This document shows, piece by piece, positions 1-64,000 of a DNA stretch of 64,000 nt; position 1 is the stretch's first letter, and every line of letters starts with the position of its first letter. This DNA is from Diplonema papillatum. Its lineage: Eukaryota > Euglenozoa > Diplonemea > Diplonemida > Diplonemidae. The stretch is from the NCBI GenBank assembly GCA_030068145.1, contig JAPJBO010000315.1:1-64000 (forward strand). Direction: 5' to 3'. The notes beneath the pieces were generated by a model that did no database searches, was not told the DNA's origin, and saw only the letters and a program-made list of their open reading frames with translations. A program made the position numbers and the translations under genes.

Positions 1-2404
1 TACACGGTGCACTAGTAAAAGTGAAAAAGGTGTTTTGACTAGTCATTTTACTAGTGAAAAAGCATGACTAGTGCACTAGTAAAAATGACTAGTGCACTAG
101 TAAAAACACTAGTAAAAATGACTAGTGCACTAGTCAAAATGACTAGTGTCCTAGTAGAAATCCACCTGTTCCGAACCGAAATCTGGGCTATTTTGTAGAT
201 TTCAGAGGGTCCCACGGCACAACTGTACCCTACCGTTGCGCTTACAACCGTGTTCGGAATAATGTTGGACCGGGAAAAAGTCGAAGTACTTTTCAAAACC
301 CCCAAAAGTCCAAAAAAGTTCCGGTTCAAATATTTTACAGTAGGGTTCACGCCCACAAGGAAGTTTAGAATCCAAGAATACGATAAGATATGATACATGT
401 GGTGTCTACAGTCAAGGGCGCGCCCAAGTCCGTTAACAGCGCCCTACAACTTGGAGGTCGCTACTTTAGCCAGACGCAGAAGGTGGCGAGTCGCTGAGCG
501 TAGTCGGCACGCGGCGTCGCCGGGCCATACGGAGCAGGGCCGGCGGCATGCCCGCGGAAGGACTCGACCTCGGCGAGCTCGCAGTGAAGCGAGCGTCGCT
601 GAGTGAAGGCGACGTCCTGGCCGCCGAGTGGCGGTCACGCGCGTTTTTGACGGTGGATGCCGACGACAGCGGGCTGCTGGCGTTCAAGGAGTTGATCAAG
701 TATAGCCGGTCCCGGACGTCGTGTTCCGGCACGTGGTCGGCGACGGGGGCAATCTCATGAGTCGCCCCGCCATGCTCACCCGAGCTGCTTGTCTACGCGA
801 CCCAGGCTACGCCCATAGTCATGATCATGCAACCACGAGTTTTAAGGACGAACAGAAACTAAAGGTAACCTGAACCAATTTGGACGCGTTTGCGGCCCGG
901 AATTCGGGAAGCTTTGGAATGTTCGCACAATCTGCCGGTCCCATCATTGGTGTAACGGAAACATGAAACAGTGCAAAAGCTGCTTCGGTCAGACACCGGT
1001 TCCCAACGCGATTCCTTACTGTGCGATAGACGAAAGCTGGGGGTCAGTTGTCTGTCACGAGCGTCATTCAACAAAGCCAGTTCTGCAGGAATAAGTTACG
1101 ATTACTCGTCGGTTTGTGTTTTGCGGCTGAACATGCAGAACTGTGGTCGCTTTTTTGGTGGGCCACCCCGACTCTTCCCCCACAGGAACCGGGCTGAGTA
1201 TTGAGTTCTAGAAAGTGCAAGTGCCATGAAGGCAAGCAGCACCACAGCTGAGGACGGGGAGTTTCTGGGAACTTGTTGCCAACTGGGAGCGTTATACAGC
1301 TTGCCTGCCTCATGCTCTTCCGCACTTACTACTAGTAGCTCTCAATGCCCGATAGACAGTGCGTTGTGAATTCAAGCTAATCCGAGGCGGTGATTTTTAT
1401 TGTCGTTGTGAACAACCGAAGATGCGAAAGAAGCTGCTTTCACAAATAGTACACCGGCTACGCGATTCACCTTACTGTGCGGTAGACCCGACGAGTAGAA
1501 ACCTGGTGTCCCACCCGACGAAAGCTTTGAGCAGTTGATCGGTGGGCTCAATGGTCGTTAGCACGTCCCGAAACTACAAAGAAACGTGACTTCCAGGCAT
1601 TCGAAATGCCTGGACAAAGCACCACGACGTGTTGACTGGCACACAACGCGCGCGCCACAGGCTACAAGACTGGTTTTCCGCGGCGGCGTGAAAGAGGAAG
1701 CACGCAATGGGAGAGTGCCTCCAACACTAGAAAGCGGAGCACATAGCAGTGAGCAACGACACTATTTGTGGAATGTGCGCAACACAAAGCCTTGCATGCA
1801 AACAGTTCACAGGCGGACAAAGCCAGCACCTGTTGCACATTCATGTTGGGAAGCTCGGCAAGAATCGTGGGTTTTAGGGAACCCACTACTGTAAATGCAC
1901 TGTGTCCGGTGCGATGCCAAGGCGATAGGAGCGCTATGAACGACAAACCGAATCTACGGACCAGAGTTTGAATGTGGTCGGAAGCCCGCATTATTCCAGT
2001 GTCTGAAACCTGTCACGACATGTCTCTGACCTCACCGTGCAGGGATAGCACTGTCGTTTGCACTATGTTTGCTAAGCCATACAAGCTCAGGGACTTTCCC
2101 AAGAAACCAACCAAAACCCTCGCAACTCGGCCTGTCTCGCGAAAACTGGGGTTGCCCAGGTGGTTTGTGGTGTCTGGGCACCGGTGGTCACGGTAGTGCC
2201 GTGGAACCCCTCGAAAACTCTCAAAACACCCAGGACTTGGGTCCAGGTTAGGTGGATTTTGTCTAAATCACTAGTCATTTTACTTCATTTTTACTAGTGC
2301 ACTAGTCATTTTTACTAGTGGCACTAGTCATTTTACTAGTCAAAATTTTGACTAGTAAAACCACTAGTCAAAGTCAAAAAAGTCCTTGACTAGTGCACCG
2401 TGTA
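1..2404. mobile_element. TA-flanked TIR DNA element 1 (non-autonomous)
   Basis: The first 16 bases (TACACGGTGCACTAGT) are the exact reverse complement of 2389-2404, so the element has perfect terminal inverted repeats that begin and end in TA. Both ends carry dense arrays of a short palindromic motif (ACTAGT, often ACTAGTGCACTAGT) alternating with A/T tracts, at 1-160 and 2268-2404. The 1.9 kb interior has only short ORFs with no family resemblance, so the element is probably mobilised in trans. Ends in TA suggest a Tc1/mariner-like target duplication, but the left flank is outside the window and cannot be checked. Confidence 0.75.
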
Positions 2405-3663
2405 AGTTGGATGGAAACGCCGTTTCTTTTAGTTTTTTCGAAATATGGAAACGGAAACGGAAACGGAACGGAAACGTTTCCGTTTCTTTTAAAAGAAACG
2501 CCGGAAGGCTCCTCATGCTGAAGGGTCCTATAGGACACCACTTCGCGGGTCCTTCTGTGTGTCCGTCGGGTATCCGTTTCCAGCCAAATTTTGGCTTTCC
2601 TTTCAGAGGGCGGGATCACCTTCTTCTTTTGATCTACCAGCGGGCACTTCTCTTCCTCCGTCTTCTGGCGGGCTCTCTGACTCTTCAGGGCCCTTCCTGG
2701 GCTGTTCTTCGACTTGGCTCGGCCCCTTCTTGTGTGTCGTCTCGTTTGTGCAGGATGCTCACCGCTTTCTTTCGTCGGCGATCTGACACGAGCAAATAGG
2801 TAACCACAAGCTAATGATGCAGAATGTCGTCACATGCGGATGCTAAGGTTTTCTGACACCAGATTCCACTCTTCTGTGCCTACCACTTCGTCCTCTGCTG
2901 CTTCCAACCCACGTTCTCATGTGTACTTGTATCGGCGGCCGTGCCGAGTGGGGCTTTTTGAATCTGCAGTCCTCTTCTGCATTGTCGGTGGGGTTCTTCC
3001 TGCCGTCGCTGTCTGTGCCCGACAACAGCCCGATGGTGGGTGCCCCTTCCGGTGACGGTTGCCACCCGTCGTTGTATGCAAGGTGCACTGTGGCAAGCGA
3101 TGTTTAACACACACGTTACTGCGTGGCCATCGCTTTTCTGGCGGGTTCAACATTGCCCCGGCATACGTGTGCCCTTCTCACCTCCTGATGCTGATTGCAC
3201 TCCCTCTTTGTCTTACGCCGCCGAAAAACCCCGGTCTTGTAGCCTGTGGTGCGGCGGTGCTCCCGCTGTCCTGAACGATCGTATCTGTATAGCATGCAGG
3301 GTCAAAACCTTGTGTCTTTTTGGAAAACGCTGCCGCGGGGCCAACGGCCTCGCATCAACAGAGTCGCCAGACAGCCATTGGTATAAAGAGCTGCAGACCT
3401 CAAAGTCATCACAATCGGATGCGTGTGGTTGCGCGGTTGCAACTCTTGTGCTTCTTTCCTCCCTCTTTTTCGGAGCCTCCTTGTCCATGGTTTCCCACTG
3501 GATTGCGGGGTCCGCCGTTTGGAACACATTTCCCGTCGGACCTTCAGCCAGTATACTAGTGGCATACCAGCCGTTTCTTTTGAAAAGAAACGGCGTTTCC
3601 ATCCACCGCCAAAAAGAAGGAAACGGAAGCGGAAACGGAAACGTTTCCAACGTTTCCATCCTA
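2403..3663. mobile_element. TIR element 2 with GGAAAC-repeat arms
   Basis: The left end (GGATGGAAACG at 2409-2419) is repeated inverted at 3651-3661, followed by TA at 3662-3663. Both arms contain head-to-tail GGAAAC units (2445-2480 and 3618-3650) and an inverted block reading gaaacggcgtttccatcc. The element starts exactly where element 1 ends, with four extra bases (AGTT) between the shared TA and the inverted repeat. No ORF inside is recognisable. The inverted arms are clear; the exact left border is less certain. Confidence 0.6.
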
Positions 3664-3671
3664 CATAGCCC

Positions 3672-3839
3672 TAGGCATAGTGGTCAAACGATTCGCATGC
3701 GATAATAATTATCGCATTATCGCACAAAGTTATCGCATATAATCGGCGTGCGATAATGCGAATGAAAATGCGATAATTGGCGCCAAACCCCCAAATGCGA
3801 TAATATGCGATAATGCGAATCGTTTGACCACTATGCCTA
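3672..3839. mobile_element. 168-bp MITE with perfect 25-bp TIRs
   Basis: Bases 3674-3698 are the perfect reverse complement of 3813-3837, and the pair is flanked by TA at 3672-3673 and 3838-3839. The interior is almost entirely TGCGATAA-type repeats in both orientations, so the whole element can fold on itself. The right TA is also the left TA of the next element. This is a classic Tc1/mariner-type MITE in architecture. Confidence 0.85.
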
Positions 3840-5072
3840 GGGGGGGTCAGAAGTCCTTTAAAAGTGAAGCTTTGGGTGAATTTTTAACATGTCCAAAAAA
3901 TGACTGCTTAGCCCTGGTAAACAACCCAAAAACAGCATTCCGGAACATTGCGCAGGGTTTTGGGCGGGTTTCCCACATTTCTGGGCGTCTTTGACCACTT
4001 CTTGGGGGGGGTCGAAAAAGTGTTCCCCCAACGGTACCAGTACATGGCCGCCGCCAGCCAGAAATGTCATCACCGGCCCAACAGGAATGCACACACACAC
4101 AAATGGGAAGGACCGTGGCCAAAGGTGCCAATGCTGAAGCTCAAGCCCTCCACTTCGTGGATTGCATGTGCCTGTGCCGCGCCGAAAAGTCTGTTGTTCT
4201 AAAGAAGTGGAAGGAAAGAAGGTGCGCTGGCCTGAAGCACAACCAGGTGAGCCTGACCGCGCGGAACCCGCACTCTAAGAGCGGACGTGTAGTGCAAGTG
4301 GTGGTTGATACGTCGGTGGGAGACGGAGGCACTGCTCAGGACAAGGTGTCACAGATTCGGCGCGTTCAGGAGATAGCGAAGGATGCCGGCTTCGAGACCC
4401 CGACCCGCTGTGTTGTCGATCACGAGTACACAGCGCTCGCCGGGTGCAGGCTGGCAGGGGTGCAAAGCACAGGGTGTTCAACACACAAACTCAAGCACAT
4501 GATTGAAAGTGTTGCCATCTCTGAACGCATCTCTTCTGCTGTGAGCACCCTACACACGGCGAGCTGCGCGAGTAGCACGAATGCGACGACGTCGACAGGG
4601 TTGAGGCTGAAGTCCTCTCTAGTAGCCACTGAAGGAGGCAGGTTGCCGAAGGGGTTCACACTGGGCCGGCAGGTATGGAACAAGTATGCCTGGCTCGCCC
4701 GCTCGTGCGCCGCTATTCTGCACAACCGCGAGAAATGGATAGCCCAGAGATGCCCAGGTGCAGGCCAGGATAGCCTCAGAAGTGATCGGCACAACATCAT
4801 AGCTGCCCTGGATAGTCCCAGGGGTGCCCAGAATAGCCCCCCAGGTGTACAAAATGCCAGAGGTGTGCAGAAGACGTGAACTGGTACCGTTGGGGGAGCA
4901 CTTTTTCGACCCCCTCATAAAGTGGTCGGAAATGCCCCAAAAATGGGGAAATCCCGCCCGAAACCCTGCGCAATACTCCGGATTGGTGCTTTTGGGTGGT
5001 TTCCCGGGGCTAAACGGCCAAGAACGGAAAGTTGATTTTTTGGCCCCCGGCTTCACCTTCTGACCCCCCCTA
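3838..5072. mobile_element. TA-flanked element 4 with about 200-bp inverted arms
   Basis: The ends read TAGGGGGGGTCAGAAG at 3838 and CTTCTGACCCCCCCTA at 5057-5072, a perfect inversion with TA at both sides. Inverted similarity continues inward for about 200 bp at lower identity (3840-4050 against 4880-5070), including the matching blocks GTTCCCCCAACGGTACCAG and ctggtaccgttgggggagc. It contains one ORF (see 4064-4879). The terminal G7 tract is shared with the small MITE at 44.1 kb, suggesting a family with GGGGGGGTC termini. Confidence 0.8.
4064..4879 (+). CDS. Uncharacterised ORF inside TIR element 4, possible transposase remnant
   Basis: This is a 271-residue open frame filling the space between the inverted arms. 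I do not recognise a family. A stretch near residues 135-175 (a D, then ALAG, then GC-x-TH-x-L followed by a helical segment) is reminiscent of the hAT transposase pattern in which GC-x-H-x-L precedes the dimerisation region. However, hAT elements normally make 8-bp target duplications, whereas this element is bounded by TA. It may be a decayed transposase, a captured gene or a passenger. The start is not determined; the frame opens inside the left arm. Confidence 0.35.
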   Translation: MSSPAQQECTHTQMGRTVAKGANAEAQALHFVDCMCLCRAEKSVVLKKWKERRCAGLKHNQVSLTARNPHSKSGRVVQVVVDTSVGDGGTAQDKVSQIRRVQEIAKDAGFETPTRCVVDHEYTALAGCRLAGVQSTGCSTHKLKHMIESVAISERISSAVSTLHTASCASSTNATTSTGLRLKSSLVATEGGRLPKGFTLGRQVWNKYAWLARSCAAILHNREKWIAQRCPGAGQDSLRSDRHNIIAALDSPRGAQNSPPGVQNARGVQKT

Positions 5073-5660
5073 CCGCCCCCCCCCTGCTATGGTCCACCCG
5101 TAGCGCCGACGCCGTAACTCGGCGCGTCCAAAACTAGAGGGAGAGGGCGAGAGTGTAGGGACCACCTCCGGGAGGTTGCCGGTCTCCCCACTTTGGAAGA
5201 AGAGACAGGAGAAGAAAAAAAACACGCGCTACGCTTCGGCTGTGAGCGCCTGTTGACCGACTGCCCATTTGATTGTCCTGATTCTTATTACTATCAGGGG
5301 TCGGGATCTGGTCCGCCAAAACACGCTGCACCTGCGTCTTTTTAAATTGCAGGGCAACCCAGACCACAAGTACCACCAGGAAGAACTGAGCCTGTGAGAC
5401 CTGTCTTATCCATTCTACAGGTATGTGTTCAGCGCAAGCGCCAAGCCACACGGGACGCCACGCCTTGATGCTTTGATTCGGGCTATCTATGATACGGGTA
5501 TATGTACCAGGGAGCAGGAAGGGGGGTCGTGTACTCTGCTCCTTTTCATGCTCACGGGGCAGTCGTGAAGGTCATTGTGGGCGCCGGGGAACACGGACAA
5601 ACCTGAGATTCGAAGTACTCAAGGAGTCGCTCAGATGCCAGCTTGTAACAGAAGCATGTC
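5073..5660. other. Intergenic, repeat-derived
   Basis: No gene is seen. Bases 5145-5200 belong to the dispersed family that starts with an AG-rich tract and reads gtgcagggaccatctctccg elsewhere (26.9, 28.7, 42.7 kb). Bases 5275-5370 match the family containing ccaaaacacgctg and gggcaaccc (22.2, 28.4, 34.9, 40.4, 44.3 kb). Bases 5588-5645 are a decayed copy of part of the adjacent GT92 gene. Confidence 0.6.
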
Positions 5661-5661
5661 T

Positions 5662-7634
5662 TTACTTGGCGTGGCATTCATGTTTGACGACGATGCCAGA
5701 AACAGCGCCGATCACCTGTTGCCGTGTGGCCTCGACGAGTTTGGGGATAGGCCTGGGCCAGTCGCGCTTGCCGAGCCCGACTTGAATCGCCATTTTGGAA
5801 GGGATGAGCAGCTTGCACTTGCGCTGGAAGGTCCACGCCTGGCAGCCAGATACCTCCAAACAGTGCGCGCAGCACGCGTCGCTGGTCGCGACATCGGTTG
5901 CCTCGATGGTTTTGGTGGCTTCCAAGGGCGGCTCGTGGACACCTCGGCCGGAGTACAAATAGCCGGATTCGACGAAGCACGTTCCTGTCTTGTTCTTGGA
6001 ATGCGGCACGGATATGAACTTGACGCCGTGTGCTGGTGTTTTTCCGAGCATGATCATCCGCTTCCTCAGGGCACGGACGAACCTGAGAATCGAGGAACTC
6101 AAGAAGTCGTTGAGGTCAAGAATGTCCAGCTTCGCGCGGAACCCCCTCGGGTTGACCGAGCGGTTCATCTTCTGCTTCGACTCGTAGAACTGCCGCGACT
6201 TCGTTCCGTAGTGGTTGTACCCGATCCCGGCTTCGCAGCACTCCTTGCTGTAGTGCTCCCGGCGGGCGGGGTCGGCGATCCACGCGTCGCATTGCTTCGA
6301 CATTTCGTGCATTTCGATGTGGAAGCAGTCCTTGTTTTTGAACGGCAAAGTCTTGGTCCCGGGGCTCGACCTCCAGTCCGCCCCGTGCTTCTTCTTCCAC
6401 GAGCTCGTGTTGCCGATCCAGTGCACCCAAGACACGTGGTCGACCGTCGTGCAGCGCCCGGAGTTGTGCATGACTTTGTGGTGCCGGCACTCCGCGCAGA
6501 ACATGAACGGCTTTTCTTTGCACACGGGCCGCGTCGAAGGCGATTCGGGTTCCGTGCTGCAGTCGCCGCCGGACGACAGGAAGTTCTCGGTAAGCAAGCC
6601 CGCCGGGTGCAGGTTGTGGCCGCTGGTGCCGAACCGCTCCCACCGTATGTACACCGCCGCCCGCTTCGGGTCGCAGGTCTTGCGGACGAAGTCCGACAGC
6701 GAGCAGCCGACGTGCGGGTACGCGAACTCGTCGGTGTCCGCGAAGATCCACCACTTGACCAAGTGCGCCATGTGATCCGCGCAGTGCTTCGGAGCGGCGC
6801 AGTTCTGCTCCACCTTGTGCGGGCCGACCCCGCCGCAGCCGGGGTGCCTCGTCGGCATCCTGCCCGGGATGACCGACACGAAGCCGAGCGCCTCGTAGAA
6901 CTGGATGATCGCCGCCGTGCCGTCCTCCGTGTCCGGGTTGTTGTCGTTGACCAGCCACAGGTGGTCGATGCCCGCCAGGATCTGGAGCTCGATCCATTCG
7001 CGGAGCCACGCGCCCGACGACCTCGTCCCCGAGCACACTCCTAGATACCTGTCGTTTTTTAGCGTTTTTTTCGTGATTGAGAGCTTCGGTGTTTTAGGGT
7101 CTCGGGTTGCCCATCGAGTGAAAGTAGGCAGTGAAAGGGAGGTGGATATATTTGCGACCAATGTTTGTGACTAATGAGACCGACGCCAAGTACAAATTCG
7201 CTGTGTAGTTAGTCTTGAGTGAGAATACAACACGGTGGTGTAAGCGAAGAACAAACCCGGAGTGTAAGTTTAGGTGTGCTAGTTGCAATAGTGCACGGTG
7301 TGCGTGTTTTTGGTAGCGCATTTCTTTCGGTTTCCGGCAATATTTTCTGGCAGTAAAAAAAGTGCTCTGCATACCACTTCTCCTTCGGCTTTATTGTGAC
7401 GCCGAGGGAGGCTAGATGCACGCGCGATTGTTCCACAAGATCGAGGGAATTCGAGGCCACCGGGGAAGGGGGAGGAATAGCCGCCTGGGCCGCCACAACA
7501 ACGCCCGGAGGTGCTTCGTTGACGCACGGGCCCGAAACCAACACTGGCGTGTGGTTCTGCATGGGGATATACGGCAGCAGCATCACGGTTGCTACAAACG
7601 TGACCAGCACGACAACAGCCGACTTGACTGACAT
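5662..7634 (-). CDS. GT92-family glycosyltransferase with C-terminal PAN/Apple domain
   Basis: This two-exon gene is predicted to encode a 548-residue Golgi-type glycosyltransferase. Exon 1 (7634-7375) starts at ATG and gives a type II signal anchor (MSVKSAVVVLVTFVATVMLL) plus a proline-rich stem. The donor is G|GTATGC and the acceptor CAG, and exon 2 (7048-5662) restores the frame across a split Trp codon. Exon 2 carries the GT92 (DUF23) hallmarks: WLREWIELQ, then HLWLVNDNN, then the metal-binding DTDEF in WWIFADTDEFAYP. It also has the conserved Cys/His pairs in the HHKVMHNS region. Residues of roughly the last 100 (GTCFVESGYLY to CKLLIP) form a PAN/Apple-like module with six spaced cysteines, unusual for GT92. 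Known members transfer galactose onto glycans; the acceptor here is unknown. The upstream block is shared with the DAHP synthase and ANK genes. Confidence 0.92.
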
Positions 7635-7654
7635 CGCCGCGCCAACGGATCACG

Positions 7655-7745
7655 GCCCCAACAATCGACCGGGGTTGTGCAGTCTGGTGTCCTTCGACGT
7701 TTCTTGCTACTTCCTTTGGGTGGTGGTTCTACTGGCAACCCGACC
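7655..7745 (-). promoter_or_regulatory. Shared upstream block, GT92 copy
   Basis: This stretch, starting about 20 bp upstream of the GT92 start codon, is clearly related to the sequence upstream of the DAHP synthase gene (26145-26240) and the ANK gene (46980-47075). Common words on the plus strand are gtctggtgtc, ttcgacgttt, cttgcta and ttgggtggtg. In gene orientation it lies just before the coding start in all three. It could be a core promoter or 5' UTR module, or the end of a mobile element that donated one. Confidence 0.6.
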
Positions 7746-7789
7746 TCGTTTCCTTTTCCGTTCGCTGATTATTTTTTGATTCCCTGCGT

Positions 7790-9640
7790 GTGGTCACCTG
7801 CTCGGGTTTTGTAACTACTCGGGACTACGCCGGTAGCAGCGGATTGACCGGGATAAATGCGCTCCATTGATTTGTGAACATTTCCAGAGCTAGAAATCTG
7901 CATCGAGGCGAGATGACAGACGACGGCAAGGTATAGTCGCCGCTGTCACCGACGAGCTTGTCAGATGTGCGGACTTGCCGAGAAAGGGAATGCGTGCACA
8001 TTCCGAAGCCCAGGTGCACAGATCTGGAGTGGCGACACGATGACAATTCAGTTGACCGCGTGCACAGGCCCCCCCTTCCCCTGCTGTTCGCCGGTTTGAT
8101 TCACGTTCGGGGGACCTAGCGGTGCATCGAGGGCGGGGCCCACCGCAAACTAGGCAAACACGAGCGCCCGCCAGATTCGTCTGAGGTGTCCGGGCGATGG
8201 ATGTCTTGTGGGTCTCTCGTGGGTCGAGCCTGTTCTACAGCTGGGCAAAGCCGGAGACGGAACAGAAAGGGAAGACACCGTGAGGAGCTGGAACAATCGG
8301 AGCTAGTTCTTTGTATAAAAAGTGCTCCCAGGATAGCGAGGAAGGACGGTCTTGGGACAACCTGAGCCGGTACACTCTCCTGGAAGACTGCACCGAAAAA
8401 TGTGCCAATTCACGCTAAACCAGACTCGAAAGTGAGATCGATTCCCGGCAAACATACACTCGCTTCCCGCGTGCAACAAGAACGGGCGGTGAAGAACCGA
8501 GTCTCCACCCCTGCTTCCCTCTTTTCACTCCGTTTCTCTGTTGCTGGAGCACCGTGTTGCTTTTGAAAGAGTCTTTCACCGGCCCACGGTCAGCCACGGA
8601 CCATCCGTCGTCAAGTTTGGTACTATTTTACAGTCTTCCATGCTCTCATCAGAATGGGATCGGACTGGGTCAGCGTGCCTGAGAGAACAATGTAACGCAG
8701 ACGTAAAGCCACCCTAGAGGTCTGGGGGTGGCCAGCTCACTCTCGTGGTGTGTCCCCAAATTCGACTTCAGTTCTCTTGCAGTCTGGGAACCATTTCAGA
8801 GAGTTTGCGGTGTCTCCTTAGTTCCCCCATACACGTGATGGATTCCTTGGTCCATGTTTCAAGATGGGTATTCGAAGATCGTTAGCCACGTCAGGCCAAT
8901 AAGAGCAAGGACGTTGTCCGAAGACGCCGACACCTGCCCTTCACTGACGAAGCCCCGGGTCACCTCCTCAACTCATGCTTATCCTGGTCGATCCGAGAAA
9001 GACTGAGCCAGCCGGCAAGCCGTCTCGCAACAGAAGCTTGATGGGAAACTTCAGCTTACAACTGCACGAAGGGTACGCCCTGCGGATACTACCAGGCATC
9101 ACTCCAGCGGTCTCCAGGGGGCAGATTGCTTCCAGTTTGCTCAACATCCACTCTGTCTTCCGCCGGGCGGTGAAGCGTGCCTCTTGCAATCTCGCATTAC
9201 AAAGTATGCACCGCCCCCTGGGAGGCACAGTTCCGCCAAGAAAAGGCATCAAGCCGGCGGCGGTGCGTACACACGAGCCACATGCTCCACCAGTCCGAGA
9301 CTATTCAGGCTGGTGGCAGCTCTTCCGTTTACTTTTTGGAGTTCAACTGCAGATGGCCAGACTGGTAGGTCAGGTCCCCAGCCTGGTGGAAGGGACCTCG
9401 CACTGCGTTGAAACTAGCGTTGCTGAGAAGCCCCACCACAAGCGGCCACGCAAACCCCTGCGCCTGAGGTTGCCGTGTTGAAGTCTACGGGTACTGCAAG
9501 CCGACAGCTACCCGAAATACTCGGAAAGTGCCCCCTAATCCTTCATCAGTTTTGATGGGAGCTAGGGAAGCCGGGATGGTAACTTGGTGAACACCAGGAC
9601 TCTAGTTGAAGTACAACCGGCATGCAAATCCCCTTCTCCG
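7790..9640. other. Intergenic, no gene seen
   Basis: No open frame here shows domain or splice support. Bases 7850-7890 contain a short stretch related to 29.5 kb (minus-strand peptide WSAFI). Bases 8985-9260 are a copy of the dispersed family that also occurs at 27.0-27.2 and 28.9-29.1 kb, with a conserved minus-strand peptide containing RRKTEWMLSKLEAIC. The rest looks unique and non-coding. Confidence 0.5.
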
Positions 9641-9642
9641 CT

Positions 9643-12600
9643 TCAAACAGGGATGTAGCTCGAATTATCTACAGAACTGGCCCTTTTCTGCAATGTCGCG
9701 TACTTTCGCTTGTCCATCTTGATTGACTTGATTGCCTCAAGCAGTGCACCTTCATTGATGTCTGTGCGGTTTGTGTGCTGGCTTTTAAACAGAGGCCAAG
9801 TTGCAATTATTTTCAACTCTCTCCCCGGATTTCCCGATTTTTGCCGTCAGATCCACCAGCCCTTTAAATATTGCACTATAAGTGCAACTGACCTGACACA
9901 AGCTGCATACCCTTCGGAAGATGCGTCAAGAGGTGGAAGCAATCAGCGAACGACTGCCCCATCAAATCGCGTTGAAAGTGCAGAAGAAGTCCTGTATTCG
10001 TTGAATTACGTACAATTGCGCGATACACAGCACGTCCGCTGCAAACTCGGAGCCTGTGTTTACGAAATGCACTGAACACTCCGTTTCGACCCGTACCACA
10101 TTGGTCCAATGTACGCAAAATATTTAATTGCATTTTTTTACATGCTTTCGTTTGCGTGTATTGGCTTGCGTGAAGTCGGCTTTAGCGAAGCAAACGGAGG
10201 CAACCACATTCGCGAAAGCAGGTAAACGCAAAAACGTTCTGAACTGATAGACACACCTACTGCGGATCGGTGGAGCCAGGAAGAGTGCAGCAGAAAGAGA
10301 TCCCAAATACGACACGCAATGTTGATTGGCAAACTCTTGCTGAAGATCGTCATGAACCTGCGGTGGTTTCGGCATTGTCAAAGGCTGTTCTCCACAGAGA
10401 GTTCTTCGAAACATGACATGAATCCAGAAAGTAGAAAGTGATGTGCATAGTGTCGAATGTCTCCAAGAGGCTGGGCAATTGCTCTCGAATGGGGCACCAA
10501 ATTTCATAGTCCATGTCGCTCTTTGATATTTCGAGTCTACCGCACATTTGCGTCTGCGCCATGCTGTCGCATCCCCGACGCAAAGCCGCAAACCCGCCTT
10601 CCTCTCCTCGGAGCCTCTTTCACGATGCCTTCGTTTTCACTGGCGAAACTTAGCGCAGTGTAACAGAAATCGTCCACGATATTCGCGTTGGCACCGGCCC
10701 GCAGCAGTTGTGTAAATTTGTTGCATTAGTGTGATTGTCAGGCCTTCGCAGCAGTTCTTTTACGACGCGTTTGTGGCCATGCAGACTTGCACGAATGAGA
10801 GCGGTCGCCGTGGATGGCTTGTCCACGGTTTCCAACTGGTTTGCTTGGTCCACCAGCCTGTCGGATCGCATCTTCTTTCTTGTCTTAACTCACGCATTCC
10901 TTTGGACTGGGTTCTGGTTTAAAGGCGTTCAAGCCATAATCCATCCAGTGGTTGCATCACGACACTGTTCGATCGAACGCTACTCCTAGAAACGGAGTGT
11001 ACTTGAAGCTTTCACCGCTACTGAGCTAGATTTTTCAGCGGGGATCCCGCTGCAGAGACCCGCCCGCGAGTGACGAAAAGGCCCCCGCGGGACGAGCCAC
11101 AGTGGGATGTCTCTTATCAGCACAGCATACTACGCCTTGCATTTGCTCCTGTGTCCGCCAAACCCGTGGTTTTCGTCGGGTTTCATTTAAGTCTACTCCA
11201 CCTTGCTTTCTTCTGCAGGATATCGAGGCATACCAGTCGTAAACATAGCACTGTGGAGTGAGGTCTACAGCAGCAAAGTGTGCATGAAGCCCGGGAAGCG
11301 CATCTTCGAATACCAGATCATAGAGCCTGAGGTGCTCTCCAATTTCCTGTGTGGTGTATGAAATCCGTTCTACGAGCTGGTGTCGGAAGACAGAAATACT
11401 TGAGCCTAAAGTAGTAATGGTGGTTCGAACTTGGGACGCAGGAACCATTTGACGGTAGACTGCACAATTCGCTGCCGACCACCTCTTTGTCTCCGGTGCC
11501 CGCCATTGTGTCAGACGAGCCGAGGACCCATCTGGAAAGGCGCACGTCCTATTCTCCTTCGCAGGTAGCCCTTGCGCGTTGGCAACTACGTAGTTTAAAC
11601 TTGATATCCAGCAACAATAACCTGCGTAGTATGTGTCCATTCTAGCTCGGGCGCAAGTTTGGAAGACGAACGGAGCAACCCTTGCAGACAAAGGAGTAAC
11701 TCGACTGAACGGCACCGGTCCGAACGCAGCAGCGGTGACGCGTCGGCATTTGCACTTCTGGATGGGGCTGCCGCCGAGATCACTGATGGCAAGCGGCACT
11801 TCGTCCGCATGTGGTTAAAGGACATCCCATTCCGTCCTAAATGCTCGCTTGTGATGGATTGCATACCTGAGGAATCACCCGGAAAAACGAGATCAGATGG
11901 GTCTGGTGCACGAGATTTGCGAGCGACACGAAGACATGCTGCTGCTCCATGTGAAGCAGCATCATGGCTACGATGTATGACATGCCCTGAACATAGCCAA
12001 CGTCAGGTCTGCGATATTGTTTGACAGATGAATCTTGTCTTGATGGTTCGGGAATTATTGTCACACCAACCAAGAACCTACAGTGCAAACAACCCTGGAC
12101 TTTGTTGAAGATCCTGTTGCTGGCGCAATAACAAGCATACCTGTACTGCACGTAAGCCTGAAGAATGCCAGTCAGAGAATCAGCCATCGGTCCTTCTTTG
12201 AAGATTTGAAAGCTTGGGAACGTCCTGTGTGGGGCACGACTCGAGTTAGATACAGTTAGTTGGCACAATTCGTTTGCACTGAGCCTTCAGAATCCAGAGC
12301 AGCAACGTGAGAGAGAAACCGCCTTCACAGTCCCAGAGCCTTTTCCCCCTCGCTCATGGCCATCGCTCACGCGCTGGCCTGTCCCGAACATGTCAAAACA
12401 CGTTAAAAAGGCACAGTAAAATGTCACAGCCACTACAGCGACTTGGACCGTTCCCGGGAGCGCATCAAACCCAGCCAAAGAGTGGGCACGCGTTGGCAGC
12501 CCCAAATCCTGCCTCGCGCCCACCTGCATGCGTTCTCACAGCCTCTCCTGTGCTGTATCAAGAGTAGAGAGAGAAAGAGATGCGTTTTATTCTTGAGAGT

Positions 12601-13613
12601 ATACATCTAAACAAGTCAAAAATATGTGGGCCCCGCACACCCTCAGGTGGGCCAGCTAGATCCGAGGCGGCTCCCGGGAGGGACAGGGACGTGAGGCAGT
12701 CACGCCTCAGCAGTCCCAGGGCCTCACCTGTATGAGCTCTAGTGAATTCAAAGAATCGCTTTCATTTCACCAGCCCTGTGACAATAAGCATCTGCACCGT
12801 TACTGCCAACGCGACTATTCCGAATTAGAGTGCAAAGCATATCGAAAAGCAGGTGCGCGAACAGGCAAACCTCGTGCGCTAGCTTCGTTGAGAGCCGTGA
12901 ATGTAATGATCAGAGCTCACCCCAAATTATCGCTTTGAGCATCACTATGTAATAATCAGGGCTTCCCCAAATTCTATCGCTTTCAGCATCATAATCGGCA
13001 CTGCATACCTCGGCAAGTCAATGTCGATAGATGCGAGTGCGTCGTGGTCACGGGCCAAAACTGTTTCCGGGTTGACAGACCGTGCGGCCAGTTCGCCGTT
13101 CAAAGGCTGCTGGGACACTGCCATCGACTGCCTCACCTGCTCGCCCCGGACCCGCAGGATGTTGTAGAGGTCTTCCGTGATCTGCAGGCTGTTGCCGATG
13201 GCTCTGTGCCACAGCTCGGCCCGCACCTTCGAAGGGACGCCCTGCGCCCACATGCGCTGCGTTTTGCGGGCGTCCCGCAGCGCCTCCCAGTTCGGGAAGA
13301 TTTCGGTCTCCCAGCTGTCTATGGCGCGGAGGGTCGTCCGCTCCAGTTCGAGTTCCCGCTCGGCTTTCTTCCGAGCGGCGGTGCTGAGGCTCGCGATCTG
13401 CTTCGCGTGGAGACTCGCTTCCTTCGCACTCTTCGGAGGAAGCCCGCTCGGGCGCCCGCAGAGCCCGTTCAACAGGTCCGGTGCGTCCGGCATTCCGACG
13501 CCGGGCGGCGCCGTCGACAGCTGCGGCTTGCCCTTGAACATGAGTCGCATCTTGCTGAGCACGTCCGAGGCCAGCGTGCCGCCGCTGTCAGCGGGGGCCG
13601 CACCGTCCAGCAT
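9643..13613 (-). CDS. TBC-domain Rab GTPase-activating protein, seven exons
   Basis: The predicted protein has 414 residues and should stimulate GTP hydrolysis by a Rab GTPase in membrane traffic. Exons are 13613-13009, 12224-12141, 12008-11867, 11346-11234, 10357-10257, 9991-9911 and 9761-9643; all phases close and the frame ends in TGA. The TBC domain reads through every junction. It has WAQGVPSKVRAELWHRAIGN, then the arginine-finger motif IDLPRTFP (Arg split by intron 1), then the glutamine-finger motif YVQGMSY. These are followed by LPGLHAHF, WFMTIFSKSLPINIACRIWD, and FADCFHLLTHLPKG leading to a C-terminal DKRKY tail. The order and the short tail resemble the TBC1D12/14 group. The N-terminal 75 residues are low-complexity, then a charged helix (AARKKAERELELERTTLRA). 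Five of six donors are GTATGC. Intron 4 holds an ankyrin-like fragment, and the first exon has decayed tandem copies upstream. Confidence 0.93.
10625..10871 (-). pseudogene. Ankyrin-repeat fragment in TBC intron 4, interrupted by a 38-bp insertion
   Basis: From an ATG at 10871 the minus strand reads into an ankyrin repeat (TALIRASLHGHKRVVKELL). The frame is then broken by 38 bases at 10710-10747 flanked by a 9-bp direct repeat (GCAGCAGTT at 10701-10709 and 10748-10756). Skipping the insertion plus one repeat copy restores the sequence into LRAGANANIVDD and a second repeat, YTALSFASENEGIVK. Unlike the ANK gene at 41-47 kb, two repeats are contiguous here with no intron, so this may be a retrocopy or an unrelated ankyrin gene remnant. 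Orientation is the same as the host gene. Confidence 0.55.
12560..12730. repeat. Dispersed repeat, copy 1 (pair with 42.54 kb)
   Basis: This stretch begins with agagagagaaagag and contains gctagatccgaggcggctcc and gcagtcccagggcctc. It is matched by 42530-42700 (gctagatccggggcagctcc, gcagtcccagggcctc). It lies in intron 1 of the TBC gene. No coding potential is seen. Confidence 0.6.
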
Positions 13614-13815
13614 TCCGACTGTCCTTGTGCCCTAGCATGACATCAATGCAGCTTCTTTGGTTGCATGGCTTTCTTTCGGCCTGTTTTCGTTGTTCGAGTG
13701 AGACTGGACAGACTAAGAAAAAAAATTAGCTTTGTGTTGAATGTGCGTTATTGGTGGGGGCGGGGGCAGTGATTGTAACGCTTCCTGTAAGACTGGTGAA
13801 CGAACAATGACGCCT

Positions 13816-14190
13816 CGGCGCCCGCAGAGCCCGTTCAACAGGCCCGGTGCCTCCGGCATTCCGGCAGACATGAGCCGCATCTTGCTCAGCACGTCCAAGG
13901 CCAGCGTGCCGCCTGTCAGCGGGGGCCGCTCCGTCCAGCATCCCGACCCTGTGCCCTAGCATCGACATCATTGCCGGTTCTTTGGCCGAATAGTTTTATT
14001 TCGGCCGTTTTCCTTGTTCGAATCAGACTCGACAGAGTAAGAAAATGAGCTTGTGTTGAATGCGCGTTACTGGTGGGAGGGGGGGCGGTGATTGTAAACG
14101 TGTTTCCCGTGAACTGAGTGAGCGGAGGGTGCCTCGCCTTCTTTCACTCTCTTCCGAGGAAGCTTGCACACGCAGAACCCGTTCGGAGTG
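13816..14190 (-). pseudogene. Truncated tandem copies of TBC exon 1
   Basis: Bases 13816-14100 repeat 13449-13750, covering the first 45-50 codons of the TBC gene and the following upstream DNA, at about 80-85% identity. The copy has lost about 40 bp and its frame is shifted, so only fragments such as DVLSKMRLM and LLNGLCGR remain readable. A third, more decayed piece at about 14130-14190 matches the stretch just inside exon 1. The array has a period of about 370 bp. Confidence 0.75.
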
Positions 14191-14502
14191 AAACCAGGTG
14201 CCCAGCTTCAAGTTCTGAGGCATCACTGATTGGACACAGCTCGCGTTCCCTGTGGGACGGAGCACCGCGAGGTGGCATCCTCTTTTTGACATTCCGTGAG
14301 TTGGACCGTAAGGTACGCTTGAGTGCAGAGCAAATGTAAAGAAGGCGTTCAGCTTGACGTATTGACGGCTTGCTGTCATGCGGAAGCATGCAGCCGAGGG
14401 CCCAGCCGAAAGCAGGAGATCGGCCCAATATCAAGATCCAGAAGTCCCCCAGCAGCAGGTTTGGGCGTGTGTGGGTGGGTGTAAAGTAAAGGACAAGAAA
14501 GA

Positions 14503-14511
14503 GAGAGAGAG

Positions 14512-14546
<35 letters not shown>
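14503..14546. repeat. Microsatellite (AG)n(TG)n
   Basis: A run of about 8 AG units passes directly into about 15 TG units. It lies between the TBC duplicates and the rRNA-like fragment. Confidence 0.9.
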
Positions 14547-14548
<2 letters not shown>

Positions 14549-14732
14549 GAATAGAGCATCTATTTAGTATCCGAAAAGTAGGTGCGAGACAAGGCAAACC
14601 TTGTGCGCTGCCGAGGGGAACAGTTGTTTTGCCTTTCCGATTGCTCGGGATTTTCGAGACCATGTTTGAATCCTCGGTTTCCAATCTGTTTGAAAGTCGT
14701 TTCCTCATTCCATTCAGAATTGAAATCTTTGG

Positions 14733-14790
14733 TAATGATCCTGCTGCAGGTTCACCTACAGCAACCTTGTTACGACTTTTGCTTCCTCTA
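14733..14790 (-). other. Isolated fragment of the 3' end of 18S rRNA
   Basis: Read on the minus strand, this ends in the near-universal small-subunit rRNA terminus: TAGAGGAAGC, then AAGTCGTAACAAGG, then GTAGGTGAACCTGCAG, then GGATCATTA. The pairing GCTGTAGGTGAACCTGCAGC is a self-complementary form of the terminal helix. Similarity stops at the TAGAGGAAG side, and no further rRNA sequence is evident to either side. This is therefore a roughly 58-bp insertion or a piece of a repeat, not an rRNA gene. Confidence 0.8.
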
Positions 14791-15429
14791 GCTGAGAAAC
14801 ATTGCTTGGATTCGGGCTAGCTTCGTTTAACCGTGAATCTAATTTTCAGGACTTTCCCAAATTCTCGCTTGCAGGACACGAGAGAGAGAGATAGAGAGGA
14901 GACGAGTAGTCGGGAGTTGCGTCTCCCCACAAGGGCGAACGAAGTAGATCAGGCATCCGCCGCCTGGAGCTGCACGGTCTGCTTCTGTGGTTATGAAGTT
15001 TTGTGCGTGACAGAATGACTACACATTCCTTCGCTACGTGCGGAGACACCGTAAACGTTTTCCTGGGCGCACAAACAACTTTGACAGATCCACATTGTAC
15101 TCGAAGGTTTAACGCTGCCGTACCCTTTTTTGACGCGACACCGCGTACGTAAGTTTGCACGGACTCCGCTGTGCTTTTACCGACGGGGGAGAAACGACTA
15201 AAGCAACTACTGCCAAATGAATCAAAATGGGTATTTCTTTGTGGTTCCGACGATCCCGTATGGGCGCGCGGCTTTTATTTTGTTTTGGACAGTTCCCGTC
15301 TGCTCCTTCCGTGAATCGCAACTGACGGCCTCATCGAGTATTTCCTACGAAGCAGGTGATTGTGCTTATTCGGAAAAGAAACAGTACGAAACAAGAGCAT
15401 GGGGCTTCGTTGTGAAGAACGGTACACAA

Positions 15430-15560
15430 TAAAAATGCATACATGTCGCTGAGCTTCTTCCTGCAGCCTCTCTTCGCACACAGCTCGCTTCTGCTCCAGA
15501 AGTTGCTGGCTTGCGAGGTAGTGTACGACAGGAACCTGTTTCATTGATCCTGAAATGCTT
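15430..15560 (-). other. Possible internal exon of an unrecognised gene
   Basis: The minus strand has a CAG acceptor followed by an open frame containing MKQVPVVHYLASQQLLEQ and a glutamate/glutamine-rich helix, ending at CAT|GTATGC, the favoured donor of this window. A second candidate exon (16386-16273) starts at an ATG 26 bp downstream of the LRR gene stop and ends at CAG|GTACGT. It would encode 38 residues including QSRCRFRECFVHVSFHTICD. I could not link the two in phase or find the ends of the gene. Confidence 0.3.
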
Positions 15561-15829
15561 TTACTTTTCAGAACTGAGCAGAAAACTCCGGTTTACTGGT
15601 ATGAAGGATAATTGAGTCGCAGCTCTTAACGAGACAGATAGGAAGAAGGCGTTTTGAATCTTCGCTTTTTCTCACGAAAGGGGGCCAGCGGGCTCCGGGG
15701 CCCGGTTAGCGTTCAGCCAGCCTGCGGGCATCCTTGGTCGGATGCATCACTGTTTTCCAACTTTCGAGGTGCCAAAGTGACTTCAATGTTTCATCCGGAC
15801 CCAAATCTGTAAACATCGCCTTTTCCGGC

Positions 15830-16060
15830 AGTGCCTGTGTTCATATGTGCTCAACACCGCAGGCCCCGTCTGCGCCGTGTCTTTTGAGCCACGAACACAT
15901 AAGCCGGACCATCATCAGCAGAACCCTAAGTATCTGCAGACAGGACAGCGGTGCGAGTCAGCGTTGTCAGGCGGCTGTTCGTAGCTCGCTACGGCCAGGG
16001 ACCACCCGTGTTGCTGGACAGGCAAAACCGTCACAGGGAAAACGCTACAACCGCGTCTGT
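15830..16060. repeat. Dispersed repeat, copy 1 (pair with 23.4 kb)
   Basis: Shared words with 23405-23600 include atatgtgctca-caccgca, cggaccatcatcag and ggcggctgttcgtagctcgc. The pair is moderately diverged, in the same orientation, and non-coding. Confidence 0.65.
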
Positions 16061-16411
16061 GCAATCAGTTGGAAAACTCAGGGCCCCCGATATGGCGAGA
16101 TCGCGCAAGTGCCACAGCCTCAGGAAAGAAAAAACTGGGCGGTGAGGAATTCCCCCAAAAAAGCGAAATTGCACTCGGCTGAGCGAACAGAGGCAATAAA
16201 AGCAATTCTGCTTGCGTTCAGTGTACGAAAATAATCTTCAGCTGGCGCGGAAAAAAGAAAAGTAATACGTACCTGGGGCACGTCGCAGATTGTGTGAAAG
16301 CTCACGTGCACGAAGCATTCGCGGAATCTGCACCGCGATTGATCGCAGTCTCCAGCCGGTGGTGGCTGTGGCGCATTGAGCTTCATCTGTTTGAGTGCAA
16401 TCACTTTTCCG

Positions 16412-18676
16412 CTAGTAGCAGTTGTACATGACCCACTTGATATGTGGTTTGACATTGTCATACGTCAAACCCTGCTGTGTCGGATATGGGCCTACGAGCG
16501 TGTTAGTCAGTAGAGGACCCACCAACGCACACAACAGAAATGCATACCGATGCTTCGTCTGCTACATCGTCTGGTCGCAAGAGAGGGTTGTTGTGGACGA
16601 ACAGAGTCCGCAGACTTCGCATTTCGAGAACGCCGCTGGGAAGGGCCTTGATATGATTCGTGTCTGCCTGGAGCTCTTGCAACTGCTTCAGATTCCAGAT
16701 TTCATGGGGGAGCTCCTGTTGGCGTGGTTGGTGGGCGATTTGTGACTCTTTCGAATTATTCTTGCCGAGGCAAGAAACCCGCCGGCCTTCTTGGGCTGAT
16801 TACACGGATCAAGCTGTGCAAAGCAGAAGCAAGTCGCACCATTTTGAGCCATGCCGACTAAAGAACCAGATCAGGAGGATCGGGGCAAGAGCATGACGGT
16901 CAACCGCAGCATGCAAAAGCTTGAGTCGGGTTTTAGAGAGTTTGCAGTGCCTCAACCATGATGCAACAGTTTGGGAGGTCGGCCGCCACTTGACCCGCAG
17001 GCCGCAGCGCCGCCGAACACGTGAAGATTGGCTCTCGTGTAGCAAGCTTCCAGGTACTCGCATTAAAAGAGGGGAGCTGTCGCTGCTCATCCGCCAGATC
17101 CGTCCTGAAGTGGCCTACCTGCTGCTCTAAAGTTGAGAACATACCGAAAGCCTGTTGTTGTTTACGTGGAGGCGTTCGAGATGTCGAAGCTTCCCGATTT
17201 CTGAGGGAAGAGCTTCGAGGTTGTTGTATGATAGATTCAGCCTGCGGAGATTAAGATTGAAGTAGGAAATTCAGCTCACACTGGTGCGGCAGACAGTGGT
17301 GCTTGCAACGTTCTTCCGACTCCGGACCGCTGAACGTGCACTTGAACCTGAGAAAAAATGCACGCGGACTTTCCCGGTATCTATCGCTACTGCTGCCACA
17401 GACTCCAGCTTTTGCCAGCGAAGCTCTTGCCGGAGGCTCTTATTTGTGTTGCTCACGATTGCGACAGTCGGAGAACCTGACATCATTTGAGGCAGGATCG
17501 ACAGCCCCTTTGCGAAGAACTAAAGAATCACTACGCTACCGTCAGAAGCTGATAGAGCAGAAGCTCTTGCGGGAGGCTCTCGTTTGTGTTGCTCACGATT
17601 GCGACAGTCGGAGAACCTGACACAATTTGAGGCAGGATCGACAGCCCCTTTGCGAGAAAGCTAAGAACTAAAGAATCACTACACTACCGTCAGAAGCTGA
17701 TAGGGCTCTTGCGGGAGGCTCTTGTTTGTGTTGCTCACGATTGCGACAGTCGGAGAACCTGACACAATTTGAGGCAGGATCGACAGCCCCTTTGCGAGAA
17801 AGCTAAGAACTAAAGAATCACTACACTACCGTCAGAAGCTGATAGGGCAGAAGCTCTTGCGGGCTTGCACCGACTTGAAGTCGTGTGCTATCACTCGATT
17901 GACCTGTTTCATCCACACACCGCCGCTATTGCTAGCGTTGGTTCTTATGTCGAAAGCTGCGACGAAATTACTCCTGAGACTGAAGCGACAGTTTGCAGTG
18001 ACGAGCTTCTCAATTCCTCCAACAAATTATGTTCGTGAGGCAAGGCATACCAGGTAAGGCTTGTCAGGTTGCCGATAGAAGGCGGAAGGGAGGAGAGTTG
18101 GTAGCAGTTGTCGATGTGAAGGACCGTGAGGTTGGGCTTCAAAATCTTGACTTCATCCTGAATGTGAGGCTTTCGGTCGAAGAAAAAGGAGACAGAAGAA
18201 GAAGAGGTTTTCGGCGCATGTACATGGCATGTGCTCATGACGAGGCTGAACACTGTCGGCAGATGGGAGCTGTCTTCAGAATGGACATCCTCCGACGTAA
18301 ACACTTGGCCGCGCACGAGTGCCGAACACGGTCTTATGTGGCGATCCCGGGCATCTTGGCTGGGCAAGTTGCCGTGGCTCTGCAAATGGAAGGACAGGCA
18401 CATCTACTCCGCGGATGGGCAGTGCGGTGGCACCACGCAGGGTGCGCTGTGAAAGGGAACTGCTGCTACCCGAGTTTGGTGTTGCCCGGGTAGCTTTGGG
18501 GCAGAGAGAAACTAGTGAACAGAACATCGAAGAAGAGAGCACACCGGCAGTCGTTTAAGTTCGTGGTTGTGGCAAAAATAGAAGGACGTCTCGCCTCTCT
18601 CGAGAGCGTCGTGGAAGTCTTCGCACAGCTGGTCTTCGACAGCCTCCTCCTCCGTCTCGGACAAGTGTGCGGTCAT
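16412..18676 (-). CDS. Small leucine-rich-repeat protein, five exons
   Basis: The predicted protein has 188 residues and is an all-LRR scaffold, probably cytoplasmic since no signal or membrane segment is seen. Exons are 18676-18545, 18157-18051, 17241-17145, 16715-16548 and 16474-16412; phases are 0, 2, 0, 0 and the frame ends in TAG. After an acidic N-terminus (MTAHLSETEEEAVEDQL), repeats read LTVLHIDNCYQLSSLP, LTWLNLSYNNLEALP, LERLHVNNNRLSELP, LQELQADTNHIKALP and LRTLFVHNNPL. Then comes a short tail. The repeat register is unbroken across three introns, which is the main support for the model. Donors are GTGTGC, GTATGC, GTATGT and GTATGC. The size and LxxLP repeats resemble LRRC57/LRRC58-like proteins, but orthology is not claimed. 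Intron 2 contains a tandem repeat (17.4-17.9 kb). Confidence 0.88.
17400..17945. repeat. Tandem repeat of about 140 bp inside LRR intron 2
   Basis: Three full units and a fourth partial one carry gaagctcttgcgggaggctc, tgtgttgctcacgattgcga and gaggcaggatcgacagcccc. The last unit runs into a segment (17838-17945) repeated nearly unchanged at 27608-27725 (gcttgcaccgacttgaag and following). The intron therefore appears to have expanded by duplication of part of a dispersed element. Confidence 0.8.
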
Positions 18677-18732
18677 TTCTTTTTCTCTTGTGCTGTCACC
18701 CTCTCCCTACCTGCTGTTTCTCGGAAGTCTCA

Positions 18733-18880
18733 CTCAGGACGTTGTCGTGTAGGGGCAGACCCGCATGACCTCACGTTCGTTCACGTGTTTCGGTAGTTTC
18801 AGCACTTGGGAATCCCTTCGGTTCTTTGTCTGGCAGCTTTTGTCGAGCATTTCCCTCCAAGCCGGGGCGTATGTAAATAC
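18733..18880. repeat. Dispersed repeat family R2, copy 1
   Basis: The stretch contains gacccgcatgacctcacgtt, cagcacttgggaatcccttc and tgtcgagcatttc. Longer copies occur at 51905-52125 and from 63800 to the window end, all in the same orientation. The element has no ORF. Confidence 0.8.
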
Positions 18881-19494
18881 TTGGCGATCGATCCGCCCAT
18901 GACCCGTGCTGCTAGCTGTAACATGTATGCTGGGGGGCAACCGCCTCCTTTTACGTGGAGCAGCGGAGTGCACCAGCTTCGTCCATCTTGTTGCAGCATT
19001 CCTCGCTCCCTTTGCTGTTGGTCGGGATCGATCGCTGGCTGCTGGACCGCTGGGAGTCCCCCATCAGGGTTCCACGGGGTGCTCGCACAAGCGCTGCTTG
19101 AGCAGGTTCCACGGCGCGGCTCGGATGAACGGCGGACTGGCGTGGCTTGCCGGACCTGAGCACCAGGAAGGTGCTCGCGCAAACGCCGGACTGGGGCAAA
19201 AGGTTTGATTCCGTCAACGAACGAGATCTCGATCCTTAAATAGATGGGCGTGTCGTTGTAGGAGGTGTCTTTCGGCATCGGCGGCTTGCTGCGTACCCAA
19301 GGGGACTGCGCGCGACTTATAGCGCGCCGAAGAGCGAGCCAATAGCAGGCCTGTGATGCTCCTAAATGTCCTGAACCGGATCCAACATGTTTATATAAAT
19401 CAGGCCGGTGCTGACTCGTTTCGATGCAGGGCCACGGGCACCGAGTATTTCAAGCCGTTCGTATCTTATGACAAGGGCAAAAGCGGTGGAAGGG

Positions 19495-20010
19495 ATGCGA
19501 CTTCTTAGCGTGTAGGTGGGGCAGGAGAACGCAATGCGCTGCCTGCCACTCGGGCGGCGGGTTGCGTGGGCCGTCAACCACATTTCTTGTGCTGGACAAA
19601 CGCGGTAAACAGACCACCGATGGCAGACCACAGATAGATCATCGACCGCAGAGCACGCTAGGAGCAGACCACTGGGAAGAACATGGCTAGATCGCCAGGA
19701 GCAGATTGCTCGGTTGAAGAACGTGGGTAATAGCAGACCACAGATAGATCATCGAGAGAGAGAGACGAGACATCGATAGCACATCAATAGGATCATCAAG
19801 AGTCGTTTGCAGGCAAGTGAGTACCACTCCACTTTCTCGAGTAGAGACTGGGCTCGATTGCGTTGGCGGCGGCAATGCGCTGCCGCAGGTGCTCCCCCGC
19901 GAGCACCGGAGGATACCGGGCCGGCGCCGTTTGGTCCAAGCTGCGCACCACGGCGTCGTAGCTCGGGGCGACCGCATCTTGTCGCCGGACCACGCGAGCA
20001 GGTCGCTCGA
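19495..20010 (-). pseudogene. Two decayed copies of the 3' end of the 2OG oxygenase gene
   Basis: Bases 19791-20010 repeat 20203-20480 almost exactly but lack about 68 bp in the middle, which removes the arginine-binding motif region and breaks the frame. A more diverged piece at about 19500-19600 matches precisely the region missing from the first copy (GRQRIAFSCPT against GRQSIAFFCAPS in the gene). Between and around them lie degenerate tandem units of tagcagaccacagatagatc. Both copies lie downstream of the intact gene in its direction of transcription. Confidence 0.8.
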
Positions 20011-20207
20011 TTGCAGCGTGAATAGATTGCCAATAGCAGGCCACATATAGATCATCGATCACAGAGCACGGATATATTACTAATAGCAGACCACAGATCC
20101 AAAGATAGATCAGCGATCACAGAGTGTGGATAGATTACCAACACCAGACCACAGGTAGATCATCGAGAGAGAGACGGCACATCACCGACCTCTTGTTTGT
20201 CGGATCA

Positions 20208-21780
20208 TCAAGAGTCGTTGGCAGGCAAGTGAGTGCCACTCCACTTTCTCGAGTAGAGACTGGGCTCGATTGCGTTGGCGGCGGCAATGCGCTGCCGCAG
20301 GTGCTCCCCCGCGAGCACCGGAGGATACCGGGCCGGCGCCGTTTGGTCCAAGCTGCGCACCACGGCGTCGTAGCTCGGGGCACAAAAGAACGCGATGCTC
20401 TGCCTGCCCCTCCCAGCCGGCGGGTTGTGCGCCCGGTGCACCGTCGACCGCATCTTGTCGTTGGACCACCGCGCGAGCAGGTCGCCGATGTTGACGACGA
20501 ACACCTCCGGATCGGCGGGCACCAGGTGCCACTCGCCGCCGTCGTCGAGGATTTCGAGCCCCGGCACGTCGTCTTGGCTGAGCAGCGTGAAGCATTCGAA
20601 GTCGGTGTGGCTGCCGATCCCGACGCTCCGCTCAGGGCCGGCGGGCTGGGGGGGGTAGTATATGCAGTTCATGGAGTTCATCGGATGGGCCGTGAGGGCG
20701 GTGAAGTACGTCGGTTCTTGGCCCAGGCACCGAGCGAACAACGAGTACATGACGTGAGAGGAGGCGAGGACCTCTTCGTAGTACGCCGAGACCTGTGGAT
20801 TTCGTTGACGTTCTTGCCTTTCTTGCGTTCGACGACGATCCCACATGGGCGCACATTCGCGCCTTCAACCTTTTGGTTGTTCGTGATGCTAAGCAGTTGA
20901 CGAAACGGCAGCAGGCAAGAGCTATTTATTCACCGAAAAAGTCGTTTTCTTGCACGAGGTCTTCCAGATTGCCACGAGAGCACGTGGCATGCGCGTCTGT
21001 GACTTCCACACGAATGCACCTAAACTGCCCACGGAGGCACCGGATTGCCCACGAGTGCACCTAAACCAAAACTGCTATGCGTGCAAGAAAAGTAGCCATG
21101 CGTGTAAGAAAAGTAGCTCTCAAGCATGCAGAAAAGTCAGGTGACAGGCAGTAAACCCAAACATTTCGTGTCTGATGCGACGACTCCCTGCGACAAACTC
21201 CGACTAAGTCAAAATGCTCGTACGGGAGATCGCCCGCTGCGGACAGAGGCGGAGGACGGTGGTTTCATACCCGGGTTTCGAAGTCGGCGATGTCTGGCCA
21301 CGCGTTCTTCCCGAAGAGGTCCGGGAAGTAGTACTCGTAGTCGGCGGGCCGCTCCGTGCCGAGTGTGAACACTTCTTTGTAGTCCCGCAGCTCGCCCGGC
21401 GCCGGGTCGGCGTTCAGACGCTTGTCGCTGGCGTCGACGCCGTAATCGCCCTGCTCGTGCACGCCGATGTACCCGCGGAGGCCGCCCGTCTTGGTCACGT
21501 GGATGCGCCGCTTCTCGTCGGTCGGCCGCTCGAAGAACGCCCGCAGCGCCGCGTACGCCTCCCGCTTCGTCCGCCGGGCCACCGGCAGCCCCGCCACTTG
21601 GAAGAAGCCGGTCGAGGCGCAGGCTTCGGTGATCTCGCCGGCCAGCGTGCCCACCCGGCCCGTCCGCACGTACGCGCCCACGTCGATGACGGGGAGGTTC
21701 GCGAACGAACTCACCTGCGCGGACTGGCGCCGGTGTGCGTTCGAACAGCGGCAGTTCGCCAGCATAACCCTTCGCCGCAT
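20208..21780 (-). CDS. 2-oxoglutarate/Fe(II)-dependent oxygenase (isopenicillin N synthase fold)
   Basis: The model has two exons: 21780-21271 and 20792-20208, spliced in phase 0 (CCCGG|GTATGA, CCACAG|GTCTCG). It gives about 364 residues. The N-terminal half has the DIOX_N pattern: LPVIDVGAYV, then GFFQVAGLP, then DEKRRIH. The C-terminal half has the catalytic core: HTDFECFTLL (iron ligands His and Asp), VVNIGDLLARWSNDKMRSTVHR (third iron ligand His) and GRQSIAFF (RxS contact with 2-oxoglutarate). Family members hydroxylate or desaturate small molecules; the substrate cannot be inferred. The first codon is uncertain: ATGs at 21780 and 21765 are both in frame, and CAG|GTGAGT at 21715 could also be an acceptor from an unseen upstream exon. 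Downstream lie truncated copies of the 3' exon. Confidence 0.9.
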
Positions 21781-21799
21781 GTTCGGCGTCATCCCCGCC

Positions 21800-24430
21800 C
21801 ACCGCCACTTCCCGCCTGTGCAAGGTCGAAATCCTGCTTTGTATCCCGCGAGGCTTCGGAGCATGCATTCACTTGTGCTATGTGTACGAGGCCCTACCTT
21901 CCATCGGCATCGGACGGAACGGTAGAATGTCATGCTGCCTGGGAGATGTGCCTGGGCGTACGAAGATGGCGAAGGCCGGAAATCCCTGAGACAGTTTTCG
22001 AGACGGACTCGAACTTCTCAGACCGACAACTTACTACCACTGCGTGTGTGGAAAGGTGCACGCCCTACGCTACGACGTGATCGTTTCATTGTCATGCCCT
22101 TCAGGGTTTCCTGTTCGGTTCATTTCAGAGTCAGGATTATTCCAAACACCGCAGTAGTGCACTCAGGTTGACCCTATTTATGTTTCGAGGTTATATCTTC
22201 TGGAATCGGATCAACCAACCAAAACACGCTACGTCTGCGTATCTTCACAATTGAGCCGGTCCAGCCCGTCTTGATAGACCGTGATAGACCGAAGAATACA
22301 GCACCGGGCAATTCGATGCAGCTCTACGGACTAGGGATGGACCTGATAGACCGTGGTGGACCGTGATTCACTGTGATAAACAGCGGCAGGCACCTCGATG
22401 CAGTTCTAAGAGATAGGGACGGACCGGCTCAACAATAGCACTAGTAGGGCATCCGTCAGCCTACTCACTGAGGCCGAAGCACTCTTCCCTTTGGCGCTTT
22501 TGTCGTGGTGCAACGCGTGTGCGGTTGCAATCGGCGCCTGTTCAAAACAAAGAAAGAAAGCAAAATAAAACAGATGTCACAATGCCGCAGCAATGACGTT
22601 CCCATTTCTGCAAACAGATAGGGTATTGACGAGCGTATGACGAGCGAAAGGCAGAACTACTACTCGCGGGACAAGGCAGCACGAGGGATACTAGGAGTAG
22701 ACATCTTCCAGAGTCGGGGGCATGCACCGATAAACGAAGCAACGGAAGATCAGCATCAAGTGAGCAATGCTGAACGTGACGACGTAAAAAGACCTTTGTT
22801 TCTCGCCTGTGCTTTCTTGAATCGGCACTGTTTCGTTGGAGTCGTTTCATGTGTCATGTGCAAACCGAAGTGCCGGAAGGGTTCTCTTCAGTACAACTGC
22901 CTCAGGATTGGACTGGTCCGGAATACCGGTCTGCTCCTGGCACGACGTGTACGTCTCCACAGGGGCTGCCGCTTCATCGGACAGCAAGGTAGTTATCCGA
23001 AAGGATAGCCTTCCAAATCTCTTAGGTTTCTGCTCCGGAGACAGTGCGCACATCGTGGTAAATAAATAGCGTATCCCGACCAACGGGAGGAGATACACGG
23101 TGAAAGAAACACGCTGTCCTCTCCTAAGCTCTTCTTCAGCACACGGTAACTTGGTACAGCACGGCACGTTGCACTGCGTCACAACGGAGCGGAGCATCTC
23201 CATCGTCCGTTGAGTGTAGAAAAGAGGGAAGAGCAGCACAAACTGACCTTCTGTGATTGAAAGCGCACTGCCCGCAGGATGGGGCATGTAGCTTTTTACT
23301 GTGGAGGCCCGTGCAGGCACAAACTACAGGAGAACACGAGAAGGTGGCCAGAACCTCAGTTCCCAGCAAAGCTCTCATTCGGGGGATTGCAAGAACGTGC
23401 TTGGAATGCATAGATATGTGCTCAGCACCGCACTGGTCGTCTGCTCCGTGTTTCGGTCCTTTAAGCCAGGACACCCAAGGCGGACCATCATCAGCGTGGA
23501 AGTGAGTGCCTGCTGCCAGGACAGCGGCGTGAGTCTGGTTTATCAGGCGGCTGTTCGTAGCTCGCTACGGCCAGCCAGGACAGGACCGACCCTGTGCTAC
23601 GACAGCAGGCTGTCTCATCGGGGGAGGAAGACTTTGGCCGCTGGACGCTTTGATACTCTTTTTCTTTGGTACCTACATTCTTGCAGGTCGCCCTGCAGAG
23701 AAAAGGCCCAAAAGAAAGACGTAGGGCCCTTACATATGGGCACCGTGGTGTTGGTGGTTGTATCAGAATCAGAATTCCTAACTCCCCCTAAGAGGAAACG
23801 GGGGTGAAAAAAGGAGAAGGAAGTCGATCAACCGGCCACAAACGAAACGAAGTGCCTGCTTTGTAATCATTTTGCAATAGCACGCTCTTCGTAAGCTTTC
23901 GCGACCGGCTAAAACCGCTCGAGCGCGGCCGCTAATGCTGCCATTTTGTTGTTGATAGATTGGCCGCACCGCAGCGGAGTGTTTAGAGGAAACATAATCA
24001 GTGATGTTAAGAGGTGGAGAAGGGCCCTACGCGTGCTAGGTGTGGTAGGTCCGCTGTGCACGAAAATCCTAGTCTACTGCCTGGCACACTGTTTCGGCAG
24101 AACACTGCCTCTCAGGCCTGTTTGGCATCAAAAAAAGAAAAAGACACAGATGGCGGAGTCTACCGCAGCGCCATTGTTGCAGTCAGATGGATCGGTTACC
24201 CATACGACATCGGTAGTCAAAACTCGCGGTATTTTGGCTGTTGCGGAACAACCCTGAGGCCGTGCCAAGAGGTGGAACCGTTTCGTAACTATAAAGTACA
24301 ACATCGAGAGGAATGCCTGACAGAACAGCAACGTCCCCAGGAACACTCCCGACTCCCGCACTCGCGAAGAAGCACAGAACAAGAGAGGCGAGTCCACTGT
24401 ATTCTGCAGGAGTTTGCCTGCTGAAGGCGA
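21800..24430. other. Intergenic, no gene seen
   Basis: No frame with domain or splice support is visible. Bases 22260-22440 contain degenerate repeats of tgatagaccgtg. Bases 22195-22260 are a fragment of the ccaaaacacgct family. Bases 22690-22800 resemble, in reverse, the region near 40.35 kb. Bases 23405-23600 are the second copy of the 15.8 kb repeat. Confidence 0.5.
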
Positions 24431-24432
24431 AG

Positions 24433-26067
24433 TCACTGCGCGTGGTTGGGTGACGCGTCGGCTTGGGAGACGCGTTTGCGGTTGGCGAGAGTCTCGCGGA
24501 GATCACTCGCCAACTGGCGGAGGAGGGACTCTGTCTGTTCCCAGCCGATGCAGGCGTCAGTGATCGACACGCCGTACTTGAGCTTCGACGGGTCGACGAG
24601 CTTCTGGCTGCCTTCGTTCAGGTTGCTCTCCAACATCACTCCGAAGATGCTCTTGTTCCCACCTTTAATCTGCTGCACGACATCCTGCAGAACCTCAGGC
24701 TGCCGCCGGTAGTCCTTCATCGAGTTTCCGTGGCTGCAATCGACCAGAATATTGGAGGGGAGCCCGACGCTCGAGAGCTGCTGTTCGACGTTTCCGATGT
24801 TCTCCGCGTTGTAGTTCGGGCCCTTCGCCCCACCGCTGTTTTGGTGTGTGTTTTGGCGTGTTGGCAAAGACGGCGGTGGTGCTTTCGATATAGATTTCGG
24901 CTCATGGGTATTTTTTGCGTTTTCCCGACGACCCAGTCCTCTCAGCTCGAGGCCTTGTGTTTGTTCGCACTACCTGCTTTGGTAAGTTTCATGAGTATGC
25001 TGTCAACTACTAATTTTTAGTACCAACAATGCGTTGTTCACACAGAATAAGAGCTCGTCACTCGCACAACCGCGCCTACAAAACTAAGGATGATGCCGAT
25101 GGGAAGAGAGAGTTGTTTTCGTTGAACGCCTGATCGTTTTTACGTAATGCTGGATTCGGGACGCAAGTGAAAACGCCACGGGTTGCGGCGACGAGCTTCT
25201 CATTTCCTCTAACATTTCATGTATGGTAAAAAGAAATACGCGTCGCACCCACGTTGTTTTCTACTACCGGTGCTGGGAAAATCGACCCGCGCAACCACAT
25301 CACCCAGGAGAATCCCTGTACGGTACCAGGCGGCGATGTCGCGTGCTCGCAGAGACGGTGGCATACCGGAGGACAATGTGCGTGTGCGCGTTGCCTTTGG
25401 TCCGCACGACGCAGACCTGCCCCGACACGCTGCACGAGAGGAAGGAGGAAGGGTGAGACGCGGCCCGGATGGCGTTGATCGCGACTTCCATCGACCCGTC
25501 GGTGCCGTTCTTGAAGCCGACGGTGCTCGACAGCGCGCTGGCCATCTGCCGGTGGCACGGCGACTCCGTGGTCCGGGCGCCGATGCAAGTCCACGACACG
25601 AGGTCCTGGATGTATTGCGGCGTCAAGACATCCAGCGCTTCCGCCGCAACGGGGACTCCAGCCGCGGTAATGTCGAGCATGATACTGCGCCCGAGTTCGA
25701 GGCCTTTTTCGATCGCGCAGGTGTTGTCAAGGAACGGGTCGTTGAGGAGGCCCTTCCAGCCAACGACGGTCCTCGGCTTCTCGAAGTACACGCGCATGAG
25801 GATGAGCAGCGTGTGCGACAACTCGTCGGACAGCTTCTTCAGCTTCGCCGCGTACTCGCGGGCGGCCTTCTCGTCGTGGATGGAGCACGGCCCCACGATG
25901 ACCACCAACCTGTGGTCCCCGCCGTCCAGCACATTCTTCACCGCGGTCTGCCCCACGTGCACCGTGTGCACGTGGTTGTCCAACCGGGGGAGCCGCGCCT
26001 TCAGGTCCGACGGCTTGCAGATCGCGACCTCTCCTTCGATGTTCAGGTTTTCCGTGACGACGGTCAT
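24433..26067 (-). CDS. 3-deoxy-D-arabino-heptulosonate 7-phosphate synthase, type I (AroF/G/H class)
   Basis: The enzyme condenses phosphoenolpyruvate and erythrose 4-phosphate, the first step of the shikimate pathway to aromatic amino acids. Exons 26067-25367 and 24835-24433 join across a split Arg codon (CTCCG|GTATGC, AACAG|CGG) to give 367 residues, a normal length for the class. Visible landmarks are VGPCSIHD, LLILMRVYFEKPRTVVGW, the IGARTTES phosphate-binding motif, VGFKNGTDG, HIVLRGG across the splice junction, VDCSHGNS and GVSITDACIGWE. The ATG at 26067 has an AACAACA context and gives an N-terminus (MTVVTENLNIEGE) with no transit peptide, so the protein is probably cytosolic. A plastid location cannot be excluded if an upstream exon exists. 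The upstream block is shared with two other genes. Confidence 0.96.
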
Positions 26068-26144
26068 TGTTGTTTTTTTCCTCCCTTCTTCTGTTCTTTT
26101 CCCCCCGGTGACGAGTTGATCCTGGTCGAAAGAAGGTTTTTTGT

Positions 26145-26240
26145 GTTGCCGACGATCGACCGGGATTTGGTGCACGGTCTGGTGTCTTTCGACGTTTTCT
26201 TGCTATCCTTCTTTTGGGTGGTGAATCTGCTGTCAATCCG
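26145..26240 (-). promoter_or_regulatory. Shared upstream block, DAHP synthase copy
   Basis: The block starts about 80 bp before the DAHP synthase ATG. It contains gatcgaccggg, gtctggtgtctttcgacgtt, ttgctatcc and ttttgggtggtg, in the same order as upstream of the GT92 and ANK genes. The similarity runs over about 95 bp and then fades. Confidence 0.6.
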
Positions 26241-26639
26241 TTCTTCTTTTTTCCTCCGCCTCCTTCCGTTCGCTGATTTTCTTGCTCATTTGATATTAAT
26301 GATGCTACTGATAAGGCCGTCGGCGATGATGTTGATGGCGGGTGACTAGCCTTCGATGCGGGGCAGGGTGGGGCGCAGGGTGAGGCGCAGCATGGGGCGC
26401 AGGGTGGAACATAAGATCTGGGCCTCTGGGCCAAGGGCTAAGCAGGGGCTTTAGGTGTTTTTTGGGTGGTCACCAGATTCTCTATAGTGAAATGGTCAAA
26501 AACCCTGGGAAATTGGGGCGACAACACTGGGGCTGGGAGGTTGGCGCAGAATCGTAGTCGGATGTGGGTTGGGCGATGCACCCTCTTGCTTGTTTGCGTG
26601 GTGGTGAGGTGCTGGTCGGGTCGGTTTTTCTTCACCGAA

Positions 26640-26856
26640 AGAAATACTCGAGGGACTGCCTTGTGCTCATTTCGAAGGAGGCTAGAGGGGGAGAAAACAA
26701 TACAACTACAAAGTGGGTCTTTTTTGTTGAACGCTTACGCCCGCCACTAAACCCAGGGTTACCTGTGTTTCGTGTGGGCTACAGCACATTTACCTCCTTT
26801 GATCCATCGCAACTGGCAGTCTCCTCAAGCATTTCCTACAAAGCAGGTGCTTATAC

Positions 26857-26870
<14 letters not shown>
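26640..26870. repeat. Dispersed repeat family R1, copy 1
   Basis: It runs from actcgagggactgccttg through gaaggaggctagagggggag and cgcttacgcccgccactaaa to gcaggtgcttatacaaaaa. The same unit occurs in tandem at 50.66-51.83 kb and as fragments near 15.3, 34.6 and 58.9 kb. There is no long ORF. Its end abuts an (AG)n tract that starts the next repeat. Confidence 0.85.
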
Positions 26871-26900
<30 letters not shown>

Positions 26901-27220
26901 GAGTTAGAGTGCAGGGACCATCTCTCCGGGGAGTTTCCGGTCTCCTCACTTCTCTTCGCACTGCTACGGCGGGCGTAAGTCGCTCCGGAGGCGCGCTGCA
27001 GGTTGCGGCTCTGCTACAGTGAGTGGCGGCACCGGAGTTGGTGCTGCAGCGGGCGCTCTGGCCGGCGGGCGAGCTCGTCTCGCGGGGGATCGCCGCCTTG
27101 TAACGCTGCGGGCCCTCTTCTTCCTCGCGACTGCGCGGCCTACGGCGGCGGCTAACACCTTGATGGGAAACTTCAGCTTCCATTGAGCGAAGGCTACTAA
27201 AAAGATGCCCGATCTTCTCG
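26862..27220 (-). repeat. Dispersed repeat family R4 with (CT)n end, copy A
   Basis: On the minus strand an open frame (LKFPIKVLAAAVGRAVA, then a long Pro/Ala/Arg-rich stretch, ending RSDLRPP) is followed by a conserved non-coding tail. The tail reads ggagaccggaaactccccgg and ends in about 18 CT units. The same order (frame, tail, CT tract) is found at 28645-29190, and the tail alone at 5145-5200 and 42700-42760. A conserved 3' end finishing in a microsatellite suggests a non-LTR retroposon, 5'-truncated in each copy. Confidence 0.55.
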
Positions 27221-28088
27221 GGGCGGCTTGCGATTTACTAACGCACGCCCTGCGAAGGCTGCTAAACCGATGATCACACTGCCGTGCACCACGTTCTCCA
27301 CCGCGCACACATGCAGTAAGCAAGAAGCTGTGTACTGTTGCTTTGATGTGCTCCACGCACTGTGTGCATGTTTCGGTGACGATGCCGATGGCTGTCTCGT
27401 TTCCCGTCATACTTCTTCGCGTGAGTGACCCTAAGACCGGCTGTCAAACAACAGGTGTCGGAGTACGCGGCACGGGGGCTGGCCCTGTTGCGGGCGGGGG
27501 GCTGCCACATTACAAGTGCATCCCTCGCTTTATCTTCCCTTCTTCTTGACGACAAGAGTGTGACTACCATCCCCGTCCTTTGGCTCACGGCTCCTGTGTC
27601 TACCGTCAACAGCTGATAGACCAGAAGCTCTTGCGGGCTTGCACCGACTTGAAGCCGTGTGCTATCACTCGGTTGACCTGTTTCATCCACACACCGCTGC
27701 TATTGCGTTATTGCTAGCGTTGGTTATTATCTCGGCCAATTGTATCCACCTCGACCCCGCGGTTTTAAGGCCGCGGAGTTGAATCGAGTTGGATTATTCG
27801 GACATGTATCAGCAATGGAGTTACCATTGTTATCCAACTATTTCTCACACGTGTGGGCGAGGTCGCACAGCAAAGGATATCGATCCGACGAAGTAGCCAT
27901 TTCCTTAGTACCGAAGTGGGCCGTGCCAATCCGTCCGGCACACGGTCGGGCCGAGGCGGGCACGAGGCGGGAACGGAGAGCGGAAAAAGGAGAGAAAATA
28001 ACTGCTCTCTAGGGAGGGGGATAATTAGGCTGGTCCCGCGGTGCGGGCGCATTTCGAAAGAAAAGCGGCCGCAAACGGAGCAACGCCT

Positions 28089-28323
28089 GGTCACCAGCGT
28101 TCGTGTGTTAAATCGTTTGAGCACGTGCTTTGTAGGGAATACTCGGAGGAGGCCGTCAGTTGCGTGTCGCAAAGGGAGTATTCTAGCCACACGAAACGCC
28201 GGTGTCACCAGCGTTCGTGTGTTAAATCGTTCGAGCACGTGCTTTGTACGGGGCTACTCGGAGGAGGCCGTCAGTTGCAAGTCGCAAAGGGAGTGTTCTA
28301 GCCCACACGAAACGCCGGTGTGC
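28089..28323. repeat. Tandem duplication of about 117 bp
   Basis: Two adjacent copies carry ccagcgttcgtgtgttaaat, gagcacgtgctttgta, actcggaggaggccgtcagt and cacgaaacgccggtg. They are about 93% identical and non-coding. Confidence 0.9.
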
Positions 28324-28644
28324 CTAGATTTAGTGCCGGATGCAAGCGTTTTGTGTTTTGTTTGTACGTTCCGGATGATCGTTTTCCCACATGTATTTGC
28401 CCTGTGTCATTTTCAGGTAAGGAATTCTGATCACCCACCAAAACACGCTGCCTACCTTTTTAGCCTGCACAATACATTGAAGGGCAACCCGCAAGATTGT
28501 TAGTACTAAAAAAGGACCCTTCGCCCACCGAAATACGCACCGATCGCTCATTTCGTGTATTTTCTTCACATAGCTATTATTCAACCCGACCGACCCTTCA
28601 TTCGGACGAGTGACTCACATTCCATCACGGGCCGCGAAGAACTA

Positions 28645-29190
28645 GAGAGAGAGAGAGAGAGACGAGTTAGAGTGCAGGGACCATCTCTCCGAGGAGTATC
28701 CGGTCGCCCCACTACTATCCCGTACTACTACGGCGGGCGCAAGTCGTTGCGCCGTGGGCGCGGAGCGAGCCGTGGCCCTGTCAAAGATGATTGTTGCACC
28801 GATGGTGGCGCAGCCGGGGGCGTTCTGACTGGCGGACGAGACCGCCTGGCAGGCGTGTGTTGACACGTTGTTTCGCGGGCTCTCCTCCTTTTGGCAATAG
28901 CCCGCCCTATGGCGGCGGCTAGCATCTTGACAGAGAATCTCAACTCCCACTGAACAAAGGGTACGTCGTGCGGATATTCAGGCACGGCATCGTTCCAGCT
29001 GTTACGGGCGCAAATTGTTTCCAGCTTGCCCAACATCCACTCGGTCTTCCGTCCAGCCGCAAAGCGTGGGCGGTGGGTACAACCCGGCATAGCCGGCGCA
29101 CCAAAACAGCGGAGGGAACAGACCCCCTGACTTCCCAGGGAAGGAGGCGACTCCTGAGTCGGCGCAGCACAGGTCGTTGATAGCTCGCAT
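28645..29190 (-). repeat. Dispersed repeat family R4, copy B (longest)
   Basis: On the minus strand the conserved frame reads GRKTEWMLGKLETICARN, then WELRFSVKMLAAAIGRAIA, then a Pro/Arg-rich end RNDLRPP. The conserved tail and (CT)8 follow. It matches copy A over its 3' part and the 8985-9260 copy over its 5' part, which together show the family is longer than any one copy. Confidence 0.55.
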
Positions 29191-29445
29191 AAGGTACCCA
29201 ATTTGCAGCCCCTTCTCGGCGAAGGTTCTCCCTGGGAGCTTCGAACGCGTAAATGCCTCAAAATCAAGCGCGAGTTCCACGCCTGTCGTCGGGAGAGGGT
29301 TGGAGCTGACCCACGATAGACTCCGCAGCAGAACTATGCTTGTTGGTCTGGCTGCGTCTTTGTGGATACTTCTTGCCGGTCCACCTTTATCCTGAGAATC
29401 AGTCCGGTCGAGCGTGCACTGAAGCGGTTCTGATCGCCGTCATTA

Positions 29446-29481
29446 GTGAATTTGTTGCATTAGTGTGATTGTCAGGCCTTC
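29446..29481 (-). repeat. Second copy of the 38-bp insertion sequence
   Basis: These 36 bases match 10710-10747 except for a 2-base gap near one end. It has no obvious flanking direct repeat. It lies downstream of a minus-strand stretch (NGWSAFIDGALLRVV) with weak ankyrin-like appearance. Confidence 0.6.
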
Positions 29482-29834
29482 GACTACCCTGAGCAACGCA
29501 CCGTCAATAAAGGCGCTCCATCCGTTGACAAACGCGAAGTGTCCGTGAAGCTCGGAGCCGGTGTCGCTTTTCATCTGTGTTTGCGAACGTCGAACTGATG
29601 AATGCCATTGTGCCGGCTGTAAGGGAGGTTTATGCTGTGAACAAAGCCTGGTAGACGGCGAGAGCTGCCGTTTACGCTTTAGCATCCATTCCGTGCTTAT
29701 TGGCCCATTCTACGGCCCGCTTGCTCCACCTAACTCATTCTGAAGCTGATCTGGCAGACCGTGGCAAAATAGTTCGCGCTGCCTGTTGTCGGCCCCCGTC
29801 GTGTCCCTGGAAGGGTGGAAGGACCCTCAAAACG

Positions 29835-32800
29835 TCAGAAATGGGCTGCCGGGGTCCGAGGAGACCCCAGGGCCCTACTGTCGTGGATACGAACCCACAA
29901 AACAGGTTCTGGGGTGCCTTGGCCCCGTTCTGCCCCCGTCTTATAGAGTTTCCCGCGCTTGAAGAGAGCATACCTCATGCCGAGCCACACCATGGTCGCG
30001 GCGTTCTTGAACAGGTAATACCAGTCGACCTCGGCGATCCGGATGTCGCACTTCGCGCAGCTCTTTTGGCCGTGATAGGCGAGTGGATCGTCGAGACTGG
30101 CTGCCCCGAGCCGGGCGGTGCAGCCCGTGCAGTTCGGCGGGGGTCGCGCGGCTTCGAAAGCGAAGTAGTTGAGGCCCATGAGCCGCGCCAGGTCCTCGAA
30201 CGCGTGGCGCCGGAAATTGTGCGGGAACAGCTCAACGACCGAGGTCCCGCGCCTCATGACGGCGACGTTGGCCAGGGCGGCGCCGTGGGCGGCGATGAGC
30301 ATGTCCGTGTCAGCTAGCAGCTGCAGCCGCTCCAAGTACGTCGACTCCTGCATTCGTGAGTGGGACTTGCTACGCAGTAGTAGTGCACAGTAACGGCGCA
30401 GTGTAGTGTGCGAGCCCCGGTCGGGCTGGGGGCGAAAGCCGTTTTCAGCATCAACCAAGTACCGTGCACCCACAACTTTCCCACAACGTGGTCAGAATAG
30501 CCACAACATTTACCGCAATACAGTGGCTATTGTGGAATATATTTTCCCCCTGTGACCGAGGGAAGTTGGGGTCCTTCGTTGCGTGATACGTGGAAAAAAG
30601 TTCGCGTCGATGGAGTTGATTTCCTCCCTGGCATTGATCATTGCCCTTCAATGGGCCTCAAAGGAAAAAGATTATAGCCAATGTGTTGTGGGTAGAATGG
30701 GTTAATTCTGACCACGTTGTGGAACAGTTGTGGGTGCACAGTACTGCATCAACAAACGGGCTAATGGAGCTGGGGGGGGGGGGGAGGAATCTTTTGTTTA
30801 GTGTGTAGGCAGTCTCCGGTGTAGCACGCCGTATTTTCGGGTGTTGCACACCCTATTTCCGGGGTGTGGTACACCCTATTTCCGGACGGGTTTAGATATC
30901 ATCCATGGCTTCTAACGTACTAAGTACGTGTCGGTAGGATTGGAGCACACACTTTGTTGTCGGATAGCGATGTGACAGAGAAGTCTGCGACGCCGCCGAA
31001 CTTGCCGCGGAGGAAAGCCGCTGCGCGGTTCTCGTCGAAGGTGCGGTCCGACCGCTTGAGGATGGACACCCGGAGCTTGCCCTGCCCGTACAGCTTCACG
31101 GGCACCCGCAGCCCGAACTCGAGCTGCAGGGCTTGCCTGAACGCCCACGCCGTCCGCTGCCCGGGGAACCACCGCCACCGCTCGTCCCTCTCCACGACGG
31201 TTTCGACGCACAGCTCGCGCTTGCCCGCCGCCTGGTGGTGCACTGCGTTGACCGGTCTGCCGTACCCACGCAAGACAGCCGTGAACCAGTACTTCGCCGC
31301 CGCCTGCCACGTGCGCGCGTGCCTCGGCTGCGTCCCGCTGCCGGCGCCTTCTGGGGCCATGCACTCGCCGGTGTACAGGATGTTGTCCAAGCGGCCGCCC
31401 GACGACAAATACACGAAAAGATGCGCTGCGTCCTTCAGAGCGTGCCCGAGCTGGCAGGTGTCGTGGGTGAGGAAACTGACCCCTGTGTTTTTGTGTTACA
31501 CAATACAGCTGCGAACTTTGAGCTGATCTTCATTCGGGCGGGGCCTATCCTACATGCAGCTAAAATTGCGGGGGGAAATCCGCGATAGTAAGAATCCTCT
31601 CCCTTGGTTGTGCGCACTTCCTTCAAACCTGTTTGTTCATAACGGGAGTGAGGATGGTACGCTTGCATTGTTAGACACAACAAGAATACCTTTGACGGTG
31701 TCTTTGTCCGGCGTGCACTCGCCGCTTCGTTCAAGCCGCGCCTTCGCCTTCGCGAGTCGCACATTGGTCGAGACCGACATACCGGGCACTTGGTATTCCT
31801 GCTCGTCGGCCCAGTGGGCGATGCCCGAAGCAGCCGCCGGGGTGACCCTGCGGTCGGTCTGTGTGTGCGAGTGCCTTTGCACGCTACTGTACGAAAAAGA
31901 ATCTATTTATTAGTCGCCACGAAGCCTTCTCAGGCCGCACCGCGCCACGAGGCCTTCTCAGGCCGCAGCGCGCCACGAGGCCTTCTCAGGCCGCACCGCG
32001 CCACGAAGTCTTCTCCGGCGGCACCGCGCCACGAAGCCTTCTCAGGCCGAACCGCGCCACGAGGCCTTCTCAGGCCGCAGCGCGCCACGAGGCCTTCTCA
32101 GGCCGCACCGCGCCACGAAGCCTTCTCCGGCGGCACCGCGCCACGAAGCCTTCTCAGGCCGAACCGCGCCACGAGGCCTTCTCAGGCCGCACCGCGCCAC
32201 GAGGCCTTCTCAGGCCGCAGCGCGCCTTTCCGAGAGGCGTTGTGCCGACGAGGCGACGCCGGCGCATGCAGATTACCGCAACAGATCATTTGCAGTCTAA
32301 TTCAAACTAACAGCCACCTGGTCCGGGCTCCTGGTAAGTTCCCCGAAACTTCCCGAAATTCCCCCGATACTCCGATATTTTCGTCTGGACCTTTACGCCA
32401 CCACGCCGCCCCGGGCGCCGCCGAGGTCGTACGCGGCGACCGTGTACGCCGCGACCGCCAGCAGCGTCGCGATGCCGAAGCCGCCGACCAGCAGCGCGAG
32501 TCGGAACCCGCGCAGCCGCGGCGCGCCTTTGCCCGGCGGCGGCCGCCCGAGATGCGTTGTGCCGGCGCATGCAGATTACCGCCGCAGATCATTTGCGGTC
32601 TAATCCAAACTAACAGCCACCTGGTCCGGGCTCCTGGTAAGTTCCCCGAACCTCCCGATAATTTCGTCTGGACCAAATGGAACAGTGTCTAACACTGCCT
32701 ATATCAGGGTTTGACCAGCTCAGTGAGCAAAAGGCGGGAGAGCAAGCTCTTGAGTGTAAAGAGTAGGAAATACCCGCAACTCCAAGACGCCCCCTGCCCC

Positions 32801-33580
32801 CCCGGGCTGGCCGACGCTTCGACTTCGCGCAGCTTGCGCTCGAGCTTGTTTGTTTCGGCGCGCAGGACGACGAGCGCTTCGAAGGCCGGGTCCGCTGCAG
32901 CCGCCTCCACGCCGCCGAGGTCGTACACGACCGTGTACGCCGCGACCGCCAGCAGCGTCGCGATGCCGAAGCCTTTGCCCGGCGGCGGCCGCCCCGAGAT
33001 GCGTTGTGCCGGCGCATGCAGATTACCGCCGCAGATCATTTCCGGTCTAATACAAACTAACAGCCAACTGGTCCGGGCTCCTGGTAAATTCCCCGAAACT
33101 CCCCGATAAATTCGCCTGGACCAAATGGAACAGTGTCTAACACTGCCTATAATAGCAGGGGTTCGACCAGCTCAGTGAGCAAAAGGTGGGGAGAGCAAGC
33201 TCTTGAGTGTAAAGAGAAGGAAATACCCGCAACTCCAAGACGCCCCCTGCCCCCCCCCGGGGGCACGGGCTGACCGACGCTTCGACTTCGCGCAGCTTGC
33301 GCTCGAGCTCGTTTTTTTCGGCGCGCAGGACGACGAGCGCTTCGAAGGCGGGGTCCGCTGCGGACGCCACCACGCCGCCCCGGGCGCCGCCGAGGTCGTA
33401 CGCGACGACCGTGTACGCCGCGACCGCCAGCAGCGTCGCGATGCCGAAGCCGCCGACCAGCAGCGCGAGTCGAAACCCGCGCAGCCGCGGCGCGCCTTTG
33501 CCCGGCGGCGGCCGCCCCGAGGCGCGCGGCGCGTCTGCAGGTGTACCCGCCGCCGTGCTTTCCTGTCCCGATGTCGTCAT
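29835..33580 (-). CDS. GT61-family glycosyltransferase (type II membrane protein), four exons
   Basis: Exons 33580-33227, 31858-31690, 31482-30953 and 30347-29835 join in phases 0, 1, 0 to give 521 residues. Exon 1 encodes a short cytoplasmic tail, a membrane anchor (LALLVGGFGIATLLAVAAYT) and a coiled-coil stem (LRAEKNELERKLREVEA), typical of Golgi enzymes. Exon 3 has the GT61 features FRQALQLEFGLR and VSILKRSDRTF. Exon 4 carries the family signature DTDMLIAAHGAALANV, then GTSVVELFPH, then LMGLNYFAFEA, then a Cys-rich segment. The family includes EOGT-like, xylosyl- and POMGNT2-like enzymes; the donor sugar is unknown. Donors are GTATTT, GTATTC and GTGTGT. Intron 1 contains two decayed copies of exon 1 and a 28-bp minisatellite; intron 3 contains a MITE. 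An extra small exon in intron 1 is possible. Confidence 0.87.
30460..30746. mobile_element. TA-flanked MITE in GT61 intron 3
   Basis: The ends read TACCGTGCACCCACAACTTT and the inverse of TACTGTGCACCCACAACTGT. The inverted repeat runs about 38 bp with few mismatches through CCACAACGTGGTCAGAAT. TA bounds both sides. The interior has no ORF. Confidence 0.8.
31912..32229. repeat. 28-bp GC-rich minisatellite, about 11 units
   Basis: The unit is close to cgcgccacgaggccttctca followed by ggccgcac. Variants (aagcc, cggcggcac, ccgaac) are interspersed in a pattern suggesting higher-order duplication. Because 28 is not a multiple of three, an ORF through it cycles through three frames, yet no stop appears in at least one direction. 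It lies in GT61 intron 1. Confidence 0.9.
32235..33226 (-). pseudogene. Two decayed tandem copies of GT61 exon 1
   Basis: Bases 32780-33000 repeat the anchor/stem part of exon 1 (GFGIATLLAVAAYTVV, then LVVLRAETNKLERKLREVEA) but lack the APRLRGFRLALL segment and end in a different phase. Bases 32385-32560 are a third copy with further indels. Each copy is followed by the same spacer (gcatgcagattaccgccgca, then cacctggtccgggctcctgg). A unit of about 450 bp therefore exists in three copies, and only the rightmost one keeps the ATG and phase needed to splice to exon 2. Confidence 0.8.
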
Positions 33581-33719
33581 ATTTGAAGCCCTCGCAGGCT
33601 GCTTTGGATGCGGCGTCCCGCTAACCTCACTTTTGGTGAGGAACCCAAAAACCTGGTTTGGGGGGTTTTTTTTGTGCCCTCTTAATTCCCCCCCCGTGGC
33701 GGTGCAGGTAATTAGCTTC

Positions 33720-33975
33720 CGTTTTGCCTCGGGTTTCCGACCAACTTTCTTTTGTCGCAATAAACATATCAACCAACATACTGGTGGCACTGTTTGCCAC
33801 CTGTGTGACACTCGCCCCGCTCCCCCAGGTGCACATTCTTGAAGACAACAGCCCATTTCCAATTCAACCACGAGTCAGCTGCGTGCTGGAAAAACATTGG
33901 CACGCCTCGACTCTCTTACTCGGCTCCCGTGGCAGCCCCAAACTTCTGCAGCCAGCGCCCTCGGGTATACAGCCC
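33720..33975. repeat. Dispersed repeat R7, copy 1 (pair with 46.1-46.5 kb)
   Basis: Shared words include gtttgccacctgtgtg, cgccccgctcccccaggtgc, acagcccatttc and cagccccaaacttctg. It lies just upstream of the GT61 gene. Non-coding. Confidence 0.7.
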
Positions 33976-33999
33976 TTCCCCAAGTTCCAGCCAACCGAA

Positions 34000-35580
34000 G
34001 ATTTTGAAGAATGAAGAAGTTCTGAACTTCGAAGCCACAAATACCGGGTTTGCGGGCATGTGGTACCGTCAAGCGAATGTCGTGCCACGCCCGATCGTAG
34101 TGCCGAGCGTCCCGACCTCAACACAGCGGCGTGTGAATCTGGGACAAGTCGAATAGAAACAAAACGCACTTCTCATTGCTCGGAGCCAGTGCTCCCGCTA
34201 ACTAAAAAGTGCGCCAAAAAAGAGGCTGGAAAAAAGAGGATGAGGAATTCCTCATGAGGAATTCCTACCTTTTTCCCGTTGGTGGTATCGTGCAGCTCTC
34301 TGCTGGCTGGTAGCAGGACTTTCTCTTGTGCTACACCTTGTTGCGACCAGAATGTGCCCAGGTAATACGAGCCAGACCGCCAAACGTTCGCCTATTCAGG
34401 CCGACTGACGAGATCTTAACGGATTTGCGACAACTGGAGCCCGTTTGGACTCGACGTTGTTGCGACTCTTTTGACATGCGACACAATAAGAAACGGCAAG
34501 CATCGTATTCGGGACAAACGGTGGCCATGTGGGCTTTCCTTAGGCTCGTACTTTTGTGCAGGTTGATCCATCGCTGATACCGGAAGGGAGGTTAGTGATG
34601 ACGGCGAACATACTCGGAGGCGACAGGCCGTGCTCATTTCGACGGAGGATGGAGGGAGAAACCATGCAACAAAATCCGGGCCCTATCTTTCGTTGGGCGC
34701 TCCCGTCCACCCCCCGCACGAACATCTTTGTCTGTATTTGCGTAGGGGTTGCAGCACGCTCCTTCTTTTTGCAGCGGCCACCTCGAGCACTTCCCACATT
34801 GCAGAAAAAAGCATTAAAAAGACAGGCGCTTCGTTTTGTTTGTGCGTGCCGGGACGCAGTCGTCTTTCGACTTCAGCAGCTCAGCCATTTCTAAGATTCT
34901 CTCTTTGTTTGTGCGTGCCGGTTGATCGTTTTTCCCACTTGTATTTACCCTGTGTATATTCAGGTAAGGAATTCTGATCAACCACCAAAACACGCTGTTT
35001 ACGTCTTTTTAGCCTGCACAATACATTGAAGGGCAACCCGCAAGAAAAGTTAGTACCAAAAGTGGTACTAAAAAAAGACGAGATAAGGGCTAGGGTTTCG
35101 AGTGCCATGCAAAGACGGCTAGCTCACCAGGGGCAGGCTCGAGCGAGGGAAGCTGCTCAAACTTCGGTCGAGTCATCGTCGTCTTCGTCCGCATCGAGAT
35201 CGTCTTCGGACGACGTTACTTCGGTCGGGTGGGTGGCACCCCGTCAGAAATAACACGCAAGGCTCCCGGAACAAGCAATACCCCTCGCGGATCGTTCCTT
35301 TGCAACGTGTCGCTAGGGGGTTTGCGTCTTCGGGCCAGAAGTCGTGCAGTGCAGCACGTTTCCGCATTTTCACCGTGCGAGTGCAGCACATTCCGAAGGC
35401 AGCAACGCGGCCCGGCCGAAATTGAGCCTACTCGTCCATCTACTAGGGCGGAAGATGCACAACCAGGTAATTCAGATACAGGCTTGCCAAGTTGCCACTC
35501 AAGCTTGTACGTGTCGGTGGAGAGTGCTTGTTGAGCAATCATTCGCAGTGCAGCGTTGTACGCCACCTGCAGAGCTGAGC
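34000..35580. other. Intergenic, repeat-derived
   Basis: No gene is seen. Bases 34605-34700 are a diverged piece of family R1, and 34910-35075 are a good copy of the caggtaaggaattctgatca / ccaaaacacgctg family. The remainder shows no domain-bearing frame. Confidence 0.5.
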
Positions 35581-35585
35581 AGGAT

Positions 35586-35655
35586 GTATGCGTTGGAATG
35601 TCGGAGCGCAGCACGCGTTTCACTCACCCAGTTGTCAAAGTACGACCGAACAACG
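35586..35655 (-). pseudogene. Partial tandem copy of the UTP25 3' end
   Basis: About 65 bp match 35693-35757, which encode the last 22 codons of UTP25 (ERAKRVLTSDNPTHMF). The copy is about 75-80% identical and has lost the reading frame. It sits directly downstream of the gene's stop codon. Confidence 0.65.
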
Positions 35656-35687
35656 GTATGAACACCATACGCAACGGACAACACACA

Positions 35688-38087
35688 CTAGCAGAACATG
35701 TGCGTTGGATTGTCGGAGGTCAGCACACGTTTCGCTCTCTCAGTTCCGAGAACCCGGACAAGCTGGTGCATGTCAAGGCGAGAGTACAATGTGAGGACAG
35801 AAGGCGTGATCTCGTCGGTGATGTTGTTGACGAGCTCATGATAGAACCACGGGCACTGCGGGAGCTGGTAGAAGATGATGGACTTCACGCCCGAGATGAA
35901 GAACCGGCGGAAGAAGTAGAACCGCTCCGTCATCAGCAGGAAGCTCCGCTTCTTGCTCGTGAACTCTTTGATCGCGTGGTGCATCTCCTTCACGGGCGTG
36001 TACTCGCACAGCTCGCAGAACGAGTCGCGGTCGACGGACTCGAAAAAGTTCCGCACCCGCGTGTAGTCGAAATACGACGGGATGAACACGATGGTGGACA
36101 TGGTGCCGATGTTCGAATTCATGCCCGAGATCAGCCGGGAGAAAATCCTCTTCTCGAAGTACTCGAACCGCTCGTCGGGGCTCTTCGCGACGGAAGACAC
36201 GTCGAGGCGGTGGAAAAGGTGCCGCGCCTCGTTCACGACCCGCGTGAGCTCCCCATTGAAGCTCCGGCCGAGCTTCAGGAGCCCGGACCGGTTCTTGCAG
36301 CCGTTTGTCATCAAAGCGTTGAATTCCGCCGCGTTTGCGCGGGACACCGCGATGGTCTGCCGGACGACGGCTCCCTCCCCGTCGAGGAGCCGCTGCTTTA
36401 TGCGGTAGATGTCCGCGCAGGTCTGGATGTCCATCGGCAGCTGGTTGACGGCCGCCACGGACTCCTCCACCCAGTGGAAGTTCTGCAGCGCCATCACCTC
36501 GAGCTGGTCGAGATACAGGACCTCGATCGACGCGAGGAAGTCGTTGCCCTGCTTTTTGTTCTTCGCGAGCACCGTGGAGAGCCCGAGGGGCGACGCGAAG
36601 ATGATGTCCGACTTGGCGAAGCTCGAGAAAATCTGCACCTGCTTCACCGCCCGCGGCAGAGGCGCCTCGCCCGCCGCCGCCGCGGCCCCCGGCTTCTGCT
36701 TCTTGTCGAAGTTGACCGCGACGCCGAAGCAGAACTTGTCGTTGATGTTGCCGGAGAACTGCTGCTTGTAGTCCTGCGTGCGCCGGTGGAACTTCGGGTC
36801 CTTCTCCTGCTCGAATTCGCTGAAGTCTTCGACGAAGCGTTCCCAGTTGGTGACGTCGCTGCACCCAGTTATCCGGACGAGGCTTTCGACGTACTGCAAG
36901 CAGACGTTCCTGTACGGCAAGAGGACCAGCACCGTGGGGCGCTGGTACCCCTGGTCTCGGAAGGTGTCGTCGTCCGCCTCGCTCGCGTCGAGCTTCTTCT
37001 TTTTGATCATCCGATTGTGCGCGGAGACGGTGTGCGTGTTGCGGAGGAGGTGCGCCAAGGCGTGGAGCAGGTGTGCGTCGACGACCGCCGGCGCGTTCTC
37101 CCACGTGCGCAGCGGGAAGAGGACGTCGGCGTACGACTCGAGGGAGGCGAGGTACGCGCGGCCGAAGCAGCGCTGCTTCTCGGGCAAGGCGGCGGCGGCC
37201 GCCGCCGGCTCCGGCCCCGGCGCGAGGCAGCTGGCTGCCAGGAAGTTGCCCGGCACCGCGCCGGCCGTCGCCCGGGCCTGCAGCGCCTGCAAGTCGGCGG
37301 CATCGGCGCGCGCCGCGAACGTCGCGTGCGGCGCCAGGTCCGGCCAGCCGCCTTGGCTGCTCGGCAGGGCCGCCGCGGTCTTCTGCTTCTTCGCCGGGCG
37401 GGCTGCGCCGCCGCCTTCGGCGGCCGCGCCCTTTTCGAAGTGCGCCAAGAACGCCGCCGTGTGCAGGACCGGGTCGAGGGGCTCGAACACCTCCTCTTCG
37501 TCGTCGGACCCTTCGTCCCCGGATTCGGTGCTTTCGCTGGGGGCGGCGGGTTCGCCCTGCCGGTCGTCTTCCTCCTCGTCTTCTTCGCTGTCGCTCGGGG
37601 GTTGCCCGCGGTTGCGGCCGGACTGCTTCACTTCGGTTTCAAGCTGCTTCAAAAGCTCACGCTCCTCGGGAGATAGCTTCGCCATTTCTTCTTCGTCGAG
37701 TTCGGATCCGAGGTCGTCGTCGTCGTCGCCTTCTTCGGATTCTTCGAGTTCCTCGATTTCCTCGACTTCTTCTTCGTCGGGGAGGTTGTCGAGGTCGTCT
37801 GCAGGGTTCGGCCTGGTCACGCCGAAGGACTGCAGCAACGCCGCGTAGCCCTGTTCGTCTGCCCGAAGGGCGTCGGTCATCGGCTCCTCGCTGCTGGAGC
37901 TGACGGCGTCATCGTCGCGCTTGCGCTTCTTCTCGAGGACCTTGTCCAGCCGCGCGTTGTCCCGGGCGACCTTCTCTTCGCGCGTCTTCTTCTTCCTGCC
38001 GCCGCCCTTCGTTCCGCCGCCCGTCCACTTTCCTCCCTTTCCGGGGCGGCCCCCCTTGCCGCCCTTCCCCTTCCCGCGGCCCCCCAT
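35688..38087 (-). CDS. UTP25: U3 small nucleolar RNA-associated protein 25 (UTP25/DEF)
   Basis: This single long exon encodes 799 residues from ATG 38087. UTP25 is a nucleolar component of the small-subunit processome needed for 18S pre-rRNA cleavage; it has a DEAD-box-like fold without the catalytic motifs. The first 270 residues are Gly/Lys-rich and then acidic (GRGKGKGGKGGRPGKGG, EEVEEIEELEESEEGDDDDD), typical of nucleolar proteins. The conserved body follows: RPTVLVLLPYRNVCLQYVES, NDKFCFGVAVNF, SDIIFASPLGL, VLYLDQLEVMALQNFHWVEE, STIVFIPSYFDYTRVRNFFE, then SIIFYQLPQCPWFYHELVN. The usual ending LGTERAKRVLTSDNPTHMF is present. The frame stays open upstream to 38291, but the methionine at 38087 begins the family-like basic N-terminus. 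Length matches fungal and animal orthologues. Confidence 0.95.
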   Translation of the reverse strand: MGGRGKGKGGKGGRPGKGGKWTGGGTKGGGRKKKTREEKVARDNARLDKVLEKKRKRDDDAVSSSSEEPMTDALRADEQGYAALLQSFGVTRPNPADDLDNLPDEEEVEEIEELEESEEGDDDDDLGSELDEEEMAKLSPEERELLKQLETEVKQSGRNRGQPPSDSEEDEEEDDRQGEPAAPSESTESGDEGSDDEEEVFEPLDPVLHTAAFLAHFEKGAAAEGGGAARPAKKQKTAAALPSSQGGWPDLAPHATFAARADAADLQALQARATAGAVPGNFLAASCLAPGPEPAAAAAALPEKQRCFGRAYLASLESYADVLFPLRTWENAPAVVDAHLLHALAHLLRNTHTVSAHNRMIKKKKLDASEADDDTFRDQGYQRPTVLVLLPYRNVCLQYVESLVRITGCSDVTNWERFVEDFSEFEQEKDPKFHRRTQDYKQQFSGNINDKFCFGVAVNFDKKQKPGAAAAAGEAPLPRAVKQVQIFSSFAKSDIIFASPLGLSTVLAKNKKQGNDFLASIEVLYLDQLEVMALQNFHWVEESVAAVNQLPMDIQTCADIYRIKQRLLDGEGAVVRQTIAVSRANAAEFNALMTNGCKNRSGLLKLGRSFNGELTRVVNEARHLFHRLDVSSVAKSPDERFEYFEKRIFSRLISGMNSNIGTMSTIVFIPSYFDYTRVRNFFESVDRDSFCELCEYTPVKEMHHAIKEFTSKKRSFLLMTERFYFFRRFFISGVKSIIFYQLPQCPWFYHELVNNITDEITPSVLTLYSRLDMHQLVRVLGTERAKRVLTSDNPTHMFC

Positions 38088-38320
38088 CTTCTTCCCCTGG
38101 CGCCTTCGTGGTTGGTGAGTGGAGTGAGCTTGCATAGGTCGATTCTGCTCGCGCTGGCTTGGCGTGGCCCATCTGCGTATGCTCTGCACGCTCCCCACAT
38201 GTCGAGCTGACTGGGGGCAGGCAAACCTTTGTCGATGCTGCTTGTTCGCTGGTATGCGTGCCTTCATGCCACGCTGACTGAGGCAAAGCAAACACGCTGG
38301 CGGTTGGTGTCGCGTTCCGG

Positions 38321-38760
38321 ATTATCTCCAGCGCTCGCAGTGGTCTCTTCTGGTTCGCAACGGACTATTTTGTTGATGAGGATGCAAGACGCCTTGTCGA
38401 CCAGTGACCCAGAGAAAGTCTTGAAAGCCCAAGCCGCCGTCACCCGCCGGAGGGAGACGGTAGCATGCACTGCGGCAGGGCCGCTTCCTTTTCCGGCGAA
38501 CACGGTGGTCTGGCAGCCTGTCTGGCCTTCCGGATTCTCCAGTGCTCCTTTCTGGTTCACAACCGACCATCTTGTTGATGAGGATGCCAGACACCTTCGT
38601 CCAGAGAGACGGAAAAAGTCTTGAAAGCCCAAGTCGCCGTCAGACACGGCAGCATGCACTGCGGCTGGGCCGTTTCCTTTGCCGGGGCGGGCGAACAGGC
38701 TGGTCTGGCAGCCCTGTCGCCTTCCGGATTCTCCAGCGCAGTGGTCTCTTTCCCCAGCCT
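38321..38760. repeat. Tandem repeat of about 205 bp upstream of UTP25
   Basis: Two full units and a partial third carry ttgttgatgaggatgc, gtcttgaaagcccaag and agcatgcactgcggc, about 80% identical. The first unit begins about 230 bp upstream of the UTP25 start. No coding frame is shared between units. Confidence 0.85.
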
Positions 38761-38899
38761 GCAAGCTTCGCGGTGAGTCGAAAGGACAACGGCAAAGAAA
38801 CGCGCGGCTTTGTTGTGTTCTTGAAAGAATTCCGAAGAAAAGATCGGGTGCTCGCTCCCAGCAGAAAGGCGGGAGCTGAGCCGTGTCGCCGCAAAGAGA

Positions 38900-40800
38900 A
38901 TGCTGCTTAGCGTCCAAAGCATTCATAGAAGGGAGGCCTGCGAGAGATCTTCGCGGGATAGTGCGGAGGGATCGGTCGGGGGGAAGGGCACCGGCACTGC
39001 CTCACGCGTCGTGGAGAGCATGTTGGCGCTGGAACGACAAGCATCCTTGGTGCAGTGCACGGACCAAAGAGCTTCACACGTACGCGAGGCTTAGGGTGCA
39101 AAACCCGCAAAGCACTCAAAGGAGACATGCCAATAAGGGGGTTGTTTGAAATCAGGTACCCTTTCCATGACCCGGGATATGCATGGAGATAAACCGGTGG
39201 TACAAGTCGCTGAAAGCTTGCTTTCGTGTCGTCAGAGCTGGGGACGGGCGCCGTAGTTATGACCGGTTCGAATCGTGTCCACCTCAGGAAAACTAGAACC
39301 CAAAAGTTCCGGCTGACACGCTGGGATGCGTAGTGAACTTCGCGGCATGCTTTGGGCTGGATTTTCTTATTTCACACAGCACGATGATGCACGATAACTA
39401 GCACCATGGGCGGCAAGGATAGCTCGGCAAACAGGAGGGATGTGAAGTGCCCGTCGTTCCTGTTGCGCACATCTAACAACACATTTGCTGCAGAGACGTC
39501 ATAATCTCAGACGATCCCAACACGGTTCAGGGAGGGAGAATTTATACACTGGCCTCCATCAACCCAATCAAGCATGCGGAGCCGACAGGGCAGCCAGTCT
39601 ACTTTTTGTTAACTGGGTGCTCATCGGACGCGCTTGCACTACTGAACGATCGGTGCTTTTTTAGAGTTAGAGTTCGCTTGAGAATTTTTGAATGGAAAAC
39701 GGGGAGTCGATGAATACGGCGCCTGCATCACCGGGACCCAACGCGGGTTTGGATGATCTTGATGATATTCGCCCGCAGACGACTTAAGGGGCCTGCCTGG
39801 GTCGGAAACGAGGTCGAAACAGACGTCGAGAACAACCGCCAGGCTGGGACACTACTACTGGGGAGGGTATTGCACAAGATGAAACAGCTGGCCGCTTACA
39901 GGTCCCTCGTGGGGCGGGGTCGCCTCTGAGATCTGCACATGAGGGAACAGTCGGAAATCGAGCGACCTTTGCAGCGCATTTTCACGCTGAAAGAGGTGCC
40001 ACGCCTGATCCCGACCGCACCTTCGATGGGTCACTTCCAGAACGCCACAGGTCAAGAGGTTCAACGACCTCACGGTCAGTTCTCAGCTGGTCAAGAGGTA
40101 CGGTCCGTGGCCGGGAGGAACCGAAGAAGGCGGCCTTGCCCCGCAGATAAAGCAGGCCAGAAAGGATTGCAGTTTTGCTTACCTTTTTTTCTTAACAGAC
40201 ATATATGCTGACGAGAACATTTCCGGAACAACGGTTGCACATGAGAGAGAAAACGAAGCCAACAAAAAAGTGCTACTACAGGAAACCCCCCCCCCCCAGA
40301 GAGGTTTATACCCTGTACACGCGAAGAACAAAAACTGTTGCCTTATCGTTTTCATCACCTTTGGTCAGTTGATGCTGATCGTCCGTTACTTCGTTTATCT
40401 GTGCAAGCCCCAACTCCGGAGATGTTCTCTGTACCAACAATCTTGCGGGTTGCCCTGCAACAAGACGTAGGCGTAGCGTGTTGTGGTAGTTAATCAGAAT
40501 TCGTAACCTGCAAATGAAACAGGGTAAAAACAAGTTGGAAAACGATCAACCAGCTCGCACGTAGCACGAGGTCGAAACAGACGTATGAAACAGGTCTGGG
40601 CGCTTTTTGGTCGAACATGAACAAAACAGCGAAGATTGCCCGACGAAAGTCCGTCTCTTTGACTAAAAGCAACAGCGAACAGGACGGACCTTGCGCACCA
40701 ACAAGGGACTGCGGCCAGTTCCCACTGTGGATGGGGACACAGGCAAAGCCGTCAGCGACCCAGGCATCTCGGCAGCTTTGAGTTTGCATCTGGAAAAAGA
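38900..40800. other. Intergenic, no gene seen
   Basis: Bases 38900-40250 appear unique, with only short unsupported frames. Bases 40300-40620 are a reversed copy of the ccaaaacacgctg / gggttgccctgc family. A GGTTCGAATC word at 39253 looks like a tRNA B box but no cloverleaf can be drawn around it. Confidence 0.5.
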
Positions 40801-40808
40801 AAGCTTGC

Positions 40809-43800
40809 CTACACGCCTCTCAATGCCAACTCGGGAGCTTGGCTACGGTACGGTTGCAGGTCTACTTCGTCCTCCTCATTGATGGGAGCCTCGCCTGCGC
40901 TAATGGGCTCGCCTCTACCGACGGCTTCGAGCATTTGCCTGATTCCCTTCTGTCGGTGGCCACGAGCGATTTTGAGAGCCGTATCTCCGACTGCGTTAGT
41001 TGTTGCCGTGTAACAGCTTTCTTTTTGAGGGCACGGGAAAAAGACAGGCGTTTCGCTTTGTTTGCGCGTGCCTCCCATGTTTCGTGTTCAGGTTACGACT
41101 TGCAGCTTCTTTTGAAGCATCCAGGGCGGTCGTAGGGGTTTACTAGATACTAGCACTTGCCAATTTCTGCCAATCCAGCAGCCGTGTCACGTGTCCGGAC
41201 ACTCCCCCGGGCCAAAAAAACACCACAGCTATTCTTTCCCCGCTGGCGCGGTAGAGGAAACGGACTTTCGGGGACCATGAATCCGCGTGCTGGCCGAACA
41301 GTAACGCGGGGGGAGGAAAACGCGTTTCAATTTAGGGAGCGGGGCATGCACCCCTGGAGGCCATGGCTTGTTTTTAGTTGCTAGGTTTCCGGTAAACTCA
41401 TTCTTTTCTTGCGCAGTAGTTGCCCACTGGCAAATGAAACGATGGGATGTGCATACATCGATCGCGGATATGGATGGAAGCTTCTGCTATGAGCAGCTGT
41501 CTGACGACGTCTTCGTGATCGCATTGGCTTGCCACAACGAGTGCTGTCGAGTCATCTGTATAGCGTTGATGGGGTGCCTTTACTTTGCGGCAATGAAGGA
41601 TCGGCATCGTGACAAGGCGAGTTAGATCCTTGCCTGATCCACTCCCTTTTCTGATGGCCAACCTTCAGGAATAAAAGAGAGAGAGAGAGAGAGAGAGAGA
41701 AAGACGAGTTAGAGAGATCAAACTCTGGCAAATGGAAGATTGCCGCAACCTCGTCCGCTTTGCCCTGCGGCTGACCAACCTTTCGAGCGTTTGTTCAGCG
41801 CAAGCGCCAACCTTCAAGATAATAATATGCCACGCTTTGATGCATTGGTTCCAGCCACTGGGTCTGAGAGCCCGTGGTTGTGTAATATTGCCTAGCTTGA
41901 CCCCCCCGTAGCACGTGCTTCCAGTGCACTGAAAGAAAACAAACATACAGTTGCCTTGAATGTCGGTATCCGCGTCTGCTTCGAGCAACATGGCAATCAC
42001 ATTCGTATGAGCGTTCCGGCAGGCCATAATGAGGGCCGTGTCGGTCACTGTGTAGTAAGTAGGATGGCTGGCTAGAAAGAGAGACAACAACGATACGCGA
42101 TTAGCTGTTCATGTCATTACAAAGACCAAATCGTGGAGTGGACATCTCGCCCCTCCACGGGGGTTTTTGCCTCGTAAGGGGGCTTACCTTCAGACAAACA
42201 AGAACTAAAGCACATACGATTGCCTTGCATATCAACGTCAGCCCCCGCTGCCAGCAATTTCCGAACAATCTCTTCGATGCCGTTGCGACACGCTACGATC
42301 AGTGCCGTGTCTCCAACTGCGGGATATGAAATGCACTTGATATATATGGTACAGAAACGGTCGACATGCAAAATATCGCGAAGTTTGTGACCACGACTCA
42401 GCCCCCGTAGGGTACACTGGAGCGAAATGCGAAATGCTAGGCAGAACTGCAGAGGTGGAAGAACATTTCCGGACTTGGAGCTTGCACGGCTAAGTGAAGT
42501 ACTGCACCTAGCATCAACTGATCAATGCTGAGAGGGAAAGAGAGAGAAGACACATCGAACCAAGTCTAACGGTGGGTTCTCCACCGCTAGGCTAGATCCG
42601 GGGCAGCTCCCTGAGGACAGCGGCGGGGGTAGTCACTTAGCAGTCCCAGGGCCTCTCCACCCCCGCCTGCTCGTGGTCATCGCTACCGCGCTGAACTTGA
42701 GAGAAATAGAGTGCAGCGACCATGTCTCCGAGCAATTTCCGGCTGCCTCACTACTAACCTACTTCTAAAGCTGGCGTAGGTCGTTTCCTCGGAAGCGCGG
42801 TCCCCGTCGTGTACAGGGTGGGATTTCTTGCATTGGCATTTTTCGTTGGTTTCGTTTAACCTTTCGTGCGCACCGTTGCTCCGGAGATGCACCCTTCAGT
42901 ACAAATGGACTACTCGTTGCAACGAACAAGATGCTACCGCCGACTAGTGGCAAGAGGTGGAGATGCGTTCAAATCTGAATCATTGCTCCTTCACTGGGGC
43001 TTGCGGTTGAGACGTCCGACACTTTGTTCCTCTCCCTCCGCTCACCCACGATAACAGGTCCGAGAACCATAACCTAGTTCTGTGACGAGAGGCATACCGA
43101 TGTTCTGCATATTCGTGTCAGCGCCAGCCTTCAGCAGCAACGTTACTGGCCCAATGTAGCCGTTACGGCTGGCTTTGATGAGCGCAGTATCGCGGACTAT
43201 ATTTGTTATATATGGATAGAGCTTGGGAAAAGGAAGTTCGCACACAGCCGATGGGCGGTGTGCACCAACAGGCAGCGATGTAGCAGCTGAAAGCTGATGA
43301 CTTGCGCCAGAAGTTTCTCGGCGTAAGGCACTGGGTGGAAGTCGGCTGAACCGGGAGCTACCGGAGAAGGTGCCTTGGTGATTCGGGGTGTTACACGGTG
43401 TTACACCTGGTTCGTTCGCGGGGATAAATGAAACCTCGGTAAAGGACTGCGTTATCTTTTCCCATTCAAGAAGTCAGAAGAAGTCCATACACTTGTCCTG
43501 CGCGTCTGGATTGGAGCCGGCCTCGAGCAGCTTCTCGACGACTAAGCTGTGCCCGTTGCGGCCCGCCTCGATCAAGGCTGTTCCACCGGCTGTGTAAAAG
43601 GGCAAGGTTGTTAGCCACGGACGAGAATGGAAAAGACTCGTTGATATCTCGTTGTTCGATCTACAACAGCGATCTACAACATCTACAGCCCAGTTCCAGG
43701 TTACTGCAAACCGAACTGCATCTCGTCCAGTTTTCAGAGGACTGGCGTGCTGGTGGGGAAGCTTTACTGTACCGGGCTAAACTCATGCTTGAGCCAGGAT

Positions 43801-46800
43801 GCCAACTCTGCTGCCTTTCCGGTGGGCTCTTGGTTGCAGACCCGCTCGCATACACCCTTCATAACAGTGGCGTTGCGCGCTGAAGTCATCCATAATTTGC
43901 CCGCAAACCCAGAGCGTCACGTTGCGTCGCCCGTAGCTTTTTTATGAACCGCGGTTTTGGTCTCGCTCTCCGTCGCGGGATTCGCTCTTGGACGCAAACC
44001 AACCTAAAATTGGAGCGCATCAGTGGGGACTGTCGGCCCTGTTCAGGTGCGAGCACACTCCACGGATCCATCGTTTTTTTCATACTTCCCTTTATCGTCG
44101 TAAAGGGGGGGTCGAATAACAACACCAGTGGTATTATTCGATTTGTCGAATAATAATAAAAGTTCCGGGTAGCGGAACTGTAACAGGATCAAATAGTGGT
44201 AGTGTTTTTTAGACAACCAGACGTGTGTCAAACTGTTATTATTCGACCCCCCCTTTACTTGTTGTTCGTGCGTGCCGATTATCATTTCCCCACTTGTATT
44301 TACCTGGTTCATTTTCCGGTTAGGAAAACTGACAACCCCCGAAGCACGCTGCCTGCATCTTTCGTGCCTGCACGTAGTAGTAGTAGTAGTAGTAGTATTT
44401 GTCGTCTGCCGAAGCAGCCGGAGACAGCAGGCGCAGGGGGCAGGTCTTGCTTTACAATTCTCTTCTTCATGGAGACCCGCCCCCGGCAATCCCGACTGTC
44501 CAATCACTGTCGCGAAAGGTTTGTGCCCTCTAGTGATGAGGTGGTTGACCAGGCCCCCACGAAGCCTTATACACAACACGGCTACAACACGAGGATGCAG
44601 CCCTGCTTCGGTGTGCACTCAGCCATCACAGGGCCTCAGATCTCGCTACTTGACCTGACACAGCTGCCACCCAGAAGGCCGCAGCAGTAACCTTCGCAAT
44701 GAAGGCACGCGCGGCTGAGTGTATGTAGGCGATCCATACAACAGCCGCATCAGACGCCCCCCCCGAAGCACGCTGCCCGCATCTTTCGTGCCTGCACGCA
44801 ACAAAAATAATTGAGGGCGACCCGCAAGATTCTCAGTACCAAAAAAAAAGGAGGCATACTGACGTCGGGAATATCCAGTGCAGCGCCGGCCTCCATCAGG
44901 AGCTTGACGACGACATGGTATCCCTTTTCGCTCGCCTTCACGAGCGCTGTATTACCCCCTGTGCGTGATGAGTGATTTGGTCCCTGGTAGTCCTATCAAC
45001 AATTGGCTGCGCCTTTCTGAGCGCGGGTGGCAGTCAACCGTTTAAAGAGGGGGCAAGGTTCAGGTCTCACAGACGTTCTCGGAAGAGGCTGCCTGCTTCC
45101 TGCACGGATGGCAGATCATGCAGACCGGGAACAGCGCCTTGCAGGAGACCTGAGCTGTCATGAGTGGCGGGCTGGTCTTTCGCCCTGGCCCCAGCAGCAG
45201 GCGAGCGCCGGTTTGAAAAACTGAGTTCGCGAAAATGCGCGTTCTCTCGCTGCCACAACAAGCGATTTGCACCGAGTCACCTGTCACGGTTTCTCAATTG
45301 GTTTATCCGGTCTCGATGAAGTCCGCCGTGATGCCACGTGCTGCGGCTACCCTTGTTCGTCGTTGCTCAGACCGAGACCACTCAAGGATGGAGACGATCT
45401 CGATATTGTGTCGTAGGTGTGTCATGGTTTATATCATCATTTTTACCCGTCAGGCTGAGTATGGGGTAACTGGTTCAGTTGCAACCATCCGGAGGAGGAA
45501 ACGCCGGGGAATGGTGTGCGTCAACAATAAGTGCATACATCGGTCTTGCGTGTCGGTGGCAGCCCCAAACCCGAGCAGGAGCTTGACGACAGGCACGTTG
45601 CCAGTCTCACAGGCCTTCATCAATGCCGTGCCGCCATCTGTCAGGAGGGGTTTGCATTTGAAGCTTCTGTATACGTAGCTCTGCACACAACGGCCAACTC
45701 CGGGCGAATTCAATACGCTTCAAGTCCGTCAGAGAGAAAACCCATCAAAACAAGATGCTGGGGTATGGGTCAGTGAGTAAAACATACAAGAATCGGAAAC
45801 CGATATGCTAGCTCCTGCTTCAAGCAAGCCGCGGACGCAAACCTCATGCTGCTCATTGCATGCGCACATGAGTGCAGTGACGCCGTCTGTGTGGGAGGGG
45901 GATACCGTGTCGTTGCTCAAAAGGAAAGGGGATGAGTATATATTGCCAAACCTCACCCAACACGACCCGCTAATCCACGGACACAATTTTTTTTTGGAGT
46001 GGGAATATCGGGGCATTACAGGTTTCAATGGCTTTCATGTTTTGTTTTGGGTCAAAAGTCAGGCTATTAGCTTCATTTTTGCCTCAGGTTTCCAAATTCC
46101 GTCTCAATAGCCAATTTGCTTTTCCCGCTCTGAAACCGAGAAGCCTTTGTTTAGGCCACCCGAACCTTCCAAAAGGGGGGGGGGTCCGGGGTGCTCTAAA
46201 CAAACAGTTTGCACTTCTCCAGTCCATTTGTCGCGTTAAACATACGACCAACGTACTGGTACTGTTTGCCATCTGTGTGCCCCTCGCCCCGCTCCCCCTG
46301 GTGCACACTCCTGAACCCAACAGCCCATTTCAAATTCATCCACCACTCAGATACTGTGTGCTGGTAAATCATTGGCACGAGTAGATGCAGACCGGAGATC
46401 ACACGTAACAAGGCGCTTGTGTCAACTCGGAGAGAATCTGTCAAGAATTCTGGGCTGCTTCTGAGCCTCGACCCTCTCACTCGGCTTAGCACTCGCAGCA
46501 GCCCCAAACTTCTGTCAGCCAGCCCACCATGCCCAGCGACGACCGATGGCCAGCCCCTGACCGCGAGCCCAGCCCTTGACCGCCAGCCAGCTTCCTGGCA
46601 CAGCTGGCCTAACCCACGCCTCCACCGGACCCCACGACTTTTTTCATCGAAGGTCGTTTTTTGCACTTTTTTATTTTATGTTTTGAGCCGCCCGGCTTTC
46701 CAAATTCCGTCAGCTGACGGAATTTGGAATGGGAAGCTAATGCCCTGAGCGTCGGGGCTACCCCCACGTAAGACCCTCCTTATAAATCACTGGTCGCGGC

Positions 46801-46972
46801 GCCCAGAAGCGGGCGAGAGACGCATACCGCTGTTGCGACTATCGACGACAAGAGCAGACGACCGCAGCAGCATGCGCAGTGCATGCTCGTTGCCCCTCGC
46901 GCTCGCGATGTGGAGGGGCGTGAAGCCGGCGGCATGGCGCCTGAGGAACACGGCGGCCGCAAGCGTTTGCAT
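40809..46972 (-). CDS. Ankyrin-repeat protein made of uniform 99-nt exons, ten exons
   Basis: The predicted protein has 372 residues and is almost wholly ankyrin repeats, so a protein-binding scaffold. Exon 1 (46972-46828, 145 nt) gives MQTLAAAVFLRRHAAGFTPL and the first repeat. Eight exons of exactly 99 nt follow: 45886-45788, 45637-45539, 44958-44860, 43589-43491, 43196-43098, 42316-42218, 42047-41949 and 41555-41457. The last exon is 40990-40809. Every intron is phase 1, and each exon encodes one 33-residue repeat starting at the same point (for example GDTALIVACRNGIEEIVRKL). Donors are GTATGC, GTATGT or GTATGG. The C-terminus ends in an acidic tail (APINEEDEVDLQPYRS). The 33-residue unit is the normal ANK length; the one-exon-per-repeat regularity is the unusual part. 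Introns contain MITEs and dispersed repeats. The upstream block is shared with the GT92 and DAHP synthase genes. Confidence 0.92.
41671..41702. repeat. (AG)n microsatellite in ANK intron 8
   Basis: About 14 AG units are followed by agacgagttagagag, the start of the R4 repeat tail. The rest of the R4 tail is not recognisable here. Confidence 0.8.
42530..42760. repeat. Composite of two dispersed repeats in ANK intron 6
   Basis: Bases 42530-42700 match the 12.56 kb repeat. Bases 42700-42760 match the conserved R4 tail (gtgcagcgaccatgtctccg). Both are in the orientation seen elsewhere. Confidence 0.65.
44101..44257. mobile_element. 157-bp MITE with GGGGGGGTCG termini in ANK intron 4
   Basis: The sequence TAAAGGGGGGGTCGAATAA at 44101-44119 is inverted perfectly at 44239-44257, with TA at both outer edges. 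The interior repeats TCGAATAA and its inverse. The termini share G7-TC with element 4 at 3838-5072, which suggests one transposase serves both. Confidence 0.85.
46052..46748. mobile_element. Possible TIR element in ANK intron 1
   Basis: Bases 46052-46105 (tcaggctattagcttc, then tttccaaattccgtc) are matched inverted by 46712-46748 (gacggaatttggaa, then gaagctaatgccctga). Next to the right arm, attccgtcagctgacggaat forms a perfect palindrome. The interior contains repeat R7. No target duplication is evident. Confidence 0.5.
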
Positions 46973-46979
46973 GGGTCTT

Positions 46980-47075
46980 GTGTTGCCGACAACCAACCAA
47001 GCCAAGGTTGATGTGCGGTCCGGCGTCGTTCGACTTTTGTTTATCCTTGCTTTTGGGTGGTGGTCCTGTTGTCTG
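46980..47075 (-). promoter_or_regulatory. Shared upstream block, ANK copy
   Basis: The block starts 8 bp before the ANK start codon. It contains tgtgttgccgac (also before DAHP synthase), gtgcggtccggcgtcgttcg, tatccttgcttttgggtggt and ctgttgtctg in the common order. It is the copy closest to its start codon. Confidence 0.6.
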
Positions 47076-47079
47076 ATTG

Positions 47080-48640
47080 GTTCGCGGCTAGAAGACTTGC
47101 TTGACAACATAACGCAGGTGTCCTAAGGCAAGCTCAGCGGGAACAGAAATCTCGCGTAGAGCATAAGGGTAAAAGCTTGCTCGATACACGATCTTCAGTA
47201 CCGATCCTCGGTGTGAAAGCAGCCGAACGATCCTTTGGTCTCGCTTCATGCTCAAGGGATGAAGCCGGAGACAGAAAAACTACCACAGGGATACCCTTAT
47301 GACGCCCAACACTACCTGCCGCCTCCAGTGTGACCATGAGTTCTCTAAACAGAACAGCCAGGATGGAGTTCCCCTCGCTGCAAGAGCTACTGTAAAAAAA
47401 GGTCCCTACAACAAGTCTTGCTGTTCAGCAAGAACACCTCACCGTGAAACAGAGATACTAACAACAGAATCTGGGTTCGACTCGCGTCATGCACTGACAC
47501 CCCGCAAAAGATGTGTTCACGGGAAGCGTGCAAAAAAAAAAAAAATGGCATGGCGGGAGCAAAAAAGGAAGAGAACGTCTGAGTAAGTTAGTTAGAGTAT
47601 ATTTCTTCGTGGAGCAAGGGGAACAAGAAGAGGAAAACGGAGAATAACCTGCACGACATGGCAAGTCCTGGGCTCGTTCGGGAAGCTTCAGCAAGCGATG
47701 TTCTCGCGATGATATGAACACGGATTTCTGCGTTACTGATGCATATCCGGTATGCCGGCATAATTTCCGGTACTACAACGAACAAGAAATATTGAAGCGT
47801 TCTCGAGAGAGAACCAAGTACAAGGAATGACATGAGGGAGAAACTACGAAGACTCGTCGTGGAGGACACCACCAACCAACCGATGGCGACGCTTTACAGT
47901 CCCTTCGCTTTCTTGACGCCTTCACGCGATGTTCGAACAGGCGAACAGGTAAACAGGTAGTGTTTGTCTTAAATGTCGCAAATGCTTTAGTTACTATTTT
48001 TTCTTTCTTTTGCACTTACGCTGCTTAGCGATCACAGATTGGAGAGCCATAGTGATCACATTTTTTTGCTGGCAAAGTTTGTTTGGCACTCCGTCATATT
48101 GGCGCTGATCAGTTGAAGCTCATGCTCCTCCACGAGGAAAAACTGCCCGATAGCAGCCATTGCAACACCAGCGATCGGTTAGATATGAACGCGATGCAAA
48201 TGATGTCGAACAGTCTGCATGAAGTTCAATGAAATCATGAACCGTTCGCAACACTTTCTGGGTGCTTCTCGAGAACCAAATCAAGCCAACAGCTCGTATT
48301 GTGAGACAAGAGATTCTCCTGCCCGTTGTGGATACTGCGCTACATTGCTGCAGTAGCCCTAGTGCACAGGAGTACACTTGTCAACTTCAGAACTGATGAC
48401 ATGCGACAGATTGATTCGTCTGAAAAGGAGAGGAATATTGCCGGCAATGCTATCGGACAGCTGAGGCTAAACACGTTAGGTACTGCAGCCCAGGGACGAG
48501 GGAGAGAGGGGTGGGGGTGGTAGCTGTTGGTGCTGGCTTTGAGGAATAAGGGAAGGCAAGAATCTTTGCGATGGGGGAGGGGGCAGAAGCCGAAGAACCA
48601 AAACCAGTGATTTTAGGCAGCTTTAAGCCCTGTGCTTACG
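47080..48640. other. Gene-poor stretch with possible exon fragments
   Basis: No complete gene is seen. A minus-strand frame at about 48060-48165 (MAAIGQFFLVEEHELQLISA, ending at a stop) and a short frame at about 47655-47725 between CAG and GTTATT could be exons of the gene described at 48640-50637. Neither is supported by homology. A 13-A run lies at about 47532-47544. Confidence 0.3.
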
Positions 48641-50637
48641 CATTCCGATTCCGCCTGAGTGGGCGCCTGCATTTACTGCAACTGGGCCGGCCATGAGAAC
48701 CATGTCGCCGAGCTTACTTTTCCCTTTTCGTAAATCGGCCAACCCTCTTCGCGGGTTTGTAGCCATGATGGTGTTTCTCGAGGGAGCTTTCTCGGACAAA
48801 ATGCTATCGAACTCGCGGTCTAAGGTACTGCGCTATGAGCAGCAGGCACCCGAGATTGGTGGCTCAAGAGGCACTCGTCATTCTGCTTCTAGGATCTGCG
48901 ATTGTATGCGACAGGAAGAACTGTGCAACTCGCGAAAGCGTTTTATGGGTACGAATGGGAGCTTCCCCCCGCACTGTTTCGGAACGCGAACTGAGTCAGC
49001 GGTACCTCAATACGGGTCATCGTACTTTAGCGAGAAAGGAGATAGTGTCAAGCCCGGTGGCAAACCTTAGTCAAGGCAGTATTGTCTCCTCTCATGCATG
49101 TTTGATGCTAGCATAAAGTCTTCTTCGAAGAAGATATTCATCAGAAAACACGAGTGGGGACAACGGAACGGGGAGAAGAGATGGGAAGTAAGACTCTGCA
49201 GGTAGGGGGTATGAAGCGGGATTCTCTCACACAAAACGACACACTGGCTCAAGAAGTTCTGCGCATCGGCGGGATCAGCACACGCTCCTCCGGATTGAGC
49301 GCAGAACGCAGCTGAAAGCTAACGAATTCCACTGCTTCGTGGGTGCAATTGAAACCCGAACGATGCGGATTCTCCTTTCATTTATCATCGTCCCTTTCGA
49401 GCTGGGGACAATTGCTCAAACAGCCACGGACAGGCATGCAGACAAACATATACAACAACTTGCAATGCTTGGAGTGCTTGGAACGCTTTTCTGCACCTAG
49501 TATTGACAGCAGGTCACGAGCAAGCGTCTGCAACAATCGTCCGAATACACGGCATCGTGCCACCTTGAGGGAAAGCTGCCAAAACACGTAGGAGCCCGGT
49601 TGTTCGGTGCGAATTGCTCCATTATTGTTCGGAGCGCTTCTTTTTTGTGGAGTTAGCAGCGGCAACTACTGGTGCTCGCTTCTATCCGTTCACTCCGGTA
49701 GCAGCGGCAACTACTGGTGCTCGCTTCTATCCGTTCACTCCGGTAGCAGCGGCAACTACTGGTGCTCGCTTCTATCCGTTCACTCCGGTAGCAGCGGCAA
49801 CTACTGGTGCTCGCTTCTATCCGTTCACTCCGGCCCGGAAGTCGCAGGGGAGGAAACATGCGTGCTGCAAAAAATCGTAGACAGGGGAGGGAGAGAGAGA
49901 GAGTGAGAGAGATAGAAAGACGAATCGTGAACGTGCAGTGATCCGGTCACGTGGGTGCAGGCAGTAGGTACTACTTCCCTTCATATGGTGGTTTGCCTAC
50001 CCCCTAAATCATGACTAGAAACGCGCACATATGCAGGTGCAAGGGAAGGTGTGCTGCCATCGCACTCGAAGTCTTTAAAGGGGCTCTGCAACTCAGACGA
50101 CAAGGTGCCCAGTTTTTGATGATCTTCGTATCTAGCCTGACTGGCACGAGAAGGCTCCAAAATATTTCCGCGTCTGCAGCGCATGCTGTTTTGGTTGTGT
50201 AATGTTTTCACAATGGGGCTATCACTCTATTTGCTCATTTTGTTCAAAACGTTCCACCGTGGCAGATAACAGAGGAATCATATCCAAGCTGTAAGGTGTG
50301 CTGTCATGACTGGCAGGAGTGCAGTGATATCCCAGGTGGCGTGAGATCCTACTTATCAAGATTTCTAGTACACCAGCACCTTTGGGCTGACGGACTGCAG
50401 CGGCATCTACGTATCTAGCTAATGCCACCTGCACGAACAGCAGGAAATTTACTGGCATTTGCTTCCGCCCGCATATCGGAGGTTGGCAGAGTTCGGGCTC
50501 TACCAAAAGCTCGACACCGCGAGAGCAACCCCGCGACCTTCAGCACCGTCGCGAGTCGACGGTTTTTGGCGGTGAACGAGAAGAGGGACGGGACATCACC
50601 CTCTTCACCTAGCTCACCGCACCCGACCTGTCGAGCT
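48640..50637 (-). other. Candidate exons of an unrecognised minus-strand gene
   Basis: Three segments look like exons. 50637-50504 (CAG acceptor, donor G|GTAGAG) reads GELGEEGDVPSLFSFTAKNR and then RLATVLKVAGLLSRCRAFG. About 49575-49455 reads LSLKVARCRVFGRLLQTLAR and then DLLSILGAEKRSKHSKHCKL. 48827-48640 (acceptor GCAG, donor GTAAGC) reads LDREFDSILSEKAPSRNTIM and then LRKGKSKLGDMVLMAGPVAV. The first two share a K-V-A...RCR-x-FG pattern. I do not recognise the family, and the phases have not been tied together. Confidence 0.3.
49655..49834. repeat. 45-bp minisatellite, four perfect units
   Basis: The unit agcagcggcaactactggtg continues with ctcgcttctatccgttcact and ccggt, and is repeated four times without change. 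Since 45 is a multiple of three, all frames stay open (for example AAATTGARFYPFTPV repeated on the plus strand). No gene context supports translation. Confidence 0.9.
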
Positions 50638-50654
50638 GCATTTTCGGATTTCTT

Positions 50655-51830
50655 TTGTTGAATGCTTACGCCCGCCACTAAACTCAGTTTTACCTGTGTT
50701 TCGTGTGGGCTACAGCACACTTACCATTGGAATATTGTTGCAGTAGTGGGGAGTCATCGGCATGCTGATGAGGACCACTATTTACACTGCAGCACATTTG
50801 TCTCCTTTGAGATTTTGCAACTGGCAGTCTCCTCAAGTATTTCCTGCAAAGCAGGTGCTTATACAAAAATAAAAGAGGACTTTTCCAGGTTTAGGCTTCC
50901 TCCGGCATTTCGGAGGCAGCGGGAGCACTGTTGGTTGTCACAACTAAAAACCTAAACAGAGAGGTGGGGGAAATGTTCGTGTCACGTTGGGTCTGTTTTT
51001 CGTGCAAGGTTAATGTTAGCATCAAGTGCTGTTGGGAGAAATAATTGCGTAGTCTTGTTGGTGTGAAAATACTCGAGGGACTGCCTTGTTGTTGTTGCTC
51101 ATTTCGAAGGAGGCTAGAGGGGGAGAAAACAATACAACTACAAAGTGGGTCTTTTTTGTTGAACGCTTACGCCCGCCACTAAACCCAGCTTTACCTGTGT
51201 TTCGTGTGGGCTACAGCACACTTACCATTGGAATATTGTTGCAGTAGTGGGGAGTCATCGGCATGCTGATGAGGACCACTATTTACACTGCAGCACATTT
51301 GTCTCCTTTGAGATTTTGCAACTGGCAGTCTCCTCAAGTATTTCCTGCAAAGCAGGTGCTTATACAAAAATAAAAGAGGACTTTTCCAGGTTTAGGCTTC
51401 CTCCGGCATTTCGGAGGCAGCGGGAGCACTGTTGGTTGTCACAACAAAAAACCTAAACAGAGAGGTGGGGGAAATGTTCGTGTCACGTCGGGTCTGTTTT
51501 TCGTGCAAGGTTAATGTTAGCATCAAGTGCTGTTGGGAGAAATAATTGCGTAGTCTTGTTGGTGTGAAAATACTCGAGGGACTGCCTTGTTGTTGTTGCT
51601 CATTTCGAAGGAGGCTAGAGGGGGAGAAAACAATACAACTACAAAGTGGGTCTTTTTTGTTGAACGCTTACGCCCGCCACGAAACTCAGCTTTACCTGTG
51701 TTTCGTGTGGGCTACAGCACATTTACCTCCTTTGATCTATCGCAACTGGCAGACTCCTCAAGCATTTCCTACAAAGCAGGGGCAGCATCGTCGAGCATTT
51801 TCTTTCAAGCTGGCGCTTATGTAAAAATAC
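50655..51830. repeat. Family R1 in tandem, three units of about 500 bp
   Basis: Bases 50660-51155 and 51156-51657 are nearly identical (about 99%), each running from cgcttacgcccgccactaaa through ggagtcatcggcatgctgat to actcgagggactgccttg. A third unit to 51830 lacks an internal segment of about 75 bp and matches the 26.64 kb copy better. The near identity implies recent duplication. Confidence 0.92.
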
Positions 51831-51904
51831 TCGACGCGGCTGCTTCGACTCCGAATGGAAGGGGGGAAATATAGAGGTAAGGGGCAAATACAATACAAAC
51901 ACAA

Positions 51905-52125
51905 ACTGATTTGTTCTTCGCCTACACCACCGTGTGTTGTTTTCTCACTCAGGATTTTTTGACCTGTTGTGTTTCTGTGATTTGTCGTGTAGGGGTAGAC
52001 CCGCATGACCTCACGTCCGTTCAACACGTGGTTCGGTAGTTACAGCACTTGGGATCCCTTCTGTTCTTTGTCGGGCAGCATCGTCGAGCATTTCCTTTCA
52101 AGCTGCTGGCGCTTATGTAAAAATA
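51905..52125. repeat. Dispersed repeat family R2, copy 2
   Basis: It contains ccaccgtgtgttgttttctc, gggtagacccgcatgacctc, cagcacttggga and cgtcgagcatttcctttcaa. It is directly adjacent to the R1 tandem array, as at the right end of the window. Confidence 0.88.
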
Positions 52126-52716
52126 AATGCGTAGTTTTGTTGGAAAAGAGAAAACTGCGCGCTACTTCCACTTTGACGGGTAAAAATGGGTATGCTTTCT
52201 TGGGAAAATGCGAGTGGCACTCGCTGATCGTTGTAGCACATCCCAGTCACCTTTTTCTTTTACTACTCGAACCGAAAGGAGGTTTATTAAGCACGCTGCT
52301 CTTGAACAGGTCCTTTGCAGGGTGGCAGCGACTTGGTCCAAGACCCAAAAATCTGTGAGCCGGGCGTGGTCTCAGAGTAACACGACGAACGGAGGCGATG
52401 GCTTTTGAGGTGGAAAACAGCTGATAATGTTTGGGCATTGCAATTTCGTATATGGGAGGGGGAGTTCTTGTGTGCGGGTGTGTGTTTGGTTGTTTCGTGT
52501 TTCCGGCGATATTCGCTCCCACTGTTGCCTGTGATGGCGTTCTTTTGATTGGATTTCAAAGTGCTGGGTTGAGTGCACTAGCTGCTGATCTGCTGCGATG
52601 CCCTGCGGTTTGCAGTGCGGAGCGATAGGGTTCTATAATTTACTTTCTCGTTTACTTCGCTGAACTTCTTCTGTGTCGTGTGTGCCGGAGTGTGTGTCTA
52701 CAAGATCCAACTACTC

Positions 52717-53899
52717 TCACACAGCGACATCGCCACACTCGGGTTTTGTATCAGGCCCGGTGCTGGCAGGTTCCTTGGGACTGAAAGCTTCTACTTCGGG
52801 TCGGCTCCCGCAACAAGCCGCGATGATCACCAGGGCCACCAAGGTCCCTACAGCACCGACCACCCCGATGACGATCAGAATCGTATTCCGGGTCTCGCCC
52901 TCCTCCTCCACACTCACGCCCACGCGGGCCCGCGTTTCCAAGCTGAAGGCATCGCGACAACGACAAGGACCGTCCCCGACCTGCCGCTACTCGTATTCAA
53001 GCACAAGTGCGTCTGGTTGCAAACAATGAGCAGCCCAGGTTCGTCAAAACACACAAAGGACGCGATGCCGTTCGGGTCGTGTACGGACAACAAGTAGCAG
53101 GATTCGGTGCCTACTGAGGCGGTAAGTTGGTCTCCGGAAGCTCGATCACCGGCACACCCGTGTTTTGCTTGACGGTGTGCTCGTGCGCGGCCAAAGAGCG
53201 ACCCCAAGGCTGCGCTGCTGTAACCTGAACACGGATGAATTCACCATCGACGAAGTCTCCGTAGTGGCGCGCAGACTGGCCGGGCTCCAAGTCGTAGGTC
53301 CCGGTGCAATTCTCGGCGGACGCCGCCCGCCTCACGCAGAACGAATACGTCACGTTCGACTCACGGTCGTGGCACCCAGCGGCCTGCAGGGCTATCGACG
53401 AGCCATCGAAATAGTTCTCACCGTTTGAACCTTCTAAGATCTCCGGCAGTTGCGCCAGCGGGTTCCACGTGCACTCGGGCGGGGTCAGGTCGATGGCTCC
53501 CATCAAGTACGCGTCTTCCCAGGAACTCGCCACGACTACCGCCGTCTCTCTTTCCTCGCAGCCTCCACGGCCGTTCTCAAGCTCGCAGCACAGCCGTGCC
53601 ACCAGGTCCTCCCCTGCTGCCGGCTCGTATGCGAAGACCCATAGGTAAGACTCTCCGACATCCACCCAGCCCCCCTCGTAGTCGCTCATGTTGAACGTGG
53701 CATCCGTCGAGTTGTCGACGTTCGCGAACTCTTCCGCGCTCAGCAGTTCCGAGTTGTTCGCGTGCGCCAGGCCAACAGTACCGGTGAGCCTGACGCGGCA
53801 CGCCTTCAGCGGAACGAGCGACGTCGAATTCCAGCTGACGGTAACCCCGAACTGCGCGAGGACTCCTTCTTCGGAGGCGTTGTGGGATCCGTACCGCAA
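52717..53899 (-). pseudogene. C-terminal part of an adhesin-like type I membrane protein
   Basis: The minus strand from 53899 encodes an extracellular region rich in N-glycosylation sites and paired cysteines (NSTDATFNMSDYEGGW, LVARLCCELENG, ITYSFC-like strands, EHTVKQNTGVPVIELPETN). After two frame changes it reaches a membrane segment (TILIVIGVVGAVGTLVALVI) with a short cytoplasmic tail ending at 52717. The strand repeats look like Ig-like or fibronectin-III-like modules, but no family can be named. Frame changes near 53110 and 52945 have no convincing splice sites, so this is treated as a decayed gene or one with unrecognised introns. Confidence 0.5.
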
Positions 53900-55930
53900 C
53901 TCAAGGTCGGGCTCCTCGTTGCGGTGACGGCTGCGACTACCTGACGAAGGACACCCTCGGAGAGCTGAGGTGCACCCTCACGTGGGCTGGGTTCCACGAT
54001 GTTTTCGTCAATGTCAACATCTCAGTGGGAGGCACCGTCTTGGCCTCGGGCATGCGCTCAGGTGGCACCCTTGAACTTGCTCTTGAACGACAAGATGGCA
54101 AGATTCTCATCGGGTTATCAAATGACAACGCCGACCCGGTGGCGGGAAGTAGGCCTGTCGGAGACAACTCGTATGCATACGACGCTGATGCGCCGCTCGT
54201 CTTCAGGTTGGAAGCGACGAACCCGGCTGGGCTGGCTATAACAGCGGAGGTGAGCAAGCAAACGTCTGGGTGCCACCCGGAACCAGCGGTTTCGTTGGCC
54301 AACGACGGGTCCGGGCACAGTGGAGCCGTGGGGAGTATGACAGTGCTGGCAGTGACAGAAGACGGGACACAAAGCGTGTGCTTCAGTCGTCGTACCCGCA
54401 CGGCAGCGTTTGCAGAGTAACGCTGATGTTCAGCAGTCAGACAACGGGCGAGTTGTTGTTCACAGCCGAGCCGGACGTTGTGGACGGCGGCGGGAGAGTC
54501 GAGGTCTGCGGCTTGGAGAATCTTTTGCCCCACAACCATCCGATTGCAGTGAACGTCGTGTCAGCAAGGTGTCGCGGCTGCTCGTCTACGAGAACTCCTG
54601 CGGTGTACTTGGACTCAGCACCGCCGCGGGTCGTGTTCGGGGGAGGCACCGTCAACACGAATGAGTCCAGCTTCTGCGTCAATTCGTCGGTCGCCGACGA
54701 CATCACGCTGTCGTATCTCTCGGTCACCGCCACCAACGCCTTGAATTCTGCAGACAACACCACTGTCGTGGACGACCAGTTCACAACATCATTCGACGCG
54801 CCTGTTTGTGTGACGCTTGTTCGGGAGCGTACGACTGCGTTTCTGCTGCTGATGCTGGCGGGCTCACAACGAAGAAGTGCCGAAGAGTCCAAAGTGAGAG
54901 CAGAGCCCGCCGGGTGTCAACTCAGGCCAGCCTCGGATGCGCGCGGAAGAGTGGACGCGTAGTACCTGTGAACGGTGTGGAGCAAGTGTGGTGGGAACCC
55001 CGGGATTGGGTCTGCATCACGAAGGCCGTTTTCGAGTCGTTCGTTGAGTTCGATGTGACCCTGCAACTGATTGAAGCAGGCAGCGGAAATGTCGTGGCGA
55101 CTTCAATGCCGGGGTCCGCACAGATCCAGCGGGATTTGGAGCCGGGAACCACCTATTCCATCCGCGCTGTCGCCGTGGATGTATTCGGACGCCAGGCATC
55201 GAGCACGACAGAACCGTTTGTGTCGCGGCCAGAGGAAGCGGATGTGCCTGCTGTTCCTCTGGTACCCGCACCGGGTGAAGCAGCAGCAGCAGCAGATGTT
55301 AGTGGGTTGCTTCATTTCAGGAATACTCTGTGCGTTCGGTCCTTGGACCCGCCAAGTGCCGCAGACCGGTGCGTTGCTGTGGTGTGGCTAGCTGTTATGC
55401 TCCCGGAGAACGTCGATGCTATGTTTGACGAAGCTGTGAACGAGCGTTCCTCGCGCGCCTTCTTCTCCGACAACCCGACACTGTGCCTCACCGTGCAGGA
55501 CCTTGTCGGCGTTGCCCGCTACGATGATATCAGTCCGATGACGTTTTTTGTTCGCACGCAGTGTTGGGATCAGTACGACCGAGCTGGGGGTCCCAGCGAG
55601 GGTACGGTAGTTCTTGAACGGAAGCCGCCGACATTGGGCATGAGAACGATAGACACAATGTTCTCAACTGCTGAAGGCGTCGAGGTAAAGTACGCTGCAC
55701 AAGATGACTACCTTGCTTCTGTATCTGTCAGCATCTGGCGCTGGCCGCAAACGATGCGAAGACGGACTGACCTGATGGCTGAAGCAGCAGTGCTCGATCC
55801 CGTCAGTTCCGGAGACTCGACTGTGTTTATCCCTGCCAGCCTTCCTGCGGGTATGTATGCCGCTGTGGTGGTAGCGGCTGATGCTGCTGGTAACGAGGTC
55901 GAGGTTCAAACTCTGTTCTGGGCAGTCGAC
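53900..55930 (+). pseudogene. Inverted middle part of the same adhesin-like gene
   Basis: On the plus strand, coding-like sequence continues for 2 kb in three successive frames (changes near 54395 and 54805). It includes GELRCTLTWAGFHDVFVNVN, a Cys-rich CDACSGAYDC stretch, and a fibronectin-III-like module (EFDVTLQLIEAG, then LEPGTTYSIRAVAVDVFGRQ). A final module reads YAAVVVAADAAGNEVEVQTL. It has no signal peptide, start or stop of its own. It begins and ends exactly where the flanking minus-strand coding stops, so it is best explained as an inversion inside one gene. Confidence 0.5.
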
Positions 55931-58108
55931 CCTTTTACGTTTATGTGGGTGACCGTCCTTAACAGCACCGCAATGGCATCCCCGTCCACCCCATCGAACA
56001 GTCCCTTGACACGCCCGCTGGTGTCGCCAGCAACGGCGTCCGTTCGCTCCCCGTTGTCTCCCCTGATCGCAGCGACGACGATCGTTTCTGCTTCACCCAG
56101 GTCCTTGCTGTAGGTCATGTCGACGCCCAAACCGCCGACATACGGACCTGTTTGAGCGACGGTTACTCTACGAGGTCGCGGCACCGATACATCCGATGTT
56201 CCCCTGCAAGTCGAGAACAGCGGGAGCACTACCTGCGGGGCCCTCCAGCTGTAAAGCACAAACCGCCATTTCGAGCCCCACGTCCACTTTATGTAAAACC
56301 ACCCGATTTCAAACTTGTCCCGGATGGCCACTTGAAATGAGATGTCCACGGTCAAAGGCTGAATTTCGAGATTGCCCTCCATGCAGACGTTGATGGGGAA
56401 TTCCGTGGCCAGCAGGTACAGGTCCAGGGGGAACTTGATGTCGGCGATGGCGGCGTCCAACTGCACCGTTGCTTTCGCAAGGAAGAGGTCGACCGAACCA
56501 CTGAGGACCAGGGATACCTTGGAGAACGGCATGAGACCAACCGCAACGGATTGTTCCATGAGGTCGATTTCACTGCTCCAGCCGACTCCAACTGAGACGG
56601 TCGCGGATGCAAAGAGCCGGATGCAAAAGAACATGACAGATATGCACCTCTCGAACTTGAACAGAACCCACTTTTTATCATACAGCTCGCCACTCGTTGC
56701 GACGGTGCTGCTTCCATCTGTAAAGCCCAAGTCTTTACAAGCGATATTGACGAGCTTCTGATCTTTGTACGTCACGCCAGCAAACTGCAGAAAGAACTCG
56801 TTCTCCGATATGTTGCACGCACTCGTCTCATCCGTCTCGTCCATCAACTGCGTCCTCCAGAAGCTTCCGCGAGGCGGTTTCAGCACCATTGCTACGTGTT
56901 TTCCAGTGCCTTGCCCGACGCGTTCCGCCGCAGCCTGGGCATTCGATGCCCGAAGCTGCTCTTTGACTGATTCGACGTACTCAACCGGAACCAAGATATC
57001 CTCGATGGTCCCCTCTAGCAACGGAGGCCGCTTGCGCGCTGCAGTTGGCGTCGAGCGACCAAAGTCGCGCCATGCAAGAGAGCTCTACTGCGATACTCCG
57101 CCCGTTCTGCAGATACGGAGGAGCCCCGACAAACCTACCTCGTTTGTTGCTGTACGCAAGCTCAACGGCATCCACTTGCAAGATGCTTCGGATGGCACAC
57201 CCGTTGAGTACTCGGTTCACGTAGTCCATCGTGACGCTCGTTGTCCAAGAGGCGTCTGGGTTGAGCCTGGTGCAGCTCGCCTCGGGGGCCTGGACCCACC
57301 GGACAGGGTCCCTTTCAAACAGCAGCCGCTCGATGTTCGAGTTCGGCGCAAACTCGCCAGCCTGTTTGCTTGGGTCCGACTCGTGAAGGCTCTGCACGGC
57401 TTCAAAAAGCTGCAGGGGACCGTACACGCTTTCCGCATACCCGATATTTTGAAGCTGACGCATCCACTCTTCCTCCGTTTGAGGGACGACAGCCGAGGCA
57501 AAACTGTCCTGAATCGTGGCAGATCGACGGCCGGCGGCTTGACTGCTGCTGCGAGAGAACTGGGGTCGACGCCGTTTGCGGTTACGTTCTCTACGATCAC
57601 GACGGAATTGTCGTTGAGGAGGATTTCACCAGTTTCCACCAACTTGGAGACGATGATGTTACTGTCTTCGAAGTTCCCGAGCGACAGATGCCAAGCATCA
57701 GACCGTGCCCAGAACTGCATCATGCCCACAGGTTTGGTCAAGGCCAAGGTGACAACGCGGATGCTGCTACAGGCGAGCACGTTCCGCCGCAGAGCCACCC
57801 TGTACACGTCCACCGCGCTTTCACTCAGTACCGCCACCCACGCTTGTTGACTGTCAGCCTGGATGCACTGCACTTGCTGGGCAAATCCCTTCCTCGGCGA
57901 CTCCATCGACCCGCAGCGCGGGAACCCAGCCATGCTGTCGTGTAGGTAAAACGAACGCAATCAGCAGTTCCCCGCACACAACCGCGTCCGAAGCGAGCGC
58001 CTTTCCATCCGAAACGCGGTGCAGCGACCAGTCGGCGATAAGATTCGTTGCTGCTTCCGCAATGCCTACGCCCAGAAGCAGGCCGCACAACACATGCAGA
58101 CGCGGCAT
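55930..58108 (-). pseudogene. N-terminal part of the adhesin-like membrane protein
   Basis: From ATG 58108 a signal peptide is clear (MPRLHVLCGLLLGVGIAEAA). Coding-like sequence then runs down to about 55930 in four frames, with changes near 57950, 57505 and 57070. Readable parts include WVAVLSESAVDVYRVALRRN, SDAWHLSLGNFEDSNIIVSK, TEEEWMRQLQNIGYAESVYG, EDILVPVEYVESVKEQLR and hydrophobic beta-rich repeats (LSGSVDLFLAKATVQLDAAI). I do not recognise the family. Single-base frame changes without GT/AG support suggest decay. Sequencing error or unusual introns are the alternatives. Confidence 0.5.
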
Positions 58109-58109
58109 T

Positions 58110-59115
58110 GCCGCGACTTCAGAACTCACGGGTAACCTTTCGATGACCGGACGGCGGTTTTCGGCGATTTTTAGCGTAGAGTGAGGGGATAAAAGTTGAA
58201 TCTGGGTTTGGGTGTGCATGAGAGAAGTAGTCCGACTCGTAGCTGTGACACCCTGCAAATTGGCATAGCGGGAGCAAAAAGAGTAGGCGTGTGTGAGTGT
58301 CCGTGATAGTTCAGGTAATCTTCTCCTAACACGCTGCCAGCGCTCTCTCTTTCATTCTTAAAACTCAATTGTTAATGCTAATAGTAGGCGTGAGTTTTTT
58401 TGTACGTCCCATTTGATGCCGGCCCATTTGATCACAGTGTCAGTCTGGCAAAGAAGCTCGTTCCAGCAAGTCCGTTGCACTTCCAAGCGAGTGACAGCAT
58501 CTGCGAGCATTCCGCACATAAAAGCCCTCCAGGTGGTTGCCGGTGCTCTCTAGAGCCTCTTGTATCGCTCTCAGCCACGGTATCGCCGCCGCTTTCAAGG
58601 AGTAGTCCTTCCGGATGATTCCGATCACGGCCTTATTATCGCCGACACGAGAAGGGTTCCCGAGAATATAACCCCGAACCAACTGCCTCACCAGCTCTCT
58701 TCTAACGTAGGTGTGCTCTGAGTCACCAAACCGCTCCCAGCGGGAAACCCACGGAGACAACCCAAGTATTTCTATCCCCTGCTAGACTTCGCCAATCGAC
58801 CACAATAAGAAGAAGAATGCTGACGGACTGGTGTAGACATTCCGCCTGACCGACATGGAAATGACTGGCAGGAGAACTAATAAGCAGCAAAAATACTCGA
58901 GGGACTGCCTTGCGCAAATGCTCAAAAAAAGAACTGGGGCCAAACCCAGCGGGAAGTATGGGAAACCGGCGGAAGCGTGTACAATGGCAAGTGGCGGCAA
59001 CGAAATGCACAACGAATACAGAGTGGCATCTTTGATTCGGGCACTAAAAACAAACCCCACACAAGAAAGCGACTTCCTTCTTATGTGTCAGTACTCCGCT
59101 TCATCGGGCTTGGCA
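58110..59115. other. Intergenic, possible isolated exon
   Basis: A minus-strand open stretch at 58500-58730 (RRELVRQLVRGYILGNPS, then AAAIPWLRAIQEALESTG) is composed like a real alpha-helical protein but has no recognised family and only weak splice sites. A fragment of repeat R1 (actcgagggactgccttg) lies at about 58895. Confidence 0.35.
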
Positions 59116-59118
59116 CCT

Positions 59119-61180
59119 CTAGGTGAGAGGGCTCGGAGCTCCGGGATTCTCCACCAAGATCCCCAAGTGCTTTTCGGCTGCTCGGACGGTTTTGAATTCG
59201 CTGATGATGGGGTTCTAGCTATCACGATCGGACTGGGCCAGCTCCCGGATTTCGATCGAAGTACATGAGCAATTTGCACGTTGACACCACAACGGACTTC
59301 TCTGTACTACCACCTTTCGGGTCCCGACAAGAGTACTTGCGGGCTGTCCTGCGTCTTGGCATATTTCTCGAGCCGATCTGGTAGCCAGAGGATGGGGCCG
59401 GCAGGCGGGAGCCCTTCGCGCCGTGACATCCTGGAAAAGCAAAGCCTTCCGGACCCAGGGGTTTCAGTCAACCGAACGACAGCACACAGGAGCCGCGGAA
59501 TACGCAGGTAAAACACACTTCAAGCTCTTCAGCCGGCAAATCGGTCTTTAGAGGCCGTGATGTGAGCCAACACTTCGCTTCGTTAACGGAATCAACCTGA
59601 CCAATCACTCCACCAACCAGGAGCGGCCATGCGCCACCACACATTTCATCGAGAAAGAGACCCGCAATCTGTCAATCCTTGAGATCGTGACCTGCGGAAT
59701 GTTCGCGCATTCCCTTTCGGCAATCCCCTGCACGTCCGAGCAAGCTCGTCAGTGACAGCTTTGAACGTCGGTGCAGAACGCGGAGGAACAACCGGAAGAC
59801 CTGGTGCACCGGGAAACAGCGACCGCCTCCGACGGCGGGACCCCGGCTTAGCCGGACTGGGTCTCGTACTGCCGACATCCCGGAAAAGCAAAGCTCTTCG
59901 CGAAGATACGAACCCAGGGATTTGCGATCCATCGTGGGAATTCCACAAAGGCAAACGAACGCTCTCCAGGAATATATCGGTTGGCCGGGTAGGAATTTCT
60001 TCCACCCGGCCAACCGATATATTCCTGGAGAGCGTTCCACCGAACGACAGCACACGCAAATCGTTCGGCGCAGGCAGCCACGCGTGGTCAACCAACGACC
60101 CGCTCGGCTTGTTCTCTGCCCCGGCGCCAACGGGAGCTGATGGGGAGGCGGAGACGGAGGGATCCCAGGTTGTCATCCGCACGGCGCACTCCGCGATGGT
60201 GTCGTACAGCTGCTGCAGCACGGCGACCACTTCCGCGAAGGGGTTGCCGCCCCCGGGTTGGACGAGGAGGAGGGCGTGCGAGATTTTGTCGCGCGAGAAG
60301 CGGCGTCCGCAGCGTGAACGCCTCGACGAACCCCCGCATCAGCAGCGAAACGTCGGTGCAGAACGCGGAGAGGAACAGCCGGAGGCACTGGTGCACCGGG
60401 AAACAGCAACCGCCTCCGACGGCGGGACCCCGGCTTAGGCGGACTGGGTCTCGTACTGCCGACATCCCGGAAAAGCCAAGATCTTCGCGAAGATACGAAC
60501 CCCAGGGTTTTCGGTCCACCGAACGACAGCACACAGGAGCCCCGGAATACACAGGTAAAACAGGTACTTCAAGCTCTTTTTTTTTAGCCGGCAAATCGTT
60601 CGGCGCAGGCAGCCACGCGTGGTCAACCAACGACCCCGCTCGGCTTGTTCTCTGCCCCGGCGCCAACGGGAGCTGATGGGGAGGCGGAGACGGAGGGATC
60701 CCAGGTTGTCATCCGCACGGCGCACTCCGCGATGGTGTCGTACAGCTGCTGCAGCACGGCGACCTCTTCCGCGAAGGGGTTGCCGCCCCCGGGTTGGACG
60801 AGGAGGGCGTGCGAGATTTTGTCGCGCGAGAAGAACGGTGGGGCATGCAGGCTGGCCAGCGACGACGGCGTCCGCAGCGTGAACGCCTCGACGAACCGCC
60901 GCATCAGCAGCGAAACGTCGGTGCAGAACGCGGAGAGGAACAGCCGGAGGCCCTGGTGCACCGGGGAACAGAAGCCGACCGTCTCCGACGGCGGGAAAGC
61001 CTCCGGCTTGCGCGGACTGGGTCTCGTCGTCGTGCTGCGCCGCTTCGGCGCTGGCGGGGAGGGAGGGTAGCTGGACATCGTGGACAGCGGGGACACTGCG
61101 ACCGACGGCAGCGCGGGCGCCGCAGCATCGTAGTCGGCGAGGGCGACAACGTTCAACCGCACCGCCGGCTGTGGTTTGAG
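59119..61180 (-). CDS. Hypothetical gene with three tandem copies of one exon region
   Basis: On the minus strand an exon opens after CAG near 61170. It reads VALADYDAAAPALPSVAV, a Ser/Pro-rich linker, then a helical domain: CSPVHQGLRLFLSAFCTDVS, then FFSRDKISHALLVQP, then EVAVLQQLYDTIAECAVRMT. The same region recurs at about 60110-60545 and in part at 59660-59930, with indels that shift the frame. A terminal exon at 59214-59119 (NPIISEFKTVRAAEKHLGIL, stop) may end the gene. The family is unknown. Copy 2 keeps the frame into SLVDHAWLPAPND, whereas copy 1 has one extra G there, so it is unclear which copy is used. Confidence 0.4.
59957..60037. repeat. Perfect 34-bp foldback
   Basis: Bases 59957-59990 are the exact reverse complement of 60004-60037, separated by a 13-base loop. 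It lies in an insertion of roughly 80-115 bp present in one tandem unit and absent from the corresponding place in the next (near 60515). It is a recent foldback insertion or an inverted duplication. Confidence 0.9.
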
Positions 61181-61199
61181 AGTGAAAGTTAGCTTGAAA

Positions 61200-61825
61200 C
61201 TGCGACGAGGGGGATCTGACAGGGACTTTGTTAAGGATCGCCGGAAAATCTCAGGACGGACGGATGGTTCTTAACAAAGTCCCTGGGATCTGAATATGTA
61301 ATGCTTGGGCAGATTGCTGCCACTTATACCTATGACATGGCATGTTGATGACGTCACGATCCAGTCACCGGAGAAAAATGTAAAATACATAGAGAGAGAG
61401 TGAGTGAAAAGGGCTCCACTGTGGAGCAGCACGTTCGCGTCAGCTATTCCTATGTTCGCAATATTCTTCACACACGCAAAGACAGGCGCTTCGGGAACCG
61501 GTCGCAGATCGAAACCTTTAAAGGCCGCGATCATTTCGCTGTCTTTCTTTCGTTCCGAAGGAAACCTGATGCTAGCATCAATTCGTCTTCGCGGCAATGC
61601 AGAGTTTTGTTGCTATTTTCTTGTGTTAACAAATGCATTGTTGGTACTAAGAATTAGTAGTTGGCAGTCTACTACGTGAAACTTACCAAAGCAGGTGAGT
61701 TCCGCTAGTGCGCACAAACTAAATCTTTCTGTCGTGGAAAGATCTTTGGTTAAACACTGCCTGTGGTGCAGTCTCCTTCGAAGATGTTGTATAAAACGGT
61801 GGGAAGCTTCGCAAAAGAATGCGCG
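61200..61825. other. No gene seen
   Basis: The stretch holds an inverted pair, ttaacaaagtccctg at 61258-61272 against cagggactttgttaa at 61218-61232, a short foldback. Fragments of dispersed repeats (gacaggcgcttcg, also at 34.8 kb) lie near 61482. Frames here are not supported as coding. Confidence 0.45.
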
Positions 61826-61828
61826 TAC

Positions 61829-62791
61829 GTGCTTGTTCTTCGCGGCCCAGTCCAGGGGCGGGCGCGCGGGCTTCAGCTTCGGGAGGACCGACGTCAGCGG
61901 CCGGATGCTGTACGTGAGCGCCGCGGCACGCCACTCGCAGAGGAGGGACGACAGCTTGCGGGCCCGCTGCCGGCTGAGGCGTTCTGCCGAAGCGGCTTCG
62001 GCGGACGTGTCCTCCCACCTTTTGCGCAGCGCCGCGCACTCGGCCGCCAGCGCCTTCACACCGTCCGGCACCGCCCCGTCTTGCGCCCGCACGAACACCG
62101 CGATCCGATCCCGCAGGTCGACCGCCGCCGCCAACGCCGCCGCCACCGCCGCGTTCGGGCTTGCCCGTAGGGCAGGCTTCGAGCCGCCGGGCCCCGACCA
62201 CTCCGGAAGAAGCGAACGCAGGCCGTCCGCTTCGCCGCCCCAGTCGATTTGGCTGCAACGCGCCTCGGAGAGCGTGCCTTGCCCGCTGGCTCTCCGGGGC
62301 TTCGGCATGGGTGCGCCGCCGGGCTTCCGTCGGCGGGCGCGGGGCGGCTCGGCCCCGGGTGGCCCTCCGGATGGTGGGTATACGCCTGGGGCACTCGCAT
62401 TGCGGAGGCCGGCGAGTTGCTGCCGCAACCGCGCGACTTCCGCGCGCAGCTCGCGCTCCGTCCGACGACCCGTCGGTCCGCTGGGAGGAACGGTCCCGCT
62501 GCCGCTGCTGGCGCTGCTGCCGCGGCTGCCGGCGCGGGCGGCGGTCGGTTCGGGGGCGGCGGCGTCGAGCGGGTGCGGGCCGGCGGCGGGAATGGGGCGC
62601 GTCGCGGCTTCGGCCTGCGCGAGGAGGAGGACCAACCCTTCCAATCGCTCCCCCTGGGAGCAAACCTCGGTGGCGACGCCTTCGTACACAGCCTGCAGTT
62701 CGCGCAGCTCGGCCTCCGTCGCCGCATGCTGCAGCTCCGACCGCTTGAGTGCTTCCGACAGGGAGCTCGAGTCCGTGAACGACAGCATCAT
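61829..62791 (-). CDS. Coiled-coil protein of unknown function (at least one large exon)
   Basis: A 321-codon open exon runs from a double ATG at 62791/62788 to a donor CAC|GTACGC at 61829. Residues 1-60 form a coiled coil (SLSEALKRSELQHAATEAEL, then RLEGLVLLLAQAEAAT). A Ser/Gly/Pro-rich linker follows, then a second short coiled coil (RTERELRAEVARLRQQLAGL), a basic Pro-rich segment (PPRARRRKPGGAPMPKPRR) and a C-terminal helical part (AVAAALAAAVDLRDRIAVFV, KALAAECAALRKRWED). I recognise no family; the architecture suits a cytoskeletal or centrosomal scaffold. The frame continues past the donor to 61613, but composition changes there. Downstream exons were not found. Confidence 0.5.
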
Positions 62792-62954
62792 CAGGGCGCT
62801 CAAAATGGGGTCTTTTCCTTTCCGGGGTTGGTCTTCCCCCACCCTTCCCCCAACGACAGCAAGGGTCTGACTTACCCCGGCGTTTGATTCCTGCAGGAAA
62901 GGGTTGACTTTACATCATGTTCAAGGTGGCACAAGTGCCGTTCCGTTTCGCCGT

Positions 62955-63035
62955 TGTGCGTGGGGAGGCTCGGCCCCAGAAGGTGGGTGCTACCCACGCC
63001 GGGGCACTCGCATTCCGGAGGTGGCACCCACCTTC
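62955..63035. repeat. Foldback copy of a piece of the coiled-coil exon
   Basis: The words ggctcggcccc and ggggcactcgcatt repeat 62343-62403 from the adjacent coding exon. They are flanked by an inverted pair gaaggtgggtgctacc / ggtggcacccaccttc. It appears to be a partial gene copy caught within a small foldback. Confidence 0.6.
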
Positions 63036-63039
63036 TCCC

Positions 63040-63790
63040 GCGCTAATCCGAACTTTCGCTGACAGTAGGTCCAGTGGAGTGTCATTATCGTTTCGTGTTG
63101 GAACGAGCACGATTCGCAATTTGGCCAACTTGCTCGTTCGACCGCAAAACTAATTGTCAGGGATTTCCCCAAAACCTCGCATTCAGAGAGAGAGTGAGAG
63201 GGAAAGCGGCGCGGGTGTGGGCTGGAGCATACGGGACCGCTGAAACGACTGTTAGGCACGAAGAAAGCAGAAAAACAAAGCGAGGAACGGAGGGGCGGAA
63301 GAAAGGCGGGGTCTTGCCTTTCGTGGAAGCTCACGGCGGTGCATCATTAGCTTTGCCCCATTTATTTTTGATCCGCCCGCCCCTTCCTCCCGCCCGGCCG
63401 CTCTTACACGGCGAGGCCCAGCCTCAACAGCTGGTGTTAAAGAGGTTGCCCGAGGTCTGCTGCAACCAAAAACGCGTGTAAATCCACACCCGAAAAAAGT
63501 GAGTATTATGGCACCCGCTTTTTTTTTTTTTTTAGCGAACAGCTTCAACTCCAGCTTCGGAGGCTGGACTGTGCCATGTAATGAGTGCCTTCCCTCCGCC
63601 GAATCCCTCCGAAATCAAGGAAGCCGGGGATATCGCACGCAAAGGGGTCACGAGCTTTCTACCACACGCGGACCAGGGGGTTGATAAGAAGTGGTGCTTG
63701 AAACCCGATTGCGGACGTGCGATCGAAGGATGAAGGTAAAAACTTGCTCGATGTACGGTACAAAATGTTCGGGTACGGTTTACGCCCGTC
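63040..63790. other. Intergenic, no gene seen
   Basis: Only short unsupported frames are present, plus a run of about 16 T at 63519-63534. Confidence 0.5.
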
Positions 63791-63799
63791 GTCAACTTT

Positions 63800-64000
63800 T
63801 GTTCTTCGCTTCCACCACCGTGTGTTGTTTTCTCACTCAGGACTTTGACCTGCTGTGTTTGGGTGATTTGTCGTGTAGGGGTAGACCCGCATGACCTCAC
63901 GTCCGTTCAACACGTGGTTCGGCAGTTACAGCACTTGGGAATCCCTTCGGTTCTTTGTCTGGCAGCTTTTGTCGAGCATTTCTTTCCAAGCTGGCGCGTA
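63800..64000. repeat. Dispersed repeat family R2, copy 3 (continues past the window)
   Basis: It matches 51905-52110 closely (ccaccgtgtgttgttttctc, gggtagacccgcatgacctc, cagcacttgggaatcccttc, tgtcgagcatttctttccaa). The copy is cut by the window end. Confidence 0.9.

Follow-up and report, generated by a model that had tools for sequence, protein, structure and literature searches.

A Diplonema papillatum ankyrin gene with one repeat per exon, probably the product of ancient exon duplication

The diplonemid Diplonema papillatum carries an ankyrin gene in which eight consecutive internal exons encode exactly one repeat each, all of the same length, phase and repeat register. The exons have diverged strongly from one another, and elsewhere in the genome a second gene shows this architecture. 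The gene lies in a 64,000-nt stretch (positions 1 to 64,000 of contig JAPJBO010000315.1, assembly GCA_030068145.1), which was analysed as a whole and is called the window here. We consider it probable that this is an ordinary ankyrin-only gene whose array derives from an ancient tandem duplication of exons and is now apparently static. Its protein of 372 aa and about ten repeats would probably serve as an intracellular binding scaffold or adaptor. A previous sequence-only reading had suggested that such an array might work as a cassette system for diversifying binding surfaces, in analogy to the pathogen receptors of brown algae. In the following, we weigh this proposal and two other explanations against the structure of the gene, its counterparts in the genome and the uninterrupted ankyrin open reading frames (ORFs) found beside them.

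Gene architecture

With exon borders recomputed from the sequence, the gene is modelled as ten exons on the minus strand (46972-40809). Joined, they amount to 1119 nt in a single open frame of 372 aa plus stop, which consists chiefly of ankyrin repeats. The start of the gene is uncertain, as an alternative in-frame ATG occurs at 47110, 138 nt upstream. The features are as follows, where R1 denotes a profile derived from exons E2-E9.

E1, 46972-46828, minus strand: 145 nt, first coding exon with the ATG and the first ankyrin repeat; phase-1 donor GTATGC
E2, 45886-45788, minus strand: 99 nt, one ankyrin repeat, phase 1-1; 67.6 bits to R1
E3, 45637-45539, minus strand: 99 nt, one ankyrin repeat, phase 1-1; R1 match
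E4, 44958-44860, minus strand: 99 nt, one ankyrin repeat, phase 1-1; R1 match
E5, 43589-43491, minus strand: 99 nt, one ankyrin repeat, phase 1-1; R1 match
E6, 43196-43098, minus strand: 99 nt, one ankyrin repeat, phase 1-1; R1 match
E7, 42316-42218, minus strand: 99 nt, one ankyrin repeat, phase 1-1; R1 match
E8, 42047-41949, minus strand: 99 nt, one ankyrin repeat, phase 1-1; R1 match
E9, 41555-41457, minus strand: 99 nt, one ankyrin repeat, phase 1-1; R1 match
E10, 40990-40809, minus strand: 182 nt, last coding exon with half an ankyrin repeat, a tail and the stop TAG; 21.9 bits to R1

All eight internal exons measure exactly 99 nt and all nine introns are in phase 1, with GTATG donors and CAG or TAG acceptors throughout (9/9 each). 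A single repeat register runs through E2-E9, in which residues T3, A4, L5, A8 and L20 are invariant. The recomputed borders thus bear out what had been read from the sequence before, namely eight 99-nt one-repeat exons in the same register separated by phase-1 introns. Such agreement in eight exons is not chance. Because length and phase are uniform, any of E2-E9 could be skipped or copied without loss of frame, and the frame-neutral build claimed earlier holds as well. Tandem copying of a symmetrical exon produces the same uniformity, which is silent on whether the build is put to use today.

On the spliced predicted protein, the Pfam family Ank_2 matches five stretches with an E-value of 1.5e-67 and 224.6 bits (cut-off 27.3). 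At E 0.001 or better, Pfam returned ankyrin families only for this protein, and no receptor, signalling or output domain. The gene may extend into a further exon missed by the prediction.

The introns measure 941, 150, 580, 1270, 294, 781, 170, 393 and 466 nt in order. Several repeat-like elements reside in them. Intron 4 contains a 159-bp stretch with perfect 20-bp terminal inverted repeats, resembling a small inverted-repeat transposon (44100-44258), and a 39-bp direct repeat that is 97% identical between its copies (44336-44374 and 44760-44798). In intron 1 there is a perfect palindrome of 32 bp (46698-46729), half of which recurs about 600 bp away (46089-46103).

Related genes in the genome

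Genes of the same kind were sought with an acceptor-plus-repeat pattern (the 28-place pattern), run over the 271-Mb genome (2910 contigs) together with a reversed control. It matched 21 places, spread over nine contigs, against one place for the control. Besides the window's own contig, C315, we read 10-kb stretches from the other eight. One-repeat exons occur on three of the nine, C315, C551 and C797, so that the proposed check for other genes made of 99-nt phase-1 ankyrin exons came out positive. C222, C322 and C473 contain long uninterrupted ankyrin ORFs and C1353 one single repeat, while the matching stretches on C782 and C804 were read as not ankyrin.

The gene on C551, referred to as gene A, again has eight 99-nt phase-1 ankyrin exons, seven with the donor GTATG and one with GTGTG. 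Its last exon is a half repeat ending in a stop, like that of the window gene; the 10-kb stretch revealed no first exon. C797 holds three 99-nt one-repeat exons, one of them with the donor GTATAG, which may belong to more than one gene and probably represent a third gene of this build. Sampled genome loci were also scanned for ankyrin-like phase-1 exons (score of at least 15, CAG or TAG acceptor, GTRNG-type donor, lengths of 87-111 nt in multiples of 3). The resulting 34 rows reduce to 18 distinct exons, all of 99 nt: eight from the window gene, eight from the gene on C551 and two on C797.

The 28-place pattern, through which the window gene was not discovered, catches four of that gene's nine acceptor-bearing exons. 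From this, the estimated chance of missing a similar eight-exon gene is about 1%, rising to about 13% at the rate of gene A (2/9). One-repeat-exon ankyrin genes thus appear to be few in this genome, as judged from pattern matches. A looser acceptor pattern gave 694 places against 43 for its reversed control. This figure is not an exon count, and we rejected it as a tally of such genes, since among the matches listed and read some places sit inside uninterrupted ORFs. Further genes of this build are possible, for example on C214. Among side observations, a family of places alike to CAGATGGTTCGACGGCTCTGCATATTGC occurs on C392, C478, C345 and C132 (G000), spaced about 2.5 kb apart on C392.

Age and mode of the exon array

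The array of the window gene would go back to a single symmetrical 99-nt phase-1 exon that was duplicated in tandem, together with its intron, long ago, and the uniform exon length and phase would be the trace of this history. Sequence divergence gives an impression of the age. Exons E2-E9 are pairwise 31-56% identical in protein and 40-59% in DNA; the highest DNA identity of any exon pair is 59.6%, in this gene as in gene A. Comparison of the window gene's introns with each other revealed no likeness beyond short or dispersed-repeat matches. With exons this far apart and introns unrelated, recent exon copying is not visible and the copying is judged to be old. Sequence comparison likewise found no signs of present-day exon exchange or copying in either eight-exon gene. 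The array thus appears static today, its exons having diverged beyond recent copying, a view that is based on divergence within one genome. Rapid exon divergence under selection could make the copying look older than it really is.

How the arrays grew is suggested by the distribution of similarity among exons, the introns having diverged too far to bear on it. Mean amino acid identity is 42.2% within the window gene and 41.9% within gene A, compared with 36.8% between the two, and the excess within genes is significant by label permutation (p 0.00025). In the window gene, similarity is higher between adjacent exons than between the remaining pairs (p 0.019), an effect of modest size; in gene A the same comparison is not significant (p 0.098). 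Growth of each array through copying of adjacent exons within it would produce both tendencies. Part of the similarity is explained by the common ankyrin consensus, as the best matches of single exons to repeats of uninterrupted ORFs (47-66% aa) are often equal to those with exons of the same gene.

A common exon order in the two genes was examined and rejected: the diagonal score of 376 hardly departs from 363, the mean of the permutations (p 0.30). Amino acid identity does not exceed 50% for any pairing of an exon of one gene with an exon of the other. Single-repeat phylogeny proved too short to establish relationships, with one of 44 inner branches starred and a mostly unresolved tree (47 repeats, 32 columns), so only its branch lengths are usable. 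End branches measure 0.78-1.13 for seven of the eight window exons and 0.13 for E7. For the repeats of two uninterrupted ORFs they are mostly 0-0.6, with exceptions at 1.53, 4.3 and 8.0. Bacterial relatives were also considered. A contig scan of 19 candidate stretches yielded one locus, in a Treponema MAG, whose 27% identity was put down to generic ankyrin similarity.

Contrast with uninterrupted ankyrin ORFs

In many other ankyrin ORFs of this genome, no introns interrupt the array. To compare both forms, we used 44 uninterrupted segments from sampled genome loci, each of at least 200 aa and at least five repeats, after removing thirteen loci that duplicated C222, C315, C551 or C797. In 30 of the 44 segments, some of which are overlapping views of one ORF (three on C430, for example), at least two repeats are 80% or more identical in DNA, and the median of the highest pair identity is 88.9%. 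Neither eight-exon gene has a pair at this level, the maximum being 59.6% in each. Most segments were chosen by the strength of their match to ankyrin profiles or to the window protein, which favours consensus-like repeats. Six of the 44 have diverged as far as the window gene, so that genes with one-repeat exons are not alone in showing low identity.

These comparisons indicate, at the level of sequence, that recent copying or homogenising of repeats takes place in uninterrupted genes here, whereas its rate is not measured by the figure of 30 in 44. High identity could alternatively come from homogenisation of old copies. The uninterrupted arrays mostly look more recently expanded, which is the opposite of what a cassette system predicts, in a sample that was selected by match and includes the six equally diverged segments. 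On C1442 (24541-36891, G000), ankyrin matches are spaced 1734 bases apart, as in a tandem gene array.

The ORFs on C423, C550 and C430 consist of the same 33-residue repeat as the window gene and differ in having no introns in the array. C423 is an ORF of 481 aa with start and stop present, and its best repeat is 66% identical in amino acids to exon 3 of gene A; the best repeat on C550 reaches 62% to exon E5 of the window gene. The repeats of C423 are close in style to gene A, so that one genome has a related repeat family both with and without introns between the units. The sequence-only reading had counted the same repeats in one uninterrupted exon of a related species, free of copy-number variation, as a sign against itself. 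What we find corresponds to this in part, being related repeats in one ORF (C423) in the same genome. A clean case of one exon per repeat beside intronless ankyrin ORFs permits asking whether units are gained and lost faster in uninterrupted arrays than in intron-separated ones.

The presence of both forms also fits an explanation by which the array was once uninterrupted and introns were inserted later at the same point of each repeat through a recurring target sequence. The related arrays on C423 and C550 speak for it, as do introns that are unlike each other in sequence and length. The junctions, however, show no shared target. The last bases of E2-E9 are T, T, A, T, G, C, T and T, and the first two bases vary too. 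Insertion would have to hit the identical base in each of eight repeats, and to do so in two genes, and it leaves the greater likeness of neighbouring exons in the window gene as a point against it. We therefore regard later intron insertion as unlikely.

Comparison with known systems

In human ANK1, ankyrin repeats are largely encoded by exons of 99 nt or multiples thereof. Unlike the window gene, ANK1 has further spectrin-binding and death domains, and the likeness is one of exon length. Another frame is offered by repeat-protein genes in which exon and repeat unit coincide, the second class of Street, Rose and Barrick 2006 as cited in PMC4585158, where local duplication of intron/exon modules is given as the explanation. 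In the window gene, all eight internal exons likewise span a single repeat, each in the same register; its first exon additionally has an N-terminal stretch and its last a half repeat plus tail, and we see no important difference. The window gene is likely a further example of this known class.

The brown-algal LRR-ROCO genes were the model for the cassette proposal. Their one-repeat exons of 72 bp in phase 2 reportedly undergo shuffling and alternative splicing (PMC11378527). These genes share with the window gene one repeat per symmetrical exon of uniform length and phase, and differ in repeat type and dimensions, with LRR, 72 bp and phase 2 on one side and ankyrin, 99 nt and phase 1 on the other. 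A member of the LRR-ROCO or NB-ARC-TPR candidate receptors would be expected to have a ROC-COR GTPase or NB-ARC domain, neither of which was detected in the window gene's predicted protein, and to show intense, recent exon duplication or shuffling, of which the window gene, with a maximum of 59.6% DNA identity between exons and unrelated introns, gives no sign. For the window gene, the brown-alga parallel is an assumption. Our search of the literature on ankyrin with exon shuffling and on brown algae, which covered few subscription papers, found no paper on an ankyrin version of an exon-shuffling system.

In a cassette system, exon gain, loss, shuffling or alternative splicing would vary the binding surface, perhaps for pathogen recognition. 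The in-frame exchangeability of E2-E9, the existence of a second gene and probably a third of the same build, and the shuffling and splicing reported for the 72-bp phase-2 one-LRR exons of the algal ROCO genes (PMC11378527) speak for it. The genes themselves show no sign of the proposed diversification: exons are 40-59% identical in DNA with no recent pair in either gene, introns are unrelated, and the exon order is not shared with gene A, to which no exon exceeds 50% amino acid identity. The pathogen-receptor analogy fares no better, as Pfam found no receptor, signalling or output domain in the predicted protein. Moreover, the 28-place pattern leads to just three such loci genome-wide, to which the looser pattern adds places beyond those read. 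Taken together, a cassette system appears quite improbable. A diversity system could possibly still operate, mainly via alternative splicing or strain variation. In one such form, ankyrin would be a third repeat family in frame-neutral cassettes, and combinatorial skipping of fixed old exons would yield many binding surfaces. This we hold for more doubtful still; if true, diversity would come from splicing and not from recent exon copying.

That the gene is a pseudogene or a prediction artefact whose exons are not spliced as modelled is very improbable: introns do carry repeat-like elements and the borders are predicted from sequence, but the 1119-nt frame is open through ten exons, all nine splice pairs are canonical and follow one consensus, and gene A has a similar build.

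Splice donors and neighbouring genes

The GTATG donor had appeared as a candidate for a special splice signal of the ankyrin gene. This idea was dropped, since a TBC-domain gene in the window uses the same donor: both of its donors that were read are GTATGC, following the last exon bases 12141 and 11867. The donor is thus probably ordinary and the uniform phase a feature of the ankyrin gene, as far as a sample of two introns tells; the TBC-domain gene's introns were read from the sequence as phases 2 and 0. Three segments of this gene match Pfam RabGAP-TBC in order (E 6.8e-16, 8.3e-4 and 8.4e-6), two above the curated cut-off and one below.

Between two of these segments and on the same strand lies an ankyrin-like fragment with a frame change (10850-10540, minus strand), apparently inside an intron of the TBC-domain gene. 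R1 matches it with 18 bits at 10749-10807 and 8 bits at 10672-10715. Another weak R1 match, of 14.5 bits at 32917-33009, was taken as chance, its translations being GC-rich and not ankyrin-like. Closer to the ankyrin gene, the minus strand contains an uninterrupted frame of 877 aa (35691-38321) with both UTP25 domains (Pfam E 6.5e-69 and 2.6e-49).
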